This document shows, piece after piece, positions 1 to 64,000 of a stretch of DNA of 64,000 bases (position 1 is the stretch's first letter; each line of letters opens with the position of its first letter). The DNA comes from Laspinema sp. D2d (GTDB taxonomy: Bacteria; Cyanobacteriota; Cyanobacteriia; Cyanobacteriales; Laspinemataceae). A model generated the notes under the pieces. That model made no database searches. It was not told the DNA's origin and was given only the letters and a program-made list of their open reading frames with translations. A program made the position numbers and the translations under genes. The stretch lies in assembly GCF_025370755.1 (NCBI RefSeq), contig NZ_JAMXFC010000013.1:62001-126000 (forward strand), in the 5' to 3' direction.

Positions 1-273
1 AGTCAGAAAAAAAATGTCCAGGTTGTGTTGGTGAATTTGCTCGGGGGTCTCTGTTCCTGCACTCAGGCTATTGAGGCGATCGCCCATTACCAAAAACAGA
101 GTCAGCGGGAAACTGCCACCGGAAATCCTCAAACCCAGGTCAAGGTGATCGTGCGGTTATATGGGAGCGAAATTGACCAAGCGCGAGAAATTTTGCAGGC
201 GGTAGAAGTCACGGTCGTGGAAAACTTGGATGAGGCGATCGCTTTGTCCGTGTCGTTGGCAACGAATGCCTAA
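1..273 (+). CDS. sucC: Succinyl-CoA ligase beta subunit-like, C-terminal part
   Basis: Partial gene: the reading frame is open from the first base and stops at 271-273, so only the last ~90 residues are visible. The fragment begins with a hydrophobic strand and NLLGGLCSCTQAI, followed by alternating strand/helix. This fits the C-terminal CoA-ligase domain of the ATP-grasp beta subunit. It is followed after 10 bases by a clear alpha-subunit gene, which is the strongest support. The pair would interconvert succinyl-CoA and succinate with ADP or GDP in the TCA cycle. The family call rests mainly on context, because the ATP-grasp part is outside the window. Confidence 0.7.
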   Translation, partial: SQKKNVQVVLVNLLGGLCSCTQAIEAIAHYQKQSQRETATGNPQTQVKVIVRLYGSEIDQAREILQAVEVTVVENLDEAIALSVSLATNA

Positions 274-283
274 AGGAGGGTTG

Positions 284-1201
284 ATGAATTTTACGCCGGA
301 TACCAAAATATTAATTCAAGGCATTACCGAGGTGATCGGTGCCACTCATGCTGCTTTAATGAAAGCCTATGGAACCAATGTGATCGCCGGAATTAGTCCG
401 GGCTTTGGGGGTCAAACGGTTCAGGAGATTCCCGTTTTTGATATGGTCGAACAGGCCCTACGCCAGGTCGGTCCGGTAGATGTGACGGTGATTTTTGTTA
501 AGCCTTATGCGGTCCTAGATGCAGCGTTGGAGGCGATCGCCGCTGGCATCCGTCAGATTATTATCATCACCGAGGGAATGCCGCCTCTGGATATGGTCAA
601 ACTCGTCAGAAAGGCAGAGGCGACAGATACTCTAGTCCTCGGTCCTAATACCCCGGGAATTATCGTCCCGGGAAAGGTTTTGTTAGGGATTCACAAGAGC
701 GATTTTTATACCCCCGGTTCCGTGGGGTTAATCAGTCGCAGTGGTACTCTCACCTATGAAATTGCTCTGCAACTCACTCAGGCTAAGTTAGGTCAATCGA
801 TCGCCGTGGGGATTGGCAGTGATGCAATTTTGGGTTCTTCCTTTGCCCAATGGCTGCAAATTCTGGATGAAGATGACCAGACGGAGGCGATCGTCTTAGT
901 CGGTGAAATTGGCGGCAGTAGTGAAGAGGAAGCGGCACAGTATATCGCCGCTGCTATTGATAAACCTGTGGTGGCTTATGTCGCCGGTCATCATGCACCG
1001 AAAGGCAAGCGCCTCGGTCATGCCGGGGATATTATGGCGGCCCGACTTTCTACGGGTAAAACCTTTAACATTATTGGGGCTGATCCAGATACAGCTCAAA
1101 GCAAAATTCAGGCGTTTAAGTCCGCAAAAATTCCCGTGGCTTCTAGTCCTGCCGAAATTCCAGGGCTGGTTAAAAAAGTCATGAAACAAAAGAAAAAGTA
1201 A
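284..1201 (+). CDS. sucD: Succinyl-CoA ligase alpha subunit-like (CoA-binding)
   Basis: 305 residues, close to the ~290 of bacterial SucD. The N-terminal third is a Rossmann-like CoA-binding domain (TKILIQGITEVIGATHAA; GPNTPGIIVPGK near the middle). The C-terminal ligase domain carries the active-site histidine in KRLGHAGDI (about residue 245), which is phosphorylated during catalysis in this family. The start at 284 was chosen over the upstream in-frame start at 230 because a strong AAAGGAGGG ribosome site (272-280) sits just before it; the longer form would overlap the preceding gene by 44 bases. It probably forms an operon with the beta-subunit fragment. The sequence is somewhat divergent from E. 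coli SucD, so a related acyl-CoA ligase alpha subunit is possible. Confidence 0.85.
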   Translation: MNFTPDTKILIQGITEVIGATHAALMKAYGTNVIAGISPGFGGQTVQEIPVFDMVEQALRQVGPVDVTVIFVKPYAVLDAALEAIAAGIRQIIIITEGMPPLDMVKLVRKAEATDTLVLGPNTPGIIVPGKVLLGIHKSDFYTPGSVGLISRSGTLTYEIALQLTQAKLGQSIAVGIGSDAILGSSFAQWLQILDEDDQTEAIVLVGEIGGSSEEEAAQYIAAAIDKPVVAYVAGHHAPKGKRLGHAGDIMAARLSTGKTFNIIGADPDTAQSKIQAFKSAKIPVASSPAEIPGLVKKVMKQKKK

Positions 1202-1255
1202 GGGTAATTTTAGGATGAAATTCCTCCCTTTATGGGGAGAAAATTTAAACAATCA

Positions 1256-1273
1256 AGCCCGCCTGAGCGGGCT
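1256..1273 (+). terminator. Hairpin downstream of sucD
   Basis: A 7-bp GC-rich perfect stem (AGCCCGC / GCGGGCT) with a CTGA loop lies 55 bases after the sucD stop. No T-run follows, so it may be a terminator or an mRNA-end stabiliser. Confidence 0.5.
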
Positions 1274-1340
1274 AAACTAAGCGATTATTTAATCCATCAT
1301 TCATTGGATTTTGATTTTTCATTTCTGATTCGGGCATCAA

Positions 1341-2681
1341 ATGGATAGTGAAACAGTTAGTTCAATTCAATATTTAGAAATTAAAGCAGCCTCTTTATTG
1401 CTGTATCAAGGAGTTTTTAACAGTGAACTGGGGAAATCTTTTATAAAACTGATCCAGTTGATTTATGAAAGTTCCGGGGGCGGCGCTGGGGGCCGGATCG
1501 GATTAAATTGTCTGAAGGCTTATGGTTGCTGGTTTAAGCGTTTAGCGGCAGAAGAAATGAGCTGGCAAGACTATCTGCTCGATCGCATCCTGAAAGATGA
1601 AAATCCCTTTACCTACCAGATACAACGTCAGCCGTTTGAAGAAATCCCCCCGCCATTAATCGCGGCGGTTATGAATGATTTAGAGGGGTTGCAATGTTTT
1701 TATGACTGTTCGGGCGATCGCCTCCGGCAGTGGGTAGAATCCGCCAGTGGTATCCCCCTTCCTCCCGTACTTTGGAATGAATCTTTTACCGAACCCGAGG
1801 CGATGGATCAATTCCCTCTGGGTTCCCGAAAACGGGCGATCGCAGCCCTCAAATCCCAAAAAAAATGGCCTGATACTCTCCAGGAGTTAGTTGCCTATTA
1901 CCAAACACAGGGTACCGGGCAATTTACAGAGTATCAAGCCTTTACTTCACAGTCAGGGAAACTAAGAGCCATCCCACACCCTGACCCGGTGCGCTTGACG
2001 CAATTAGTTGGCTATGAGTTCCAGCAGGAGACTTTAAAAAAGAATACGGAATTTTTATTAGCCGGTAAACCCGCCTTAAATGTTTTACTCTATGGCAGTC
2101 GAGGAACGGGTAAATCTTCCTTAGTCAAGGGATTATTAAATGAATATAGCCCCCAAGGATTACGATTAATTGAAATTCCCAAATCTCAACTGCAACATTT
2201 ACCCCAAATTGTCGATGAACTACGTGATGCTCTCCAGAAATTTATTATTTTTGTAGATGATTTATCCTTTGAGGAAGATGACGATTCCTTTAAAGCCTTA
2301 AAAGTGATTTTAGAAGGGACTCTCACTGCACGTCCTCCGAATGTAGTGGTGTATGCCACCTCTAACCGTCGCCATTTAGTCCGGGAGTTTTTTGAGGAGA
2401 GACCCCGCCCTTCTCAGGCGGATGAAGTTCATGCCTGGGATACCCTTCAGGAAAAACTTTCTTTTAGCGATCGCTTTGGATTAACCTTAACGTTTGAACC
2501 CGCCAATCAAGATAAATATTTGGCGATCGTCTGTCATTTAGCCACAGAAGCAGGATTAAATTTATCCCCGGAAGACTTAGAGTTTCAAGCCTTACAATGG
2601 GCTACCCGCAATAATGGTCGTTCCGGACGCACCGCCCGTCAATTTGTGGATTTTATGCAATCAGAACAAGGGATGGGATAA
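1341..2681 (+). CDS. AAA+ ATPase, DUF815-type
   Basis: 446 residues. The C-terminal half is an AAA+ module: Walker A GSRGTGKS at about residues 252-259, Walker B-like FIIFVDDLSF near residue 300, and a sensor-1-like YATSNRRHL near 342. The combination of a variable N-terminal helical region with this compact ATPase, including the ATSNRRHLV and FSDRFGL motifs, matches the DUF815 family of predicted ATPases as I remember it. The molecular function is not established. It stands alone on the + strand, 140 bases after sucD, and is followed by a palindromic repeat. The N-terminal ~220 residues show no domain I recognise. Confidence 0.8.
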   Translation: MDSETVSSIQYLEIKAASLLLYQGVFNSELGKSFIKLIQLIYESSGGGAGGRIGLNCLKAYGCWFKRLAAEEMSWQDYLLDRILKDENPFTYQIQRQPFEEIPPPLIAAVMNDLEGLQCFYDCSGDRLRQWVESASGIPLPPVLWNESFTEPEAMDQFPLGSRKRAIAALKSQKKWPDTLQELVAYYQTQGTGQFTEYQAFTSQSGKLRAIPHPDPVRLTQLVGYEFQQETLKKNTEFLLAGKPALNVLLYGSRGTGKSSLVKGLLNEYSPQGLRLIEIPKSQLQHLPQIVDELRDALQKFIIFVDDLSFEEDDDSFKALKVILEGTLTARPPNVVVYATSNRRHLVREFFEERPRPSQADEVHAWDTLQEKLSFSDRFGLTLTFEPANQDKYLAIVCHLATEAGLNLSPEDLEFQALQWATRNNGRSGRTARQFVDFMQSEQGMG

Positions 2682-2706
2682 CAATAATAGACTGGGGAAT
2701 TGAATT

Positions 2707-2830
2707 CCCGAACCCCCCTTGAAAAGGAGGGCTTAAGAGAAATGAAGAAGTTAGCAAGAAGTCTAATAGACTTATTGCTAATTTCTAAAAAGCCGATTGG
2801 CGTTCTTAAGGGGGGTTGGGGGGATCCCTC
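2707..2830. repeat. Dispersed palindromic repeat, family 1, copy a
   Basis: Intergenic element bounded by C6-TT (2712 on) and a TTAAGGGGGG block ending in GGGGGGATCCC. Its centre (2751-2781) is a hairpin, TTAGCAAGAAGTCTA paired with TAGACTTATTGCTAA. The CCCCCC/GGGGGG core and the GCAAGAAGTCTA motif recur at 5918-5989; the C/G core also recurs at 14674-14794 and 45805-45981. It lies between convergent genes. Confidence 0.7.
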
Positions 2831-2855
2831 AGTTATTTTGCAATAAATCTAATTG

Positions 2856-3326
2856 TTACATTTCCTCATTAAACACGGGATGGAGCTTTTGAATTAACGA
2901 TTGCTCCCACATTTGTAGAGTTTCTGCAGTGACCATTCCGGGCAGGAGCGTAAACGTTCTAACCAGAATTTCAAGGCCCAGTTTATGCATTTTTCCAAAC
3001 ATGGGAACTTGATGATTAGACTTCCATCGCTGACTAATGCTGGTCGTGGCAATGCCAATATAAACTAAATTTTCGGTCCATTTCCCCTTGGAATCATAAA
3101 TGATAAAATAGACGAAATATAAGCCGGGGAAATCTGGGAGTTGATGGAGTCCCTCCTCATTGACCACATCTTTAAAATCAACATATTGCAAATGATATCC
3201 CGCCCACTCGGAAATCTGTTCCGGAGTCAGGGATTCAAAGGGATTGAGGGAGGAGAGGGGAACGAGAGAACTTTCAGTAGTCATGCTTCGGGACATATCT
3301 TTTAAAGCGATCGCATCAGTCATCAT
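2856..3326 (-). CDS. GIY-YIG nuclease-like protein
   Basis: 156 residues. The second half has the order of a GIY-YIG domain: PGLYFVYF (the GIY strand, here GLY), LVYIGIATTSISQRW (the YIG strand with the downstream arginine), and WEQSLIQKLHPVFN near the C-terminus, matching the catalytic glutamate plus asparagine pattern. Members cut or nick DNA in repair or mobile elements, but many small stand-alone ones are uncharacterised. Several start codons are possible (residues 1, 2, 12, 15); the first ~45 residues look unstructured. The central tyrosine of GIY is retained only as GLYF, so activity is not assured. Confidence 0.7.
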   Translation of the reverse strand: MMTDAIALKDMSRSMTTESSLVPLSSLNPFESLTPEQISEWAGYHLQYVDFKDVVNEEGLHQLPDFPGLYFVYFIIYDSKGKWTENLVYIGIATTSISQRWKSNHQVPMFGKMHKLGLEILVRTFTLLPGMVTAETLQMWEQSLIQKLHPVFNEEM

Positions 3327-3625
3327 GATTTGCTGATATTTCAGCCTGGAATCCGCCGCTCAATTGGATTAAATCTTTTTCCAGATGGGCGCGAAACCGG
3401 GGATATTTAGCTTATTGTACTGGACTAATCGCTACAAATCCCTTTGAAAACTCAGCCAAGTGATTAAGGATTAGGTTACTCTATATCCTTAACGGAATGA
3501 TTTATCGTAAGTTTATTTGAGTCAGGACTCCAGGGTTTTCCGGTTTAGGGCGATTACCCCAGGGATACTCCAGGCTTGAGGCCCCGATTTCAAAACCGAT
3601 TGTATGTCAACACCCAAGGAATGCC
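3327..3625. other. Divergent intergenic region
   Basis: About 300 bases between divergently transcribed genes, so it must contain both promoters. The only structure seen is an 8-bp inverted repeat, TTAAGGAT (3464-3471) / ATCCTTAA (3485-3492), which could be an operator. No coding region was recognised. Confidence 0.4.
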
Positions 3626-4213
3626 ATGATTTCAACCGATCCCACGTTATATTTTATTGCACTTTTACCCCCAGAGGCAATTCAAGAGGAAGTCACCGGA
3701 TACAAACAGCACTTTGCTGAGAACTACCAAACGCGTCAGGCTCTCAAGTCTCCCCCCCATGTTACCCTACAAGCCCCTTTTGAATGGGAGGTAGAAAAGC
3801 AGGGACTCCTAGAAGAGTTTCTCAGAGGGTTTGCGGAGGTCCGTGAACCTGTGCCGATGGTTCTATCAGGGTTTGGTTCGTTTCCTCCCCGCGTAATTTA
3901 TATAAATGTCAAGAAAACCCCAGAATTATTGTTGTTTCAGTCGGAGTTATCGGCAGATCTCAACTCGTCTCTGGGAATTTATGACCCAAAATCTAAGGGG
4001 CGATCGTTTTCCCCACACATGACGATCGCCTTTAAAGATCTTAGACGCCACCATTTTAATATGGGCTGGGCTGAATTTAAAGATCGTGAGTTGTATTACG
4101 AATGTTCAGCCAGTCATCTAACTTTACTGATGTTTCAAGATAGACGATGGCATATTTGTGGAGAATTTCCCTTAAAAGCTCAGGTTGCTAAATCATTAGC
4201 TGAACCGAATTAA
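3626..4213 (+). CDS. 2H phosphoesterase / 2'-5' RNA ligase-like protein
   Basis: 195 residues with the two histidine motifs that define the 2H superfamily: HVTLQAPF (about residues 46-53) and HMTIAF (about 132-137), spaced as expected for the two-lobed fold. Family members hydrolyse 2'-5' or cyclic 2',3' phosphodiester bonds in RNA or nucleotides; bacterial LigT/ThpR is the prototype. A second, unrelated-looking 2H protein occurs at 58801-59583. It appears monocistronic and is followed by a hairpin at 4249-4268. The substrate cannot be told from sequence. Confidence 0.8.
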   Translation: MISTDPTLYFIALLPPEAIQEEVTGYKQHFAENYQTRQALKSPPHVTLQAPFEWEVEKQGLLEEFLRGFAEVREPVPMVLSGFGSFPPRVIYINVKKTPELLLFQSELSADLNSSLGIYDPKSKGRSFSPHMTIAFKDLRRHHFNMGWAEFKDRELYYECSASHLTLLMFQDRRWHICGEFPLKAQVAKSLAEPN

Positions 4214-4248
4214 ACGCAACAGCAACCCGTGAAGATTCTCAGTCTTTT

Positions 4249-4268
4249 ATTCCCGCTTAGGCGGGAAT
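4249..4268 (+). terminator. Hairpin after the 2H gene
   Basis: A perfect 8-bp stem (ATTCCCGC / GCGGGAAT) with a TTAG tetraloop, 36 bases after the stop. It has the same design as the hairpin at 1256-1273. There is no U-tract, so termination is plausible but unproven. Confidence 0.5.
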
Positions 4269-4526
4269 CCAAACCCAATCCATTGTTTTAAAATCTGTTT
4301 TCTCCACCGCCGAATCCTCTAAAGTGTAGTTTTTATACTCCACGGGATAAAAATTAATGGACGACGGGGCGATCGCTTCCTCATCTATCCCCACCGAGTG
4401 AGTGTGGCTTCCCCCTTTTGGCAGAGTGCACCGGAGTTCCCCCTCGCTAAAGTGGTCAACAGACTTATTCGTTATTCGCGAGTTTTCCCTAATCAGGATA
4501 ACTCCGATTGATTTGAGGAAAAAATT

Positions 4527-5246
4527 ATGTCATCCACATCCGATTCGGTTCCCAATTCTCAACCGCGATCGCCTGAACAGACTAGCATGAGCGATACCGA
4601 GCGTTGGAGTTCCTTGATTGGCGGCGGTGCAATGGTTTTAATGGGATTGCAACAAGCTTCCTTACGCGGTGTATTACTCGCGATCGCTGGCGGTAGTTTA
4701 GCCTATCGTGCTGCCACCTCTGAAAGCAGTCTGAAATCTGCTGTCGAGTCGGCAATTCAAAGCACCGATAAAATCTCCGTTGAACAAACCGTGACCATCG
4801 CCAATCGTACTCCTGATGAACTCTACCACATCTGGCGAAATTTTGAGAATCTGCCCTTGTTTATGAAGCATCTCCAGTCCGTCAAAGTTCTGGATGAGAC
4901 GCGATCGCATTGGGTCACAAAAGCACCCTTAAATACAACCTTAGAATGGGATGCTGAAATTATCACGGACCGAAAAAATCATCTGATTGCCTGGACTTCC
5001 GTTGAAAATGCCGATATTGAAAATTCCGGATTTGTTCGCTTCCAACCTGCGCCGGGAAACCGAGGCACTGAAGTCAAAGTAGTCCTGGAATATAAACCCC
5101 CCGGAGGCAAACTTACCGATGCCTTTGCTCACCTAGTGGGTCAATCGGCTGAACAGCAAATTCGCGATGATATTCGTCATTTTAAAATGCTGGCAGAAGC
5201 CGGAGAAATTGCTACCATAGAAGGTCAACCTTCCGGTGCTTCTTAA
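4527..5246 (+). CDS. SRPBCC (START/cyclase-like) protein with N-terminal hydrophobic segment
   Basis: 239 residues. Residues ~28-65 form glycine/alanine-rich hydrophobic helices (SSLIGGGAMVLMGLQQASLRG), resembling the short DUF2892-type membrane segment. Residues ~85-225 form a polyketide-cyclase/dehydrase (SRPBCC) fold: VEQTVTIANRTPDELYHIWRNFENLPLFMKHL, then the VLEYKPPGGKL strand. Such proteins bind hydrophobic ligands; the specific ligand is unknown. A GAGGAAAAAATT stretch precedes the ATG. The next two genes (a small exported protein and a zinc alcohol dehydrogenase) run in the same direction and may be co-regulated. Confidence 0.8.
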   Translation: MSSTSDSVPNSQPRSPEQTSMSDTERWSSLIGGGAMVLMGLQQASLRGVLLAIAGGSLAYRAATSESSLKSAVESAIQSTDKISVEQTVTIANRTPDELYHIWRNFENLPLFMKHLQSVKVLDETRSHWVTKAPLNTTLEWDAEIITDRKNHLIAWTSVENADIENSGFVRFQPAPGNRGTEVKVVLEYKPPGGKLTDAFAHLVGQSAEQQIRDDIRHFKMLAEAGEIATIEGQPSGAS

Positions 5247-5367
5247 ATTTGGTCCTAGTTGGAATGAGGATTTATTCCTAAAGAAAGAGACGAAATCCCA
5301 CAATTATTGTTCCAATGAAATAAGTTGTTCAACAAAAAACTTGAAAACCCTTAAAACCATTGACCTT

Positions 5368-5733
5368 ATGAATTTAAACAGATCTTGGCTAAAAAATATT
5401 CGCCTCAATCAAATGATTGGCTGGTGTCTAGCTACCTTCACTTTGCTGTTCGGATTTACATTTGGAGGCATCACGGATAACAGCGCCCAGGCCGCTAAAT
5501 TAACGACCCCCAAACATAATCCCGAACAAGTAGACTCAGCTACAGTTAAGAAGATTAAAAACAGTGCTGAAGATTTCCCCAGTGAAGAAATTGGAGATAC
5601 GGGTTTAAAAAATATTCGCAACTTAGGGAAAAATATTCCCAAAGTGATTGAGCAGAATATCGATGAAACCTTGAATCCGGATAACCCCGATGCTCCTGGA
5701 ACTCGCTCCTCCACTCGTTCCGGTCGCCGGTAA
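5368..5733 (+). CDS. Small exported protein, unknown function
   Basis: 121 residues from the ATG at 5368. The in-frame start at 5236 was rejected because it overlaps the preceding gene and adds a low-quality extension. An N-terminal basic stretch followed by MIGWCLATFTLLFGFTFGG and an AQA site (about residue 40) looks like a signal peptide. The mature part is short, charged and asparagine-rich, with NIRNLGKNIPKVIEQNIDETL, and ends in a basic serine/arginine tail. I do not recognise a named family. It lies between the SRPBCC gene and a zinc dehydrogenase. Confidence 0.65.
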   Translation: MNLNRSWLKNIRLNQMIGWCLATFTLLFGFTFGGITDNSAQAAKLTTPKHNPEQVDSATVKKIKNSAEDFPSEEIGDTGLKNIRNLGKNIPKVIEQNIDETLNPDNPDAPGTRSSTRSGRR

Positions 5734-5917
5734 TTGAGAGAGCCATCTCTACTCTGTGATATCCAAAGCTTTCCCTGGAGTATAGGGAAGTTCAGCAATA
5801 TCAATCAGGGATGGTTTGTTAGGGGTAAATGGAGAAGAACCCCACCCTACTCCTTCCCTTGCAAAGAGGAGGGGACTGGATGAATTAGGGATGGGTTTCT
5901 AACTCAAATAGTAAACC

Positions 5918-5986
5918 TCTTGCAAAATTCAAAAAAGCCCCCCTTCTTAAGGGGGGTTAGGGGGATCTCTACGGGATTTTGCAAGA
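5918..5986. repeat. Dispersed palindromic repeat, family 1, copy b
   Basis: Outer arms TCTTGCAAAAT (5918-5928) and ATTTTGCAAGA (5976-5986) are perfect inverted repeats. They enclose an inner palindrome, CCCCCCTTCTTAAGGGGGG, followed by a GGGGGATC block. GCAAGAAGTCTA spans its right edge (5981-5992), as inside copy a. It is located ~145 bases upstream of the alcohol dehydrogenase gene. Confidence 0.75.
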
Positions 5987-6132
5987 AGTCTAGTATTTTA
6001 GAGTCCGGTGAGGTCCAGATAGGCTGTAAGGTGAGTATATTGCTCCCTAGAGCTACAAAATATCGGGACCCTAAGAAGTCGGGGAAGCGCTTCATAAATC
6101 CCCATTTATTAAAATTTAGGAGAATTTAAAAA

Positions 6133-7299
6133 ATGAAAGCAGTATGCTGGCATGGCAAGAACGATGTGCGGGTTGAAAACGTTCCCGATCCAAGTATTCT
6201 AAATCCTAGAGATGCCATTTTAAAAATTACTTCTACCGCCATTTGTGGCTCAGACTTACATCTTTATGATGGGTATATTCCCACCATGCAAAAGGGAGAT
6301 ATTCTCGGTCATGAATTTATGGGGGAAGTGGTCGATAAAGGTCCAGAAGTAACAAACCTGAAGAAAGGCGATCGCGTGGTGATTCCCTTTACCATTGCCT
6401 GCGGTCACTGCTTCTTTTGTAATCGCGATCTCTGGTCTTTGTGCGATAACTCCATCCCCGATGGTAAAATAGTGGAAAAGGCTTACGGTCACACGCCCTC
6501 GGGATTATTTGGATACTCCCATATGTTGGGCGGATATGCCGGGGGTCAAGCGCAATATGTGCGAGTTCCCTTTGCAGATACCGCAGCTTTAAAAATCCCC
6601 GAAGGATTGACCGATAAGCAGGTATTGTTTCTCACAGATATTTTTCCCACAGGCTATCAAGCGGCAGAATATTGTAACATTCAACCGGGAGATACCGTAG
6701 CGATTTGGGGTTGTGGTCCGGTTGGACAATTTGCGATTCGCAGTGCCTATATGTTAGGTGCAGAACGTGTGATTGCCATTGATCGGGTTCCGGAACGGTT
6801 AGCAATGGCGCGCGAAGGGAAAGCGGAAACGATTAATTATGAAGAAATCGATGCCGGAGAAGCACTTAAAGAAATGACGGGTGGCATTGGACCCGATTCT
6901 TGCATTGATGCGGTAGGATTAGAAGCTCACGGGACTGGATTGGATGCCTTTTATGATAAAGCGAAACAAAGTTTACGCTTGGAAACCGATCGCCCCACGG
7001 CATTAAGACAGGCGATCGTTGCTTGTCGCAAAGGCGGTACGCTCTCGATTCCTGGAGTGTATGGTGGATTTGTCGATAAGTTTCCCTTGGGGGCGTTGTT
7101 TTCTAAAGGATTAACGGTGAAAACGGGACAAACTCATGTCCATAAATACCTTAAACCGCTACTTGAGCGCATCCAAAATGGGGATATCGACCCCACCTTT
7201 GTGATTACCCATGAGATGAGTTTGGATCAAGCACCTCAAGGATATGAAATATTTAAGCATAAGCGTGACAATTGCATTAAAATTGTCTTAAATCCTTAA
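6133..7299 (+). CDS. Zinc-dependent alcohol dehydrogenase (formaldehyde dehydrogenase-like)
   Basis: 388 residues, medium-chain dehydrogenase/reductase. Catalytic zinc ligands are in [12 protein letters not shown] (Cys ~38) and GHEFMGEV (His-Glu ~60-61). The structural-zinc region is compressed, with cysteines in [16 protein letters not shown]. The NAD(P) site is [15 protein letters not shown] (about residues 190-204), followed by [13 protein letters not shown]. The long insertion around [26 protein letters not shown] is typical of the glutathione-independent formaldehyde dehydrogenase branch. The substrate is inferred only at class level. The ATG follows an AGGAG-type site (TTTAGGAGAATTT). 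Confidence 0.85.
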
Positions 7300-7373
7300 C
7301 CCTCAGATTAGGGCGACTGCATGGAATCATCCGGGCAGTTTTCGCCCTAGATTCTTGAAGTGCGGAACCTAAA

Positions 7374-7406
7374 AGCGGGCGATTGTCATCATGGCGATCG
7401 CCCGCT
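7374..7406. promoter_or_regulatory. Inverted repeat in the rimM leader
   Basis: Perfect 10-bp arms, AGCGGGCGAT (7374-7383) and ATCGCCCGCT (7397-7406), the second overlapping a HIP1 core. It spans the apparent upstream start codon at 7391, which supports the internal rimM start and suggests a leader structure or operator. Confidence 0.45.
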
Positions 7407-7453
7407 ATCGCCGCAGGGATTCTCTATCCTTCCGTCTTTTTGTCCTGATAACC

Positions 7454-8089
7454 ATGAAACAAAAGCCCTCAACTCCGAACACACGCCCCTCCGATGAATG
7501 GATCGAAATTGGTAAAATCATTGGCGTGCAAGGTCTCAACGGTGAAGTTCGAGTCTATCCCTCCACGGACTTCCCAGAACGGTTTGAGGAACCGGGACAG
7601 CGATGGTTAAAGTATCCCAATCAATCTACTCCTCAACCTGTGGAATTAGTGCAAGGTCGATTGATTGAAAATAAGGGAATCTTTATCGTACAACTGGCCG
7701 GGGTAACCGATCGCAATCAGGCCGAAGCGTTGCGGGGTTGTTTGATGTTTGTTCCCCAAGGCGATCGTCCCCATTTAGAGGAAGATGAGTATTATATCCA
7801 GGATTTAATTGGCTTAGTGGCGATCGACCAACGCACCGGAGAGGAAATCGGGACGGTCGTCGAAATTCTCAGCGCGGGTCATGATATCTTGGCAATTAAA
7901 CCTCCTGTGACATCGGTTGAAACTCCTGAAATTTTTGAGAGTTCCGAAACTTCTGCAACTCCGACCAAACGCAAATCACCGCCTAATATTTTAATTCCAT
8001 TTGTGAAAGAAATTGTGCCCATTGTAGACATGGCTGCCGGTCGGGTAGAAATCAATCCGCCTCCAGGTTTATTAGAGGTCAATAATTAG
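7454..8089 (+). CDS. rimM: Ribosome maturation factor RimM
   Basis: 211 residues from the ATG at 7454. The RimM N-terminal domain begins with IEIGKIIGVQGLNGEVRVYP and continues to GCLMFVPQGDRPHLEEDEYYIQDLIGL. The C-terminal PRC-barrel contains GTVVEILSAGHDILAIK and ends with ILIPFVKEIVPIVD. RimM binds ribosomal protein S19 and helps mature the 30S head. An insertion of ~25 residues rich in Ser/Thr/Pro interrupts the PRC-barrel (about residues 155-180), as seen in other cyanobacteria. The longer in-frame start at 7391 lies in an inverted repeat and adds residues outside the family consensus. Confidence 0.93.
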   Translation: MKQKPSTPNTRPSDEWIEIGKIIGVQGLNGEVRVYPSTDFPERFEEPGQRWLKYPNQSTPQPVELVQGRLIENKGIFIVQLAGVTDRNQAEALRGCLMFVPQGDRPHLEEDEYYIQDLIGLVAIDQRTGEEIGTVVEILSAGHDILAIKPPVTSVETPEIFESSETSATPTKRKSPPNILIPFVKEIVPIVDMAAGRVEINPPPGLLEVNN

Positions 8090-8093
8090 ATTT

Positions 8094-8164
8094 CTTGCCC
8101 AATTCTCAAAAGTGACTCTTGGTTGTTAATGGGCATTTTTGAGAATTAGGCAAGCAGTCTATTC
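8094..8164 (+). terminator. Long stem-loop after rimM
   Basis: Arms CTTGCCCAATTCTCAAAA (8094-8111) and TTTTGAGAATTAGGCAAG (8147-8164) pair at 17 of 18 positions around a 35-base loop, starting 5 bases after the rimM stop. It is probably a transcript-end structure. Confidence 0.6.
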
Positions 8165-8255
8165 TCACTAATTTTTTTTGTGTGTCAGTATTTTCCGCAA
8201 AATTAAAGACTACTGGACAGAGTTCAGGGACAAAAAGAGTGCTTCTACTAAGTTA

Positions 8256-8511
8256 GATTAATTTTTATTAAATTTGAAAGGTTTTATATCATTATTTTGA
8301 TGGGGTAGATTAAAATAGAACCGGACTAATCTTAACGCAAGTCTCAGCATTGGAGGGATGGAGAGACTAGGGTTCGGATGATAGGTTTTGAACTCGCCGC
8401 TGGAATAGCAGTGGAGGACTGCGCAACAAAGGCGATCGTCAAGGTAAAGCGCTCAACTTTAAACTCACAATCAGACCCTCACCCTTGATTTCATCACCTG
8501 GGAGAATCAGA
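8256..8511 (+). promoter_or_regulatory. Leader of the first tandem kinase
   Basis: Starts with the AT-rich block ATTAATTTTTATTAAATTTG. It then has a GGGATGGAGAGACTAGGGTT-type segment and a HIP1-related AAGGCGATCG, and ends in GGGAGAATC just before the ATG. The same elements in the same order precede the other two kinases (14903-15201, 21859-22148), so the leader was duplicated with the genes. No further gene was seen in 8165-8511. Confidence 0.55.
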
Positions 8512-11500
8512 ATGGCTGTCAACTTAAATAACTATCAATTTTTGGAAACCCTGCACTCAGGAGGCAAAACAGTTATTTATCGGGTTCAAAACCAGGTGGA
8601 TGGGTCCAAGGCGATCGTCAAAACCCTCAAATCGGAATATCCCACCCTCGCTGAGATTACCCGCCTACGCCACGAATATCAAATTTTAGAAAACCTCCAC
8701 GTCAACGCCGTTATCCAACCCCTGGGGTTAGAGCCCTATAAAAACGGGTGGGCACTTTTCCTTGAAGATACCGAGTCAATATCTTTAAGTGAGTGGCTAG
8801 GTTCTCACTTTCTTTCTATCATTAAATTTCTGGAAATCGCCATTCCCCTCGTAACTGCTCTGAGCGAACTCCATAACCAGCATATTATTCATAAAGATAT
8901 CAAACCTCAAAATATTATTATCAATCCCCTCACTGAAACGGTTCAACTGATTGATTTTGGCATTGCTTCCCGCCTAGAACGAGAAAGTCCTACCCTGAGT
9001 CATCCCGACTTACTGGAAGGGACTCTCGCCTATATGTCTCCGGAACAAACCGGCAGAATGAATCGCACTTTAGATTATCGAAGTGATTTTTATTCCCTGG
9101 GGGTCACTTTTTATGAATTGTTAACAGGAACCTTACCCTTTAGCAGTAACGACCCCTTAGAACTTGTCCATAGTCATATTGCCAAAACCCCGATTCCCCC
9201 CCATAAAGTCAACGCAGAAATTCCCGAAGCAATTTCTACGTTGATTATGAAATTGCTCGCCAAAACCGCAGAAGACCGCTATCAAAGTGCTGCCGGATTA
9301 AAATTTGACCTAGAAACCTGTTTAATTCAGTTACAAACCACTGGAGAAATTACCCAGTTTATTCCGGGTCATGCGGACCAAGCCGGACAACTCACCATTC
9401 CTCAAAAACTTTATGGACGGGAAGTAGAAATTGCTACCTTGTTAAACACCTTTGAACGAGTGGCAAATGGCACCACTGAAATGATGCTGGTTTCCGGCTA
9501 TTCTGGCATTGGTAAAACCGTTTTAGTGGCAGAGGTTCACAAACCCATTGTGCGCCAACGGGGCTATTTTATCTCGGGTAAATTTGACCAATTTAAGCGA
9601 AATATTCCCTTTGCCTCTCTGATTCAAGCCTTCCAATCCTTAATCCTACAACTGCTCACGGAACGAGACGCCCAAATTGAAATTTGGAAAGAAAAACTCC
9701 TGAATGCATTAGGACGTAACGGACAAGTCATCATTGACGTGATTCCCGAAGTTGAACTCATTATCGGCAAACAACTCCCCGTCCCGGAACTAGCGGCCAC
9801 AGAAGCCCAAAACCGATTTAGTCGAGTCTTCAAACAATTTATTAGTGTCTTTACCACAAAAGAACACCCCTTAGTTCTCTTTTTAGATGACCTACAATGG
9901 GCCGACTCCGCTTCATTAAAACTGATTGAATTGCTGATGACTGATACGGACAGTCAGTATTTCTTATTAATTGGAGCCTATCGAGATAACGAAGTCAACC
10001 CGGTCCATCCCACGATTCAAACTATCGAAAGAATCGAACAAGCCGGGACCGTTATTCATAACATTGTTTTAGATCCCCTACATCTGCATCATGTTGAACA
10101 GTTAGTTAGTGAAACGCTGAATGAAACGGTTCGCTCCCAACCCTTAGCAGAACTTTTATTTAATAAAACCGCAGGAAATCCCTTCTTCCTGACCCAACTC
10201 ATTTTAAGTTTATATCAAGAAAATTTGCTGGTTTATCATTTAAGCCAGGGAACATGGCACTGGAATATTGCGCAGATTCAAGCCATTGGGATTACCGATT
10301 ATACCGTGGTTGAATTAATGGCTCGCAATATCCGTAAATTGCCCCCAAACACCCAGGAAATCGTTAAATTAGCTGCTTGTATTGGGAATACATTTAATTT
10401 AGAAGTCTTAGGAATTGTCAAGGAGCAATCTAACGCCTTGACCGCAGCAGAATTATGGTTAGCCTTGCAAGCGGGGTTAATTTTACCGTTAAGTAATGAT
10501 TATAAAATTCCCTTGGCCTTTAGTTCGGAGGTATCCTCCGGAATTTCCTTAACCGATGTCCGCGTAGATTATAAGTTTTTGCATGACCGAGTACAACAAG
10601 CCGCCTATTCTCTAATTCCCGAGGACCAGAAAAAACAGACCCATTTAAAAATTGGTCAACTGCTCCTACAGTCTACCACAGAGGAAGAACGGAAAGAGAA
10701 TATTTTTGCCTTGGTTAATCAACTGAATTATGGGACAGATTTACTCACCTCTGATTCAGAAAAATATCAATTGGCTGCGCTGAATTTGATGGCGGGACAA
10801 AAGGCCAAAGCCGCTACGGCTTATGAATCGGCGCTTAAATATCTAAATGTGGGTTTAGAATTATTAGGAGAACGGGCTTGGAAAACTGATTATTCTCTCA
10901 TTTTATCTCTTTATAATGAGGCAGCAGAAGCCGTATATCTAACGGGTGATTTTCCCCAGATGCAGGGTTTGATTGAGGTGGTTTTACATCAAGCTTTATC
11001 CCTCCTGGATAAACTCAAGGTATATGAAATCCAGATGCAAGCCTATTTAGCCCAAGGTCAGGTATTAGAATCCCTAAAGTTGGGACTGTCTGTCTTAAAG
11101 GAATTAGGAATTGACTTGCCTAATGAGCCAAATTTATCTGATGTTCAGCAAGCATTTTCCCATACCGCATCCGTTTTGGGGAATCAGGAAAATGAAGAGT
11201 TGCTGAATCTTCCCCTGATGAGCGATCCTCATCAATTGGCAACTATTAGTATTCTGTCCCATATTTGGTCCTCTGCCTATATTGGGTTTCCCTTAATGGG
11301 GCCTCTACTCGTCTGTAAACAGGTGGATTTATCGGTGGAACATGGCAATGCGCCCATTTCTTCTTTTGCCTATGCCTTATATGCCTTTTTCTTGTGTGGC
11401 TTTGGGGAGATTGAGCGCGGTTATCAGTTGGGTCAAATGGCTTTAAGGTTGGCTTCTCAATTAAATTTAAAAAATATTGAAACAAAAGTTCATGGAATTA

Positions 11501-14500
11501 TTTATGCCGGAGTTATTCCGTGGAAAGAACCGTTAATTAACACCTTGGAACCATTGCGTTCTAATTATTTTTCGGGAGTAGAAACGGGAGAAATAGAATA
11601 CGGCACTTATTCTATTTTTGAGTATAGTTATTACTCGTTTTTTGCCGGAAAGCCACTGATTTCCCTAGAACGAGAAGTGGCAAAAATTACTGAAGCTATG
11701 AAAAATGCCCACCAAGAAAACTCTTTGCAGTATCAGAAAATTGTGTGGCAAGTCATTTTAAATTTAATCGAAAAAGCAGAAAATCCCGCGAGACTGAAGG
11801 GCAGAATTTATGATAAAGAAATGATGATGGCTCCGGAGATAAAAATTAACAACCAATTGGAACAGCATTATTTTTTGACTTATAAAATCATGCTTTGTTG
11901 CGTGTTTGAACATTACTTAGAAGGATTGCAAGCGATTGAAATCCTTAAAGATTCCTTGAGCGCAGCCCCAGGACAGGTGACAGTCACCATTTATTATTTC
12001 TATGAATCTATCATTCGGTTGGCTCTGTATGAAAAGGGGTCGGAGGCTGAGAAAACTTTAATTCTTGAACGGGTTCAAGAAAATCAAGCCAAACTCCAGA
12101 AATGGGCGACTCATGCACCGATGAATTTTTTACATAAATTCTATTTAGTAGAGGCTGAACGCTACCGAGTTGTAGGGGACAAGTTGGAGGCGATCGAGAT
12201 GTACGATCGCGCGATCGCCTTAGCCAAAGAAAACCACTATATTCAGGACGCAGCACTCGCCTATGAACTAAGTGGAAAATTTTATCAAGCCTGGGGGAAA
12301 CAAACCATTGCCAAAGCCTACATGACTGAGGCATACTATGGTTACATTCGCTGGGGTGCGAATGCAAAAGTTAAAGATTTAGAACAACGGTATCCTGAAT
12401 TATTGGCTTCCGTATTGAATCCGGCGAATCCTATACAGACGATTCCTACGACTACCTCAATCACCCATGAAACCATCACGTCATCCAGTGCGATCGATAC
12501 CAGTATTCTGGATATGGCATCGGTGATCAAAGCGTCCCAAGTGATTTCTGGGGAAATTGTGCTGCCGCATTTGCTCGATAAATTGATGAAAATTTTAATT
12601 GAAAATGCGGGTGCAGAACGGGGAACCCTGATTTTATTTCATGAGGGGAAATGGTTAATTGAAGGCACGGGAACAAAAGAAGATGTACAGGTATTACAAT
12701 CCCTCCCGGTTGAAGACAGTATAAACTTGGCGATCGCCGCCATTAAATATGTCATTCAAACTCAAAAAGATGTCATTCTTAATGATGCGAGTACAGAAGA
12801 CTTCTTGAGTAATGACCCCTACCTTCAGATGCACCGAACCAAGTCTTTACTCTGTTTACCGATCCGCTCCCAAGGTCAACTTAAAGCCATCTTATATTTA
12901 GAAAATAATTTGATTTCTGGTGCTTTCACAACCCGGCGGGTCGAAGTTTTGAAAATGCTGTCCTCCCAAGCCGCGATCGCCCTAGAAAATGCCACCCTCT
13001 ACCATACCCTAGAACTGAAAGTCGAAACCAGAACTCAGGAATTAAAAACCAAAAATGACCGCTTAAAAATTGAAATTCAAGAACGGCAACGGGCAGAACA
13101 AGCGGCTGATATGGCTAATCGAGCCAAGAGCCAATTCCTTGCCAGCATGAGTCATGAACTAAGAACTCCCCTCAACGGAATTTTAGGCTATACCCAAATT
13201 CTTAACCGGGATATATACTTAAATCAAACTCAAAAAAGCGGCATTAAAATTATTCATCAATGTGGGGAACACTTGCTCACCCTAATTAACGATGTCTTAG
13301 ATTTATCCAAAATCGAAGCCGGGAAAATGGAATTACAACCTCAAGAATTCCATTTTTTGGAGTTTTTACAAAGTATTTCCGACATCTGCCGGGTTCGAGC
13401 CGAAAGTAAAGGCATCACCCTAATCTATGAACCCTCTCCTTATCTGCCCAAGGGTGTTTTTGGCGATGAGAAACGCTTACGCCAAGTGTTGATTAATTTG
13501 CTGGGAAATGCAGTCAAATTTACGGAAAGTGGTAGTGTAACCTTTCAAGTCGAATCGTTACCCCCGGCAAAGCTAGACCCGCAGCGACCCCAAATGCTCC
13601 TGCGCTTTCGCGTCCAGGATACGGGAATTGGTATTACCCCCGAACAACTCTCTACGATCTTTTTACCCTTTGAGCAGGTGAATGGGACGGTCCGTCAAAC
13701 CGAAGGGACCGGATTAGGACTGGCGATTAGTCGTCAATTAGTAGAGATGATGGGGAGTACCATTCAAGTGGAAAGTGAAGCCGGAAAGGGGAGTCAGTTT
13801 TGGTTTGAATTAGAACTCCCGGTACTCGAACATTATCAAGAAGAACTCAAACAACACCTGAAAATTATCCGAGGATATGTCGGAGAACCTCGTAAAATTT
13901 TGGTCGTAGATGACCGATGGGAAAATCGCTCAGTTCTCGTGAATTTATTGGCAACCATTGGGTTTGAAGTCCAGGAAGCCAATGACGGGCAAGAATGTCT
14001 CAATCAAGTGCAGTCTTTTCAACCAGATTGCATCATCATTGATTTAGTTATGCCGGTCATGGATGGGTTTGAAGCCATGCGGCGCATTAGAAAAATGCCC
14101 GAGTTTAAAAAAGTTGTCGCGATCGGGACTTCGACCAGTATTTTATCATCAGGAGACCAGTTTTCAGAGGAAATAGGCTGTGATGATTTTCTGCTCAAAC
14201 CGATTCGAGAGGAGCAACTTTTGGATTGCTTAGGCCAGCATTTAGGGTTAGAATGGATTTATGATGAGCCAGCCGCTGTGAGTGTTCAATCCAGTGATAC
14301 CGATGCTCCAACCTCCTCATCTGGGGAAGCGATCGCCCCGAATACGGAAGAACTCACGATTTTATTCGATTTAGCTATGAAAGGGGAATTGGTCACCATT
14401 CAGCAACGAGTGCAACAGTTGGCTGACGGAGATCCTCGTTATGCAGCCTTTGCCACTCAGATGATTCACTTAGCGAAAACCTTTGCCGAAGAGGAATTAC

Positions 14501-14538
14501 TCGCCTTGGTTCAAAGTTATCTGGAAGCGGGAGAATAA
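8512..14538 (+). CDS. Trifunctional Ser/Thr kinase - AAA ATPase - hybrid sensor histidine kinase, tandem copy 1
   Basis: 2,008 residues. Order: Ser/Thr kinase ~8-270 (Lys37, catalytic Asp129 in HKDIKPQN, DFG at 148-150); AAA/STAND-type ATPase ~300-560 (Walker A GYSGIGKT at 329-336, LFLDDLQWAD); a long helical TPR-like region to ~1250; GAF ~1355-1500; coiled coil; HisKA with phospho-acceptor His1548 (SMSHELRTPLNG); HATPase (GNAVKF, DTGIGI, GTGLGL); receiver with Asp1844; and a ~60-residue helical tail. Such proteins integrate a signal through the helical/GAF part and output by phosphotransfer. No transmembrane helix is seen, so it is cytoplasmic. The ATG at 8512 was chosen over 8485 by identity with the start of copy 2 and the preceding GGGAGAATC. 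Confidence 0.93.
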   Translation: MAVNLNNYQFLETLHSGGKTVIYRVQNQVDGSKAIVKTLKSEYPTLAEITRLRHEYQILENLHVNAVIQPLGLEPYKNGWALFLEDTESISLSEWLGSHFLSIIKFLEIAIPLVTALSELHNQHIIHKDIKPQNIIINPLTETVQLIDFGIASRLERESPTLSHPDLLEGTLAYMSPEQTGRMNRTLDYRSDFYSLGVTFYELLTGTLPFSSNDPLELVHSHIAKTPIPPHKVNAEIPEAISTLIMKLLAKTAEDRYQSAAGLKFDLETCLIQLQTTGEITQFIPGHADQAGQLTIPQKLYGREVEIATLLNTFERVANGTTEMMLVSGYSGIGKTVLVAEVHKPIVRQRGYFISGKFDQFKRNIPFASLIQAFQSLILQLLTERDAQIEIWKEKLLNALGRNGQVIIDVIPEVELIIGKQLPVPELAATEAQNRFSRVFKQFISVFTTKEHPLVLFLDDLQWADSASLKLIELLMTDTDSQYFLLIGAYRDNEVNPVHPTIQTIERIEQAGTVIHNIVLDPLHLHHVEQLVSETLNETVRSQPLAELLFNKTAGNPFFLTQLILSLYQENLLVYHLSQGTWHWNIAQIQAIGITDYTVVELMARNIRKLPPNTQEIVKLAACIGNTFNLEVLGIVKEQSNALTAAELWLALQAGLILPLSNDYKIPLAFSSEVSSGISLTDVRVDYKFLHDRVQQAAYSLIPEDQKKQTHLKIGQLLLQSTTEEERKENIFALVNQLNYGTDLLTSDSEKYQLAALNLMAGQKAKAATAYESALKYLNVGLELLGERAWKTDYSLILSLYNEAAEAVYLTGDFPQMQGLIEVVLHQALSLLDKLKVYEIQMQAYLAQGQVLESLKLGLSVLKELGIDLPNEPNLSDVQQAFSHTASVLGNQENEELLNLPLMSDPHQLATISILSHIWSSAYIGFPLMGPLLVCKQVDLSVEHGNAPISSFAYALYAFFLCGFGEIERGYQLGQMALRLASQLNLKNIETKVHGIIYAGVIPWKEPLINTLEPLRSNYFSGVETGEIEYGTYSIFEYSYYSFFAGKPLISLEREVAKITEAMKNAHQENSLQYQKIVWQVILNLIEKAENPARLKGRIYDKEMMMAPEIKINNQLEQHYFLTYKIMLCCVFEHYLEGLQAIEILKDSLSAAPGQVTVTIYYFYESIIRLALYEKGSEAEKTLILERVQENQAKLQKWATHAPMNFLHKFYLVEAERYRVVGDKLEAIEMYDRAIALAKENHYIQDAALAYELSGKFYQAWGKQTIAKAYMTEAYYGYIRWGANAKVKDLEQRYPELLASVLNPANPIQTIPTTTSITHETITSSSAIDTSILDMASVIKASQVISGEIVLPHLLDKLMKILIENAGAERGTLILFHEGKWLIEGTGTKEDVQVLQSLPVEDSINLAIAAIKYVIQTQKDVILNDASTEDFLSNDPYLQMHRTKSLLCLPIRSQGQLKAILYLENNLISGAFTTRRVEVLKMLSSQAAIALENATLYHTLELKVETRTQELKTKNDRLKIEIQERQRAEQAADMANRAKSQFLASMSHELRTPLNGILGYTQILNRDIYLNQTQKSGIKIIHQCGEHLLTLINDVLDLSKIEAGKMELQPQEFHFLEFLQSISDICRVRAESKGITLIYEPSPYLPKGVFGDEKRLRQVLINLLGNAVKFTESGSVTFQVESLPPAKLDPQRPQMLLRFRVQDTGIGITPEQLSTIFLPFEQVNGTVRQTEGTGLGLAISRQLVEMMGSTIQVESEAGKGSQFWFELELPVLEHYQEELKQHLKIIRGYVGEPRKILVVDDRWENRSVLVNLLATIGFEVQEANDGQECLNQVQSFQPDCIIIDLVMPVMDGFEAMRRIRKMPEFKKVVAIGTSTSILSSGDQFSEEIGCDDFLLKPIREEQLLDCLGQHLGLEWIYDEPAAVSVQSSDTDAPTSSSGEAIAPNTEELTILFDLAMKGELVTIQQRVQQLADGDPRYAAFATQMIHLAKTFAEEELLALVQSYLEAGE

Positions 14539-14581
14539 CCCCTTGTCATCATTCCGCCCCCACAACTATACTCCTTATTAT

Positions 14582-14623
14582 ATACTCAATCCTATACAGA
14601 TAGGTCTGTATAGGATTGGGTAT
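14582..14623 (+). terminator. Very long hairpin after kinase copy 1
   Basis: Arms 14582-14600 and 14605-14623 pair over 19 positions with one G-T, around a TAGG loop (core CAATCCTATACAGA / TCTGTATAGGATTG). It begins 44 bases after the stop. There is no T-tract, so it could be an mRNA 3' stabiliser as much as a terminator. Confidence 0.6.
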
Positions 14624-14673
14624 CCGTTCAGGGGGGTTCATTGTTTTCAAGTATTCGAGACTCAACCACAACA

Positions 14674-14794
14674 GTTAGGGAACTCCACAAAATAAAATCT
14701 TCTATCAGAGATCCCCCCAACCCCCCTTATTAAGGGGGGCTTGAATAATTCAGCAAAACTTCTAATGCAGAAGTTTTTTTATGGAAATCCCTTA
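14674..14794. repeat. Dispersed palindromic repeat, family 1, copy c
   Basis: 121 bases starting GTTAGGGAACTCCACAAAAT, with core ATCCCCCCAACCCCCC-TTATTAA-GGGGGGCTTGAATAATT, followed by an inner hairpin ACTTCTAATGCAGAAGT and TTTTTTATGGAAATCCCTTA. Nearly the same sequence is at 45805-45981, where the seven-base loop is replaced by a longer palindromic insertion. Confidence 0.85.
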
Positions 14795-14902
14795 GCGAGG
14801 ATGCGGTCAATAAAACAGGTCCGTTTGTTTGGGTTGGTTTATGGAAGCCTTGAGATAATCTGAGTAATTTTATGGAGTTCGAGTATTGTTTTATAAATTA
14901 AA

Positions 14903-15201
14903 ATTAATTTTTATTAAATTTTTAGAATTTATTAAACTTTCAGGCATCTTAGTGGCATTCTAAGATTACCCAAAAAAAGACGAACTTTACACCGGCTTGT
15001 TTTCCGATGACACAGGGGTAGAGGCTGGGCTTGGAAAAGAGGTCTTCATCCCCTGAATACCACTGAGTTGAGGAGCATTACCTTCAAGGCGATCGCCACC
15101 CTTAACCGTTAAAACCCCACAACCCAAAAACCTTTTGTCCCACCTGCTGTTACTATAACCCGCTCAATTTCATCACCTGTTTTATCCCTGGGAGAATTAA
15201 C
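14903..15201 (+). promoter_or_regulatory. Leader of the second tandem kinase
   Basis: Begins ATTAATTTTTATTAAATTTT, repeats ATTAAA, then GGCATC, GGGGTAGAGGCTGGGCTT, CAAGGCGATCGCCACCCTTAACCG, and ends in CTGGGAGAATTAAC before the ATG. Elements and order match the leaders of copies 1 and 3. The stretch 14795-14902 shows nothing recognisable. Confidence 0.55.
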
Positions 15202-18200
15202 ATGGCTGTCAACTTAAATAACTATCAATTCCTGGAAACCCTGCACTCAGGAGCTAGAACAGTCATTTATCGGGTTCAAAACCAGCTCGATGGGTCCAAG
15301 GCGATCGTCAAAACCCTCAAATCGGAATATCCCAGTCTCGCTGATATTACCCGCCTCCGTCATGAGTATCAAATTTTAGAAAACTTTCAGATTGACACAA
15401 TTATCCAACCCCTTGGGTTAGAACCTTATCAAAATGGATGGGCGCTTGTCCTAGAAGATACGGGCGCAATCTCTTTAAGCGAATGGCTCAAGTCTCATAC
15501 CCTTTCTCTTATTAAATTTCTGGAAATAGCTATTGATTTAGTGGGTGCATTAAACGAACTACACCAGCAAAACATTATTCACAAAGATATTAAACCGGAA
15601 AATATTATTATTAACCCCCTCACGGAAACGATTCAACTGATTGATTTCAGCATTGCCTCACGGCTGGAGCGCGAAAATCCCACCGTCAGTCATCCCGACT
15701 TACTGGAAGGGACTCTCGCCTATATGTCCCCAGAACAAACTGGCAGAATGAACCGGAGTGTAGACTACCGGAGTGATTTTTATTCCCTAGGAATCACCTG
15801 CTATGAACTGTTAACCGGCCAGCTTCCCTTTATCAGTAATGACCCCTTAGAACTGGTCCATAACCATATAGCGAAAACCCCGATTCCCCCTCATCAACTC
15901 ACTCCTCAAATCCCCGAGGCTATTTCTCAGATCATTGTCAAATTACTTGCCAAAACTGGCGAAGACCGCTATCAAAGTACACAAGGTTTAAAATATGACT
16001 TAGAAACCAGCTTATTCAGCTTACAAACCACCGGAGAAATCCACGACTTTATCCCCGGACAAGCTGACCAAGCCAGACAACTCACTATTCCTCAAAAACT
16101 CTATGGACGTGAGACCGAAATCGCAACCCTTCTCACTACCTTTGAGCGGGTCGCCTCTGGTCCAACCGAACTGATTCTGGTTTCAGGATATTCGGGAATT
16201 GGCAAAACCGTATTAGTCGCCGAAGTTCATAAACCCATTGTCCGCCAACGGGGGTATTTTATTGCCGGAAAATTCGACCAATTCAAACGAAATATCCCCT
16301 TTGCCTCCCTCATTCAAGCGTTCCAATCCTTAATTTTGCAACTGCTTACCGAACGGCAAGCTCAAATCCTTCTATGGAAAGAAAGATTACTGGATGCATT
16401 AGGAAGTAACGGGCAAATCATCATTGACGTGATTCCTGAAGTTGAACTGATTATCGGGGCCCAAGCCCCCGTCCCCGAACTGGGACCCACCGAATCTCAA
16501 AACCGATTTAGTCGGGTTTTCAAACAATTTATTAGTGTTTTTACCACGAAAAAACATCCCTTAGTGGTGTTTTTAGATGACTTACAGTGGGCCGATTCAG
16601 CTTCGTTAAAACTGATTGAACTCCTGATGACTGATACGGATAGTCAGTATTTCTTATTAATTGGGGCTTATCGTGATAACGAAGTTTCCCCGGTCCATCC
16701 CACCATTCAAACCATTGAGCGAATAGAACAAGCCAAAACCGTCATTCATAACATTGTTCTCTCTCCCTTGCAACTGAATCATGTTGAACAGTTAGTCAGT
16801 GAGACTCTGAATGAAACGGTTCGCTCCCAACCCTTAGCGGAACTCTTATTTAATAAAACTGGAGGAAATCCCTTTTTCCTGACTCAATTGCTCTTAAGTT
16901 TGTATCAAGAAAACTTACTGGTTTATCAATTGAGCGAGGGAAAATGGCACTGGAATATTGCTCAGATTCAAGCCATTGGAATTACGGATTACACCGTAGT
17001 GGAATTAATTGCCCGCAATATTCAAAAGTTGCCTAAAACAACCCAACATCTTTTAAAATGGGCTGCTTGTATTGGGAATAGCTTTAACTTAGAGGTTCTA
17101 GCCGTTATTAATGAGCAATCTAAGTCCTTGACCGCCGCACAATTATGGTTGGCCCTGCAAGCTGGGTTAATTTTACCCCTCAGTAATGATTATAAAATTC
17201 CCTTGGTCTTTAGTCCCGAGGAATCCTCTGAAATTTCCTTAACTGATGTCCGGGTTGATTATAAGTTTTTACATGACCGAGTACAACAAGCGGCCTATTC
17301 CCTGATTCCCGATGGGGAGAAAAAACAGACCCATTTAAAAATTGGGCAACTGCTGCTGGAGTCTACTAATGAAGAAGAACGAAAAGAAAATATTTTTGCC
17401 TTGGTTAATCAACTCAATTATGGGACGGATTTACTCACCACTGAAGCCGATCGCGATCAATTGGCTGCTTTGAATTTGATGGCGGGACAAAAGGCTAAAG
17501 CTGCAACGGCTTTTGAGTCTGCTCTGAAATATTTGAATGTGGGGTTAGGATTGCTCCCAGAAGACTGCTGGAACCGGCAGTATCCCCTCACTTTGGCACT
17601 CCATGAAGAAGCAGCCGAAGCCGCACTTTTGAATGGTAATTTTGAGGTCATGGAAGCGTTAGCAGCAGGGGTTGCAACCCATGCTCACATCTTACTAGAT
17701 ACCCTGAAAATTAATGAACTTCGCCTGAAAAGTTGCGAAATGCAAGGGGAACTGCTCAAAGGGGTCAAACTCGGCTTACACATTCTCAAAGGGCTTGGGG
17801 TAGAACTCAGCGAATCCCCAACTCCTGCTGAAGTAGAAGAGGCTTTAATTACGACCCGAGCCACCCTCAATGAAGAAAGTCTGGCTCAATTGTTAGATAT
17901 GCCTTTAGTAGAAGATGAGACTAAACAGGCAATTTTACGATTGATTACAAACCTGGTTCCGGCTGCCTTTTTATCGGCTCCTTCCTTATTTATTCTGTTA
18001 GTTTGTCAGCACGTTAACTTGTCCTACCGATTTGGGAACTCGGCCTATTCTGCTTGTGGTTTTGCAGATTATGGCATTATTTTAATTGGGCTGCTGCAAG
18101 ATATTGAACTGGGGTATGGATTTGGACAACTCGCGTTAAACTTGTTGAATCGCCTAGATATCAAAGAGGTCAAAACAGCAACTTTGTTTAAAGTCGCTTC

Positions 18201-21200
18201 ATTTACGGTTCATTGGAAACATCATCTCAAGGAGACTTTAGCGCTTTTACAGGAGGCTTATTCCAGTGGATTAGAATATGGAGATATTGCTAATGCTGGC
18301 TATTCTGCTACTCAGCGATGCCAACATTTATATTGGATGGGGGTTGATCTCAATACCCTACACAAGGAAATGGCAACTTATAGTAAAGCCATTATTAAAA
18401 TTAATCAACAAACTGCCTTAAAATGGCATCAACCTTTTTATCAAGGGGTTTTGAATTTAATGGGAGAAGGAGAAACTCCCTGTAAGTTAATAGGTTCTGC
18501 ATATCATGAAGAACATTCGCTGCCCTTACATCTTCAAGCCAATGAGCGAACCGTTATTCATTATGTATTTTTAAATAAGTTAATTTTGTGCTATCTCTTT
18601 TATGAGTTTGAAGAAGCCCTAAAAAATGGCAATCAAGCTGAACAGTATTTAGATGGCGTCACCGGCTGGATAGCTGTGCCCTCCTTCTACTTTTACCAGT
18701 CTTTGGCCCAACTTTCAGTTTATTTCACCCGGGAGGAATCGGAGCAAGCTGTCATTCGCGATCGCATTCAAAGCAATCAAGAAAAAATGAAAACATGGGC
18801 GAGTCATGCCCCCTCAAATTTTCAGCATAAATACTACTTGGTCGAGGCAGAAAAAGCTCGGGTTTTGGGCCAAAAAATTGAAGCAATGGACTACTATAAC
18901 AAAGCCATTGCAGGGGCGCAAGAAAATCAATATATCCAGGAAGAAGCCCTGGCTTATGAACTCACCGCACGATTTTACCTGTCTCAAGGAAAACAACTGC
19001 TTGCCAAATCCTACCTAACGGATGCTTATTATAGTTATATCCGTTGGGGTGCAAAGGCGAAAGTCAAAGATTTGGAACAACGCTATCCAGACTTGCTGGA
19101 TGTAGTCCTGAACCCCAAATTAACATCCCCCACCCTTCAACCCCTTGCTCAACTGACCAAAGAAACCCTCGCGGGAACCAATATCATTGATGGCACGATT
19201 TTAGATATGGTATCGGTGATGAAAACGTCCCAAGTAATTTCTGGAGAAATTGTACTTCCGAATTTGCTGGACAAGTTAATGACAATTTTAATTGAAAATG
19301 CCGGTGCAGAACGAGGCGTGTTGATTTTATTGGAACATGGGGAATGGATGAGCAAAGCATCCGGGACAAAAGATCAGGTACAGGTGATGCAATCGGTCCC
19401 CATTCATCAGAGTAATGATGTGGCGATCGCCGTCGTGGAATATGTCACCCGCACTCAAAAAGATGTGATTCTCACCGATGCTAGTATAGATCCCGTCTTT
19501 AGTGGCGATGCTTATATCCGCGAACATCAACTCAAATCTATACTCTGTTTACCGATCTTCTACCAAGGCACACTCAGCGCCATTCTCTATTTAGAAAATA
19601 ATCTGATTGCTGGGGCCTTTACCTCCCGGCGGGTAGAAGTGCTGAAGATGTTATCAAGTCAAGCGGCGATCGCCCTCGAAAATGCGACCCTTTACCACAC
19701 TTTAGAACTGAAAGTCGAAACCCGAACGCAAGAATTAAAAACCAAAAATGACCGCTTAGAAATTGAAATTCAAGAACGGCAACGTGCAGAACAAGCGGCT
19801 GATACCGCCAATCGAGCCAAGAGTCAATTCCTTGCCAGCATGAGTCATGAACTACGAACTCCCCTCAATGGAATTTTAGGCTATGTCCAAATTCTGAGCC
19901 GGGATAAACACTTAAATCAAGCTCAAAAAAGTGGAGTGAAAATCATTCATCAATGTGGTGAACACTTATTGACCTTAATTAATGATGTTTTAGATTTGTC
20001 CAAAATTGAAGCTGGAAAAATGGAATTGCAACCTAAAGAGTTCCATTTCCCGGAATTTTTAGAAAGCATTTCCGATATCTGCCGAGTTCGGGCTGAAAGT
20101 AAAGGAATTGCCCTGATTTATGAACCCGCGCCGAATCTTCCCCGGGGTGTTTTTGGGGATGAAAAGCGCTTGCGCCAAGTGTTGATTAATTTACTGGGAA
20201 ATGCGGTTAAATTTACGGAACGCGGGCGGGTAACGTTTCAAGTGGAATCTATCCCGCCTGTAAAATTAGACCCTGAGTATCCTCTAATGAGACTGCAATT
20301 TCGGATAAAGGATACCGGAATCGGGATTACCCCAGAACAACTCGTCACCATATTTTTACCCTTTGAGCAGGTAAAGGGGACCATTCGACAAACCGAAGGT
20401 ACTGGGTTGGGACTGGCAATTAGTCGTCAATTAGTAGAGATGATGGGGAGTACCATTCAAGTTGAAAGTGAAGCGGGAAAAGGGAGTCAGTTTTGGTTTG
20501 ACTTAGAACTTCCAGTGATCGAACATTATCAAGAAGAACCGAAAGAACTCCCTAAAATTATCCAAGGCTATGGGGGAGAAACGCGCAAAATTTTGGTAGT
20601 AGATGACCGATGGGAAAATCGCTCGGTTCTCGTGAATTTATTGACAACCCTTGGGTTTGAAGTTCAAGAGGCCAGTGATGGGCAAGACTGCCTCAATCAA
20701 GTCGAGTCTTTTGAACCCGATTGTATCATCATTGATTTAGTCATGCCGGTCATGGATGGGTTTGAAGCTATGCGGCGCATTAGAAAAATGCCTGATTTTA
20801 AAAAGGTTGTCGCGATCGGAACTTCAGCCAGTATTTTATCTCCGGCAGACCAATTGTCCCAAGAAATCGGCTGTGATGATTTTCTGCTCAAACCCATTCG
20901 GGAGGAGCAACTTTTGGATTGCTTAGGTAAGCATTTAGAGTTAGAATGGATTTATGATGAGCCAGCGGTTGTGACTGTTAAATCCAGTTTCACTGAGCCT
21001 CTAACCCCCTCTTCATCTGGGGAAGCGATCGCCCCAAAACCTGAAGAACTCGTTATTTTATTCGATTTAGCCATGAAGGGCGAATTGGTCACCATTCAAG
21101 AGCGAGTGCAACAGTTGGCCGACGCTGACCCGCGTTATGTACCCTTTGCAATTCACGTGATTCAGTTGGCTAAAACCTTCGCCGAAGAGGAATTACTAGC

Positions 21201-21234
21201 ATTTGTGCAAGGGTATATAAAGGCCACAGAATAA
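15202..21234 (+). CDS. Trifunctional Ser/Thr kinase - AAA ATPase - hybrid sensor histidine kinase, tandem copy 2
   Basis: 2,010 residues with the same architecture as the upstream copy and nearly identical in the kinase, ATPase, HisKA/HATPase and receiver regions. Phospho-acceptor His1549 and receiver Asp1845 are present. The Ser/Thr kinase keeps HKDIKPEN, but the metal-binding DFG triad reads DFS (148-150), and the glycine loop is HSGARTV instead of HSGGKTV. The helical sensor region (about nucleotides 17550-18840) is strongly diverged from copy 1, unlike the rest, which suggests a different input. The start is ATG with GGGAGAATTAAC before it. It lies 663 bases after copy 1 with its own leader, so independent transcription is likely. 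Confidence 0.93.
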   Translation: MAVNLNNYQFLETLHSGARTVIYRVQNQLDGSKAIVKTLKSEYPSLADITRLRHEYQILENFQIDTIIQPLGLEPYQNGWALVLEDTGAISLSEWLKSHTLSLIKFLEIAIDLVGALNELHQQNIIHKDIKPENIIINPLTETIQLIDFSIASRLERENPTVSHPDLLEGTLAYMSPEQTGRMNRSVDYRSDFYSLGITCYELLTGQLPFISNDPLELVHNHIAKTPIPPHQLTPQIPEAISQIIVKLLAKTGEDRYQSTQGLKYDLETSLFSLQTTGEIHDFIPGQADQARQLTIPQKLYGRETEIATLLTTFERVASGPTELILVSGYSGIGKTVLVAEVHKPIVRQRGYFIAGKFDQFKRNIPFASLIQAFQSLILQLLTERQAQILLWKERLLDALGSNGQIIIDVIPEVELIIGAQAPVPELGPTESQNRFSRVFKQFISVFTTKKHPLVVFLDDLQWADSASLKLIELLMTDTDSQYFLLIGAYRDNEVSPVHPTIQTIERIEQAKTVIHNIVLSPLQLNHVEQLVSETLNETVRSQPLAELLFNKTGGNPFFLTQLLLSLYQENLLVYQLSEGKWHWNIAQIQAIGITDYTVVELIARNIQKLPKTTQHLLKWAACIGNSFNLEVLAVINEQSKSLTAAQLWLALQAGLILPLSNDYKIPLVFSPEESSEISLTDVRVDYKFLHDRVQQAAYSLIPDGEKKQTHLKIGQLLLESTNEEERKENIFALVNQLNYGTDLLTTEADRDQLAALNLMAGQKAKAATAFESALKYLNVGLGLLPEDCWNRQYPLTLALHEEAAEAALLNGNFEVMEALAAGVATHAHILLDTLKINELRLKSCEMQGELLKGVKLGLHILKGLGVELSESPTPAEVEEALITTRATLNEESLAQLLDMPLVEDETKQAILRLITNLVPAAFLSAPSLFILLVCQHVNLSYRFGNSAYSACGFADYGIILIGLLQDIELGYGFGQLALNLLNRLDIKEVKTATLFKVASFTVHWKHHLKETLALLQEAYSSGLEYGDIANAGYSATQRCQHLYWMGVDLNTLHKEMATYSKAIIKINQQTALKWHQPFYQGVLNLMGEGETPCKLIGSAYHEEHSLPLHLQANERTVIHYVFLNKLILCYLFYEFEEALKNGNQAEQYLDGVTGWIAVPSFYFYQSLAQLSVYFTREESEQAVIRDRIQSNQEKMKTWASHAPSNFQHKYYLVEAEKARVLGQKIEAMDYYNKAIAGAQENQYIQEEALAYELTARFYLSQGKQLLAKSYLTDAYYSYIRWGAKAKVKDLEQRYPDLLDVVLNPKLTSPTLQPLAQLTKETLAGTNIIDGTILDMVSVMKTSQVISGEIVLPNLLDKLMTILIENAGAERGVLILLEHGEWMSKASGTKDQVQVMQSVPIHQSNDVAIAVVEYVTRTQKDVILTDASIDPVFSGDAYIREHQLKSILCLPIFYQGTLSAILYLENNLIAGAFTSRRVEVLKMLSSQAAIALENATLYHTLELKVETRTQELKTKNDRLEIEIQERQRAEQAADTANRAKSQFLASMSHELRTPLNGILGYVQILSRDKHLNQAQKSGVKIIHQCGEHLLTLINDVLDLSKIEAGKMELQPKEFHFPEFLESISDICRVRAESKGIALIYEPAPNLPRGVFGDEKRLRQVLINLLGNAVKFTERGRVTFQVESIPPVKLDPEYPLMRLQFRIKDTGIGITPEQLVTIFLPFEQVKGTIRQTEGTGLGLAISRQLVEMMGSTIQVESEAGKGSQFWFDLELPVIEHYQEEPKELPKIIQGYGGETRKILVVDDRWENRSVLVNLLTTLGFEVQEASDGQDCLNQVESFEPDCIIIDLVMPVMDGFEAMRRIRKMPDFKKVVAIGTSASILSPADQLSQEIGCDDFLLKPIREEQLLDCLGKHLELEWIYDEPAVVTVKSSFTEPLTPSSSGEAIAPKPEELVILFDLAMKGELVTIQERVQQLADADPRYVPFAIHVIQLAKTFAEEELLAFVQGYIKATE

Positions 21235-21310
21235 CCTATTGCCGTCATCAGAACCCAGAACCTTTAATCCGCCCTAACAAACGGCAAAGTTCCAGAATTA
21301 TACGGAATCC

Positions 21311-21434
21311 AGGTCTATAAAAACCCCCACCCTTTTTGCGGAGGGTTCCGTTAAGAAAGGGCGAGGCTACAAGGAAGAAGCCTCCCTTAGCTTGCTCATC
21401 AACAAAACCGACTTTTGACAACTGGGTTTGGTAT
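21311..21434 (-). repeat. Dispersed repeat, family 2, copy a (inverted)
   Basis: Read on the minus strand it begins ATACCAAACCCAGTTGTCAA, then AAGTCGGTTTT, and ends in an ACCCT/AGGGT hairpin followed by GGGGGTTTTTATAGAC. The other copies, on the plus strand, are at 32358-32459 and 33639-33739. The terminal hairpin with its T-run looks like an intrinsic terminator. Confidence 0.7.
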
Positions 21435-21858
21435 TCTATCAAATCTGGGTATCAAAAATCATTTTTATAAAGTAGCCTGTGCAGCCAGTTTTTGAACCAA
21501 AGTGCAGGCTTGGTCCGCTTTTATACTTGCTCTTGAGGGGGTAGTTTTTTTGAGTCTATCAAGACCGGCTTCCGTATTATACAAGAGTTTTAATTTTCCC
21601 TTTGAAAAAGCGGCCTAGAATGGAGAAGGAGTCATAAAAAATAGAAGTCAATCGATAAAAGTCAACTGGCAAAATTACTTAATAATTTTGATGGGGGGTG
21701 AACTGGATGTAATTTTTGTGAAAGATTCAAGGCTGAAGCCAAATGGGTTTCGCAGAGACTTTGGGGTGAAAATCGGAGTCTTTATTAGGTCTTTTGGCAG
21801 AAGCATTGAAATAAATAAGTAATTTTCTCTATTCCCAACGTTTTTTGGCTGACTTAAA
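21435..21858. other. Intergenic region with no recognised gene
   Basis: About 420 bases between repeat family 2 and the conserved kinase leader. It contains AT-rich stretches, TTTTGATGGGGGGTG and several purine-rich runs. No ORF with a plausible family, no tRNA and no clear hairpin was seen. Confidence 0.4.
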
Positions 21859-22148
21859 ATTAAATTTTATTAACTTTGAATTTTTTATTAAATTTTGTGG
21901 CATCCTAAATTTAAGTAAACCCTAAGTAGGGTCTGGCCTGTCTTAAAATAACAGGGATAGAGAGGCTGAGGTTAAGCAGACAGGGTTTCATTCCATGAAG
22001 GCAAGTCTGTTTAGGACCTTTACCCCAAGGCGATCGCCACGATAAACGGTTCAATCTCAATGTTATAATTCTTTACCTTTTTGTTGTCAGGAGGTGCCAC
22101 CCCGAAGGTGGGACCCTCATCCTCTCTGTCCTACCTTGGAGAATCTCA
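21859..22148 (+). promoter_or_regulatory. Leader of the third tandem kinase
   Basis: Contains AATTAAATTTTATTAACTTT, TTTTTTATTAAATTTTGTGG, GGCATCCTAA, a GGGATAGAGAGGCTGAGGTT segment and CCAAGGCGATCGCCACGATAAACGG, in the same order as in the other two leaders. Near the 3' end, GGTGCCACC-CCGAA-GGTGGGACC (about 22092-22114) can form a hairpin not present in the other copies. The leader ends with TTGGAGAATCTC before the ATG. Confidence 0.55.
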
Positions 22149-25100
22149 ATGACTGTTAACTTAATAGAACACTATGAATTCCTAGAAACCCTGCACAGAG
22201 GAGGGAAAACAGTCATTTATCGCGCTCAAAACCCGGTAGATGGGTCCAAGGCGATCGTCAAAACCCTTAAGTCTGAATACCCGAGTCTGGCTGACATTAC
22301 GCGCCTACGCCATGAATATCAAATTTTAGAAAACCTCCAGATCAATACTATTATCCAACCCATTAGTTTAGAACCCTATAAAAATGGGTGGGCGCTCGTT
22401 TTAGAAGATACGGGGGCGATCGCTTTAAATCAATGGTTAGAGTCTCACTCGCTTTCCCTGGTTAAATTTCTTGAAATAGCAACGGCCCTCGTCGATGCCG
22501 TTGGTGAACTGCATCACCAGAACATTATTCATAAAGATATTAAACCTCAAAATATTATTATTAATCCCCTCACCGAAACGATTCAACTGATTGATTTCAG
22601 CATTGCCTCCCGACTCGAACGAGAAAATCCCACCCTGAGTCATCCCGATTTACTGGAAGGAACGTTGGCCTATATGTCCCCCGAACAAACCGGGAGAATG
22701 AACCGATCAGTAGACTACCGGAGTGATTTTTACTCCCTGGGGGTGACCTTTTATGAACTGTTGACGAGACAGCTTCCCTTTAGCAGTAACGACCCCTTAG
22801 AACTGGTTCATCGTCATATTGCTAAAACACCGATTCCCCCCCATCAAATCAATCCTGAAATTCCTGAAGCGATTTCTGCTGTGATCATGAAATTGCTGGC
22901 GAAAACTGCCGAAGACCGTTATCAAAGTGCTGCCGGATTAAAATTTGACCTAGAAACCTGTTTAATTCAACTCCAAAACACCGGGGAAATTACTGAGTTT
23001 ATACCGGGTCATGCAGACAAAGCCGGACAACTGACTATTCCTCAAAAGCTCTATGGACGCGATGCAGAAATTGCTACCCTGCTCAAAACGTTTGAGCGGG
23101 TTGCCAATGGAAGCACGGAAGTTATGCTTGTTTCCGGGTATTCCGGCATTGGTAAAACCGTGTTAGTGGCAGAAGTTCACAAACCGATTGTGCGACAACG
23201 GGGCTATTTTATCTCCGGTAAATTTGACCAATTTAAGCGAAATGTTCCGTTTGCCTCTTTGATTCAAGCCTTCAAATCTTTAATCCTGCAACTCCTCACG
23301 GAACGGGATGCTCAAATTCAAGTTTGGCGAGAACGATTAACATCTGCATTAGGCAATAATGGTCAAGTGATTATCGAGGTGATTCCCGAAGTTGAATTAA
23401 TTATCGGGAAACAGCCTGCGCTTCCCGAACTGGGGGCCACCGAATCTCAAAACCGTTTTAGTCGGGTTTTTAAACAATTTATTAGTGTTTTTACCAGCAA
23501 AGAACATCCCCTAGTTGTCTTTTTAGATGACTTGCAGTGGGCTGATTCTGCTTCGTTAAAACTAATTGAGTTACTCCTGACCGATCGCGAGAGTCAGTAT
23601 TTGTTATTGCTGGGGGCCTATCGGGATAATGAAGTCTCTCCCATCCATCCCACCATTCAGACGATAGAAAGAATAGAAAAAGCTGGGACGACTCTGAATA
23701 ATTTGGTCCTCCAGCCCTTAAATTTGACTCAGGTAGAAGACGTGATTGCCGATACATTACAAGAAGCCGTCCAGTCAAAACCCCTAGCCGAACTCCTGTT
23801 TAATAAAACTGGAGGAAATCCGTTTTTCTTAACTCAACTTTTAAAAGCCCTGTATCAGGAAGATTTGCTCTGCTATGACCTGCAATCGGGAATGTGGCAA
23901 TGGAATATCGCGCAAATTCAGGCGATCGGAATTACCGATTATAACGTAGTAGAACTGATTGCCCGAAATATCCGCAAACTGTCAGAAGCGACCCAAGAAA
24001 TTTTAAAACTTGCCGCTTGTATTGGCAATACGTTTAATTTAGAGGTCCTGGCGATCGTACACCAGAAATCTACCTCCCTGACGGCGGTGCAATTGTGGTC
24101 AGCCCTTCAGCAGGGTTTGATTTTACCCCTGAGTAACGAGTATAAAATTCCTCTAGTGTTTAATCAGGAGGAAGCCCAGGGGATTGTCTTAACTGATGTC
24201 AAGGTTGATTATAAGTTTTTACATGATAAAGTGCAACAAGCCGCCTATTCTTTAATTCCTGATGAGGAGAAAAAACAAACCCACCTCAAAATAGGGCAAT
24301 TACTGCTGAAAAAAACGACCCCCGAAGAACGAAAAGAAAATATATTTGCTTTAGTTAACCAACTAAATTACGGAATAGATTTACTTGATTCGGAGACCGA
24401 TCAGGATGAATTGGCGGCTTTGAACCTGATTGCTGGACAAAAAGCCAAAGCGGCTACAGCTTATGAGTCAGCAGTTAAATATTTGAATGTCGGGTTAGCG
24501 CTTTTGGGCGAAGATAGCTGGGAACGCCAGTATGAGCTAACATTTACCCTGCATTTAGAAGCGGCAGAATGTGAATTTATAACTACCAACTTTGAGCGAT
24601 CGCACTTCCTATCGGATATTCTTTTGGCCCAGGCAAAAACCCTTCTTGAAAAAGTTAAAGTCTATGAGTTGAAAATTCAATTTGATATTTCTAAAAATCA
24701 ACTCCGAGCAGCGATAGAAACTGGAACCAGTGTTTTAGAAATGTTCGGAGTCCGCTTGGAGCAAACACCCCATGAAGGGCTGGTTATTGATAATTTAGCG
24801 GATTTACCCGTCATGACCGACCCAGATAAAATTGCCGCTATGCAAATATTAAATACTCTTTTGGCAGTAGCTTATTTGGGGCATCCGGCGCTGTTTCCCC
24901 TGATTATCTCTACCATGATCAGTTTATCCATTGAATATGGACAGTCGGCTCATGCTGCTTACGCCTATACTTTTTATGGGGGGCTGCTCTGTGGTGGATT
25001 CGACGATATCGATTCTGGATATCGATTTGGGAAACAGGGCGTTTACTTGCTTGAAAAATTTGAAGCTAAATCGGTTCAAGCAAAAATTTGGGCCACATTT

Positions 25101-28100
25101 AATGCTCTAGTTCGACATTGGAAAGAGCCAATTCGAGGATATTTTCAAGATTTTAAGATAGGCATTCAAAGTGGTCTGGAAGTGGGAGATATAGACTTTG
25201 CCTGTCATAATTCTGGCACTTATTGCAATTATTTATTTTTAAGTGGATACCATTTAAAAAAAGTAAAAGAAGAGCAAATTAAATATGATGCCTTATGTCA
25301 AAAAATGAAACAAGATTTTGACATTTACTATATTAAAATTTTTTATCAATTGGTTAAAATGCTTGAAATCAAACCTGTTGAGAAATTTTGCTTAACGGGA
25401 GCGATTTCTGAGTTTAAAAAAATCCTTCCCAGCATGGAAGAGTCCCAAAATCAAACTTTATTATACTGTTACTATGTCTCAGAAATTATTTTACTTTACT
25501 TATTCAAAGATTATCAACAGGCCGTAGTCAGTGCAAATCTAGCCTTAACCTATGCCCAAGGAGGGCTAGGTTTAATGTATAGCGTTGCCTATAACTTCTA
25601 CTATTCCCTCGCCTTGTTAGGCTTATATGCTAATGCCCAACCCCAGGAACAAGCAGCATACCTGATCGACATCACCGCCCATCAGGAAAAAATGGCAAAT
25701 TGGGCCTACCATTGTCCCGAAAATTTTCAACATAAATATAAATTAGTGGAGGCAGAAAAAGCGAGGGTATTAGGGCAAAAAGAACAGGCAATGGATTATT
25801 ATGAGCAAGCTATTAAAGGAGCAAAAGAGCAAGAGTATATTCAAGACGAAGCATTAGGCAATGAACTCGCAGCGGAGTTTCATTTGTCCCTCGGGCGGGA
25901 GAAAATTGCTAAAACTTATCTGATAGATGCCTACTATTGTTATATCCGTTGGGGTGCACAAGCTAAAGTTAAGGATTTAGAAGAACGTTATCCTGAATTA
26001 CTGGATGCGGTGTTGAACCCATTTCCCCTGGTCCCCAACGGTGAACCGATCGCCACTATCACCCAGGAAACCCTTACCGGGAACAGCATAATTGACCCGA
26101 GTCTTCTGGATATGGCATCGGTGATCAAAGCAACTCAAGCAATTTCTGGGGAAATTCTAGTGCCCAATTTGCTAGAAAAGTTAATGAAGATTTTAATTGA
26201 AAATGCGGGGGCAGAAAAAGGCGCATTAATCCTCTGTGAAGGGGAGGAATGGGTAATTAAAGCCGAGGGGAATCCAGGGGGAGTACAGGTGATGCAATCA
26301 ATCCCGATTCATGAGAGTTCCGAGGTGGCGATCGCCGCTTTGGAATATGTGATGCGCACCCAACAAGATATCATCCTCACCGATGCTAGTGAAGAGGCAA
26401 TGTTTAGTGGCGATGCTTATATCCGCCAACATCAACCGAAGTCTCTGCTGTGTTTACCCATCCTCTACCAAGGAAAACTCAGTGCCATTCTTTATTTAGA
26501 AAACAATCTGATTGCTGGAGCCTTTACCCCGAGGCGAGTTGAAGTGCTCAAGATGTTATCCAGCCAATTCGCGATCGCCTTAGAAAATGCCACGCTTTAC
26601 CATACTTTAGAGCTAAAAGTCGAAGCCCGAACCCAGGAATTAAAAACTAAAAATGACCGTTTAGAAATCGAAATTCAAGAACGGCAACGGGCGGAAAAAG
26701 CGGCTGATACAGCGAATCGGGCTAAGAGTCAATTCCTCGCCAGTATGAGTCATGAACTCCGAACTCCCCTCAACGGAATTTTAGGCTATGCCCAAATTCT
26801 CAACCGAGATAAAACCCTCAGTCCCTCTCAAAAAAGCGGTGTAAAAATTATTCACAAATGCGGCGAGCACTTACTGACTCTAATTAATGATGTCTTAGAT
26901 TTGTCCAAAATCGAGGCTGGAAAAATGGAATTGCAGCCCACCTCATTCCATCTGCCAGAGTTTTTACAAAGTATTGCTGACATCTGCCGGGTTCGTGCGG
27001 ACAGTAAAGGAATTTCCCTCATTTATGAACCCTCCTCTCAGTTGCCTCTAGGGGTTTGTGCCGATGAAAAACGCTTGCGCCAAGTGTTAATTAACTTACT
27101 GGGAAATGCCGTCAAATTTACGGAAACGGGTCGGGTTACCTTTAAAGTCGAAGCTATACCCCCGCCGCTCCTAGACCCGGATCACCCTCTAATTACCCTG
27201 CGCTTTTTAATCCAAGATACGGGAATTGGGATTGAACCGGACCAAATTGCCACCATCTTTTTACCCTTTGAACAGGTGAATGGAACGGTTCGTCAAACGG
27301 AAGGGACAGGATTGGGACTCGCGATTAGTTCTCAGTTAGTGGAGATGATGGGGAGTTCAATTCAGGTAGAAAGTGAGGTGGAAAAAGGTAGTCTGTTTTG
27401 GTTTGAGGTCGAATTACCTAGAGCCGACAACTGCACGGAAGAACACCAAGAATCGTCAAAAATTATTCGAGGATTTGTGGGCGTACCTCGGAAAATTTTG
27501 GTGGTGGACGATCGCTGGGAAAATCGATCGGTTCTGGTGAATTTACTGAGTCCTCTCGGATTTGAAGTTCACGAAGCAATCAATGGGCAAGATTGTCTCA
27601 ATCAAGTCTCTTCGTTCCAACCGGATTGCATTATCATTGATTTGGTGATGCCGGTGATGGATGGGTTTGAAGCCATGCGGCAAATTAGAAAAATGCCTGA
27701 AGCCCAAAATTTGGTAGCCATCGGGACCTCAGCGAGTATTTTTTCGTCTCAGGAACAATCTTGTCTGAAGATGGGTTGTAATGATTTTCTCCTCAAACCG
27801 ATTCGAGATGAACAACTTTTAAGTTGCTTAAGAAACCATTTACATTTAGAATGGATATATGAGGAGCAAGCAGTTGAAAATGATGAGTCCAGTCTGATCC
27901 CTGCTTCTATCCCCCCTCACTTGAGTGAAGCGATCGCCCCTAACGCAGAGGAATTAGCTATCTTATTCGATTTGGCAATGAAGGGCGAATTGGTCACGAT
28001 CCAAGAACGAGTGCAACGCTTGCTAGATGGGGATCGGCGGTATGCACCGTTTGCAACGCAGGTGATTCACTTGGCTACAACTTTTGCCGAAGAGGAATTA

Positions 28101-28139
28101 CTAGCTTTTGTTCAAGGGTATATGGAGGCAGGACAATGA
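22149..28139 (+). CDS. Trifunctional Ser/Thr kinase - AAA ATPase - hybrid sensor histidine kinase, tandem copy 3
   Basis: 1,996 residues, third member of the array. It has the same domains in the same order. The kinase catalytic Asp is in HKDIKPQN and the DFG position reads DFS (149-151). Walker A is GYSGIGKT, the phospho-acceptor is His1535 (SMSHELRTPLNG) and the receiver Asp is 1831. The helical middle (nucleotides ~24500-25740) is the most divergent part, with lysine/tyrosine-rich segments such as KKVKEEQIKYDALCQK. The stop codon overlaps the next start (ATGA at 28136-28139), so this copy alone is translationally coupled to the receiver-histidine kinase downstream, a likely signalling partner. 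Confidence 0.93.
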   Translation: MTVNLIEHYEFLETLHRGGKTVIYRAQNPVDGSKAIVKTLKSEYPSLADITRLRHEYQILENLQINTIIQPISLEPYKNGWALVLEDTGAIALNQWLESHSLSLVKFLEIATALVDAVGELHHQNIIHKDIKPQNIIINPLTETIQLIDFSIASRLERENPTLSHPDLLEGTLAYMSPEQTGRMNRSVDYRSDFYSLGVTFYELLTRQLPFSSNDPLELVHRHIAKTPIPPHQINPEIPEAISAVIMKLLAKTAEDRYQSAAGLKFDLETCLIQLQNTGEITEFIPGHADKAGQLTIPQKLYGRDAEIATLLKTFERVANGSTEVMLVSGYSGIGKTVLVAEVHKPIVRQRGYFISGKFDQFKRNVPFASLIQAFKSLILQLLTERDAQIQVWRERLTSALGNNGQVIIEVIPEVELIIGKQPALPELGATESQNRFSRVFKQFISVFTSKEHPLVVFLDDLQWADSASLKLIELLLTDRESQYLLLLGAYRDNEVSPIHPTIQTIERIEKAGTTLNNLVLQPLNLTQVEDVIADTLQEAVQSKPLAELLFNKTGGNPFFLTQLLKALYQEDLLCYDLQSGMWQWNIAQIQAIGITDYNVVELIARNIRKLSEATQEILKLAACIGNTFNLEVLAIVHQKSTSLTAVQLWSALQQGLILPLSNEYKIPLVFNQEEAQGIVLTDVKVDYKFLHDKVQQAAYSLIPDEEKKQTHLKIGQLLLKKTTPEERKENIFALVNQLNYGIDLLDSETDQDELAALNLIAGQKAKAATAYESAVKYLNVGLALLGEDSWERQYELTFTLHLEAAECEFITTNFERSHFLSDILLAQAKTLLEKVKVYELKIQFDISKNQLRAAIETGTSVLEMFGVRLEQTPHEGLVIDNLADLPVMTDPDKIAAMQILNTLLAVAYLGHPALFPLIISTMISLSIEYGQSAHAAYAYTFYGGLLCGGFDDIDSGYRFGKQGVYLLEKFEAKSVQAKIWATFNALVRHWKEPIRGYFQDFKIGIQSGLEVGDIDFACHNSGTYCNYLFLSGYHLKKVKEEQIKYDALCQKMKQDFDIYYIKIFYQLVKMLEIKPVEKFCLTGAISEFKKILPSMEESQNQTLLYCYYVSEIILLYLFKDYQQAVVSANLALTYAQGGLGLMYSVAYNFYYSLALLGLYANAQPQEQAAYLIDITAHQEKMANWAYHCPENFQHKYKLVEAEKARVLGQKEQAMDYYEQAIKGAKEQEYIQDEALGNELAAEFHLSLGREKIAKTYLIDAYYCYIRWGAQAKVKDLEERYPELLDAVLNPFPLVPNGEPIATITQETLTGNSIIDPSLLDMASVIKATQAISGEILVPNLLEKLMKILIENAGAEKGALILCEGEEWVIKAEGNPGGVQVMQSIPIHESSEVAIAALEYVMRTQQDIILTDASEEAMFSGDAYIRQHQPKSLLCLPILYQGKLSAILYLENNLIAGAFTPRRVEVLKMLSSQFAIALENATLYHTLELKVEARTQELKTKNDRLEIEIQERQRAEKAADTANRAKSQFLASMSHELRTPLNGILGYAQILNRDKTLSPSQKSGVKIIHKCGEHLLTLINDVLDLSKIEAGKMELQPTSFHLPEFLQSIADICRVRADSKGISLIYEPSSQLPLGVCADEKRLRQVLINLLGNAVKFTETGRVTFKVEAIPPPLLDPDHPLITLRFLIQDTGIGIEPDQIATIFLPFEQVNGTVRQTEGTGLGLAISSQLVEMMGSSIQVESEVEKGSLFWFEVELPRADNCTEEHQESSKIIRGFVGVPRKILVVDDRWENRSVLVNLLSPLGFEVHEAINGQDCLNQVSSFQPDCIIIDLVMPVMDGFEAMRQIRKMPEAQNLVAIGTSASIFSSQEQSCLKMGCNDFLLKPIRDEQLLSCLRNHLHLEWIYEEQAVENDESSLIPASIPPHLSEAIAPNAEELAILFDLAMKGELVTIQERVQRLLDGDRRYAPFATQVIHLATTFAEEELLAFVQGYMEAGQ

Positions 28140-29635
28140 GCGATCGCAGTTTGGAATTGGGGACGATTTTAATCGTCGATGATATGCCGACTAATTTAGG
28201 GTCGGTCGTCGAGTTTTTGAGCGAATCGGGGTTTAAAATCTGGGTCGCTCGCAGTGGAAAAAGTGCCTTAAAAAAAGTCGAGTATTCTCAACCGGACTTA
28301 ATCCTGTTAGATGTACTTATGCCAGAAATGGACGGCTTTGAAACCTGTGAACTGTTAAAACAAAATCCGATTACCCGAGATATTCCCGTCATTTTTATGA
28401 CGGCCCTGGATGATACGGAAAATAAAGTCAAAGGGTTTAATGCCGGTGCCGTTGACTATATTACCAAACCGATTCAACATGAAGAGGTCTTAGCGCGGGT
28501 CAAGACTCATCTGAGCATCCGCCATCTCACGCAAAAGCTGGAAGCAGAAATTGTCGAGCGCGATCGCGCCCGGGGTGAACTGGAATGTCTCGCCCAAGAG
28601 TTAGAACACCGGGTGGAACAGCGGACTAAGGCATTGCTGGAAACTAACAATCGCCTCAGCCAGGAAATTAATGAACGCAAACAAGCCCAGATCGCCTTAC
28701 AGGAATCTGAACATCGAGAACGACAGAAGGCCCTCCAACTTGAACGTTCCCTGTTGCAACTCCAGCAAATGCAAAGCCAACTGATTCAAATTGAAAAAAT
28801 GTCGGCTTTAGGACAGTTGGTCGCCGGGGTCGCTCATGAAATCAACAATCCCGTTAATTTCATTTATGGTAATCTCACCTACGCTCATAATTATACTCAA
28901 GACCTGATTGAAATTGTTGAGCTATATCAGCAGCATTATCCGGCACCGATTCCTGAGATAGAGGAAGCGATGGAATCGACCGAATTACCTTTCCTCAAGG
29001 AAGATTTACCGAAAATTTTGGACTCCATGCAAGTGGGGGCCGAGCGCATTCGGGAAATTGTCTTATCCTTACGACATTTTTCCCGTCATGAGGGATTTCA
29101 CATGAAGCGGGTTAACTTGCATCAAGGACTTGACAGTACCTTGATGATTTTAAATAACCGCTTGAAAGCCAAATCCGATCGCCCAGAGATTGAAGTAATC
29201 CGCGAGTATGATTCCCATTTACCGGAAGTCGAATGCTATGGCGGCGAACTCAATCAAGTGTTTATGAATATTATCGCCAATGCGATCGATGCGGTGGATG
29301 AATGGAACGACACTAGAACCCTCCCTCAAATGAAAGCGCATCCCACGCGAATTGTAATTCGCACGGAAGTGAGCGGAAAAAATCAGGTTACTATCCGCAT
29401 TTCCGATAATGGCCCGGGAATGTCTGAAGCCGTCAGAGGTTGTATTTTTAATCCCTTTTTCACCACGAAACCCCCGGGGAAAGGAACCGGAATCGGACTT
29501 TCGATTACTTGGCAAATTGTGGTAGAAAAACACAAAGGAAATCTACGCTGTACCTCCGCACCCAACCAAGGCACTATCTTTGAAGTGGAAATTCCCATTT
29601 CCCATCAAGTTGGGGTCTTATCTCTGTCTGCTTAG
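28136..29635 (+). CDS. Receiver - histidine kinase hybrid
   Basis: 499 residues: receiver ~10-125 (acidic pair Asp15/16, phospho-acceptor Asp59 in LLDVLMPEMDG, Lys111 in ITKPI), coiled coil ~130-225, HisKA with His234 in GVAHEINNPVNF, and HATPase with N-box IIANAIDAV, DNGPGMS and GTGIGLSI. This arrangement, a receiver in front of a kinase and no membrane segment, is common in cyanobacteria for proteins driven by an upstream hybrid kinase. The ATG overlaps the stop of the preceding 1,996-residue kinase, so coordinated synthesis and phosphotransfer from that protein's receiver or kinase are the simplest inference. An inverted repeat follows at 29692-29736. Confidence 0.93.
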   Translation: MSDRSLELGTILIVDDMPTNLGSVVEFLSESGFKIWVARSGKSALKKVEYSQPDLILLDVLMPEMDGFETCELLKQNPITRDIPVIFMTALDDTENKVKGFNAGAVDYITKPIQHEEVLARVKTHLSIRHLTQKLEAEIVERDRARGELECLAQELEHRVEQRTKALLETNNRLSQEINERKQAQIALQESEHRERQKALQLERSLLQLQQMQSQLIQIEKMSALGQLVAGVAHEINNPVNFIYGNLTYAHNYTQDLIEIVELYQQHYPAPIPEIEEAMESTELPFLKEDLPKILDSMQVGAERIREIVLSLRHFSRHEGFHMKRVNLHQGLDSTLMILNNRLKAKSDRPEIEVIREYDSHLPEVECYGGELNQVFMNIIANAIDAVDEWNDTRTLPQMKAHPTRIVIRTEVSGKNQVTIRISDNGPGMSEAVRGCIFNPFFTTKPPGKGTGIGLSITWQIVVEKHKGNLRCTSAPNQGTIFEVEIPISHQVGVLSLSA

Positions 29636-29691
29636 AGGGAGAACGCTAACTCCGACCCAGACACGGGGGGCTACTCTAAATCCCTCATTTC

Positions 29692-29736
29692 AAATCGGGC
29701 TGTCAGAGAGAACATAGGTCTTTGACAGCTTGATTT
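29692..29736. terminator. Bidirectional stem-loop between convergent genes
   Basis: GCTGTCA (29699-29705) pairs with TGACAGC (29723-29729), extended by AAATC/GATTT on the outside. It lies between the ends of the histidine kinase (+) and the glycosyltransferase-like gene (-), so it may terminate both. Confidence 0.5.
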
Positions 29737-29746
29737 AGGTCAGTCC

Positions 29747-30670
29747 TCAAAATTTAGCTTTGATTTTTCTGAGGCGATCGCGCAGTACCTTCAAGAAGCT
29801 TTTTTTGGCCGGTTTGTACTCGGGGCGTTCTGGTTTCGGTTCATTCAGATAGCGGTAATGTTCCCAAATCTCCCAATAGGGACATCCCGGTTCAATCCGA
29901 AAGCCCGCCCAATGCAAATATTGTAAGGGTTGGTTGATATCCGGGTCAAATAGTTTGGGTCCATCAATGGGCTGAAATTTTTGGGTTCCCGCCCAGTTGC
30001 CCGGGGCTTTTCCTGGGCGGCGCACGATGTTAAACCGGCGCGGAATTTTCTTCAAAATCATGTAATTGATAATCGGCTGATCTGAAGTTTTTTGGGAGAA
30101 ATCGAAATACTCCGGATGGGCGGCACATTCGGTAAAGGTGTCATATAAATCTTGTTCCGTAATTAACCCTTTTTTTGACCCCCAGAATCCGCCATTAAAA
30201 ATATCTTGAAGCTGTTCTGAAGTGAAAACTCCGGCTTTTAGAATTTCAGGGGAAAAAACATTAGTAATTCCTCCGGAATGTTGATAATCACAACAAATAA
30301 AATCGGAGTCGTTTAGATAGTTAAAATTATCGCTAATTTTTTCAAAAACAACGATATCGGTATCGATATATACAAATTCATCGAAGGGCCCAAACCAACA
30401 GGCTTGTTTTCTAAATTGATTGGGACGCGCAAAAAATTGTACGCCAAAAATTTCCTGAAGTTTTTGAGATAACCGTTTAATAAACTCTAAATCTTCATAA
30501 ACTTTAACTCCAAATTTTTCCTGGAGGGTGTCAGCTACTTCTTGATAAGTCTCGTCATAGGGAATCATCACAACGGGCACATCCGGATCATATAAGCGAA
30601 TGCTATTCAGCAGGGCGATCGCCTGCTCCTTAACCCGGTCATTAGCAATAATATAAATTCCCCGACTCAT
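29747..30670 (-). CDS. Glycosyltransferase-like protein (Npun_R2821/R2823-type)
   Basis: 307 residues. It begins SRGIYIIANDRVKEQAIALLNSIR, a pattern of cyanobacterial proteins that I recall under the Npun_R2821/Npun_R2823 family name. It has a GT-A-like layout: an early nucleotide-sugar-binding strand, then FVYIDTDIVVFE (a DxD motif near residue 105), FNGGFWGSKKG in the middle, and a conserved QYLHWAGF near the end. It probably transfers a sugar to a surface glycan; donor and acceptor are unknown. The C-terminus is basic (KKSFLKVLRDRLRKIKAKF), possibly for membrane association. It is convergent with the upstream histidine kinase. Confidence 0.75.
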   Translation of the reverse strand: MSRGIYIIANDRVKEQAIALLNSIRLYDPDVPVVMIPYDETYQEVADTLQEKFGVKVYEDLEFIKRLSQKLQEIFGVQFFARPNQFRKQACWFGPFDEFVYIDTDIVVFEKISDNFNYLNDSDFICCDYQHSGGITNVFSPEILKAGVFTSEQLQDIFNGGFWGSKKGLITEQDLYDTFTECAAHPEYFDFSQKTSDQPIINYMILKKIPRRFNIVRRPGKAPGNWAGTQKFQPIDGPKLFDPDINQPLQYLHWAGFRIEPGCPYWEIWEHYRYLNEPKPERPEYKPAKKSFLKVLRDRLRKIKAKF

Positions 30671-30897
30671 AGTTCTCTCCTCAACGGATTAATCCTAATT
30701 GGTTGATGATACGCTTGACTAGACTCCTTATCAAACTCCCCCTGTTGCTGAGGCGATCGCCACCCTAGAAGCCCCGTTAAATCTTGGCACTTACCCTATC
30801 ATAAATTGACCTTGATTTCAATGGGGCTTGTTTCTAGGGACCCTTGGCGGTGGCTGAGTTTTGCACCCTGCCACCGCCCTCTAATGGTGATTCTGAC

Positions 30898-32184
30898 TTA
30901 TTTCTTCACATAATAATCCCGGGTCCCCTTGGCGCTGAGGGCTTCTCCGAGACGGTTTAACCCATGCACATAAGCGGCAGTGCGCATGGAAATGGAGAAT
31001 TCATCGGCAATTTGCCAAATTTTCTCGGTTTCTTTGCGCATTCTCTTCAGCAAGCGTTCTTCCACTTCCTCCAATTCCCAATATAAACCGCTGCGATTTT
31101 GCAGCCATTCAAAATAACTGACCGTGACCCCTCCGGCATTGACTAAAATATCCGGAACGACATAAATGCCTCGGTCTTCTAGGATGCGATCGGCCCCGGA
31201 ACTAATCGGTCCATTGGCAACTTCAAAGATATATTTGGCCTTGATATCTTGTACATTAGCTTCCGTGATTTGATTTTCCAAGGCAGCGGGAATCAAGATA
31301 TCCACATCTAAGGCCAACAGTTGCTCATTGGTGATAATTTCATGTTCAACAATATTACAAACTGAGTCTTGACAATAGACCGCTTGAATTCCGGGGTTAG
31401 ATTTTTTGTAGTGGAGGATGCTGGGAATATCGAGCCCTTTTTTGGCATAAATTCCCCCTTGAGAGTCGCTCACGGCGACCACTTTGTATCCCGCTTTGGC
31501 GAGGAGTTCGGCCACCACAGAACCGGCATTTCCAAATCCTTGAATGGCAACGGTGGTTTGATGGGGGAGTCGGTCAAATTTCCCCATAATGGCTTCTATG
31601 ACATAATAAGCACCGCTTCCGGTGGCGGTATCGCGACCTAAACTGCCGCCTAGGGTGACAGGTTTACCGGTGACAACGCCGGGGTTGAGAGAACGACGGA
31701 TAATATTATATTGATCCATCATCCAACCCATGATGGTGGGGTTAGTATAAACGTCTGGGGCGGGAATATCGATGTTAGGTCCAATAAAGTCGGCGATCGC
31801 ATCAATATAACCCCGAGTTAATCGTTCTAATTCCAGTTTAGAAAGTTCTTTCGGGTTGACGGTGACGCCGCCTTTTGCACCGCCAAAAGGTAAGTCGAGA
31901 ACCGCACATTTAAAGGTCATCCAAAAAGCCAAAGATTTGACTTCATCCATCGAAACATTGGGATGATACCGGACTCCTCCTTTCCCTGGACCTCGGGTAT
32001 CGTCGTAGCGGACCCGATAGCCTTGAAAAATGCGTAAGGAACCGTTATCCATGCGCACGGGAATGGAGACATTTAGACTCGCTTTAGGATATTTAAGATA
32101 TTCGAGGGCGTCTTCGGAAATCGAGACGTATTTCATGGCCCGTTCTAAGCGTTTGCTGGCATCGGCAAAGAGTGAATCGGACAT
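30898..32184 (-). CDS. gdhA: Glutamate dehydrogenase (Glu/Leu/Phe/Val family)
   Basis: 428 residues. Substrate-binding and catalytic motifs are clear: GYRVRYDDTRGPGKGGVRYH, KCAVLDLPFGGAKGGVTVNP with the catalytic lysine, and IPAPDVYTN. The nucleotide-binding motif is VAIQGFGNAGSVVAELL (about residue 210). It reversibly aminates 2-oxoglutarate. The start at 32184 (MSDSLFADASK) is preferred over 32199 because a GGAG lies 9 bases before it and none lies before the upstream ATG. The gene has a long, repeat-bearing upstream region and no operon partner. Other amino acid dehydrogenases share the fold, but length and motifs fit glutamate best. Confidence 0.88.
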   Translation of the reverse strand: MSDSLFADASKRLERAMKYVSISEDALEYLKYPKASLNVSIPVRMDNGSLRIFQGYRVRYDDTRGPGKGGVRYHPNVSMDEVKSLAFWMTFKCAVLDLPFGGAKGGVTVNPKELSKLELERLTRGYIDAIADFIGPNIDIPAPDVYTNPTIMGWMMDQYNIIRRSLNPGVVTGKPVTLGGSLGRDTATGSGAYYVIEAIMGKFDRLPHQTTVAIQGFGNAGSVVAELLAKAGYKVVAVSDSQGGIYAKKGLDIPSILHYKKSNPGIQAVYCQDSVCNIVEHEIITNEQLLALDVDILIPAALENQITEANVQDIKAKYIFEVANGPISSGADRILEDRGIYVVPDILVNAGGVTVSYFEWLQNRSGLYWELEEVEERLLKRMRKETEKIWQIADEFSISMRTAAYVHGLNRLGEALSAKGTRDYYVKK

Positions 32185-32357
32185 TTTACTAGGCTCCATA
32201 TTGGCGATCGCGCTGGTGGTGCAAACCCTGAATTACCCCAGTTTTCTACAAGGCGAGAGCATTTCAAGTCCGGTGAATCTGTCCTCTGCTGTGGTCATGC
32301 CTTAAGCAGCCCTGGCATGAGTCCGAAGAGACCCCCGTAGGCCGATCGGGTTCGTTT

Positions 32358-32459
32358 GATATCAAATCCGGTTGCAAAAAGTCGGTTTTCTCTCTGACGC
32401 CGCCTAGGGGGGCTTTGTCCTGATAGCCCCACCCTTGAGGGTGCGGGTTTTTTAGACCT
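32358..32459 (+). repeat. Dispersed repeat, family 2, copy b
   Basis: Begins ATATCAAATCCGGTTGCAAA, then AAGTCGGTTTTCTCTC, a variable GC-rich middle, and ends CCCACCCTTGAGGGTGCGGG followed by six T residues. The last part is a good intrinsic-terminator shape. Compare 33639-33739 (same strand) and 21311-21434 (opposite strand). Confidence 0.75.
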
Positions 32460-33034
32460 ACTACAACTGGATTCAGTCTGAGGGGAGATTAGAGGGACTT
32501 GACATTAGGCGTTCTGGGTTACTTATAAGCATAAAACATAGAATTATCAAAAAAAATATTTTATGCTTATACTGTAAAAAGATAGGGCAATTCGGTTTGT
32601 TAGCAACGCACTACTGTAGTCTATTATACAGTTTTTAATTGAATTTCAGGATAATTAAACCCGACAACTTCGGCCAATTTAAGCCCTAATTCCTTGAGAC
32701 CCATAGTGAATTCATTGATCCCCGGTTTAATTTAAACTAAAACGGCAGGGAATGGAGCCGTGGAAAAGGTATTCAAGAAGGGAGTAGGCAGGAGGGAATC
32801 ATGCAGGAGTAGAGAAAACCCGAACTGAACTGAATCCGGTTGCAAGCAGATAACCGCCTAAGCATTTAAACTATGAACAGGGGATGCACCAAAACCCTAA
32901 ACCAGGCGGGGTGCGATCGCCACCCCCTTCGAGATCGGCGGCTAAAACCGCTTGGCGATCGCCGAGTGCTTAAACACCGATAGCTGGACTAGGTGAGCGG
33001 AAACCATAAGATTCCAAGAGACTAAATTGCCAAT
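32460..33034. other. Long intergenic region upstream of gdhA and DUF4126 gene
   Basis: About 575 bases without a recognised gene. It includes a perfect 12-bp inverted repeat, ATAAGCATAAAA (32525-32536) / TTTTATGCTTAT (32559-32570). It also has an ACTGTA/TACAGT pair (32613-32632), with ACTGTA occurring again at 32571, and two HIP1 sites near 32915 and 32955. A GAATCCGGTTGCAAGC segment (about 32831) echoes the start of repeat family 2. No tRNA-like fold was found. Confidence 0.45.
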
Positions 33035-33640
33035 ATGATGATTCCACTCCTAGCGGCGCTATCGGCCTCAGCAGCAGGGGGTCTGCGGATTGCCTTACCG
33101 CTGCTGTTAATCGGTTTATTAAATGCGGATGAATTATGGTCCCGCGTCCCCCTGCTGTCGCGGATTTCCCCCCAGGTGGCGATCGGGGTTCTGGTGAGTT
33201 GGTCCTTATTTGAGCTTTTTGCCTCCAAACAACCTTGGGGACAGCGCCTCCTTCAAAACGTGCAACTGCTGTTTAGTCCCTTTGTGGGCGCAATTATGGG
33301 CATGGCGATCGCCGCTGCCAGTTTTCGGGACGACAGTGACGCCCCCACCTTTATCGTTGCCCTAATCGGCGTTGTCGGGGGATTATTAGCCCTGGTACTC
33401 CAACTGGTGCAAGTCGGCTGGTTCTATCGCCTCGGGAAATTACCCCTCTGGGCGATTCTCGCTCAAGATGCTTTATGTATTTGTCTCGTACTCTTCGCCT
33501 TCGACGCACCCACCGAGGGCGGCATTATTGCCCTACTCCTATTATGGTTAGCGATTCGTTCATCTCAGGAGTGGTATCGCTGGTATATCCAGCAAGGGGC
33601 GCGGAAAAATCCGCGTCAAAATAAAAACGAACCGGACTAA
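33035..33640 (+). CDS. DUF4126 membrane protein
   Basis: 201 residues with four to five hydrophobic segments (about 2-25, 48-65, 85-100, 108-132, 140-175). The opening LLAALSASAAGGLRIALPLL and the internal LLFSPFVGAIMGMAIAAASF glycine-rich helices are typical of DUF4126 integral membrane proteins, whose function is unknown. The C-terminus is basic and cytoplasm-like. No ribosome site stands out before ATGATG. A family 2 repeat with a terminator-like hairpin begins at its stop codon, so the repeat may serve as its terminator. Confidence 0.8.
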   Translation: MMIPLLAALSASAAGGLRIALPLLLIGLLNADELWSRVPLLSRISPQVAIGVLVSWSLFELFASKQPWGQRLLQNVQLLFSPFVGAIMGMAIAAASFRDDSDAPTFIVALIGVVGGLLALVLQLVQVGWFYRLGKLPLWAILAQDALCICLVLFAFDAPTEGGIIALLLLWLAIRSSQEWYRWYIQQGARKNPRQNKNEPD

Positions 33641-33739
33641 TACCAAATCCGGTTGTCAAAAGTTGGTTTTCTCTACTAGCGGGCTTAGGCAAGCTTCGTT
33701 TTTGTAGACCCACCCTGGAGGGTGTAGGTTTTTATAAAC
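33639..33739 (+). repeat. Dispersed repeat, family 2, copy c
   Basis: Begins at the stop codon of the DUF4126 gene with AATACCAAATCCGGTTGTCA, then AAAGTTGGTTTTCTCT, and ends CCCACCCTGGAGGGTG plus TAGGTTTTTATAAAC. The terminal hairpin and T-run resemble an intrinsic terminator. Confidence 0.75.
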
Positions 33740-33745
33740 TAAACC

Positions 33746-33781
33746 CTGCCGGTTACTGAGAAATCCCTCAGTCTCCGGCAG
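33746..33781 (-). terminator. Stem-loop at the end of hemH
   Basis: CTGCCGGTTACTGAG and CTCAGTCTCCGGCAG pair at 13 of 15 positions around a 6-base loop, 4 bases past the hemH stop on the minus strand. Confidence 0.6.
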
Positions 33782-33784
33782 CCA

Positions 33785-34948
33785 CTACAGCAATCCGATA
33801 AAATGTAACGGGCCATGACCGCTGATTAACTCAATTAACAGTCCCATAAACCCCAGCATTGCCAGTCGTCCGTTCCAGACTTCCGCAGCCGTGGTCATTC
33901 CCCATTCCCAGCGTTCTTGGGGATACATTTTGAAGTTTTTCTGTGGACGCATGACTTGATCCAGGGTCAAGGGTGGCGCATCGATCGCCTCTACCACTAA
34001 ATTAGCTAAATCCTCAATGAACACCGGATGCGTATTCAATGCCGGGACCCGATGGAAATGTTCAATTCCCGCCTCTTCTGCCACTTCTCGATATTCCATA
34101 TCGATTTCTTGAAGGGTTTCGATATGTTCCGAGACAAAGCTGATGGGGACTACCAGTAAATCATTAATGCCTTCTGCTGCCAACTCGGCGATCGCATCTT
34201 CCGTATAGGGTTTGAGCCATTCCACCGGACCCACGCGACTTTGATAAGCCAGGGTATGACGATTGGGACGATTCAGGGTTTGCACAATCAGTCGGGTGCA
34301 TTCCTCAATCTCTTCCTGATAGGGGTCGCCTGCTTCTTCCACATAGCTGACGGGGACCCCATGCGCGCTAAAGAAAATATGCACTTGGTCGGGATTTTCA
34401 AAGCCATCCAGTTCTCGGGCGATTAATTGCGCCATCGCTTGCAGATAACCGGGACGCTGATACCAAGAAGGGATAACCGTATGTTTTTCCGGGGCCAAAG
34501 AAGGGTCTTCTGACCAAATTTTTTCCAATAATCGGAAACTGGATCCGCTGGTGCTAATCGAAAATTGGGGATACAGGGGGAGAATGACTAATTGTTCGAC
34601 ACCATCGCGCTTAATGCGGGTGATTGCCTCTTCCGTAAACGGATGCCAGTAGCGCATTCCGATGTACACCTGCACATCCTGTCCCTTGTCCTGTAAACTT
34701 TGTTGCAAGGCGATCGCTTGCTCCTCGGTAATCCCACGCAAAGGCGAACCCCCGCCAATTTCCATGTAATTGGCTTGGGATTTTTTACTCCGCAGGCTCG
34801 AAATCAGCCATGCTAGGGGTTTTTGCATCCACGGAAAAGGCAACCGAATGATTTCCGGGTCAGAAAACAGGTTGTACAGAAAGGGTCGAACATCTTCAAT
34901 TTGCTCCGGCCCACCTAAATTCAGTAACAGTACCCCTACACGGCCCAT
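33785..34948 (-). CDS. hemH: Ferrochelatase with C-terminal chlorophyll-binding tail
   Basis: 387 residues from the family-typical [16 protein letters not shown]. Residues ~1-325 are the catalytic domain that inserts ferrous iron into protoporphyrin [21 protein letters not shown] holds the catalytic His, and [16 protein letters not shown] holds the active-site Glu. After a linker, the last ~45 residues contain [19 protein letters not shown], a single transmembrane chlorophyll a/b-binding (HLIP-like) motif with the ExxNGRxAM signature. Such tails occur in cyanobacterial and plastid ferrochelatases and place the enzyme in thylakoids. A GTG at 34957 is an alternative start with closer AAGGA spacing. 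Confidence 0.95.
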
Positions 34949-35060
34949 AGCAGTCACAGTTTCCTTAGAGTTTTCATTATTGTTTACTTATTTTAACAAT
35001 AATACCGTTGATTAAGTCACAGTTTGAGTTAAATCTGCATTTTTATTCAAGGGGGTATCC

Positions 35061-35690
35061 GTGGCAACAATTCTTAGAGACTGGAGTTATCGCTATCAGT
35101 GGCTTTATGATGGCATCTCCCGCATCGCCGCCCTCAGCGTCGGTGGGGAATCGCGCTTTCGGCAGTTAGCCCTCCAAGGACTCACCCTCCATCCCCAGAG
35201 CAAAATTCTGGATCTCTGCTGTGGGAGTGGACAAGCCACCGCCTACCTGGTCCAATCTTCCCAGAACGTCACCGGCTTGGATGCCTCTCCCCTCTCCCTA
35301 AATCGGGCACGAAACAATGTCCCAGAAGCCTCCTACATTGAAGCCTTCGCCGAAAATATTCCCATTGGCGACGGTGAATTTGACCTCGTACATACTAGCG
35401 CCGCCCTGCACGAAATGGACCCTGAACAATTGCGGCAAATTCTCCAGGAAGTCTATCGGGTCCTGAAGCCGGGAGGAACGTTTGCGATCGTTGATTTCCA
35501 TCCGCCTACTAATCCCCTATTCTGGCCTGGATTGACCCTATTTTTCTGGCTCTTTGAAACCGAAACCGCTTGGCAATTACTTCAAACGAATTTGCCCGAA
35601 CTGTTGCAAGAAATTGGTTTTAAAGTGGATTCCCCCCGACTCTATGCCGGGGGAAGTTTGCAAGTGATTCACGCTCAGAAATCCGATTAA
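35061..35690 (+). CDS. Class I SAM-dependent methyltransferase
   Basis: 209 residues. SAM-binding motif I is ILDLCCGSGQATAYL (about residues 49-63), followed by VTGLDASPLSL, FDLVHTSAALHEM and EVYRVLKPGGTFAIVDFH, the UbiE/MenG-like pattern. The acceptor substrate is unknown. The start is GTG at 35061, preceded by AAGGGGG. It is divergent from hemH, the two sharing a ~110-base promoter region. Confidence 0.82.
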   Translation: MATILRDWSYRYQWLYDGISRIAALSVGGESRFRQLALQGLTLHPQSKILDLCCGSGQATAYLVQSSQNVTGLDASPLSLNRARNNVPEASYIEAFAENIPIGDGEFDLVHTSAALHEMDPEQLRQILQEVYRVLKPGGTFAIVDFHPPTNPLFWPGLTLFFWLFETETAWQLLQTNLPELLQEIGFKVDSPRLYAGGSLQVIHAQKSD

Positions 35691-35733
35691 ACTTTGCACT
35701 CAGAAACTTGGAAGTTTCCTTAAACTGTCAATA

Positions 35734-37587
35734 TTACTCAGCTTCCAGGGCGTGATAGAGATGATCTAACTTTTCTCTAACCCCCGGAGGTTTAGCCGTA
35801 AATCGAATATAAAAACTGTCCGCTTCCCCTGGATTCTCCAGCACCTTAGCATAGACATCTTCACTGACTTTTATTCCCTCTTCCGAGAGTTCCACTAAAT
35901 TGAGCTTGATATTACTCAAAGGAGCAGGTTTCAAGTTTTCTTTCCCTTCTGTAGTCCTGACTTCGGCACTTTTGGGGGAAAGTTTGATGAACTCCCCCTG
36001 AATCACCTGATCTCCAATATGTTTTCCTTCTAAAATCGTATATTGAATCGGAATGCAGTCCGGTAGCGTCACAAAAATTTCTTCTTCTTGTGTTAGATAG
36101 AGATTATAATCACCGCCAATCCCTCCGATTTCATAAATGGTAATGGGTTCTTTGACCCCTTTCGGTTTTACCTGTTTTTGATGGGTAATTCGTAAAGGAA
36201 CCGTAATGGCCCTTAAGGTTGAACTGGAAATCAGAACTTGACTCCCTGTGGTGTAAGATTCAATGCGATAAGTTAAATTAACCTGACTGCCTACCACACC
36301 GTATTTCGTGCGTTTTTCGGAACCAATATTTCCCAAAACGACTTCCCCAGTATTAATTCCAATCCCCATTTCTAAGGGAGGTAAATTCCATTCGGTCATT
36401 TTTTCATTCACCCCATTCATGGCTAATTGCATCGCCAGGGCACAGGCAACCGCCCGAGTTGAATCATCCGATCGCGGAGTCGGTGCACCAAACAGCACTA
36501 AAATGCCATCCCCCATAAATTCATCAATGGTCCCCTCATATTCAGTGATGATATCCGCCATTTGTTTGAGGTAAAAATTGAGAATTTCCACCACTTGTTC
36601 GGGGGGAAGTCGTTCCGAAAGGGCCGTAAATCCTCGTAAATCCGACGTCAGGATAGTAATTTGACGGCGATCGCCTCCTAACTTGAGTGCTTCCGGCGTA
36701 TCCAGTAAATTAGCCACCACCTTATCACTCAAATATCGTCCAAATACCTGCTGAATCAATTTATTACGTTTTTCTAAATCCCCATTGGCAATGGCTAAAT
36801 CAGCCGTTCTATCCCGAACTCTCTGTTCTAATTCTTTGGCTGTTTCCCGTAAGCGACCGAGAATTAAAGTCAGTCCAAATAATGCTAATCCCGAGAGCCC
36901 GCCCAGCATCAAAAATGTCCCACTTAATCCCCTTTGAGTATCAGCAATAAAACTACCTAAAGGCTGAGAAACTTCTAAAATGCCGCGCACATCTCCCACT
37001 TGCCAATCGGTTTTAGGACTATCGGGATGGGAGTTATGACAAGCCACGCAGGTAGCTTTCATCAAATCCGCTTGAGCATACCGAAACATCTGATTATTCC
37101 CGACTTTCTCAGTTCGATAAAAGGAACGGTCCGGAAATTGTTTTAAATAGCGCAAGGCATCCCGTTGAAAAGCATCTCTCGGTCCCCCCTCTTGCCGTCG
37201 CCAGGGAAAAGGATAATCACTATAAAGATTGGCGGACATTCCACTATTTTTTTCGCTAATGGTATGGCCTAATTCCAGTAGAAACGTTGCCGGTAAAGGG
37301 ATAGCCCCGGTTTGATTTTTATAGTTATGAGTGACAGTAATTCCCGGTATTTCATTAACTCGGGCAACAGCTTGGGAACTGTAAAGTGTCCTAGCTTCTT
37401 GCATTGCCTCCGCAAATAATGAGGTATTTTGAAGGGCTTGAGAGGTAATCAAATGGGAAGAAAGCCGGGACATATTTGCCATCGCTACCCCCACCCCAAT
37501 GCAGAATAAAACCGTTAAAACGAGGATGGTACGTTTATACAGTAAGTGCAAGAATTGGTGCCAAGCTCGCTTGATGAAGTTACCCAT
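35734..37587 (-). CDS. Membrane haem-sensor-like class III nucleotide cyclase with C-terminal PilZ-like domain
   Basis: 617 residues. A transmembrane helix at ~19-38 is followed by a DUF3365-like extracytoplasmic domain. This ends in CVACHNSHPDS (CxxCH at 180-184), a c-type haem-attachment motif, and then a second helix at ~222-245. After a short coiled coil comes a class III cyclase domain (~300-480) with both metal-binding aspartates: Asp316 (LTSDLRGFT) and Asp360 (EFMGDGILVLFG). The position that usually marks adenine preference as Lys is Glu356 here, so the nucleotide made is uncertain. The last ~110 residues look like a PilZ-type beta barrel. It is probably a redox- or gas-responsive cyclase. 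Confidence 0.85.
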   Translation of the reverse strand: MGNFIKRAWHQFLHLLYKRTILVLTVLFCIGVGVAMANMSRLSSHLITSQALQNTSLFAEAMQEARTLYSSQAVARVNEIPGITVTHNYKNQTGAIPLPATFLLELGHTISEKNSGMSANLYSDYPFPWRRQEGGPRDAFQRDALRYLKQFPDRSFYRTEKVGNNQMFRYAQADLMKATCVACHNSHPDSPKTDWQVGDVRGILEVSQPLGSFIADTQRGLSGTFLMLGGLSGLALFGLTLILGRLRETAKELEQRVRDRTADLAIANGDLEKRNKLIQQVFGRYLSDKVVANLLDTPEALKLGGDRRQITILTSDLRGFTALSERLPPEQVVEILNFYLKQMADIITEYEGTIDEFMGDGILVLFGAPTPRSDDSTRAVACALAMQLAMNGVNEKMTEWNLPPLEMGIGINTGEVVLGNIGSEKRTKYGVVGSQVNLTYRIESYTTGSQVLISSSTLRAITVPLRITHQKQVKPKGVKEPITIYEIGGIGGDYNLYLTQEEEIFVTLPDCIPIQYTILEGKHIGDQVIQGEFIKLSPKSAEVRTTEGKENLKPAPLSNIKLNLVELSEEGIKVSEDVYAKVLENPGEADSFYIRFTAKPPGVREKLDHLYHALEAE

Positions 37588-37728
37588 AGATATCTCGCTC
37601 TCGTAGAAAGGCTTGTTCCGAGGATATCCGATCGCCCTTAGAAAACGGGAGGGTAGAAAAGGTTAATTTTTATTGCAAAAAAAATAAGCAGCGATCCCCC
37701 ACTTTTGCTACCTTGGAATGGGCTAAAA

Positions 37729-37748
37729 GGGTGGGCCTTTGCCCACCC
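37729..37748 (-). terminator. Intrinsic terminator of alaS
   Basis: On the minus strand, GGGTGGGC and GCCCACCC form a perfect 8-bp stem with a 4-base loop, followed directly by TTTT, 8 bases after the alaS stop. Confidence 0.85.
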
Positions 37749-37756
37749 CAGTGACT

Positions 37757-40387
37757 TTACTGCAACCCGTCTTTTAACTCGGATTTAGCTGTCTCTAACG
37801 CCTGTTGTAACTGGTTCGGGTCTCGTCCCCCTGCTTGTGCCAGGTTCGGACGTCCCCCGCCACCGCCACCGCAAATTTTGGCGATCGCACCAATAAATTT
37901 ACCCGCTTGCAATCCTTTGGCATTCACTTCTTTGCTAAAGGCAGCCACTAAACTGACTTTATCTGAACTGGGAACTGAACCCAAAACAACCGCCCCATTT
38001 CCGAGTTTTTGTAGTAACCGTTCGGCGGCAGTTTTCAAGGATTCTGCATCCACTTCACCGAGATTAGCAACAATGAGTTTAAACTCCCCAATAGATTCAG
38101 CATCCGCGAGTAATTGGTCTGATTTAACAATAGCCAATTCAGCTTTCAGGCTGTCTAATTGTTTTTGGGTCGCTTTCAATTCCGCTTGAATACTCTCGAT
38201 GCGATCGCAGATTTCTTCGGGTTTGACTTTAAACCGATCGCTCAATTCCCGAACCACGCGATCGCGCACTTCCAAATAGTCCAAAATCGCCGGTCCTGCT
38301 ACTGCTTCAATCCGCCGGACCCCGGAGGCAACCCCGGATTCAGAAACAATCTTAAACGCGCCAATTTCAGCGGTATTACTCACATGAGTTCCCCCGCACA
38401 ATTCCATTGAAACGCCAGGAAAATCAATGACTCGCACTTCATCGGCATATTTTTCTCCAAACATGGCGATTGCACCTTTTGCCTTCGCTTCCGTCAATCC
38501 CATCGTCTCAATTTGGGCTTGATGCGCTTCCGCAATCCAGGTATTCACTCGGTCCTCAACTTGTTTCAACTCATCAGGAGTTAGGGCACGAGGACAGTTG
38601 AAATCAAAGCGCAAACGGTCAAAATCGACCAAAGAACCTGCCTGAGAAATTCCCTCATCCACCAACAGTTTTAATGCTGCTTGGAGCAAGTGAGTTGCGG
38701 TATGATTAGCTTGCGCCCGACGACGACAAGCGCGGTCAATTTGGGCAGTAATGCGATCGCCTACCGCGATGCTTCCCCGTTCAATCCGTCCGAAATGCAC
38801 AAAGAAATCTGATTCTTTTTTGACCTCTTCAATCCGAACTAAGCTATCTTGACCCGAGAGAAATCCCTGATCGCCTATTTGTCCACCGGATTCAGCATAG
38901 AACGGCGTTTTATCTAAGACAATTTGAACGCGATCGCCTGATGTCGCCGACTCAACGGAGTTACCTCCCATCAAAATTACCGTCACTTCTGAGGTGGTTA
39001 CGGGTTCAGAATAGCCTAAAAATTCAGTCCCGCGAATATGTTCAGCGAGTTTATCTAAACTGCCTTGAACCGTGAGGTCAATGGTTTCATGGGCCGCTTG
39101 CGATCGCACCCGTTGTTCTTCCATTGCTGCCTCAAATCCAGGCAATTCTACCGTCATTCCCCGTTCTTCGGCAATTTCTTGAGTCAATTCTAACGGGAAA
39201 CCATAAGTATCATAAAGGATAAACGCATCCCGTCCCGGAATTTCTTTGGGGTTTTTCTCCATCAGTTCTGCTAACAGTTTCTCACCCCGTTCCAGGGTTT
39301 CTAAAAACCGAGTTTCCTCCCGTTGCAGTTCCGCCTTCAGACTCGCCTCGCGATCGCGTAGATTAGGATAGGCCCCTTCTCCCAAGGCGATCGCTGCTTC
39401 TGCCACCTCGGGAGTAAATACCCCTTGAATCCCGATTAATCGTCCATGACGCACCACCCGACGAATTAACCGGCGCAGAATATACCCTCTGCCAATATTA
39501 GAGGCGGTAATCCCATCCGCAATCATCTGGACCACCGCGCGAGAATGGTCCCCAATTACTTTCAGCGAAACTTTGGTTTTTTCGTCTGCCGTAGCGTAAT
39601 CAATTCCGGCAATATCTGCCGCTTTTTTGACAATCGGAAAAATCAAGTCCGTTTCATAATTGTTGGGAACCTTTTGGAGGATTTGCGCCATCCGTTCCAA
39701 CCCTAATCCCGTGTCAATATTCTTTTTTGCCAACGGGGTAAGATTGCCTTCAGCGTCCCGGTTATACTGCATGAAAACCAGGTTATAGAATTCGATGAAG
39801 CGGGTATCATCTTCTAAATCAAGGTTGTCATCCCCGAGTTCGGGATGAAAATCATAGTACAATTCTGAACAAGGACCACAGGGACCCGTAGGACCGGAGG
39901 CCCAGAAATTATCCGCTTCATCCATGCGCTTAATGCGATGGGGGGGAATGCCGATTTTGTCCCGCCAGATATTGAACGCTTCGTCATCTTCGCGGAAGAC
40001 ACTGACAACAATGCGATCGCTGGGAAGTCCATAGACTTCGGTGGAGAGTTCCCAGGCATAAGCGATCGCCTGTTCTTTGAAGTAATCCCCAAAGCTAAAA
40101 TTGCCCAACATCTCAAAAAAAGTATGATGGCGGGCGGTGCGTCCCACATTTTCGATATCATTGGTGCGGATGCACTTTTGAGACGTAGTGGCACGTGGAA
40201 ATTCCGGAGTGCGCTGTCCGAGAAAAATGGGTTTAAACGGCAGCATCCCGGCGATTGTGAGTAAAACCGTAGGGTCTTCTGGGACTAAAGAGGCACTCGG
40301 TAGGATTTGATGACCCCTAGCGGCATAGAAATTGAGAAACTTTTCGCGGATTTGGTTACCGGAGAGGGATTCAGGAACAGCAGGCAT
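37757..40387 (-). CDS. alaS: Alanyl-tRNA synthetase
   Basis: 876 residues, standard length. The class II catalytic core is at the N-terminus ([40 protein letters not shown]). The editing domain carries the zinc/active-site pairs [12 protein letters not shown] and CGGTHV. The C-terminal oligomerisation region includes the glycine-rich [18 protein letters not shown]. It charges tRNA-Ala and clears Ser/Gly mischarging. It is single, with its own terminator. Confidence 0.97.
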
Positions 40388-40592
40388 GAGTTAGTTAACG
40401 AGTTTCATTGAGTGAACAGGTATTCTATTGTCGCATTCGTTGAGAGGCGATCGCTACCTCCGTCCCTGGAACAGCGATCAGCAAAGGTTAGGGTCCCTGA
40501 ATCCTTGGGACTAATTGGCGATCGTACAGCATTACCTCTCCATATCTTTTCTCAGGGGTCAAAACATCACTCCTAAACAATTCCCCAACCTG

Positions 40593-40622
40593 AAAAAACC
40601 CAGTAGGTGATCTACTGGGTTT
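40593..40622 (-). terminator. Intrinsic terminator of the small exported protein gene
   Basis: AAACCCAGTAG and CTACTGGGTTT are perfect 11-bp arms around a short loop. On the minus strand a run of six T (GGGTTTTTTC) spans the end of the stem. It lies about 30 bases after the stop of the gene at 40650. Confidence 0.85.
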
Positions 40623-40649
40623 CACTATTCCACTCAAAATTGATATTCA

Positions 40650-40916
40650 TTAACTAGCAACAGAGTCTGTTCTCATCTCCTGGGAACTGGGTTGTGTAAA
40701 TGCTTCAGTAGAACAGTCATCTCTTCTCCCGCTACCCCGAGGAATCGTACATTTTTTCTCATCCGGATTTTGTTGAGTGACTGAATCAACAGTATGGGTA
40801 TGATTTGAACTGATAAATTCCGTGGTCTTACTGAGATTGTCTTTAACTTGAGGCACCCCAATTACCGTACCAAAAACTAAACCAAAAAAGACGAAAAATG
40901 TTAATTGTTTAAGCAT
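40650..40916 (-). CDS. Small exported protein, unknown function
   Basis: 88 residues. A hydrophobic N-terminus (LTFFVFFGLVFGTVIGVP) looks like a signal peptide or anchor. The remainder is hydrophilic, Ser/Thr-rich, with two cysteines (KKCTIPRG and DDCSTE) that could form a disulfide. A well-formed terminator right after the stop supports a real gene. I recognise no family. Confidence 0.6.
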   Translation of the reverse strand: MLKQLTFFVFFGLVFGTVIGVPQVKDNLSKTTEFISSNHTHTVDSVTQQNPDEKKCTIPRGSGRRDDCSTEAFTQPSSQEMRTDSVAS

Positions 40917-41451
40917 AGAACTGGTAGAGGTAAATTGGTCATCCCCTCCTACAAGAATGCTTAAAAAATTCAGGAGTATTTTATAAAATTACCTAATTTA
41001 TTATTTTTACGTTATACTAGACTTAATAAAAACAAAGGTCAAATAGAAAATCCGGTGAATTTTGAAAACTTTTTTAATCCGCAAGACAATCTCAGAAATA
41101 TCCCTTCCTTATACCCGCAGTCGAAAGGGTAAAATCCCCTCTTCAGGGAGATTTCGCTAGACCAGGAGGGCTGCTTGGCCCCGTTTAAGACTGAATGAGA
41201 CTCGTGATAGACTGAGTAAGAACAACAGACAGACTGTAGAGATTGTTTCGTTGTTCCATTCAGCAACGCGGCCATAAAGAGTGCAGCACAGTCAGGAAAT
41301 CCGAAGAGTCTATGGTATTAGTTTGTATTATTTTTGACAGAGTAACCGGGCTTTTCACCTACACCAACACAAACATCACTCTTTGTTTCTGTTAAGACGA
41401 CCAAGCTTGTTCAATTTTATGAACCGCTGGACTTTATTCAAAAATTTTGCT
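40917..41451. other. Intergenic region with a structured segment
   Basis: 535 bases without a convincing gene. The left part is very AT-rich. On the minus strand, 41135-41160 contains AAATCTCCCT-GAAG-AGGGGATTTT, a hairpin with one bulge, followed by CCCTTTCGACTGCGGGTATA. A 78-residue ORF here (41039-41275) has no recognisable domain and runs through these hairpins, so I do not call it. It may be a relic of a mobile-element end or an RNA gene; nothing decisive is seen. Confidence 0.35.
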
Positions 41452-42537
41452 TTATTCAGTTACTTCCAGAAAATCGGAATTTAGAGAATTAAAAGATAGC
41501 TGAATAGGTTCCTCAAACTTAAGACATTTTTTTGAGGGCGATCGCGCCCTATTTCTCAAATATGCCTTAACCCTAACTGCTAACGACTTGGCTAAAACGG
41601 GGGGAACGGCATTGCCAATTTGTTTACACTGACTGTCTTCGTTGCCATAAAATTCAAACCAATCCGGGAAACTTTGCAGGCGTGCACCTTCACGAACCGT
41701 TAACCGTCGTCTCCGTCCTTCCGGTAAGCGAATTCTTAACATATCTCCCGTTGCTGCACTCAAATTCCGACAGGTTACAGTTCGAGAGGGTCGATCTAAA
41801 TGTAAATCTCTAGGGTTGACACATTTAGACGCTTTTTCATATTTTCTAATATATTCATCCATACTAGGAGTTAGAAATTTGGAGTTGGGTGGTGCCATCA
41901 ATGCCAGTTCTCCGAGGGCTTCTCCAGCGGTGTAAGGATGATAGTGATGAGTTTTTTTGGGCCATTCCCATGCGCCTTTATGGGCGATACAAAATAATCG
42001 CTGTCGGCGTTGAGGAACACCATAATCACTTGCGGTAAGAATTTCCCATTCTATGATGTAATCTAAGGCTTTTAAGCTGTTGATAATTTCTTCAAAATAG
42101 GCTTTATTGCGAAATCGCATTCCGGGCACGTTTTCAAAGATGGCGATCGCCGGTTGATGGCGTTCTACCGCATTGATAAAAATCGGAAATCCATCTCGAC
42201 TGTCTTTGACTCCCTGCTGATTTCCCCCAACACTAAAAGGTTGGCAAGGAGGACCCCCAATAATGATCGATGCGCCTTGAACTAATTCACTTTCAGGGGT
42301 TAATAGAACCTTATGGCAAAGAGAATTGAGATTTTTCCGATAAGTCATACAGGCGTCGGAGTCCATTTCATATCCAATGGTTCTAAATCCGACCGCTTCA
42401 AATCCTAATGCAAATCCCCCACAACCGGAAAATAGGTCAATCACCAAGGGTTTATCGGTGCGATCCGAAATGGGTTTAAGTTCAGTATTCAGAAACTCAA
42501 GATAAGGGATTTTTTCAGGGGGGTGTTCAGGAGTCAT
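41452..42537 (-). CDS. DNA cytosine-5 methyltransferase
   Basis: 361 residues with the C5-methyltransferase motifs in order: I DLFSGCGGFALGFEAVGF, IV GGPPCQPFS (catalytic Cys), VI FENVPG, VIII QRRQRLFCIAH, IX RPSRTVTCRNLS, X GNAVPPVLAKSLA. It methylates cytosine in a short target site; the target-recognition region between VIII and IX is small. No restriction endonuclease is adjacent. It is the last gene of an operon with mntA and hepT, its ATG abutting the hepT stop. It could be an orphan regulatory methylase, possibly of the abundant CGATCG cores, or a remnant of a defence cluster; the specificity is not readable. Confidence 0.92.
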   Translation of the reverse strand: MTPEHPPEKIPYLEFLNTELKPISDRTDKPLVIDLFSGCGGFALGFEAVGFRTIGYEMDSDACMTYRKNLNSLCHKVLLTPESELVQGASIIIGGPPCQPFSVGGNQQGVKDSRDGFPIFINAVERHQPAIAIFENVPGMRFRNKAYFEEIINSLKALDYIIEWEILTASDYGVPQRRQRLFCIAHKGAWEWPKKTHHYHPYTAGEALGELALMAPPNSKFLTPSMDEYIRKYEKASKCVNPRDLHLDRPSRTVTCRNLSAATGDMLRIRLPEGRRRRLTVREGARLQSFPDWFEFYGNEDSQCKQIGNAVPPVLAKSLAVRVKAYLRNRARSPSKKCLKFEEPIQLSFNSLNSDFLEVTE

Positions 42538-42882
42538 TTACGGTTCTGGAGGCTTAATCACTAAAGGTTTAAGTTGTACGAGAAGTTGAGGAATTTCGCC
42601 ATGGATTACGTCCCAAACAATATCGAGGTCAACTTGATCGTATTCATGAACAATCACATCACGCATCCCAGCTAAGTTTCGCCAAGGGATTTCTGGGTGT
42701 TGTTGACGAAATTCCATTGAAAGGCGCTTTGTGGCTTCTCCAATGATTGTAATCTGATAGAGAATCGCTGAAACCTTTTCATCATTAGTGATCAGTTCAG
42801 TTGGCTCAATACCATTGGCATAGCGGAGGATACGCTTAGCGGCATTTTCAATATCAATTAGGGATTCTAGATCTTGTGGCAT
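42538..42882 (-). CDS. hepT: HepT-like RNase toxin (HEPN family)
   Basis: 114 residues from the ATG at 42882 (MPQDLESLIDIENAAKRIL). The helical HEPN fold carries the active-site Rx4HxY as RDVIVHEY (about residue 84), with IGEATKRLS before it, as in DUF86/HepT toxins. HepT cleaves RNA and is silenced when the partner nucleotidyltransferase MntA adenylylates the motif tyrosine (known for HepT-MntA pairs). It overlaps the mntA end by 29 bases. An upstream in-frame ATG at 42933 would deepen the overlap and adds residues outside the family. Confidence 0.88.
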   Translation of the reverse strand: MPQDLESLIDIENAAKRILRYANGIEPTELITNDEKVSAILYQITIIGEATKRLSMEFRQQHPEIPWRNLAGMRDVIVHEYDQVDLDIVWDVIHGEIPQLLVQLKPLVIKPPEP

Positions 42883-43210
42883 AGATAACTTGTGCAGATT
42901 CCAGTATCTGTTGACGGCGTAGCCAGTTTTCACTTTTGGCGATCGCAGGTTTTACAATTAAGTCAACTTCCCGGCCAAAAAGGGTTTCTAACTCCTGACG
43001 CATTTGGATTGTTTCGGCTAAACCCCGCCGAAATTGCGGGTCAAACGTGACCAGCACATCAATGTCACTATCGGGGCGAAAATCATCGCGCAAGACGGAG
43101 CCAAATAGAGCAAATTCTGTGATGTGCCAGCGTTGGCAAAACGCTTGAATTTGGGCGAAGGGCAGTTCGATATTGTGGTTAATTGCGTTCATAGTTAACA
43201 GCGAAATCAT
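42854..43210 (-). CDS. mntA: MntA-like nucleotidyltransferase antitoxin
   Basis: 118 residues. The minimal nucleotidyltransferase motif is intact: FALFGSVLRDDFRPDSDIDVLV, with the GS pair and the two metal aspartates (DSDID), and a third acidic residue in EVDLIVKP. MntA transfers AMP to HepT and neutralises it. The start at 43210 overlaps the stop of a 51-residue ORF (ATGA), which favours it over the internal ATG at 43192. The C-terminal part overlaps hepT. Confidence 0.9.
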   Translation of the reverse strand: MISLLTMNAINHNIELPFAQIQAFCQRWHITEFALFGSVLRDDFRPDSDIDVLVTFDPQFRRGLAETIQMRQELETLFGREVDLIVKPAIAKSENWLRRQQILESAQVIYATRSRIPN

Positions 43211-43362
43211 GTGATTGGGTTCGTTTCTAGTGATGGCGAAGTGCTATCGATGTCTTCTAAAACAATGACGCGGATGATTTTACCTTCCCACTGGTGGGGG
43301 TATTTCGACGGAAGGCTAATGGTTCCGTTTTGGAGAATGGTTTTAAATTCAAACGCTTGCAT
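43207..43362 (-). CDS. 51-residue antitoxin-like protein
   Basis: A short ORF, ATG at 43362 to TGA at 43207-43209. It encodes MQAFEFKTILQNGTISLPSK, then a segment reading KIIRVIVLEDID. This is the usual layout of the small beta-rich antitoxin-like proteins of cyanobacteria (N-terminal aromatic/charged strand, 'NGTI-LP', then a KVIVL strand). The stop overlaps the mntA start as ATGA, so it is the first gene of the operon. No cognate PIN/RelE-type toxin is adjacent. There is no obvious ribosome site before it. It could act as a DNA-binding autoregulator of the operon; that is inference. Confidence 0.7.
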   Translation of the reverse strand: MQAFEFKTILQNGTISLPSKYPHQWEGKIIRVIVLEDIDSTSPSLETNPIT

Positions 43363-43467
43363 GGGTTAGCGGGAGTAAGGGGGTATTTTTATTATACTCA
43401 ACTATGCCCCAAATCCAAGCCACTGAGGGGAACGGTGAAAGGGATTAGATTGCTCAGGACAAAAAAT

Positions 43468-43520
43468 CGGGTTTCTGTAAAAATTTTATAAATTTGCCAA
43501 ATTTTCTCTGAAGAAACCCG
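43468..43520. repeat. Imperfect stem-loop with GGGTTTCT / AGAAACCC ends
   Basis: CGGGTTTCT (43468-43476) and AGAAACCCG (43512-43520) are perfect 9-bp arms around an AT-rich loop. The AGAAACCCGGTTT type of end is, from memory, common in cyanobacterial intergenic palindromes. It lies between the antitoxin-like operon and the SGNH-like gene. Confidence 0.5.
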
Positions 43521-43596
43521 GTTTATAATCTATGAATTTATGGCCTAAAATGCCTGTTTCAATTATTGCTAATTCTCCTGATAATTAACCCTCAGT

Positions 43597-44886
43597 TTAT
43601 CTCGCTCTCCCCCAAGGAATGGTTGGGTCTGCGGCGAGTTCTACGGCGACGGAAAAGGCTCCGTAGCGGTTGAGGTGACTGGGGTCGGCAAAGTAATTAT
43701 CCTGGGTGGGCCAGAGTTGCCCGAGGTCGCGGAAAATAAAGCCTCGTTGAGTCGCCATGCGTTGCATTTGAGTTCGGAATTGTTGTTCGGAGGAACTTCT
43801 CACGGCGTCGAGGTAATCGCTATTTAAGGGGAGATTAACGACGACTAAGGGGATTTGTTTGCTGTTGGTAAATTGCGCGATCGCCTCTAATGCTCGGGTT
43901 TGTTCCCCTTGCAAGCTAAATGCTGCATAATCTCCATCATATTGCCCCGATACTCGCGGATGTTTCTGATAGTAGGTCTCGGGATTATAGCGATCGCTCA
44001 CGGGAACGAACCCCGTGGGTTGCATTTGGTTCGGGGTCTGCTGGGCAGTCAGGGCTTCTATGGTCGGCAGGGGGGGTCTCCCAGTTCCAGGAGTGGGGGT
44101 GCTGGGTCTGGGGTTGTTCCGACGGTCTCCGGGGTCCCCCCGTCGGATCCACATCGCCTGTTGTGCCTCGTCATTGTATGTGGCGGCAATTTCTTCTCTG
44201 ACCTGACTAAACCAGACATTCATCGCTTGATAGGTTGTGGCAAGGGCTTCTCGGGGGTCATCATTGGTGGTGAGTGGGGGGGGCGGGTCTATTTTCGGAA
44301 AGGCCCCCGGGACCGCACTTTGCCGCCTTCTTGTCGGTCCGGTTCTGGTGGGGGTGGATGAACCTTGGGTTTGTAGAGGACGCACGCCACTGGAGAGGAG
44401 GCGATACCCTTCGGATTCCAGGATTGCTTGATAGGTGCGATCGGGACGACCATTATTAAAAGCTCTCACGCCATCGGCCCAAATAATCAGTTTGGGGAGT
44501 TGATCCGGGGTCAAAATTCTCCGTAATAGGAGATCAATGACTTGGGCCGTGGCTCCATTGATGCTAAAGTTATAAATTCTCAGTCCCGGATGTCCATAAT
44601 GGGCTAAGGCGAGTTCTAAGGCGAGGGGGTCTACGCCTTGTAGGGCGCGGGAACTGCCGACGATTAAGATATCTGGAGGTCCGGATTGGTTCAACTGTTG
44701 CTGATAGCGGATCAGTTGTTCGTCGAGTCGCTGACTGTTAAAGGAGGGGAAGGGTTGGGACTGGGATCTTCGGGCGTTGACGACCCCCTGAGCGATCGCT
44801 GGATGAATCCACAGGGTTTGAGTTACTGCTGGGAGTGCGATCGCCAGGGATAACAGTCTCAAAGTCACAAACGCGAGTCTTTTCAT
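43597..44886 (-). CDS. Exported SGNH/DUF1574-like protein
   Basis: 429 residues. The N-terminal hydrophobic stretch (FVTLRLLSLAIALPAVTQTL) with an AIAQ cleavage-like site suggests export. DILIVGSSRALQGVDP (about residues 73-88) is a block I-like GSSR serine motif, and FADPSHLNRYGA near the C-terminus is the block V Asp-x-x-His, as in SGNH hydrolases. The central ~100 residues (about 180-280) are a Pro/Thr/Arg-rich low-complexity linker. It resembles the cyanobacterial DUF1574 family and could modify an extracellular polysaccharide; the substrate is unknown. Confidence 0.7.
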   Translation of the reverse strand: MKRLAFVTLRLLSLAIALPAVTQTLWIHPAIAQGVVNARRSQSQPFPSFNSQRLDEQLIRYQQQLNQSGPPDILIVGSSRALQGVDPLALELALAHYGHPGLRIYNFSINGATAQVIDLLLRRILTPDQLPKLIIWADGVRAFNNGRPDRTYQAILESEGYRLLSSGVRPLQTQGSSTPTRTGPTRRRQSAVPGAFPKIDPPPPLTTNDDPREALATTYQAMNVWFSQVREEIAATYNDEAQQAMWIRRGDPGDRRNNPRPSTPTPGTGRPPLPTIEALTAQQTPNQMQPTGFVPVSDRYNPETYYQKHPRVSGQYDGDYAAFSLQGEQTRALEAIAQFTNSKQIPLVVVNLPLNSDYLDAVRSSSEQQFRTQMQRMATQRGFIFRDLGQLWPTQDNYFADPSHLNRYGAFSVAVELAADPTIPWGRAR

Positions 44887-45229
44887 ATAACTAATTTGTT
44901 ATCGGGTCAAGTCATTACGTGGAACAAGGCCATCTTCTTGAACAGTTTAGCCAGTTATCGTTCCTAGCTTGGGTGCCTCGGACGGTTCTTTGATGAGTTT
45001 AGGTTTCCGGGTCTATTGAGCGATCGCCCTTCTCCAGCTTCGGCTACGATCCGGGACATCATTTTAGCTCAAATCATGCGTTGATACGGTTACAATTCAT
45101 GCCCAACCCCAGTCACCGGAAGCCATTGCGGAAATGGAGTAGAATCAGATAATTCCCGGATTCCAGATGACGCAGGAGGGGGACTCGGGTTGGATGTAGC
45201 CCCGAAAATCGCGACTCCAAAAGCCGGGT
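44887..45229. other. Intergenic region before the small-RNA-like array
   Basis: 340 bases with one HIP1-like site (about 45021) and a GC-richer tail with GGACTCGGGTTGGAT. That tail weakly resembles the spacer sequences after array units A and B (TACTGGATCCG / TATTGGATCCG). The upstream promoter of the exported SGNH-like gene should lie at its left end. No gene was recognised. Confidence 0.35.
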
Positions 45230-45257
45230 AAAAAAAATTTGGAAAGTTTTGCAAATC

Positions 45258-45348
45258 TTCACAAGATTTTCACAGCTCTCCATTATCTTGATAATCAGCT
45301 AAGGTTCCAAACCTGTTCGTAACTTCTTTCAAAGCCCCTTTAAAAACC
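45258..45348 (+). promoter_or_regulatory. Unit A upstream region with 11-bp direct repeats
   Basis: TTCACA occurs at 45258 and 45269 (11 bp apart), after an A7T3 tract. Four further 8-base blocks at 45306, 45317, 45328 and 45339 (TCCAAACC, TCGTAACT, TTCAAAGC, TTTAAAAA) are again 11 bp apart and end just before the candidate RNA. The period and TTAAC-like content resemble Pho boxes / OmpR-family sites. Confidence 0.55.
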
Positions 45349-45452
45349 ACTGGCTGTATTGATGCCTTTTACAATCGTTTCTTGTATAAGGACTCAGCCA
45401 GTTTATAAAAATAACCCATAACCAGACCCAATTGGGTCTGGTTATATTTTTA
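45349..45452 (+). ncRNA. Candidate small RNA, unit A
   Basis: Predicted ~104-nt transcript. The 5' stem is ACTGGCTG (45349-45356) with CAGCCAGT (45395-45402). The loop contains GATGCCT and a small hairpin, TACAA/TTGTA. A linker, TTATAAAA, is followed by a perfect 28-base palindrome, ATAACCAGACCCAA/TTGGGTCTGGTTAT (45418-45445), then ATTTTT. Units B and C have the same layout. Ends are inferred; the opposite strand cannot be excluded. Confidence 0.6.
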
Positions 45453-45553
45453 GAGCTAATTTTAGCTCTGGGGTACTGGATCCGGGGGAAAGGAGAGGCC
45501 CTGGGATCACGGACTCATACCCCTCAAAAAATTTTTAGAAAAATTTTCCAATC

Positions 45554-45643
45554 TTCATAAGATATTCACATTCTTTCATTATCTTAATAAGCAATAAAGG
45601 TTTTAACTTCTTTTTAACTCATTTCAAAGCTCTTTTAAACTTC
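45554..45643 (+). promoter_or_regulatory. Unit B upstream region with 11-bp direct repeats
   Basis: TTCATA at 45554 and TTCACA at 45565 are followed by blocks at 45601, 45612, 45623 and 45634 reading TTTTAACT, TTTTAACT, TTCAAAGC, TTTAAACT, all at 11-bp spacing (8 bases plus 3). This is the best of the three copies and closest to the cyanobacterial Pho-box layout of 8-bp repeats separated by 3 bp. Confidence 0.6.
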
Positions 45644-45745
45644 ACTTGCTGACACTTAGTTGTTGCCTTGCCCTCTACCATTGAATAATCGTCAGCGGGT
45701 CTATAAAATTAGCCCAGATCCCTCGGGGTCTGGGCCTATTATTTG
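45644..45745 (+). ncRNA. Candidate small RNA, unit B
   Basis: The 5' stem is ACTTGCTGAC (45644-45653) with GTCAGCGGGT (45691-45700): 10 pairs including two G-U. The loop has TTGCCTTGCCCTC. The linker CTATAAAATTA is followed by an 11-bp terminator-like stem, GCCCAGATCCC / GGGGTCTGGGC (45712-45735), then CTATTATTT. Stem sequences differ from unit A but still pair. Confidence 0.6.
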
Positions 45746-45804
45746 GGTGGAGTCTCCAAGTATTGGATCCGAAATCTGCTCCCTTTTGGGAGGGAACCTT
45801 TTAG

Positions 45805-45981
45805 GTTAGGGAACTCTACAAAATAAAATCTTCTATCAGAGATCCCCCCAACCCCCCGGGAGATCCCCCTCCCGTCCCCCTTCTTAAGGGGGAAGCCAGA
45901 GGAATAAATATTTAGTTCCAGGGGGGCTTGAATAATTCGGCATTACTTCTAATGCAGAAGTTTTTTTATGGAAATCCCTTA
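45805..45981. repeat. Dispersed palindromic repeat, family 1, copy d with nested insertion
   Basis: Matches 14674-14794 on both sides, but the seven-base loop TTATTAA between the C6 and G6 blocks is replaced by ~63 bases. The insert carries its own palindromes (GGGAGATCCCCCTCCC; CCCCCTTCTTAAGGGGG). It separates units B and C of the small-RNA array, so it inserted between them or was retained there. Confidence 0.85.
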
Positions 45982-46060
45982 CCAGAATTACCAAGATAGG
46001 CAGGGACTAACCTCGGGAGGGCCAAAGTCCCTAAAAAAATTTTTTGAAGTTAGGAAAATC

Positions 46061-46149
46061 TTCATCAGATATTCACATTGGTTGCTTATCTTTAAAACCA
46101 GCAACGGTTATCCCTTTTTTTGACGGTTTTCAATAAAGTTTTAAAAACC
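46061..46149 (+). promoter_or_regulatory. Unit C upstream region with 11-bp direct repeats
   Basis: TTCATC (46061) and TTCACA (46072), then blocks at 46107, 46118, 46129 and 46140 (GTTATCCC, TTTTGACG, TTCAATAA, TTTAAAAA), keep the same 11-bp phase and the same distance to the RNA as in units A and B. Confidence 0.5.
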
Positions 46150-46252
46150 GCTAACTGACTCCCGATGCCTAAAGCCCTCGATTGTTTTTTAATAGCCGTC
46201 AGTTAGCTTATAAAAGAAGCCCAGACCCTTAAAAGTCTGGGCTTCTGATTTG
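46150..46252 (+). ncRNA. Candidate small RNA, unit C
   Basis: The 5' stem is GCTAACTGAC (46150-46159) with GTCAGTTAGC (46198-46207), a perfect 10 bp. The loop has GATGCCTAAAGCCCTCGATTG. The linker TTATAAAA is followed by a perfect 12-bp hairpin, AGAAGCCCAGAC / GTCTGGGCTTCT (46215-46246). On the minus strand the same hairpin is followed by TTTT and could also terminate the fructosamine kinase gene ending at 46262. Confidence 0.6.
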
Positions 46253-46261
46253 GGGGATACG

Positions 46262-47128
46262 TTAATCTAATAGGGTGGCGATCGCTCGATTGGCTTGGGA
46301 CCCATACCCGCCCCCAAATAAATTAAAATGATTCAGAATGTGATAAAGGTTATAAAGGGTTTTGCGCTGTTCATATCCCGCAGGCAAGGGCCAAACTTCG
46401 TTATATCCTTGATAGAAAGCTGTGGAAAATCCCCCAAATAATTCAGTCATAGCAATATCAACTTCCCGATCGCCATAATAGGTGGCAGGGTCATAAATAG
46501 TCGGTTCCCCCGCTTCAGTCACCCCGGCATTGCCACCCCATAAATCGCCGTGAACGAGGGAGGGTTGGGGGGTATGATTTGCTAATAATTTAGGAATTGC
46601 ATCGATGAGGCGATCGCCCTGGGGAAACTGCCCCCCTTTTCGTTGCGCCAGTTGAAGTTGAAACCCGATGCGATGTTCCGCCCAAAACTCCGTCCAATCG
46701 GCGGTCCAGGTATTAATTTGTGGGGTAGAACCAATGGTATTATTCCGACTCCAGCCAAATTTGCCTGAACCGGAATGTTGATGCAATGCAGCTAGTTTGC
46801 GCCCCATTTCTCGGGAAACTTCAGTATCGGCGCGAGACGCCAACTCCAGCCACTCTAAAACAATATAGGCTGAATCATTGGCAATGCCAGTACAAATCGG
46901 TTTGGGGACTCGAATGGTGTGGGTGTCCCACATTTCTTGCAATCCCAACGCCTCCGCCTCAAACATGGGCAGATCCACAGCGCGATTCAGCTTGACAAAG
47001 TAGGTGCGATTGCCTCCCGTGACGCGATACCCTTGATTGATGCAACCCCCACCCACAGAACGGCGATCGCCCAGGGCAAATTTCTCTCCGGTTACCTCAG
47101 CAATCTGTTTCGCAATGTGATCCCACAT
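46262..47128 (-). CDS. Fructosamine kinase family protein
   Basis: 288 residues from the ATG at 47128 (MWDHIAKQIAEVTG), which has AAGGAAGG immediately upstream; a start at 47146 would include that site in the protein. It has an APH-like kinase fold: RTYFVKLN with the ATP-binding lysine, catalytic loop LVHGDLWGGNAG (about residue 200), and IYDPATYYGDREVDIAM as the metal-binding region. Family members phosphorylate ketoamines such as fructosamine and ribulosamine so that glycated amines are released (protein deglycation). It appears monocistronic, followed by the unit C hairpin. Confidence 0.87.
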   Translation of the reverse strand: MWDHIAKQIAEVTGEKFALGDRRSVGGGCINQGYRVTGGNRTYFVKLNRAVDLPMFEAEALGLQEMWDTHTIRVPKPICTGIANDSAYIVLEWLELASRADTEVSREMGRKLAALHQHSGSGKFGWSRNNTIGSTPQINTWTADWTEFWAEHRIGFQLQLAQRKGGQFPQGDRLIDAIPKLLANHTPQPSLVHGDLWGGNAGVTEAGEPTIYDPATYYGDREVDIAMTELFGGFSTAFYQGYNEVWPLPAGYEQRKTLYNLYHILNHFNLFGGGYGSQANRAIATLLD

Positions 47129-47214
47129 GGTTCCTTCCTTCAGCATCCCTGACGGTTATTAAATTTGGTTTTTAAAGACCTATTCTAAAATAGCCCAACC
47201 ATCCCAGGAGTCCA

Positions 47215-47238
47215 CCCTCCCCATGACACAGGGGAGGG
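47215..47238 (-). terminator. Stem-loop downstream of leuB
   Basis: CCCTCCCC and GGGGAGGG form a perfect 8-bp stem with an 8-base loop, about 54 bases after the leuB stop on the minus strand and upstream of the fructosamine kinase start. There is no T-run. Confidence 0.55.
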
Positions 47239-47291
47239 CTAGATTAACTTAAACCCATCAATCGTCAGGTTTACAGGGGACAAGGGGGCGT

Positions 47292-48377
47292 TTATCCGGC
47301 TAAGGCTTGAAGTAACGCATCACCCATTTGGCGACATCCCACCCGTTTCATGCCTTCGGACATGATATCTCCAGTTCGATATCCGGCATCCAGAACTTGG
47401 AGAACCGCTTGCTCAATTTTTGTTGCTGCTTCCGGTTGATCTAACCCATAGCGCAACATCATCGCTGCACTTAAGACTTGGGCGATCGGGTTCGCTTTAT
47501 CCTGTCCGGCAATATCTGGGGCCGAACCGTGGACGGGTTCAAATAAACCGGGACCGGATGACCCTAAACTGGCAGAAGGCAACATTCCAATACTGCCGGT
47601 AAGCATGGCAGCAGCATCCGAGAGAATATCTCCAAACAGGTTGCCGGTGACAATGGTATCGAATTGTTTGGGCCACCGGACTAATTGCATAGCGGCGTTA
47701 TCGACATACAGGTGAGAGAGTTCTACATCGCTGTATTCTGCGGCGAGTTGAGTGATGCGATCGCGCCAAAGTTGGGAGACATCTAAGACGTTTGCTTTAT
47801 CCACGGAACATAGTTTACCCTGGCGTTTCCGGGCTGTCTCAAAGGCAACGCGCCCAATACGGTCGATTTCTGATTCCGTATAGGCCATTGTATTGACGCC
47901 GCGTTTTTCTCCGGTTTCCGTCTCGAAAATGCCTTTCGGTTGACCGAAATAAATGCCCCCGGTGAGTTCCCGGACGACCATGATATCTACACCTTCAACG
48001 ACTTCCCGCTTGAGACTGGATGCATCCACCAGTTGCGGTAAGATGGTCGCGGGTCGTAAGTTGGCAAACAGATTCAAACCCGCCCGCAGTCCTAGTAAGC
48101 CGGTTTCCGGTCGTTGGTGGCGCGGGAGGTTATCCCATTTGTAGCCCCCGATCGCCGCGAGGAGGACGGCATCGCTATCTTGGCATTGTTTGAGGGTGTC
48201 CGAAGGCAGGGGTTCTCCGGTGGCATCGATGGCAGATCCGCCGATCGCCGCTTCGGTGAAGGTAAAACTCAAGTCGAGTTGCTGTCCGACCAGGTTTAAG
48301 ACGTCTACCGCGATCGCCATAATTTCAGGGCCGATGCCGTCGCCGGGAAGAAGAGTTATGCGGTAGTTTTGGGTCAT
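47292..48377 (-). CDS. leuB: 3-isopropylmalate dehydrogenase
   Basis: 361 residues, normal length. Signature features: [14 protein letters not shown] at the N-terminus; [15 protein letters not shown], with the arginines that bind isopropylmalate; [15 protein letters not shown]; and the metal/cofactor region [27 protein letters not shown] followed by [12 protein letters not shown]. It oxidatively decarboxylates 3-isopropylmalate with NAD in leucine synthesis. No other leu gene is adjacent, as is usual in cyanobacteria. Confidence 0.96.
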
Positions 48378-48566
48378 AGGTTCTCAACAAGTTCTTGCAA
48401 ATGATTCATCATATCCAAAAACTGTCCCATTTGAGACTCGACAGAGCACATCAGGATCGGGGGCGATCGCCACTCATTCAGCGCTCAAATTTCTACCGGA
48501 GTCTTTTGATTCTAAACTGAAGAGGGAGCCTCTCGGGTTTGATTGAGTTCGATTAGTGGATTTAAA

Positions 48567-49304
48567 ATGACCATTTTTAAGTTTCGGCAAAAAGCATCCC
48601 AGTTGGTTCGATTTTGGCACCAGCAATTTAATTCTCAATCCGTGTTATCTCTTCCCTCCCGGATGTTAATTACAGGTATTCTGCTGTTTGTGCTGTCCGT
48701 TGGAGTATTTTTTTATATTACCCATAAGGTCATGAACGGAGAAACTGGGGATTGGGATTTATATATCATGCTGGCTATTCAAAAAACCCATACTCCTCTT
48801 CTGGATATCTTGATGACCACCTTTTCTAATATAGGTGGACCTGTGGTCTTAACCGGGATTTCTGTGGGATTAACGGTCAAATTTTGGCTCCGCCGACAGT
48901 GGATTGAATTGTTTGGATTGTTGTGGGCAGCGATAGGCGGGTCTTTGCTTAGTCTGTTGATTAAAGCCGGTTTCAATCGCGATCGACCACCCCAGATATG
49001 GGCAATAATCCATGATCACTTGAATACCTCCAGTTATCCGAGTGGTCATGTCATGAATGGGGTAGTGATTTATGGGTTTTGTGGCTATTTGTTAGGCCGG
49101 TCTTTTCCCCGATGGCGGGGGGTAATTTATGGGGGAGCTTTTTTTCTGGTGTTGGCGATCGCCTGGAGTCGAATGTATGTCGGCTTGCATTGGCCTACGG
49201 ATGTTTTAGCCGGATATGCCACGGGTTTTGCTTGGTTAAATGCCTCAATTCTCAGCTTTGAAATTCGCAAACATCGAGAGGAAATGCGGCGAAAACAGCT
49301 TTAA
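48567..49304 (+). CDS. PAP2-family membrane phosphatase
   Basis: 245 residues from the ATG at 48567; the in-frame TTG at 48543 was rejected. It has five or six membrane helices and the three phosphatidic acid phosphatase motifs: KAGFNRDRP (KX6RP), SYPSGHVMNGV (PSGH) and SRMYVGLHWPTD (SRX5HX3D) with the catalytic histidines. It probably dephosphorylates a lipid phosphate (phosphatidate or undecaprenyl pyrophosphate) at the membrane; the substrate is not readable. It is divergent from leuB. Confidence 0.9.
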   Translation: MTIFKFRQKASQLVRFWHQQFNSQSVLSLPSRMLITGILLFVLSVGVFFYITHKVMNGETGDWDLYIMLAIQKTHTPLLDILMTTFSNIGGPVVLTGISVGLTVKFWLRRQWIELFGLLWAAIGGSLLSLLIKAGFNRDRPPQIWAIIHDHLNTSSYPSGHVMNGVVIYGFCGYLLGRSFPRWRGVIYGGAFFLVLAIAWSRMYVGLHWPTDVLAGYATGFAWLNASILSFEIRKHREEMRRKQL

Positions 49305-49400
49305 GGATTTTTGGGGATTTGCTGAAAATTCGAGTGCTTAATTTTATGTTTTATGGCAAGATAGAAACCTGAGAAATAATCGATTGAGCAAACCTATATC

Positions 49401-50204
49401 ATGAGTTCAACCAATTACACTCCCCCGGTTAGCAACCTGTTGACTTATGGGGCAGTTTTCAAGTATGACTTCAAAAACAGTACCCATTATCTCGAAAAAT
49501 TTGGATTTACAGCCGAACAGATTCCCGAATTAATTCGCATGATAGGGGATGATGAATTACACGATGCCGATGCCGAGAGTCTGGAAGTTTGGGGACCGAT
49601 TCATGCTTGGCGATCGCTGGCAGAACTGCGGGCAGAAACAGCGATTCAACCCTTAGTCTCCTTGATTCATACATTAGACGATCACGATTGGTTCATAGAC
49701 GAATTACCTCAAGTTTTGGCCCAAATTGGCCCAGATGCAATTCCAGCTTTGAGAGATTATTTAGCCAATCCTGATTATAATACCTCGGCCCGAGCCTCGG
49801 CGGTGAATTCTCTGGAAGTGATGGCGACTCAACATCCCGAAGTCCGGGACGAATGTGTGAGTATTTTAACGGAAAGATTGGCCTATTTTGATCCCGAGTC
49901 TCAAATTTTAAACGGGTTTATTGTGTTCAGTTTAGTTGAATTAAAAGCAGTGGAAGCCGCTTCAGCGATTGAGGCAGCCTTTGCAGGCGATCGCATTAAT
50001 AAAGATTGGTGCGACAATTGGGATACCATTCAGGTCGGGTTGGGGTTAAAAGAAGCCAAGAAGAAGCTGAAAGACCCCGCTGGGATTGCCGCCTTGTTTG
50101 AAAAACATCCCGAAAAACATTCTCAAACCCAAGTTGCCTCTGGGTTTGGGTCCCCTAAAACTCACCCAAAAGCTGGCAATAAACAGAAGAAAAAGCGCAA
50201 ATAA
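49401..50204 (+). CDS. HEAT-like repeat protein (DUF1186-like)
   Basis: 267 residues of mostly paired helices: WGPIHAWRSLAELRAETAIQPLVSLI, LPQVLAQIGPDAIPALRDYL, SARASAVNSLEVMATQHPEVRDECV and so on, a HEAT/PBS-lyase-like repeat pattern. The C-terminus is lysine-rich (KAGNKQKKKRK), suggesting nucleic-acid or acidic-surface contact. I associate the layout with DUF1186-type proteins but cannot confirm it. There is no signal peptide. Confidence 0.65.
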   Translation: MSSTNYTPPVSNLLTYGAVFKYDFKNSTHYLEKFGFTAEQIPELIRMIGDDELHDADAESLEVWGPIHAWRSLAELRAETAIQPLVSLIHTLDDHDWFIDELPQVLAQIGPDAIPALRDYLANPDYNTSARASAVNSLEVMATQHPEVRDECVSILTERLAYFDPESQILNGFIVFSLVELKAVEAASAIEAAFAGDRINKDWCDNWDTIQVGLGLKEAKKKLKDPAGIAALFEKHPEKHSQTQVASGFGSPKTHPKAGNKQKKKRK

Positions 50205-50346
50205 ACCACAACAATCCCGTATTCTCTTGCGGTTTGGCTACTAAAATACCGGATCAATAGTAGCCGTTGTAAACCTAATTTGCCTTCCCCATCTCAACAG
50301 AGTAGGCAAAAGACTAAGGCAAAGGTTAGGATAGACCGAATAGAGT

Positions 50347-50386
50347 CCGATAACTTAGGGTTGGCAATCCATCCCTGAGTTATCGG
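50347..50386 (+). promoter_or_regulatory. Inverted repeat upstream of rtcB
   Basis: CCGATAACTTAGGG (50347-50360) and CCCTGAGTTATCGG (50373-50386) pair at 13 of 14 positions around a 12-base spacer, 42 bases before the rtcB ATG. With no T-run after it, it looks more like an operator or 5' leader structure than a terminator. Confidence 0.5.
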
Positions 50387-50428
50387 GCTGCCGGTTGTGT
50401 TCCCAATTTTTGTCCTCCAAATAATTTT

Positions 50429-51880
50429 ATGAAACCCCTAGAACGAATTTCTGATTATCTCTGGGAAATTCCCACCTCTTACAAATCTGGAATGCGCGTT
50501 CCCGCGCGAATTTATGCAACCCAACAGTTAATCCACAATATGGATGAAGCGGTTGCGGACCAAATTAGCAATGTGGCAACCCTCCCAGGAATTACCCAAA
50601 GTGCTTTATGTATGCCCGATGGTCACTTTGGCTATGGATTTCCTATTGGCGGTGTTGCTGCAATGGATATTGCCGAAGGGGGAGTCATTTCTCCCGGAGG
50701 CATTGGATTTGATATTAACTGTGGAATGCGTTTAGTCGTGACCAATCTCACCGAAAAAGAGGTCAAACCCCACATTAAAAAATTAATCGATAAGCTGTAT
50801 GAACGCGTTCCCGCAGGGGTGGGGAGTAAAGGCTTTGTTAAAGTCTCTCGCAATGAATTTCGCCAAGTGGTTCAAGAGGGGGCTAAGTGGTGTATTAACC
50901 AGGGATATGGATGGGACGAGGATTTAGAACTCACGGAAGAAAATGGCTGTATTGACGGGGCTTATGCGTCTAAAATTAGCGACAAAGCCATTGATCGCGG
51001 GTGCAATCAAATCGGAACCTTGGGGTCCGGGAATCACTATTTAGAAATTCAAGTTGCCCGTCCTGAAAATATCGTCAATAAAGAATTAGCTGAAGCCTTT
51101 GGGATTACCATTCCCAATCAAGTGGTGGTGATGTTTCACTGTGGCAGTCGCGGATTTGGACATCAAGTCGCTACGGACTATCTGCAAGTCTTTCTTAAAG
51201 TCATGGAATCTAAATATGGGATTCAGATTTTAGACCGCGAATTGGCTTGCGCGCCGTTTAATTCTCCCGAAGGGCAAGATTATTTTTCCGCCATGAAATG
51301 TGGATTAAATATGTCTTTTGCCAACCGACAAGTGATTTTGCACCGGATTCGGGAGGTTTTTTCTGATGTATTTGGACGGTCCGCTGAAGCATTAGGAATG
51401 CATCAAGTTTACGATGTTTCCCACAATACAGCAAAATTAGAACAGCATCTCGTCAATGGCGAAATGCGATCGCTACTGGTCCATCGCAAAGGGTCTACTC
51501 GCGCCTTTGGTCCAGGAATGGACGGCATTCCAGACCGCTATAAACCTTATGGTCAGCCGGTGATTTTAGGCGGTAGTATGGAAACCGGATCCTATCTGTT
51601 AGCAGGGGTATCCACAGGGGCTCAAAGTTTCTTTAGTACCGCCCACGGTAGCGGACGAACCATGAGTCGAACCAAGGCCCGAAAACAGTGGAATGGAGAA
51701 CAATTACAAAAAGATATGCAGAAGCAAGGGATTTACATTAGAACCACTTCCTGGCGAGGTTTAGCCGAGGAAGCTGGAGGCGCTTATAAAGATGTAGATG
51801 AGGTAGTAGAAGCTACCGAATTAGCCGGATTAAGTAAGCGAGTAGTGCGCTTAGTTCCCATTGGAAATGTCAAGGGGTAA
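50429..51880 (+). CDS. rtcB: RNA-splicing ligase RtcB
   Basis: 483 residues, close to archaeal RtcB (~480) and longer than E. coli RtcB. Conserved blocks: CMPDGHFGYGFPIGG, GGIGFDINCGMR (metal-binding Asp/Cys), LGSGNHYLEIQ, FHCGSRGFGHQVA, VHRKGSTRAFGPG, and STAHGSGRTMSR containing the histidine that is guanylylated. RtcB joins 2',3'-cyclic phosphate or 3'-phosphate RNA ends to 5'-OH ends using GTP and Mn2+. It is the first gene of a three-gene operon with a G3E GTPase (5-base gap) and archease, the known RtcB activator. Confidence 0.95.
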   Translation: MKPLERISDYLWEIPTSYKSGMRVPARIYATQQLIHNMDEAVADQISNVATLPGITQSALCMPDGHFGYGFPIGGVAAMDIAEGGVISPGGIGFDINCGMRLVVTNLTEKEVKPHIKKLIDKLYERVPAGVGSKGFVKVSRNEFRQVVQEGAKWCINQGYGWDEDLELTEENGCIDGAYASKISDKAIDRGCNQIGTLGSGNHYLEIQVARPENIVNKELAEAFGITIPNQVVVMFHCGSRGFGHQVATDYLQVFLKVMESKYGIQILDRELACAPFNSPEGQDYFSAMKCGLNMSFANRQVILHRIREVFSDVFGRSAEALGMHQVYDVSHNTAKLEQHLVNGEMRSLLVHRKGSTRAFGPGMDGIPDRYKPYGQPVILGGSMETGSYLLAGVSTGAQSFFSTAHGSGRTMSRTKARKQWNGEQLQKDMQKQGIYIRTTSWRGLAEEAGGAYKDVDEVVEATELAGLSKRVVRLVPIGNVKG

Positions 51881-51885
51881 TCACA

Positions 51886-52770
51886 ATGGAAACACGCACT
51901 CCGATTACGGTAATTACCGGACCGTTAGGCAGCGGAAAAACTACCTTACTGCGCTATATTTTAGAGACCGTTCCCCGCAAAATTGCCATTTTAATGAATG
52001 AATTTGGCGAAATTGCCATTGATAGTAAAGTCATTGAAGGTAAAAATATTCAGATTGCCGAATTAGGCGGGGGTTGCGTTTGCTGTTCCCTCGCCGGAGA
52101 ATTTGAGGCGGCAGTTGAGGAAATTATCGAAACGATTCACCCCGATGTAATTGTCGTAGAAACTACTGGAGTGGCGGAACCCGATGCTTTGGTGTTTGAC
52201 ATTCAAGAAACATTAACTCAAGTAATTTTGGATGGAGTAATTACCACCATTGATGCCGATGGATTAGTCAAATATCCCCATATTGGTCATACCAGTCGCC
52301 TGCAAATTGAAGGGGCGGATTTTATCCTGTTAAATAAGGTAGATTTGGTCGATGAAGAACACTTAAAGGAAATTGAGAAGAAGCTAACCGAGATTAATAA
52401 TATCGCCCCAATTGTCAAAACTGAACGCTGCCAAGTGGACCCGGATTTACTATTTGGATTAAATCGCGATCGCATTCAAAAACCACCCCATCACGTTCAT
52501 CAACTGGAATTTGATTCCTTTAGCTATACCTCGGACCATCTCTTTGATCGTTCTCGGTTTGAATCCTTTGCCGATACCCTAGAATCCGAGGTCTATCGCG
52601 CTAAAGGATTTATCCGGTTTTCCGAAGGGAATTATCTGTTTAATTTCGTCGCTGGACGCTGGGAATTGGAACCCTTTCAATGGGAAAAAACCGAGTTAGT
52701 GTTTATTGGGAAACAAGTACAGACTCGCCAATCTGACATCATCCAGCGATTGCAATCCTGTGAGGAATAG
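51886..52770 (+). CDS. G3E (CobW/YjiA-like) GTPase metallochaperone
   Basis: 294 residues. Walker A GPLGSGKTTLLRYIL; the metal-binding CxCC signature of G3E GTPases as GGGCVCCSL (about residues 62-70); an acidic Walker B-type EFGEIAID; and the guanine-specifying NKVDLVD (about residue 150). The C-terminal domain is short, with KGFIRFSEGNYLFNFVAGRWEL. G3E proteins deliver metals (Zn, Co, Ni) or cofactors to partner enzymes. Its place between rtcB and archease, with gaps of 5 and 3 bases, suggests it serves metal loading of RtcB; that role is inferred. Confidence 0.85.
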   Translation: METRTPITVITGPLGSGKTTLLRYILETVPRKIAILMNEFGEIAIDSKVIEGKNIQIAELGGGCVCCSLAGEFEAAVEEIIETIHPDVIVVETTGVAEPDALVFDIQETLTQVILDGVITTIDADGLVKYPHIGHTSRLQIEGADFILLNKVDLVDEEHLKEIEKKLTEINNIAPIVKTERCQVDPDLLFGLNRDRIQKPPHHVHQLEFDSFSYTSDHLFDRSRFESFADTLESEVYRAKGFIRFSEGNYLFNFVAGRWELEPFQWEKTELVFIGKQVQTRQSDIIQRLQSCEE

Positions 52771-52773
52771 CCG

Positions 52774-53205
52774 ATGCCTTATGAATTTTTAGAAGATGTG
52801 GCAACAGCAGATATTGCTTTTCTAGCCCAAGGGAAAGAGTTAGAAGAAGTGTTTATTGCCGCAGGAAATGCTACGCTGAATGCGATGATTTTTGAATTAG
52901 AAACCATTGTTTTGACCGAACAGCGTTACTTCACCTTAGAAAACGATGAATTGGATATGTTACTGTTTAATTATTTACAGGAATTCCTGTATTATAAAGA
53001 CAGTGAACAGTTGTTATTACTCGGACAACAAGTGACGATCGCCCAGAACAATGGACTGTATCACCTAGAGGCGATCGCCAAAGGAGAAACCCTCGACCCC
53101 GATCGCCATGAACAGCGGGTTGATGTCAAAGCAGTCACCTTACATCAATTTAAACTTGAATCCACCCCAGAGGGATGGATAGCAAGGGTTATCCTGGATA
53201 TTTAA
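52774..53205 (+). CDS. Archease
   Basis: 143 residues, normal archease size. YEFLEDVATADIAFLAQGKELEEVFIAAG corresponds to the DxTAD/GxxxEE(L/V)F start of the family, although the usual His before TAD is Ala here. The C-terminus DVKAVTLHQFKLE..VILDI matches the conserved VKAvTyH...vDI block. Archease activates RtcB by promoting its guanylylation and multiple turnover. It is the last gene of the rtcB operon. Confidence 0.9.
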   Translation: MPYEFLEDVATADIAFLAQGKELEEVFIAAGNATLNAMIFELETIVLTEQRYFTLENDELDMLLFNYLQEFLYYKDSEQLLLLGQQVTIAQNNGLYHLEAIAKGETLDPDRHEQRVDVKAVTLHQFKLESTPEGWIARVILDI

Positions 53206-53371
53206 CAGCGGTTTGGAGGGACTAAAATGCTAGACTCCCTTTAATTTCAGCCCAATAAAATTCTCATTGTTCCCTGGATAGCCGGTAAAATATCCTGATT
53301 TTCCCCTCATCTTCTCGTAAGAATAGAAAGTCAAAAAAATAGCCTAACCTACAATATAACCAGGGACAATA

Positions 53372-53938
53372 ATGCCTCAAACTCAATCGAACCAAACCCC
53401 GATAGAACGAGTGTTATCTATGGGTTGGATGTCTCATCCTACCGAGGATAAAACCCTTGATTCCACCGCGTCGGTTACTCGGTCAGAACTGGCCCAAGTT
53501 TTGGGAAAAGCCTTTAAATTAAGCCAACGCAGTACAGCGGAAAATCCCGAAATTTACGTTCAAGATATGACAGGCGATCGCCCAGATTATGCTGCCATTC
53601 AAATTGCCTTAAAAACTGGCACAATGACCGTGGATAGTCAAGGCCGATTCTTTCCCGATCGCCCGGTAACTCGCGCCGAAGGATTAGCAATTTTTGCCCA
53701 AGCTTATGGGGTATTTCAGCTATCTGAGGATGCCGTCACCGAACTGTTAAATGACCATCCCGATGCCCTAAATATTCCCAATTGGGCCAAACAAGCAATG
53801 GCAACCGCCTTACAAGAAGGGTTTGTTAATACCAATAGTAATCAAGCTATTCGTCCTTTAGAACCCATGACTCGGGCCGACCTGGCCTATGCCTTAATCC
53901 AATATTTGGAAAAGCAACAAAATCCGGCCTTTATTTAG
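53372..53938 (+). CDS. S-layer-homology domain protein without signal peptide
   Basis: 188 residues made of about three SLH-like repeats: VTRSELAQVLGKAFKL; FFPDRPVTRAEGLAIFAQAYG; and IRPLEPMTRADLAYALIQYL, each preceded by an 'I..A...G' helix. SLH domains normally bind secondary cell-wall polymers or anchor outer-membrane porins. The N-terminus (PQTQSNQTPIERVL) is hydrophilic, with no signal peptide, so it may be cytoplasmic or exported by another route. It is 166 bases after archease with its own likely promoter. Confidence 0.8.
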   Translation: MPQTQSNQTPIERVLSMGWMSHPTEDKTLDSTASVTRSELAQVLGKAFKLSQRSTAENPEIYVQDMTGDRPDYAAIQIALKTGTMTVDSQGRFFPDRPVTRAEGLAIFAQAYGVFQLSEDAVTELLNDHPDALNIPNWAKQAMATALQEGFVNTNSNQAIRPLEPMTRADLAYALIQYLEKQQNPAFI

Positions 53939-54058
53939 GATTATCTCTAAACAATTCCCCGTATGTAAGGGGATTGAACTAGAGTTTCATGAGGTTGTTT
54001 TGACCTGAATCCTCCCCGTTTAGTAGTCTTCCTGAATTCATCTCCCTTAATCAATCCC

Positions 54059-54088
54059 AAGGGGTGTAGTTTTGACTGCACCCCTTTT
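54059..54088 (+). terminator. Intrinsic terminator-like hairpin
   Basis: AAGGGGTG and CACCCCTT pair around a 14-base loop and are followed by TTCC. It lies 121 bases after the SLH gene stop and ~105 bases before the TPR-GT61 start, so it probably ends the SLH transcript. Confidence 0.6.
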
Positions 54089-54192
54089 CCATTGGGGCGA
54101 CGCTCATGATATAATATCCCCGTCCTTTGAACTGTTTCCGTTGGTCATCACTGTATAGGGATAACCAGACAAGCGAAAAAAGTGGAACCGTG

Positions 54193-56565
54193 ATGCATAT
54201 TGAGGCGACTGCAACCAATCAACAAGCTGAACGCTATTATCAAGATGGAAAGTGGACCGAGGCAGTGGCCCTCTGCCATCAACTGATTCAAATTCAGCCC
54301 AATTTTTCTCCAATTTATAAAACTTTGGGGAATAGTTTACAAGCTCAAGGTAAACTAGATGCAGCAATGCGGGCTTACCATCGCGCATTAGTTCTTAATC
54401 CGGAATTTGCCGAAGTTCATGCCAATCAGGGGACAATTTTTTATCAAATCGGTGATTTAGAATCAGCGGTTTTCTGCTATCAAAAAGCTTTAAAACTTCA
54501 GCCAAATTGGGCTGGGGTTTATTGGAATTTAGGAAAAGTTTTTAAGGAACAAGGACGAGTCGATGAGGGAATAGAGTATCAGAAAACCGCTTTAAACCTC
54601 AATCCGAGTCAGTTTCCCCCGGACCTGCACAATCAAGTGGGATTAGAGTTAAGTAAACGGGCAACCATCGAAGAAACCACCGCATTTTATCAGCAGTTTA
54701 CCGAGACTTACCCCGATTGGGGTCCCGCTTACTTGAATCTAGGGATATTTTTGGAATTACAGAAAAAAATAAAAGAGGCGATCTCCTGTTTTCAGAAAGC
54801 AGTAACCCTGCAACCTAATCTCGCTGCGGGTCACTTTAAATTGGGCTATTTGCTGCAACAAAAAAATGAAATTGAATCGGCGATCGCTAGTTTTCAAGCT
54901 ACAATAGAACATCAACCTGATTGGATTGAAGCCTACAATAATTTAGGGTTAATTTTAAGAAAAATCAAGCGCGAAGCAGAAGCCATCGACTATTTTAAAA
55001 AAGCTATTGAAATTAACCCCAATTTTGCCGAAGGCTACCGCAACTTGGGAACCACCTTGCAGCAACAAGGCAAGCTAGAAGCCGCCGCTACTTGTTTGCG
55101 AGACTGTATTAAAATTCAGCCCAATTTTGCCCTCGCCCACGGCAATTTAGGCTACATTTTAGAACAACAAGGTAAACTCGATGAAGCCAAAACCTCTCTC
55201 CGTCATGCGATCGCCCTAGAACCCGATTTAGCAATGGCCTATGGCAATCTAGGGAATATTTTACACCGGGAAGGGGAACTAGAAGAGTCCATCTCTTGTT
55301 TCCAAAAGGCGATTAAATATGATGCAGATTTCATGATGCTTTACTTCCGAGGTCAACCCCATTTAGAAGCAATACCTCGGCAATCTTTGGTGGAACTTCC
55401 GGTGAACTCACCCAAAAAAATCTGTCGATTAACTCAACATTTAGCGACCCAATTTCAATTAAATAACCCGGCAGCGGACATCACTTATGTGGAAATAAGT
55501 CCGCGCATCTCTGTTCATTTAACCGCAGGGAAAACCCTAGCGGTGGAGGATAAAGCAGTTCCGACTTATTTCCCAGAAACCCAGGGATATTCCCCAGAAA
55601 CCTATCTAGCAAGTATCCCTAATGGACGGGCTTGGGGTGATTTATATACCAGTGTGATTTGGTCTGAACACAATACTCTTTTAGCGGATCTTTCTACGGG
55701 AAATGTCCCTTTTTTATTCGCCTTAGATAAGTTGCCTCCCGTTCATAAAATTGAAGGAACCGTCGCCTTTCTTTCAACCCTTGGAGGGGATACCTATTAT
55801 CATTGGTGGGTAGATATTATTCCGCGACTTGAACTCTTGCGCCGGAGTGGCATCGATTGGGATAAAATTGATAAATTTGTGATTAATAATGTTAGCCATC
55901 GCTTCCAACAAGACCTGATTCATACCTTAAATATCCCCCCAGAAAAATTGATAACCAGCCTGGACTATCCCCACATTCAGGCAACTCAGTTATGGGTTCC
56001 TTCGGTTACCAGTAGTACGGAAAAATGGTTTGGGCCGTTTATTGAAGGTCCACCCAAATGGGTTTGCAACTTTCTCCAAGAAAGATTTACCTCCCTCGCC
56101 GATTCCCCGGATTCTGACACCCCAGAAAAAATCTACATTAGCCGTCGCAAAGCCAAAGTCCGTCGAGTTATTAATGAAGATGAAATTAGCGCCTTGTTAG
56201 AACCCTTGGGGTTTACAACTGTCATTTTAGAAGCCCTTTCTATCCGGGAGCAAATTGCTTTAATGACTCGCGCTAAAACGATTATAGCTCCACATGGGGC
56301 AGGATTAACGAATACCCTATTCTGTCAACCCGGGACTCAACTTCTGGAGATTTTTTCTCCTCGGTATGTTCCCAATTGTTATTGGATTATTAGTAATCAA
56401 GTAGGGTTAGACTATTATTATATGATTGGAGACAATCAGGAAAATTACTATACTAAATATCCTCATTTGCGCCCTAAGCCGGTAAATTGCCCCCCTCGGG
56501 CTGAAGATATTTATGTTAACTTAAATTCTCTAGTTCCGGTAATGGAGTTAGCAGGCATGGTTTAG
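54193..56565 (+). CDS. TPR protein fused to a GT61 (DUF563) glycosyltransferase
   Basis: 790 residues from the ATG at 54193; an upstream in-frame start adds 22 unconserved residues. Residues ~5-390 hold about ten TPR units (for example YYQDGKWTEAVALCHQLIQIQPNF and AYNNLGLILRKIKREAEAIDYFKKAIEI). Residues ~450-780 match the DUF563/GT61 domain: GGDTYYHWWVDIIPRLELL, IYISRRKAKVRRVIN, and the conserved APHGAGLTNTLFCQPGTQLLEIF. It probably glycosylates a surface glycan or protein, with TPRs for partner binding, as in O-GlcNAc transferase-like fusions. There is no signal peptide. Confidence 0.88.
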   Translation: MHIEATATNQQAERYYQDGKWTEAVALCHQLIQIQPNFSPIYKTLGNSLQAQGKLDAAMRAYHRALVLNPEFAEVHANQGTIFYQIGDLESAVFCYQKALKLQPNWAGVYWNLGKVFKEQGRVDEGIEYQKTALNLNPSQFPPDLHNQVGLELSKRATIEETTAFYQQFTETYPDWGPAYLNLGIFLELQKKIKEAISCFQKAVTLQPNLAAGHFKLGYLLQQKNEIESAIASFQATIEHQPDWIEAYNNLGLILRKIKREAEAIDYFKKAIEINPNFAEGYRNLGTTLQQQGKLEAAATCLRDCIKIQPNFALAHGNLGYILEQQGKLDEAKTSLRHAIALEPDLAMAYGNLGNILHREGELEESISCFQKAIKYDADFMMLYFRGQPHLEAIPRQSLVELPVNSPKKICRLTQHLATQFQLNNPAADITYVEISPRISVHLTAGKTLAVEDKAVPTYFPETQGYSPETYLASIPNGRAWGDLYTSVIWSEHNTLLADLSTGNVPFLFALDKLPPVHKIEGTVAFLSTLGGDTYYHWWVDIIPRLELLRRSGIDWDKIDKFVINNVSHRFQQDLIHTLNIPPEKLITSLDYPHIQATQLWVPSVTSSTEKWFGPFIEGPPKWVCNFLQERFTSLADSPDSDTPEKIYISRRKAKVRRVINEDEISALLEPLGFTTVILEALSIREQIALMTRAKTIIAPHGAGLTNTLFCQPGTQLLEIFSPRYVPNCYWIISNQVGLDYYYMIGDNQENYYTKYPHLRPKPVNCPPRAEDIYVNLNSLVPVMELAGMV

Positions 56566-56715
56566 GGTCAAGCTTTGCAGTTCGGTTCAAAAATTACCAG
56601 GAATTTCCCAAACTCAGTCACCCCCCGGTATTAGCAAAATGTCAATAATTTGTGCTGAATATTAAAGAAAGTTGCAAAAACCCAGTTTTTTCAACCCTTG
56701 AATTGAACTGAATTG

Positions 56716-58005
56716 CTACAATTCCGGCTTATTAATCGTGAGAATCGTCACGGGATTTAAGGGTGAAAAGCGGGTGAGATGCGCAATGGGAACGGAACGG
56801 GATAAATTCGCCTGCAAGATGCGATAATCCCACTGGCGTTCATTTACCCAATTTAATGCCTCATTCAAATGTTCTAGGGTAGCTAAGGCGATCGCCATTG
56901 TTCCCCCCTTGGCTAATTGTCCCCCACAAAACCCCAGAATCGTCCGCAATTGTCCTCCTGTTCCCCCAATAAAAATCCGCTGGGGAACCGGAAGTCTATC
57001 TAAAATATCTGGGGCGCTACCATGAATTGAAATCACATTTCGCACCTGGAGACGTTGACAATTTTGCTCAATTAAGGAAATTCCCGCGCCGGTTTTTTCA
57101 ATGGCATAAATTTGAGATTGGGGAAATAATCGCCCCATTTCAATGGAAACTGAACCTGTTCCCGCCCCAATATCCCAGACAATTTGACCGGGTTGCAGTC
57201 CCAACTCCCCGAGAATAAGAATTCTCATTTCTCGCTTTGTCATCAAACCGGGCCGATCGCTAAAGGTTAAAAAGGTACTATCGGGTAATCCAAAGCTGGG
57301 TAAACTATCAATATCTAATCTTTCATTATTACCACATTGTCGGACCAAAACCACCACATTTAAGGAGGAAAAGGTTTGAGATTCTAAGGCAATAATATCA
57401 TGGGTTTGTTGCACGGGAAACACCTGAATGCGCTCATCGGAACCGCCGAGGTTTTCACAAACCCAAAAGTCATAACGGCTGGGTAAATCCAATGACAGCA
57501 GCAGACGCGCAATTGTACTCGGGCTATTTTTACCATCGGTGAGAATGGCAACTTTGGAGGCATTTTCCCGCAATACAGTTAATAATTCATCTAAGGTTCG
57601 TCCATGTGCACTGACAATTCGCGCATCTTGCCAGGGGACTTTAATGCGACTAAAGGCTAATTGAATACAGCTTAAATGAGGATGAAAATCAAGCTGGTCC
57701 GCAGGCAGTTCGGCTAATAGTAACCGTCCTAATCCAAAAAATAATGGATCTCCACTGGTGAGAACCACAACATTTCGCCCTGGGGGACTGTCTAATGAAC
57801 CGGAATTCCAACGAATTAACTGACGGCAGAGGGTTTTAAACGTTAGACCAATATCTTCGATAACCAGGCGTTCGGCTGGATGCAGGGGAAAATAACTCAA
57901 GTGGCGATCGCTTCCCACGAGAAGATTCGCCGATTCGATAATTTGGCGCACGGGTTCCGTGAGTCCCGCTACCCCATCCAACCCAATTCCTATGACATGA
58001 ATCAT
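56716..58005 (-). CDS. cbiET: Precorrin-6Y / cobalt-precorrin C5,15-methyltransferase (CbiE-CbiT fusion)
   Basis: 429 residues. N-terminal CbiE (~1-210) has HVIGIGLDGVAGL and NVVVLTSGDPLFFGLG, the SAM-binding GDP motif. C-terminal CbiT (~235-425) begins LMTKREMRILILGEL and has WDIGAGTGSVSIEMG and FIGGTGGQLRTIL. The fused enzyme methylates C5 and C15 and decarboxylates the ring side chain in corrin formation (cobalamin pathway), as CobL does. It runs in the same direction as the precorrin-8X methylmutase gene, 132 bases away, so they are probably co-expressed. Confidence 0.93.
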   Translation of the reverse strand: MIHVIGIGLDGVAGLTEPVRQIIESANLLVGSDRHLSYFPLHPAERLVIEDIGLTFKTLCRQLIRWNSGSLDSPPGRNVVVLTSGDPLFFGLGRLLLAELPADQLDFHPHLSCIQLAFSRIKVPWQDARIVSAHGRTLDELLTVLRENASKVAILTDGKNSPSTIARLLLSLDLPSRYDFWVCENLGGSDERIQVFPVQQTHDIIALESQTFSSLNVVVLVRQCGNNERLDIDSLPSFGLPDSTFLTFSDRPGLMTKREMRILILGELGLQPGQIVWDIGAGTGSVSIEMGRLFPQSQIYAIEKTGAGISLIEQNCQRLQVRNVISIHGSAPDILDRLPVPQRIFIGGTGGQLRTILGFCGGQLAKGGTMAIALATLEHLNEALNWVNERQWDYRILQANLSRSVPIAHLTRFSPLNPVTILTINKPEL

Positions 58006-58137
58006 CCGTTTATTTTCGTTGCGATCGCCACTGAGTTTATACCATTAAACTTCAAAATATTGCGGTTTTTTTAAAAAGGAAGCGAGCTAGATGCTCGCCA
58101 GGGGTATAATAATCCAAAATATCGGGATTTTACGCGT

Positions 58138-58752
58138 TTAATTTTCTAGCTGCCAAGCCAACAGAATTAACGCATTAACGATCGCTGCCGTAGCCGGAGA
58201 ACCTCCTTTACGACCCTGGATGATAATCTGGGGGACATTCTGCTGTGCCAGTACCGCCTTAGATTCCACCACGGAAACAAACCCCACAGGCGCGCCAATC
58301 ACGAGGGCCGGTTGAATTGGGGACTGGGGGAGGACCTCGCACAGGGCTAACAAAGCCGTAGGCGCATTCCCGATCGCATAAATCGCTTCAGGAAATTCCG
58401 CAAAGCATTGCAACAGACCCATTTCCGTGCGGGTTTTGCCCTCAGTCGCCACCGGGACCCGTTCTACCGCAGAGTGTAAGGGATTGGCAAAAGTTTTGGC
58501 AAGCAACCCGCTGATTCCCTGTTTCACCATGCTGACATCCGTCACCACGGGAACCCCTCGACGCAAGGCAGCGATCGCCCCTTCAATCGCCCCTGGACTA
58601 AATGTCATCAAGTTTTTAAATTCAAAATCAGCGGTACTATGAATCACCCGCCGAACAATTTCATACTCAGCGGGAGTAAAAGAATGTTCGCCAATCTCAG
58701 CATCAATCACGGCAAAACTCTGTTGCAGTATCGGATGAATCAGTGAAGTCAT
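58138..58752 (-). CDS. cobH: Precorrin-8X methylmutase
   Basis: 204 residues, normal length. EYEIVRRVIHSTADFEF carries the catalytic histidine (about residue 43). Conserved AIAALRRGVPVVTDVSMV, AIGNAPTALLALCE and VIGAPVGFVSVVESK follow. It moves the C11 methyl to C12, yielding hydrogenobyrinate or its cobalt form (also named cbiC). It precedes cbiET in the same transcriptional direction. Confidence 0.95.
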   Translation of the reverse strand: MTSLIHPILQQSFAVIDAEIGEHSFTPAEYEIVRRVIHSTADFEFKNLMTFSPGAIEGAIAALRRGVPVVTDVSMVKQGISGLLAKTFANPLHSAVERVPVATEGKTRTEMGLLQCFAEFPEAIYAIGNAPTALLALCEVLPQSPIQPALVIGAPVGFVSVVESKAVLAQQNVPQIIIQGRKGGSPATAAIVNALILLAWQLEN

Positions 58753-58800
58753 TGATTCTTTGTCATGGGTTCTTCTGGCTTAATTCTCTTACTCCCCTAG

Positions 58801-59583
58801 TCAAAATTGAAACACCGGCCAATCTGCTTCGCGATAGTAGCGCGTCATATCGTCAAACTTGCGAATTTCGGCTTTTTGAATCAGAATTTCTTGGGGACTA
58901 TCCAGCCATTTATCATTAAAGTCCGCTAAGACACTGCTGAGATGTTCCCGGTCCAAACTGGAGGGAATCTCCCCAAAATAGCCCAAGGTAATATGGCCGG
59001 TAAAATGATACTGCTGTTCGATTCCTAACCCCATTAACTGTTGATTTTGATAAATCGATCTCCGCAATTGGACGATTTGCTCGTATGAAGGTTCATTTTT
59101 CGGCGCTAAACAGATCCCGATCGCCCGAGTCCGCAACATCACCCCGAGGGCCTGCCAGCGAATCGAGGGACCTCCAGCCAGAGACTGGGATTGCTGGAAA
59201 CTTTGGCCGATCGCCGATCGCAGTTGCTCATCATAGTTCGGATTTTCCGCCGATGCATCTCGGTAGCTGCCGTCCCAAATTAAATCCGCTAGAGTGACAT
59301 GAAAGCTATCCGCAGGGACCGGCACCATTAAACCCGGTGTCAGCATCTCCATGAGTTGTTGCTGACAACTCTCGATATTTTTATAAAACTCTTGATTTTC
59401 AACATCTTCTCTCATCGGTGGAGTAATCACCGTGTACCCTGGAAAAGATACCGGCTTTCTGGCCCCACCCTCAGTCCCCTGAAATTTAGGAGAAGTCTGA
59501 ATATGCTGGAGTCCCGACTGATAGGCGTCTTTTAGGGTCATCCGCGCCACTCGATTCAAATAGGTTTGTAAAGTATCGTCCAA
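58801..59583 (-). CDS. DUF1868-type 2H phosphoesterase-like protein
   Basis: 260 residues. Two 2H-type motifs are seen, FHVTLADL (about residues 94-101) and GHITLGYFG (about 196-204), consistent with the 2H superfamily; the overall layout recalls DUF1868 cyanobacterial/fungal proteins. Likely chemistry is hydrolysis of a cyclic or 2'-5' phosphodiester, with an unknown substrate. It stops 48 bases before the cobH start on the same strand, but a cobalamin role is not implied. No signal peptide. Confidence 0.75.
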   Translation of the reverse strand: MDDTLQTYLNRVARMTLKDAYQSGLQHIQTSPKFQGTEGGARKPVSFPGYTVITPPMREDVENQEFYKNIESCQQQLMEMLTPGLMVPVPADSFHVTLADLIWDGSYRDASAENPNYDEQLRSAIGQSFQQSQSLAGGPSIRWQALGVMLRTRAIGICLAPKNEPSYEQIVQLRRSIYQNQQLMGLGIEQQYHFTGHITLGYFGEIPSSLDREHLSSVLADFNDKWLDSPQEILIQKAEIRKFDDMTRYYREADWPVFQF

Positions 59584-59776
59584 TTCTTATTGCCTCTCTT
59601 GTCTGTATCTATAAAGGGTTTCGCGCTAGTCTTAGGTGCGGTGAGAATGACTCCATTCTGAGCGTTTCGCCCTGAACGGGGATCAGTGGTATGACCATTG
59701 CCAATCTCTTTTATCTTAAAGGAAGGGTTAACCCTCCTGTGTTTTTGACCCGGGGATCTTATCCATAGTCTTCTAT

Positions 59777-60775
59777 ATGACAATTTACCTCTATTGGGGA
59801 TCAGATGACTTTGCTATGACAAAAGCAATCAACGCTTTGCGCGATCGCACCCTGGATCCCGCTTGGGCCACCTTTAACGCCGACAAAATTTCCCCAGAAC
59901 AGTCCGATGCCGTGATTCAGGGCCTCAATCAATCCGTCACCCCACCCTTTGGCAGTGGGGGGCGCTTTGTGTGGTTGGTGGATACCAACGTTTGTCAGCA
60001 GGCATCCGCCGAAGTTTTAGCGGAAATGGAACGCACCCTACCCGTGATCCCCGAAACCAACGTCCTGCTACTGACAACCCCGAACAAACCTGATGGCAGG
60101 CTCAAAACTACCAAACTATTACAAAAATACGCCACAGTCGAGGAATTTTCGCCCTTACCCCCCTGGAAGCATGATGAAATCGTCTCATCGGTCCGTAAAG
60201 TCGCCCAAGAAGTCGGTGTCAAACTCACCCCGGATGCCGTGGACCTGTTGGCCGAATCCGTTGGCAATGATACGCGATCGCTGTATAATGCCCTGGAAAA
60301 GTTGCACCTGTATTCCCTGAGTGCCGGACCGCAACCCCTGAGCGCTGCCACCGTGGATCAACTCGTCACCGCAACGACTCAAAACAGCTTACAGCTTGCC
60401 AGTGCCATTCGCCAAGGAGACGTAGGAACCGCATTAGAATTAGTCGCCGATTTGATCAACCGCAACGAACCCGCCCTAAAAATTTCCGCCACCCTCACCG
60501 GGCAGTTTAGAACCTGGTTCTGGGTTAAACTCATGATAGAAAGTGGGGAGCGCGACGAAAAGGCGATCGCTGCTGCTGCCGAAATCGGCAATTTTAAACG
60601 AATCTACTTCTTAAAAAAAGAAGTCAGCGCGTTCTCCCTGGGCCAATTAGAACAAATCTTAGCCTTGCTTCTCGAACTAGAAGTCAGCCTCAAAAGAGGG
60701 ACAGAAGAACTCTCTACCCTCCAAACCAAAACCATAGAACTATGTCAACTCTGTCGCCCAACTTCCAGGCGGTAA
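59777..60775 (+). CDS. holA: DNA polymerase III subunit delta
   Basis: 332 residues. It opens IYLYWGSDDFAMTKAI, the HolA N-terminal pattern. The AAA-like domain holds FVWLVDTN, ETNVLLLTTPNKPD and the helical SVGNDTRSLYNALEKLHLY, and the C-terminal collar domain ends ELSTLQTKTIELCQL. Delta opens the sliding beta clamp within the clamp loader. It lacks an obvious P-loop, as expected for delta. Confidence 0.93.
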   Translation: MTIYLYWGSDDFAMTKAINALRDRTLDPAWATFNADKISPEQSDAVIQGLNQSVTPPFGSGGRFVWLVDTNVCQQASAEVLAEMERTLPVIPETNVLLLTTPNKPDGRLKTTKLLQKYATVEEFSPLPPWKHDEIVSSVRKVAQEVGVKLTPDAVDLLAESVGNDTRSLYNALEKLHLYSLSAGPQPLSAATVDQLVTATTQNSLQLASAIRQGDVGTALELVADLINRNEPALKISATLTGQFRTWFWVKLMIESGERDEKAIAAAAEIGNFKRIYFLKKEVSAFSLGQLEQILALLLELEVSLKRGTEELSTLQTKTIELCQLCRPTSRR

Positions 60776-60901
60776 CCTTTCGGTAAAGCCTTAAATCAGA
60801 AATCAAAAATTATCAAATAAAAAATTTTTTCTTGTTAAATGGGCTTAAAAATTAACTGAAAAAAAGCTTTTTCCTTAGTAAATTCATCCCCTATCGATAT
60901 T

Positions 60902-61372
60902 ATGATGATGTTCAAAATGTCCCGTTTTCAGGTTCAAGGAATCCAAGGGAAACTCCTCTGCGCTGGCGCACTTTCCGTCTTAGGAATCCTCACAGGTTCC
61001 GTTCCCCATCTCTCCCTAAACTCTACCCACTGGATTGGGACCTATTCTGCCTCTGCTCAAACCATTACCCCCGAAGAAATGGGGAACTACGCCCGATCCA
61101 TCCTGGCGATCGAACAACAGCGATCGCAAGCCTACGAAGAAGTTGAAACTATCCTCCGTTACGTTCCTGCCATTGATTGCCGAAATACGGATGCAGTCAA
61201 CCAACTCGATCGCGAAGTCAAGGCGATCGTCGTCAACTATTGCGAAGGCTCAAAAAACTTAGTCACCAGTAACGGATTAACCATCCAACGCTTTAACGAA
61301 ATCACCGAACTCGTTAAAACCAATCCCCAATCCGAACAACAACTCCGAGAAGCCCTCAGTCGCCTCCAATAA
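60902..61372 (+). CDS. DUF4168 exported protein
   Basis: 156 residues. A long N-terminal region with hydrophobic LLCAGALSVLGILTGSVPHL and an ASAQ cleavage-like site indicates export to the periplasm. The mature part, TITPEEMGNYARSILAIEQQRSQAY and FNEITELVKTNPQSEQQLREAL, matches the cyanobacterial DUF4168 family, of unknown function. Three consecutive near-N-terminal ATGs (60902, 60905, 60914) leave the exact start open. It is followed by a 52-bp tandem duplication. Confidence 0.85.
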   Translation: MMMFKMSRFQVQGIQGKLLCAGALSVLGILTGSVPHLSLNSTHWIGTYSASAQTITPEEMGNYARSILAIEQQRSQAYEEVETILRYVPAIDCRNTDAVNQLDREVKAIVVNYCEGSKNLVTSNGLTIQRFNEITELVKTNPQSEQQLREALSRLQ

Positions 61373-61385
61373 TCATCAATACTTG

Positions 61386-61489
61386 TTCCCTAGGGAAATT
61401 CAGAAAAATCAAAGTTCTTAGTAACAACTTCAGTCGTTTCCCTAGGGAAGTTCATGAAAATCAAAGTTCGTAGTAACAACTTCAATCGT
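61386..61489. repeat. Two tandem 52-bp repeats
   Basis: TTCCCTAGGGAAATTCAGAA at 61386 and TTCCCTAGGGAAGTTCATGA at 61438 open two units of 52 bases that agree almost throughout (AAAATCAAAGTTC, AGTAACAACTTCA). Each starts with the palindrome TTCCCTAGGGAA. They lie between DUF4168 and Uma2 genes. Confidence 0.85.
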
Positions 61490-61592
61490 TATCTCCCTCC
61501 CCCATTCCACAAATCTATAACCCAACCTCCCCTCCTCATCAGCTTTTCAAAAATCCAAACCCCCATTTAAGAGATTATTATCCAGAAAAATT

Positions 61593-62159
61593 ATGACCGT
61601 TTCCACTGAAAAAAAACACTGGACCGATGAAGAATTTATCGCCTTATCCCGAGATGGAAATCAGTACGAGTTAGTAAATGGAAAAGTCATAGACATGGGA
61701 AATTCCGGGATGGAACATGGCTATATCGCCTGCATTTTAGTAGCCGCTTTAATCACCGTAGTCAAACCCAATAAACTGGGGGCAATTTGTGATTCAAGTA
61801 CAGCCTTTACCCTAAAAAATGGGAATAAACGTGCCCCAGATATTTCGTTTGTTTCCAAAAACCGATTGCAAGGGTTAACCCGACCCCCCCGAGGATTTTT
61901 TCAAGGCTCGCCGGATTTAGCCGTTGAAATTTTATCTCCCAGCAATACTGTGGAAGAAATTCATAGTAAAATCGTAGAATATTTCGAGAATGAAACTCAG
62001 TTAGTCTGGGTGATTCATCCCGATGAAAAGTTTGTCTTAGTTTATCATACCCCCGAACCTGATGGTTTTTTGCGTTCAGGCGATCGGCTCGATGGAGAAG
62101 ACATTATCCCAGGTTTTTCCCTAGCCGTCTCCGAGCTATTTGAAACCTGGGATTGGTAA
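61593..62159 (+). CDS. Uma2-family (DUF820) endonuclease-like protein
   Basis: 188 residues. It has the PD-(D/E)xK-like layout of DUF820: YELVNGKVIDM, RAPDISFVSKNRL (Asp), DLAVEILSPSN (Glu) and KIVEYFENETQLVWVIHP (Lys). This family is highly expanded in cyanobacteria; activity is rarely shown and many may be DNA-binding or transposition-related. It stands alone, with no partner toxin. Confidence 0.9.
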   Translation: MTVSTEKKHWTDEEFIALSRDGNQYELVNGKVIDMGNSGMEHGYIACILVAALITVVKPNKLGAICDSSTAFTLKNGNKRAPDISFVSKNRLQGLTRPPRGFFQGSPDLAVEILSPSNTVEEIHSKIVEYFENETQLVWVIHPDEKFVLVYHTPEPDGFLRSGDRLDGEDIIPGFSLAVSELFETWDW

Positions 62160-62239
62160 GCTGGTAAAAAAAAGCGCTATTTGGAAAAGGTGCTATTTGG
62201 AAAAGGCCAAATGATGATCCCTAATTCTCCCCCAATTTC

Positions 62240-62866
62240 CTAATGCATGGGAAACGAACCCAGGATATTATCTACAAAGGTTCCTTGACTATTTTCGCCA
62301 TCGGATACGCCATCGTCATCCATGTCCACAAAAATGGCACCGGCAGAAAAGACACATTGAATGTCAACTTGTTGCTCAGTTTCAGAGACTAATAGATATA
62401 AATCTCCCCCCAGGAAACCACATTGGAGTTCATGGTTTCGCATTTCCTCGGGATAAGTTTCTTTTAAAGTATTGACCTGTTCCTCGCAGAGGCGATCGCT
62501 ACATCCCCAAGAACTACCAAAGCTGCCTTCTTCTCCAGGAACTGGAAACAGACCCAAAGAAACGCCTTCTCGATACCCCCCATTATTATCTCTTTCTCCG
62601 TTCCAGCAAGCCAAGCTCACTCGGCGACTGTCATTCTGTTCCCAAATATTCATGCCGATGAATTGATTCTCGCTACATTGGGATTTCGCTTCGGCGATCG
62701 CCTCGGGGAAACCCGCTTCTAATTCATTCAGCAGTTCCACACAGTCAAACTCCGCACAATTTCCCATAATGGCAGTAGGTTCTCCCGTGGCACGCCCGGG
62801 TAATCCGACAGCAGCGGCGATCGCAATGGCAAGAATCAACAAGGAGCTTGGTGTTTTGAGAATCAT
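62240..62866 (-). CDS. Cysteine-rich exported protein, unknown function
   Basis: 208 residues. A signal peptide (SLLILAIAIAAAVGLPGRATG) precedes a mature part with eight cysteines (GNCAEFDC, SQC, LACW, WGCSDRLC, LQCG, IQCV), probably disulfide-bonded in the periplasm. The sequence shows an internal duplication: ELLNELEAGFPEAIAEAKSQ and QVNTLKETYPEEMRNHELQ are each followed by a Cys. DMDDDGVSDGEN near the end resembles a calcium-binding Asp loop. I do not recognise a family. Confidence 0.7.
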   Translation of the reverse strand: MILKTPSSLLILAIAIAAAVGLPGRATGEPTAIMGNCAEFDCVELLNELEAGFPEAIAEAKSQCSENQFIGMNIWEQNDSRRVSLACWNGERDNNGGYREGVSLGLFPVPGEEGSFGSSWGCSDRLCEEQVNTLKETYPEEMRNHELQCGFLGGDLYLLVSETEQQVDIQCVFSAGAIFVDMDDDGVSDGENSQGTFVDNILGSFPMH

Positions 62867-63144
62867 AGAGGTTGACCAGAACAGGGAATTATTGAGAGTT
62901 TAGCGCAGCCTGCGTCTAAAAGTGAGGCGATCGCTACGGTCTTTCATCACCCAGGATCAACAAAAAAACACCTATTTGTTCAACCCCATTTTGCACCAAC
63001 CCAGATCTACAAGAACCGGAAATCTGAGCATGAGACGATGTAGATTGAGCCAAACCCGGAGTTCATGAGTGGAAAATTCAAAGCCTGGGTATTTTTGCGA
63101 TATCTTAAAACAGCAGATTCTTCGTCTGATGGCAAGGGGAGTGC

Positions 63145-63486
63145 GTGAAATATTTTTTTCTAACAGAAGGCTGGACCGTGGGTCGCGTTTGGGGAGTGGA
63201 AGGACTGTGGAATGCAGTCGCCTGGAGACGCGAACCTGAAATCGAGAAAATAAATTTTTGCATTTTGGAGAATAATGACGAAAAATTATGGCTCTATCGG
63301 GTGGAAGACTCCGTAATCATGGTGGAAGTTAAACCAATTTCCCCCTCATCCAGTGGAGCCTCCACAATTGGGCAAGTCGTGCTGCGGCGTCTGATGAGTG
63401 CCGATCAAGTCATTGATCGCTTATCCGCCGCCGAAGCCAACTGCCAGATTAATCGGCCCAATTTTGCGAATCTGGGTGCAACCTAA
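63145..63486 (+). CDS. Small protein upstream of psbB, unknown function
   Basis: 113 residues from GTG at 63145. It is hydrophilic, with tryptophans and short strands (KYFFLTEGWTVGRVWGVEGLW, KINFCILENNDEKLWLYRVED, VIMVEVKPISPSSSG) and a helical tail. There is no signal peptide or membrane segment. It sits 402 bases upstream of psbB on the same strand; whether they are linked is unknown. I recognise no named family. Confidence 0.65.
   Translation: MKYFFLTEGWTVGRVWGVEGLWNAVAWRREPEIEKINFCILENNDEKLWLYRVEDSVIMVEVKPISPSSSGASTIGQVVLRRLMSADQVIDRLSAAEANCQINRPNFANLGAT

Positions 63487-64000
<514 letters not shown>

What the first reader, a model, noticed from the sequence alone, without database searches (positions are those of the whole stretch)
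45230..46260. Three tandem copies of a candidate small-RNA gene with a covarying stem
Units A (45349-45452), B (45644-45745) and C (46150-46252) share layout and length (~103 nt): 5' stem, loop with (G)ATGCCT, TTATAAAA-like linker, GC-rich hairpin. The 5' stems are ACTGGCTG/CAGCCAGT, ACTTGCTGAC/GTCAGCGGGT and GCTAACTGAC/GTCAGTTAGC. Positions 1, 4 and 5 of the stem change on both arms so that pairing is kept (A-U to G-C; G-C to U-G to A-U; G-C to A-U). Compensatory change in three copies is good evidence for a functional RNA. I do not recall a described cyanobacterial RNA family matching it.
Basis: partly seen in the sequence, partly recalled or inferred. Interest (0 to 1): 0.88.

Follow-up and report, generated by a model that had tools for sequence, protein, structure and literature searches.

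The report
Tandem cyanobacterial small-RNA gene family
Three neighbouring copies of what looks like a small regulatory RNA gene, matching no catalogued RNA family, are kept across one cyanobacterial genus, each with the same control region, and relatives sit beside the same sugar-repair gene in other genera; nobody has yet seen the transcripts or their targets.

Summary
All 8 genomes held for the genus (probably Laspinema) carry A, B and C; one C is cut by a contig end. Relatives occur in 5 of 6 other family genomes and 2 of 20 genomes of a second family, convergent with a fructosamine-kinase gene wherever the contig reaches it; 27 other FN3K loci lack it. In the core 5' stem 6 of 8 pairs change on both sides; G-U wobbles outnumber A-C 22 to 2, favouring a plus-strand RNA. 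No Rfam family matches. Best reading: co-regulated sibling small RNAs with a structural 5' stem, divergent loops and an intrinsic terminator, probably acting in trans by base pairing. Transcription, regulator and targets are untested. The kind is known (tandem NsiR1); the family appears new.

The parts
45230..45348 (+). Upstream control region of unit A
   Evidence: Repeat families D1 and D2 shared with B and C; same layout in relatives; 45301-45340 is 98-99% identical across 7 other genus genomes
45255..45274 (+). Operator-like direct repeat of A (ATCTTCA-N2-AGAT-N-TTCACA); proposed response-regulator site (inference)
   Evidence: 0-mismatch match, one of only three in the 6.6-Mb genome
45316..45344 (+). 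Proposed core promoter of A: TTCGTA - 17 nt - TTTAAA (my reading; not recognised by the consensus scan)
   Evidence: Geometry kept in B and C and roughly in relatives; one search does not list it
45349..45452 (+). RNA unit A
45349..45356 (+). A 5' stem, left arm (pairs with 45395-45402)
45395..45402 (+). A 5' stem, right arm
45418..45445 (+). A intrinsic terminator hairpin, T-rich on both sides (possible bidirectional terminator)
   Evidence: one search lists it on both strands
45526..45643 (+). Upstream control region of unit B
45551..45570 (+). Operator-like direct repeat of B
45611..45639 (+). Proposed core promoter of B: TTTTTA - 17 nt - TTTAAA (inference)
45644..45744 (+). RNA unit B; stem 45644-45653 with 45691-45700; pyrimidine-rich loop
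45712..45735 (+). B intrinsic terminator hairpin
46033..46149 (+). Upstream control region of unit C
46058..46077 (+). Operator-like direct repeat of C
46117..46145 (+). Proposed core promoter of C: TTTTTG - 17 nt - TTTAAA (inference)
46150..46251 (+). RNA unit C; stem 46150-46159 with 46198-46207
46215..46246 (+). C terminator hairpin, ending 15 nt before the stop codon of the convergent FN3K gene
   Evidence: not listed by the terminator scan
46262..47146 (-). Fructosamine kinase (FN3K) gene, convergent with the array; conserved neighbour
   Evidence: Pfam PF03881 E 7.4e-121; synteny
43597..44886 (-). DUF1574 gene, divergent from the array; neighbour also in G008 and G009 but not in G012, G013, G075 or G152

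Best explanation
Three paralogous, co-regulated small RNA genes. Each has its own promoter and, about 95 nt upstream of the RNA, a direct-repeat operator of the kind used by OmpR/PhoB-type response regulators (inferred from layout; regulator unknown). Each is read as a ~100-nt plus-strand RNA: a 5'-terminal stem of 8-10 pairs whose sequence drifts while pairing is kept (protects the 5' end and presents a loop), a loop that differs between siblings, an AU-rich single-stranded linker (UAUAAAA-like), and a CCCAGACC/GGTCTGGG-type intrinsic terminator. The loops most likely base-pair with mRNAs elsewhere, so the siblings are switched on by one signal and act on partly different targets. Shown by computation: conservation, paralogy, covariation, strand bias, shared upstream block, terminator-like hairpin. 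Inferred: transcription, 5' end, regulator, action in trans, targets.
For: Array in 8 of 8 genus genomes. Covariation: 7 of 18 pairs changed on both sides in 23 copies; 6 of 8 core stem pairs in the 34-row alignment, 79 cells with double changes against 24.1 in shuffles. Strand: core stem G-U 22 cells, A-C 2 cells in 32 copies. Rigid ~120-nt upstream block in 13 aligned copies from two families; operator at 0 mismatches only at the three units in the own genome, and of 10 cyanobacterial stretches in 84,980 species genomes 9 lie at units of this family. Loops vary more than stems and upstream block in B and C. B loops are 71-81% pyrimidine as cut by the script, as suits pairing with purine-rich start regions. 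Known precedent: NsiR1, sibling sRNAs in tandem, individual promoters, partly different targets (PMC9045159, passages).
Against: No transcript data. The plus-strand -35/-10 I propose is not found by the consensus scan, whose promoter-like sites lie elsewhere. C is not listed as a terminator by that scan. Two of the Planktothricoides-type genomes' upstream copies lack a terminator and the downstream copies lack the operator block. Two shuffle measures do not exceed chance ('further pair types' 252/500, 496/500). No pairing beyond chance with the two neighbouring mRNAs; no genome-wide target search was done. The loop is poorly conserved in B, so a constant target site is not evident.
Confidence: 0.6

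Rival explanations
1. Cis role on FN3K: the units end just past the FN3K stop codon and act as a shared bidirectional terminator or convergent antisense that limits FN3K expression; extra copies are spare.
For: Convergent neighbourhood kept in 14 of 15 genomes (the fifteenth contig ends inside C); gaps of 10-126 nt (coordinates); A's terminator is scored on both strands; FN3K follows family lines while the RNA stays beside it.
Against: A terminator alone explains neither the 5' stem covariation nor the ~120-nt upstream block of every unit; A and B are far from FN3K and are kept in 8 of 8 genus genomes; a G013 copy lies beside csbD instead; 27 of 27 other FN3K loci do without it.
Confidence: 0.15
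2. Protein-binding RNA: the conserved stem plus UAUAAAA linker is a binding site that titrates or scaffolds an RNA-binding protein, three copies giving dose.
For: Stem and linker are better conserved than the B and C loops; A has a near-invariant apical loop; multiple copies fit titration.
Against: Stem sequence drifts freely; the linker also varies (AAATAAAA in G008, ATTAAAA in G012) and may simply be the T-tract of a reverse terminator; no repeated short motif such as GGA loops was seen.
Confidence: 0.15
3. Leader/attenuator or mobile promoter module: the unit is a regulated 5' leader that sometimes drives a gene and here is left over.
For: In G013 an extra copy of upstream block plus stem lies about 170 nt upstream of and in the direction of a CsbD-like stress gene, without the usual terminator.
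Against: In the array loci there is no downstream gene on the same strand; the next gene is convergent FN3K. Only 1 of the found copies has a sense gene downstream.
Confidence: 0.06
4. DNA-level repeats with no RNA function (duplicated intergenic inverted repeats).
For: No transcript has been seen; intergenic dispersed repeats do occur here (an insert at about 45821-45980).
Against: G-U wobble bias to one strand, covariation, terminator, and conservation across two families.
Confidence: 0.04

Closest known systems
[quoted passage not shown] PCC 7120
   Same: Cyanobacterial sRNA in a tandem array, each copy with its own promoter, slightly divergent siblings with partly different targets, beside a conserved gene (PMC9045159, passages seen).
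   Different: NsiR1 is ~60 nt, 12 copies, upstream of and partly antisense to hetF, with DIF1 promoters; here ~102 nt, 3 copies, convergent with FN3K, no TCCGGA (DIF1 core, recalled) between 44686 and 54398.
Yfr1 and Yfr2 families
   Same: Widely conserved cyanobacterial sRNAs with hairpins; Yfr2 is a multi-copy family (PMC6202907, passages; PMC6778093, abstract start).
   Different: Yfr1 core CTCCTCACAC (recalled) absent from the window; no Rfam match.
PsrR1 (with RpaB)
   Same: A response regulator controlling an sRNA that targets ribosome-binding regions (PMC6202907, passages) is the mechanism proposed here by analogy.
   Different: Different length and structure (131 nt); no sequence match tested beyond Rfam; operator here is TTCACA-type, not shown to bind RpaB.

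Membership tests
Any Rfam 15 family | Score at or above gathering threshold | tested here: not met
   0 matches in the window and in 9 relative loci; 12 sub-threshold matches all far below cut-off
NsiR1 | Tandem copies each with its own promoter-like upstream block | tested here: met
   (transcription itself not tested)
NsiR1 | DIF1 (TCCGGA, recalled) promoter motif | tested here: not met
   nearest matches 44680-44685 and 54399-54404
NsiR1 | Next to / antisense to hetF | tested here: not met
   neighbours are FN3K and DUF1574
NsiR1 | Sequence homology to the ~60-nt RNA | not tested
   no NsiR1 sequence was fetched
Yfr1 | CTCCTCACAC core (recalled) | tested here: not met
   0 matches in the window
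Trans-acting bacterial sRNA (functional class) | Independent ~50-300-nt transcript with intrinsic terminator | tested here: inconclusive
   promoter block and terminator hairpins present; no RNA data
Trans-acting bacterial sRNA (functional class) | Base pairing with target mRNAs | not tested
   only the two neighbouring mRNAs were tried, no signal

The most novel reading that the evidence does not exclude
The three siblings belong to an old cyanobacterial RNA superfamily (short 5' stem-loop, UAUAAAA linker, CCCAG-type terminator) that also includes the short-loop elements seen in other families, with each lineage swapping the promoter block; in this genus it was expanded into a dedicated one-signal, three-target regulon driven by a regulator whose operator occurs nowhere else in the genome.
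Probability: 0.2. Interest if true: 0.7.

Novelty: new member of a known kind. Interest (0 to 1): 0.5.

Why it matters
Filamentous non-heterocystous cyanobacteria have few described sRNAs. A three-sibling array with a private operator, kept across a genus and traceable to two families, is a clean case for asking how duplicated sRNAs split targets while sharing one signal, and it gives a ready covariance model for annotation.

Tried and rejected
Small proteins: unit A contains a 19-codon ATG frame in this genome, but the ATG is lost in G004 and G007 and G006 has an indel; rejected by eye. Rfam families: none. NsiR1 and Yfr1 membership: not met. Pairing of the loops with the FN3K and DUF1574 start regions: 18 comparisons, lowest shuffle fraction 0.035, taken as chance. 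Pairing between siblings: A-C is unusual in G000 (0.02) but not in G005 or G002 (0.67, 0.675); the script cut some loops at an internal ATAA, so one search is only rough. Literature for a TTCACA-type cyanobacterial response-regulator site: one unrelated paper. No paper on sRNAs beside fructosamine kinase (0 papers, listing only).

Short-loop elements in f48/f56 (G623, G642, G542, G495, G577, G632, G501, G526, G449, G561) share the layout but have other upstream regions and neighbours (DUF1824 beside the G623 element); E-values down to 5e-4 among 291 genomes do not prove homology. G248 has two tandem short-loop copies and a third elsewhere, unproven. G010, the one family member without a clear unit, has a weak match (E 0.044) away from FN3K, unproven. 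A third covariance model was not built. A genome-wide target prediction was not attempted.

Full report
What is there. The window lies in a 6.63-Mb draft genome (G000). Units A, B and C are at the stated places. Each folds better than all 200 dinucleotide shuffles. BLAST with A finds no other copy in the genome except a reverse match to its own terminator, and model R2 finds only these three at E<=0.1.

The upstream block. Three ~77-nt and three ~47-nt repeats run from 45230, 45526 and 46033 into the units. The block contains ATCTTCA-N2-AGAT-N-TTCACA (two TTCA/TTCACA half-sites, 11 nt apart), TTATCTT, a GGTT...ACC region and TTT-N-AAA-AACC just before the stem, at nearly fixed spacing in 13 aligned copies (a fourteenth, G011 copy 2, does not fit and was left out of that consensus). 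Allowing 3 mismatches, the operator pattern has 30 matches in the own genome against 10 for the reversed control, but the only 0-mismatch matches are the three units; the next best has 2 mismatches. In 84,980 species genomes a stricter pattern gave 35 stretches; 25 are non-cyanobacterial (near what chance allows, my estimate), 10 are cyanobacterial, and 9 of these lie at units of this family; the tenth (L153) has no unit by model. I read TTCGTA/TTTTTA/TTTTTG - 17 nt - TTTAAA as the core promoter; the consensus scan does not list it and lists others (5 promoter-like sites, 2.3 expected). So the 5' end is inferred.

Genus conservation. A profile of the three units gives 24 copies in 8 of 8 genus genomes: A, B and C in each, with G003's C cut by the contig end. 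Identity along the region is highest in the upstream blocks and in A, lowest in the B loop (0.61) and the spacers (0.67-0.74); a stretch at about 45821-45980 is absent from the others and contains a dispersed repeat word.

Structure. In 23 complete genus copies 97.7% of cells pair and 7 of 18 pairs change on both sides (2 of 500 shuffles reach this); sliding the partner gives at most 47.2%. 'Further pair types' does not exceed shuffles (252/500). In the 34-row model alignment (fitted to the structure, so it leans that way; two rows are a cut copy and an antisense chance match) 6 of 8 core stem pairs change on both sides, 79 cells against 24.1 shuffled, 0/500; pairs changed 10 against 7.5 (20/500); further types 20 against 21.8 (496/500). 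In the 32 usable rows the core stem has 22 G-U cells and 2 A-C cells; over all 10 pairs 31 and 9. This favours a plus-strand RNA, although cells are not independent. Unit A also has an apical hairpin with a near-invariant CGTTTCTTGT segment; its covariation is weak (1 of 9 pairs).

Relatives. Model R1, built only from the genus, finds G008 at E 2.0e-11, G009 4.4e-7, G013 4.7e-4, G075 0.0037, G152 0.0069, G011 0.0084 and G012 0.0085 in a sample of 291 order genomes, among 38 genomes with a match at E<=1. The weaker ones were accepted because they carry the upstream block (G075, G152) and/or stand beside FN3K (all of these). Model R2, which includes most of these as training rows, gives 15 strong genomes of 388 in the order, all at E<=6e-13, and 11 others at E 0.028-0.5; 13 of 14 genomes of the family (G010: 0.044); 2 of 20 of the second family (two others at 0.057 and 0.083). 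In 291 class genomes the best non-own match is 5e-4.

Neighbourhood. In 14 of the 15 genomes with clear units the unit nearest to FN3K is convergent with it; in G003 the contig ends inside C. Gaps are 10-126 nt by my arithmetic in eight genomes (G000, G005, G008, G009, G012, G013, G075, G152). FN3K loci of 27 other genomes have no unit; some flanks are cut by contig ends, with G075 as positive control. In the FN3K tree the second family's enzymes group with their own family (99/96), so recent transfer of the pair is not indicated; the RNA label needs 4 changes against 8.0 shuffled. The arrangement is thus probably old, with losses. The opposite neighbour is DUF1574 in the genus, G008 and G009, but differs elsewhere.

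Variation. In G011, G012, G013 and Planktothricoides sp. SR001 two units stand in tandem: the first has operator, stem and UAUAAAA but no terminator, the second lacks the operator block but has the terminator. G013 has an extra copy about 170 nt upstream of a CsbD-like gene, a hint at a stress signal.

Mechanism. The stem is structural; the loops differ; the terminator closes the RNA. The best reading is trans-acting sibling sRNAs under one signal, as in NsiR1 (passages of PMC9045159). The loops do not pair beyond chance with the two neighbour mRNAs. No target is known. Literature searches in an open-access library found no description of this RNA; subscription journals are mostly not held.

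Noticed in passing
window 41452-43210 (-): A C-5 cytosine DNA methylase next to a nucleotidyltransferase/HepT-like pair (MNT-HepT type toxin-antitoxin; Pfam PF00145, PF01909, PF01934).
   Followed up: partly
window 45821-45980: Insert between B and C found only in this genome of 8; contains the dispersed word GATCCCCCCAACCCCC, 4 matches in the window where 0.04 are expected.
   Followed up: partly
L169 / L211 (G013:C34): Duplicate of operator block plus 5' stem in front of a CsbD-like stress gene, lacking the usual terminator.
   Followed up: partly
L129, L132, L133, L136, L142 and others (f48, f56): Short-loop elements of similar layout (stem, AUAAAA, CCCAG terminator) with their own conserved upstream region, beside a DUF1824-type gene in five loci of one genus.
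   Followed up: partly
L082 and L069 (G248): Three short-loop copies of similar layout, two of them about 300 nt apart in tandem.
   Followed up: no
L087, L088, L089, L086 (genus genomes): GC-rich hairpin elements (TAGTCTATAAAA + CCCACACCC terminator-like hairpin, often with TTGTAGGGGCG repeats) recur in the genus genomes; unrelated to the array.
   Followed up: no
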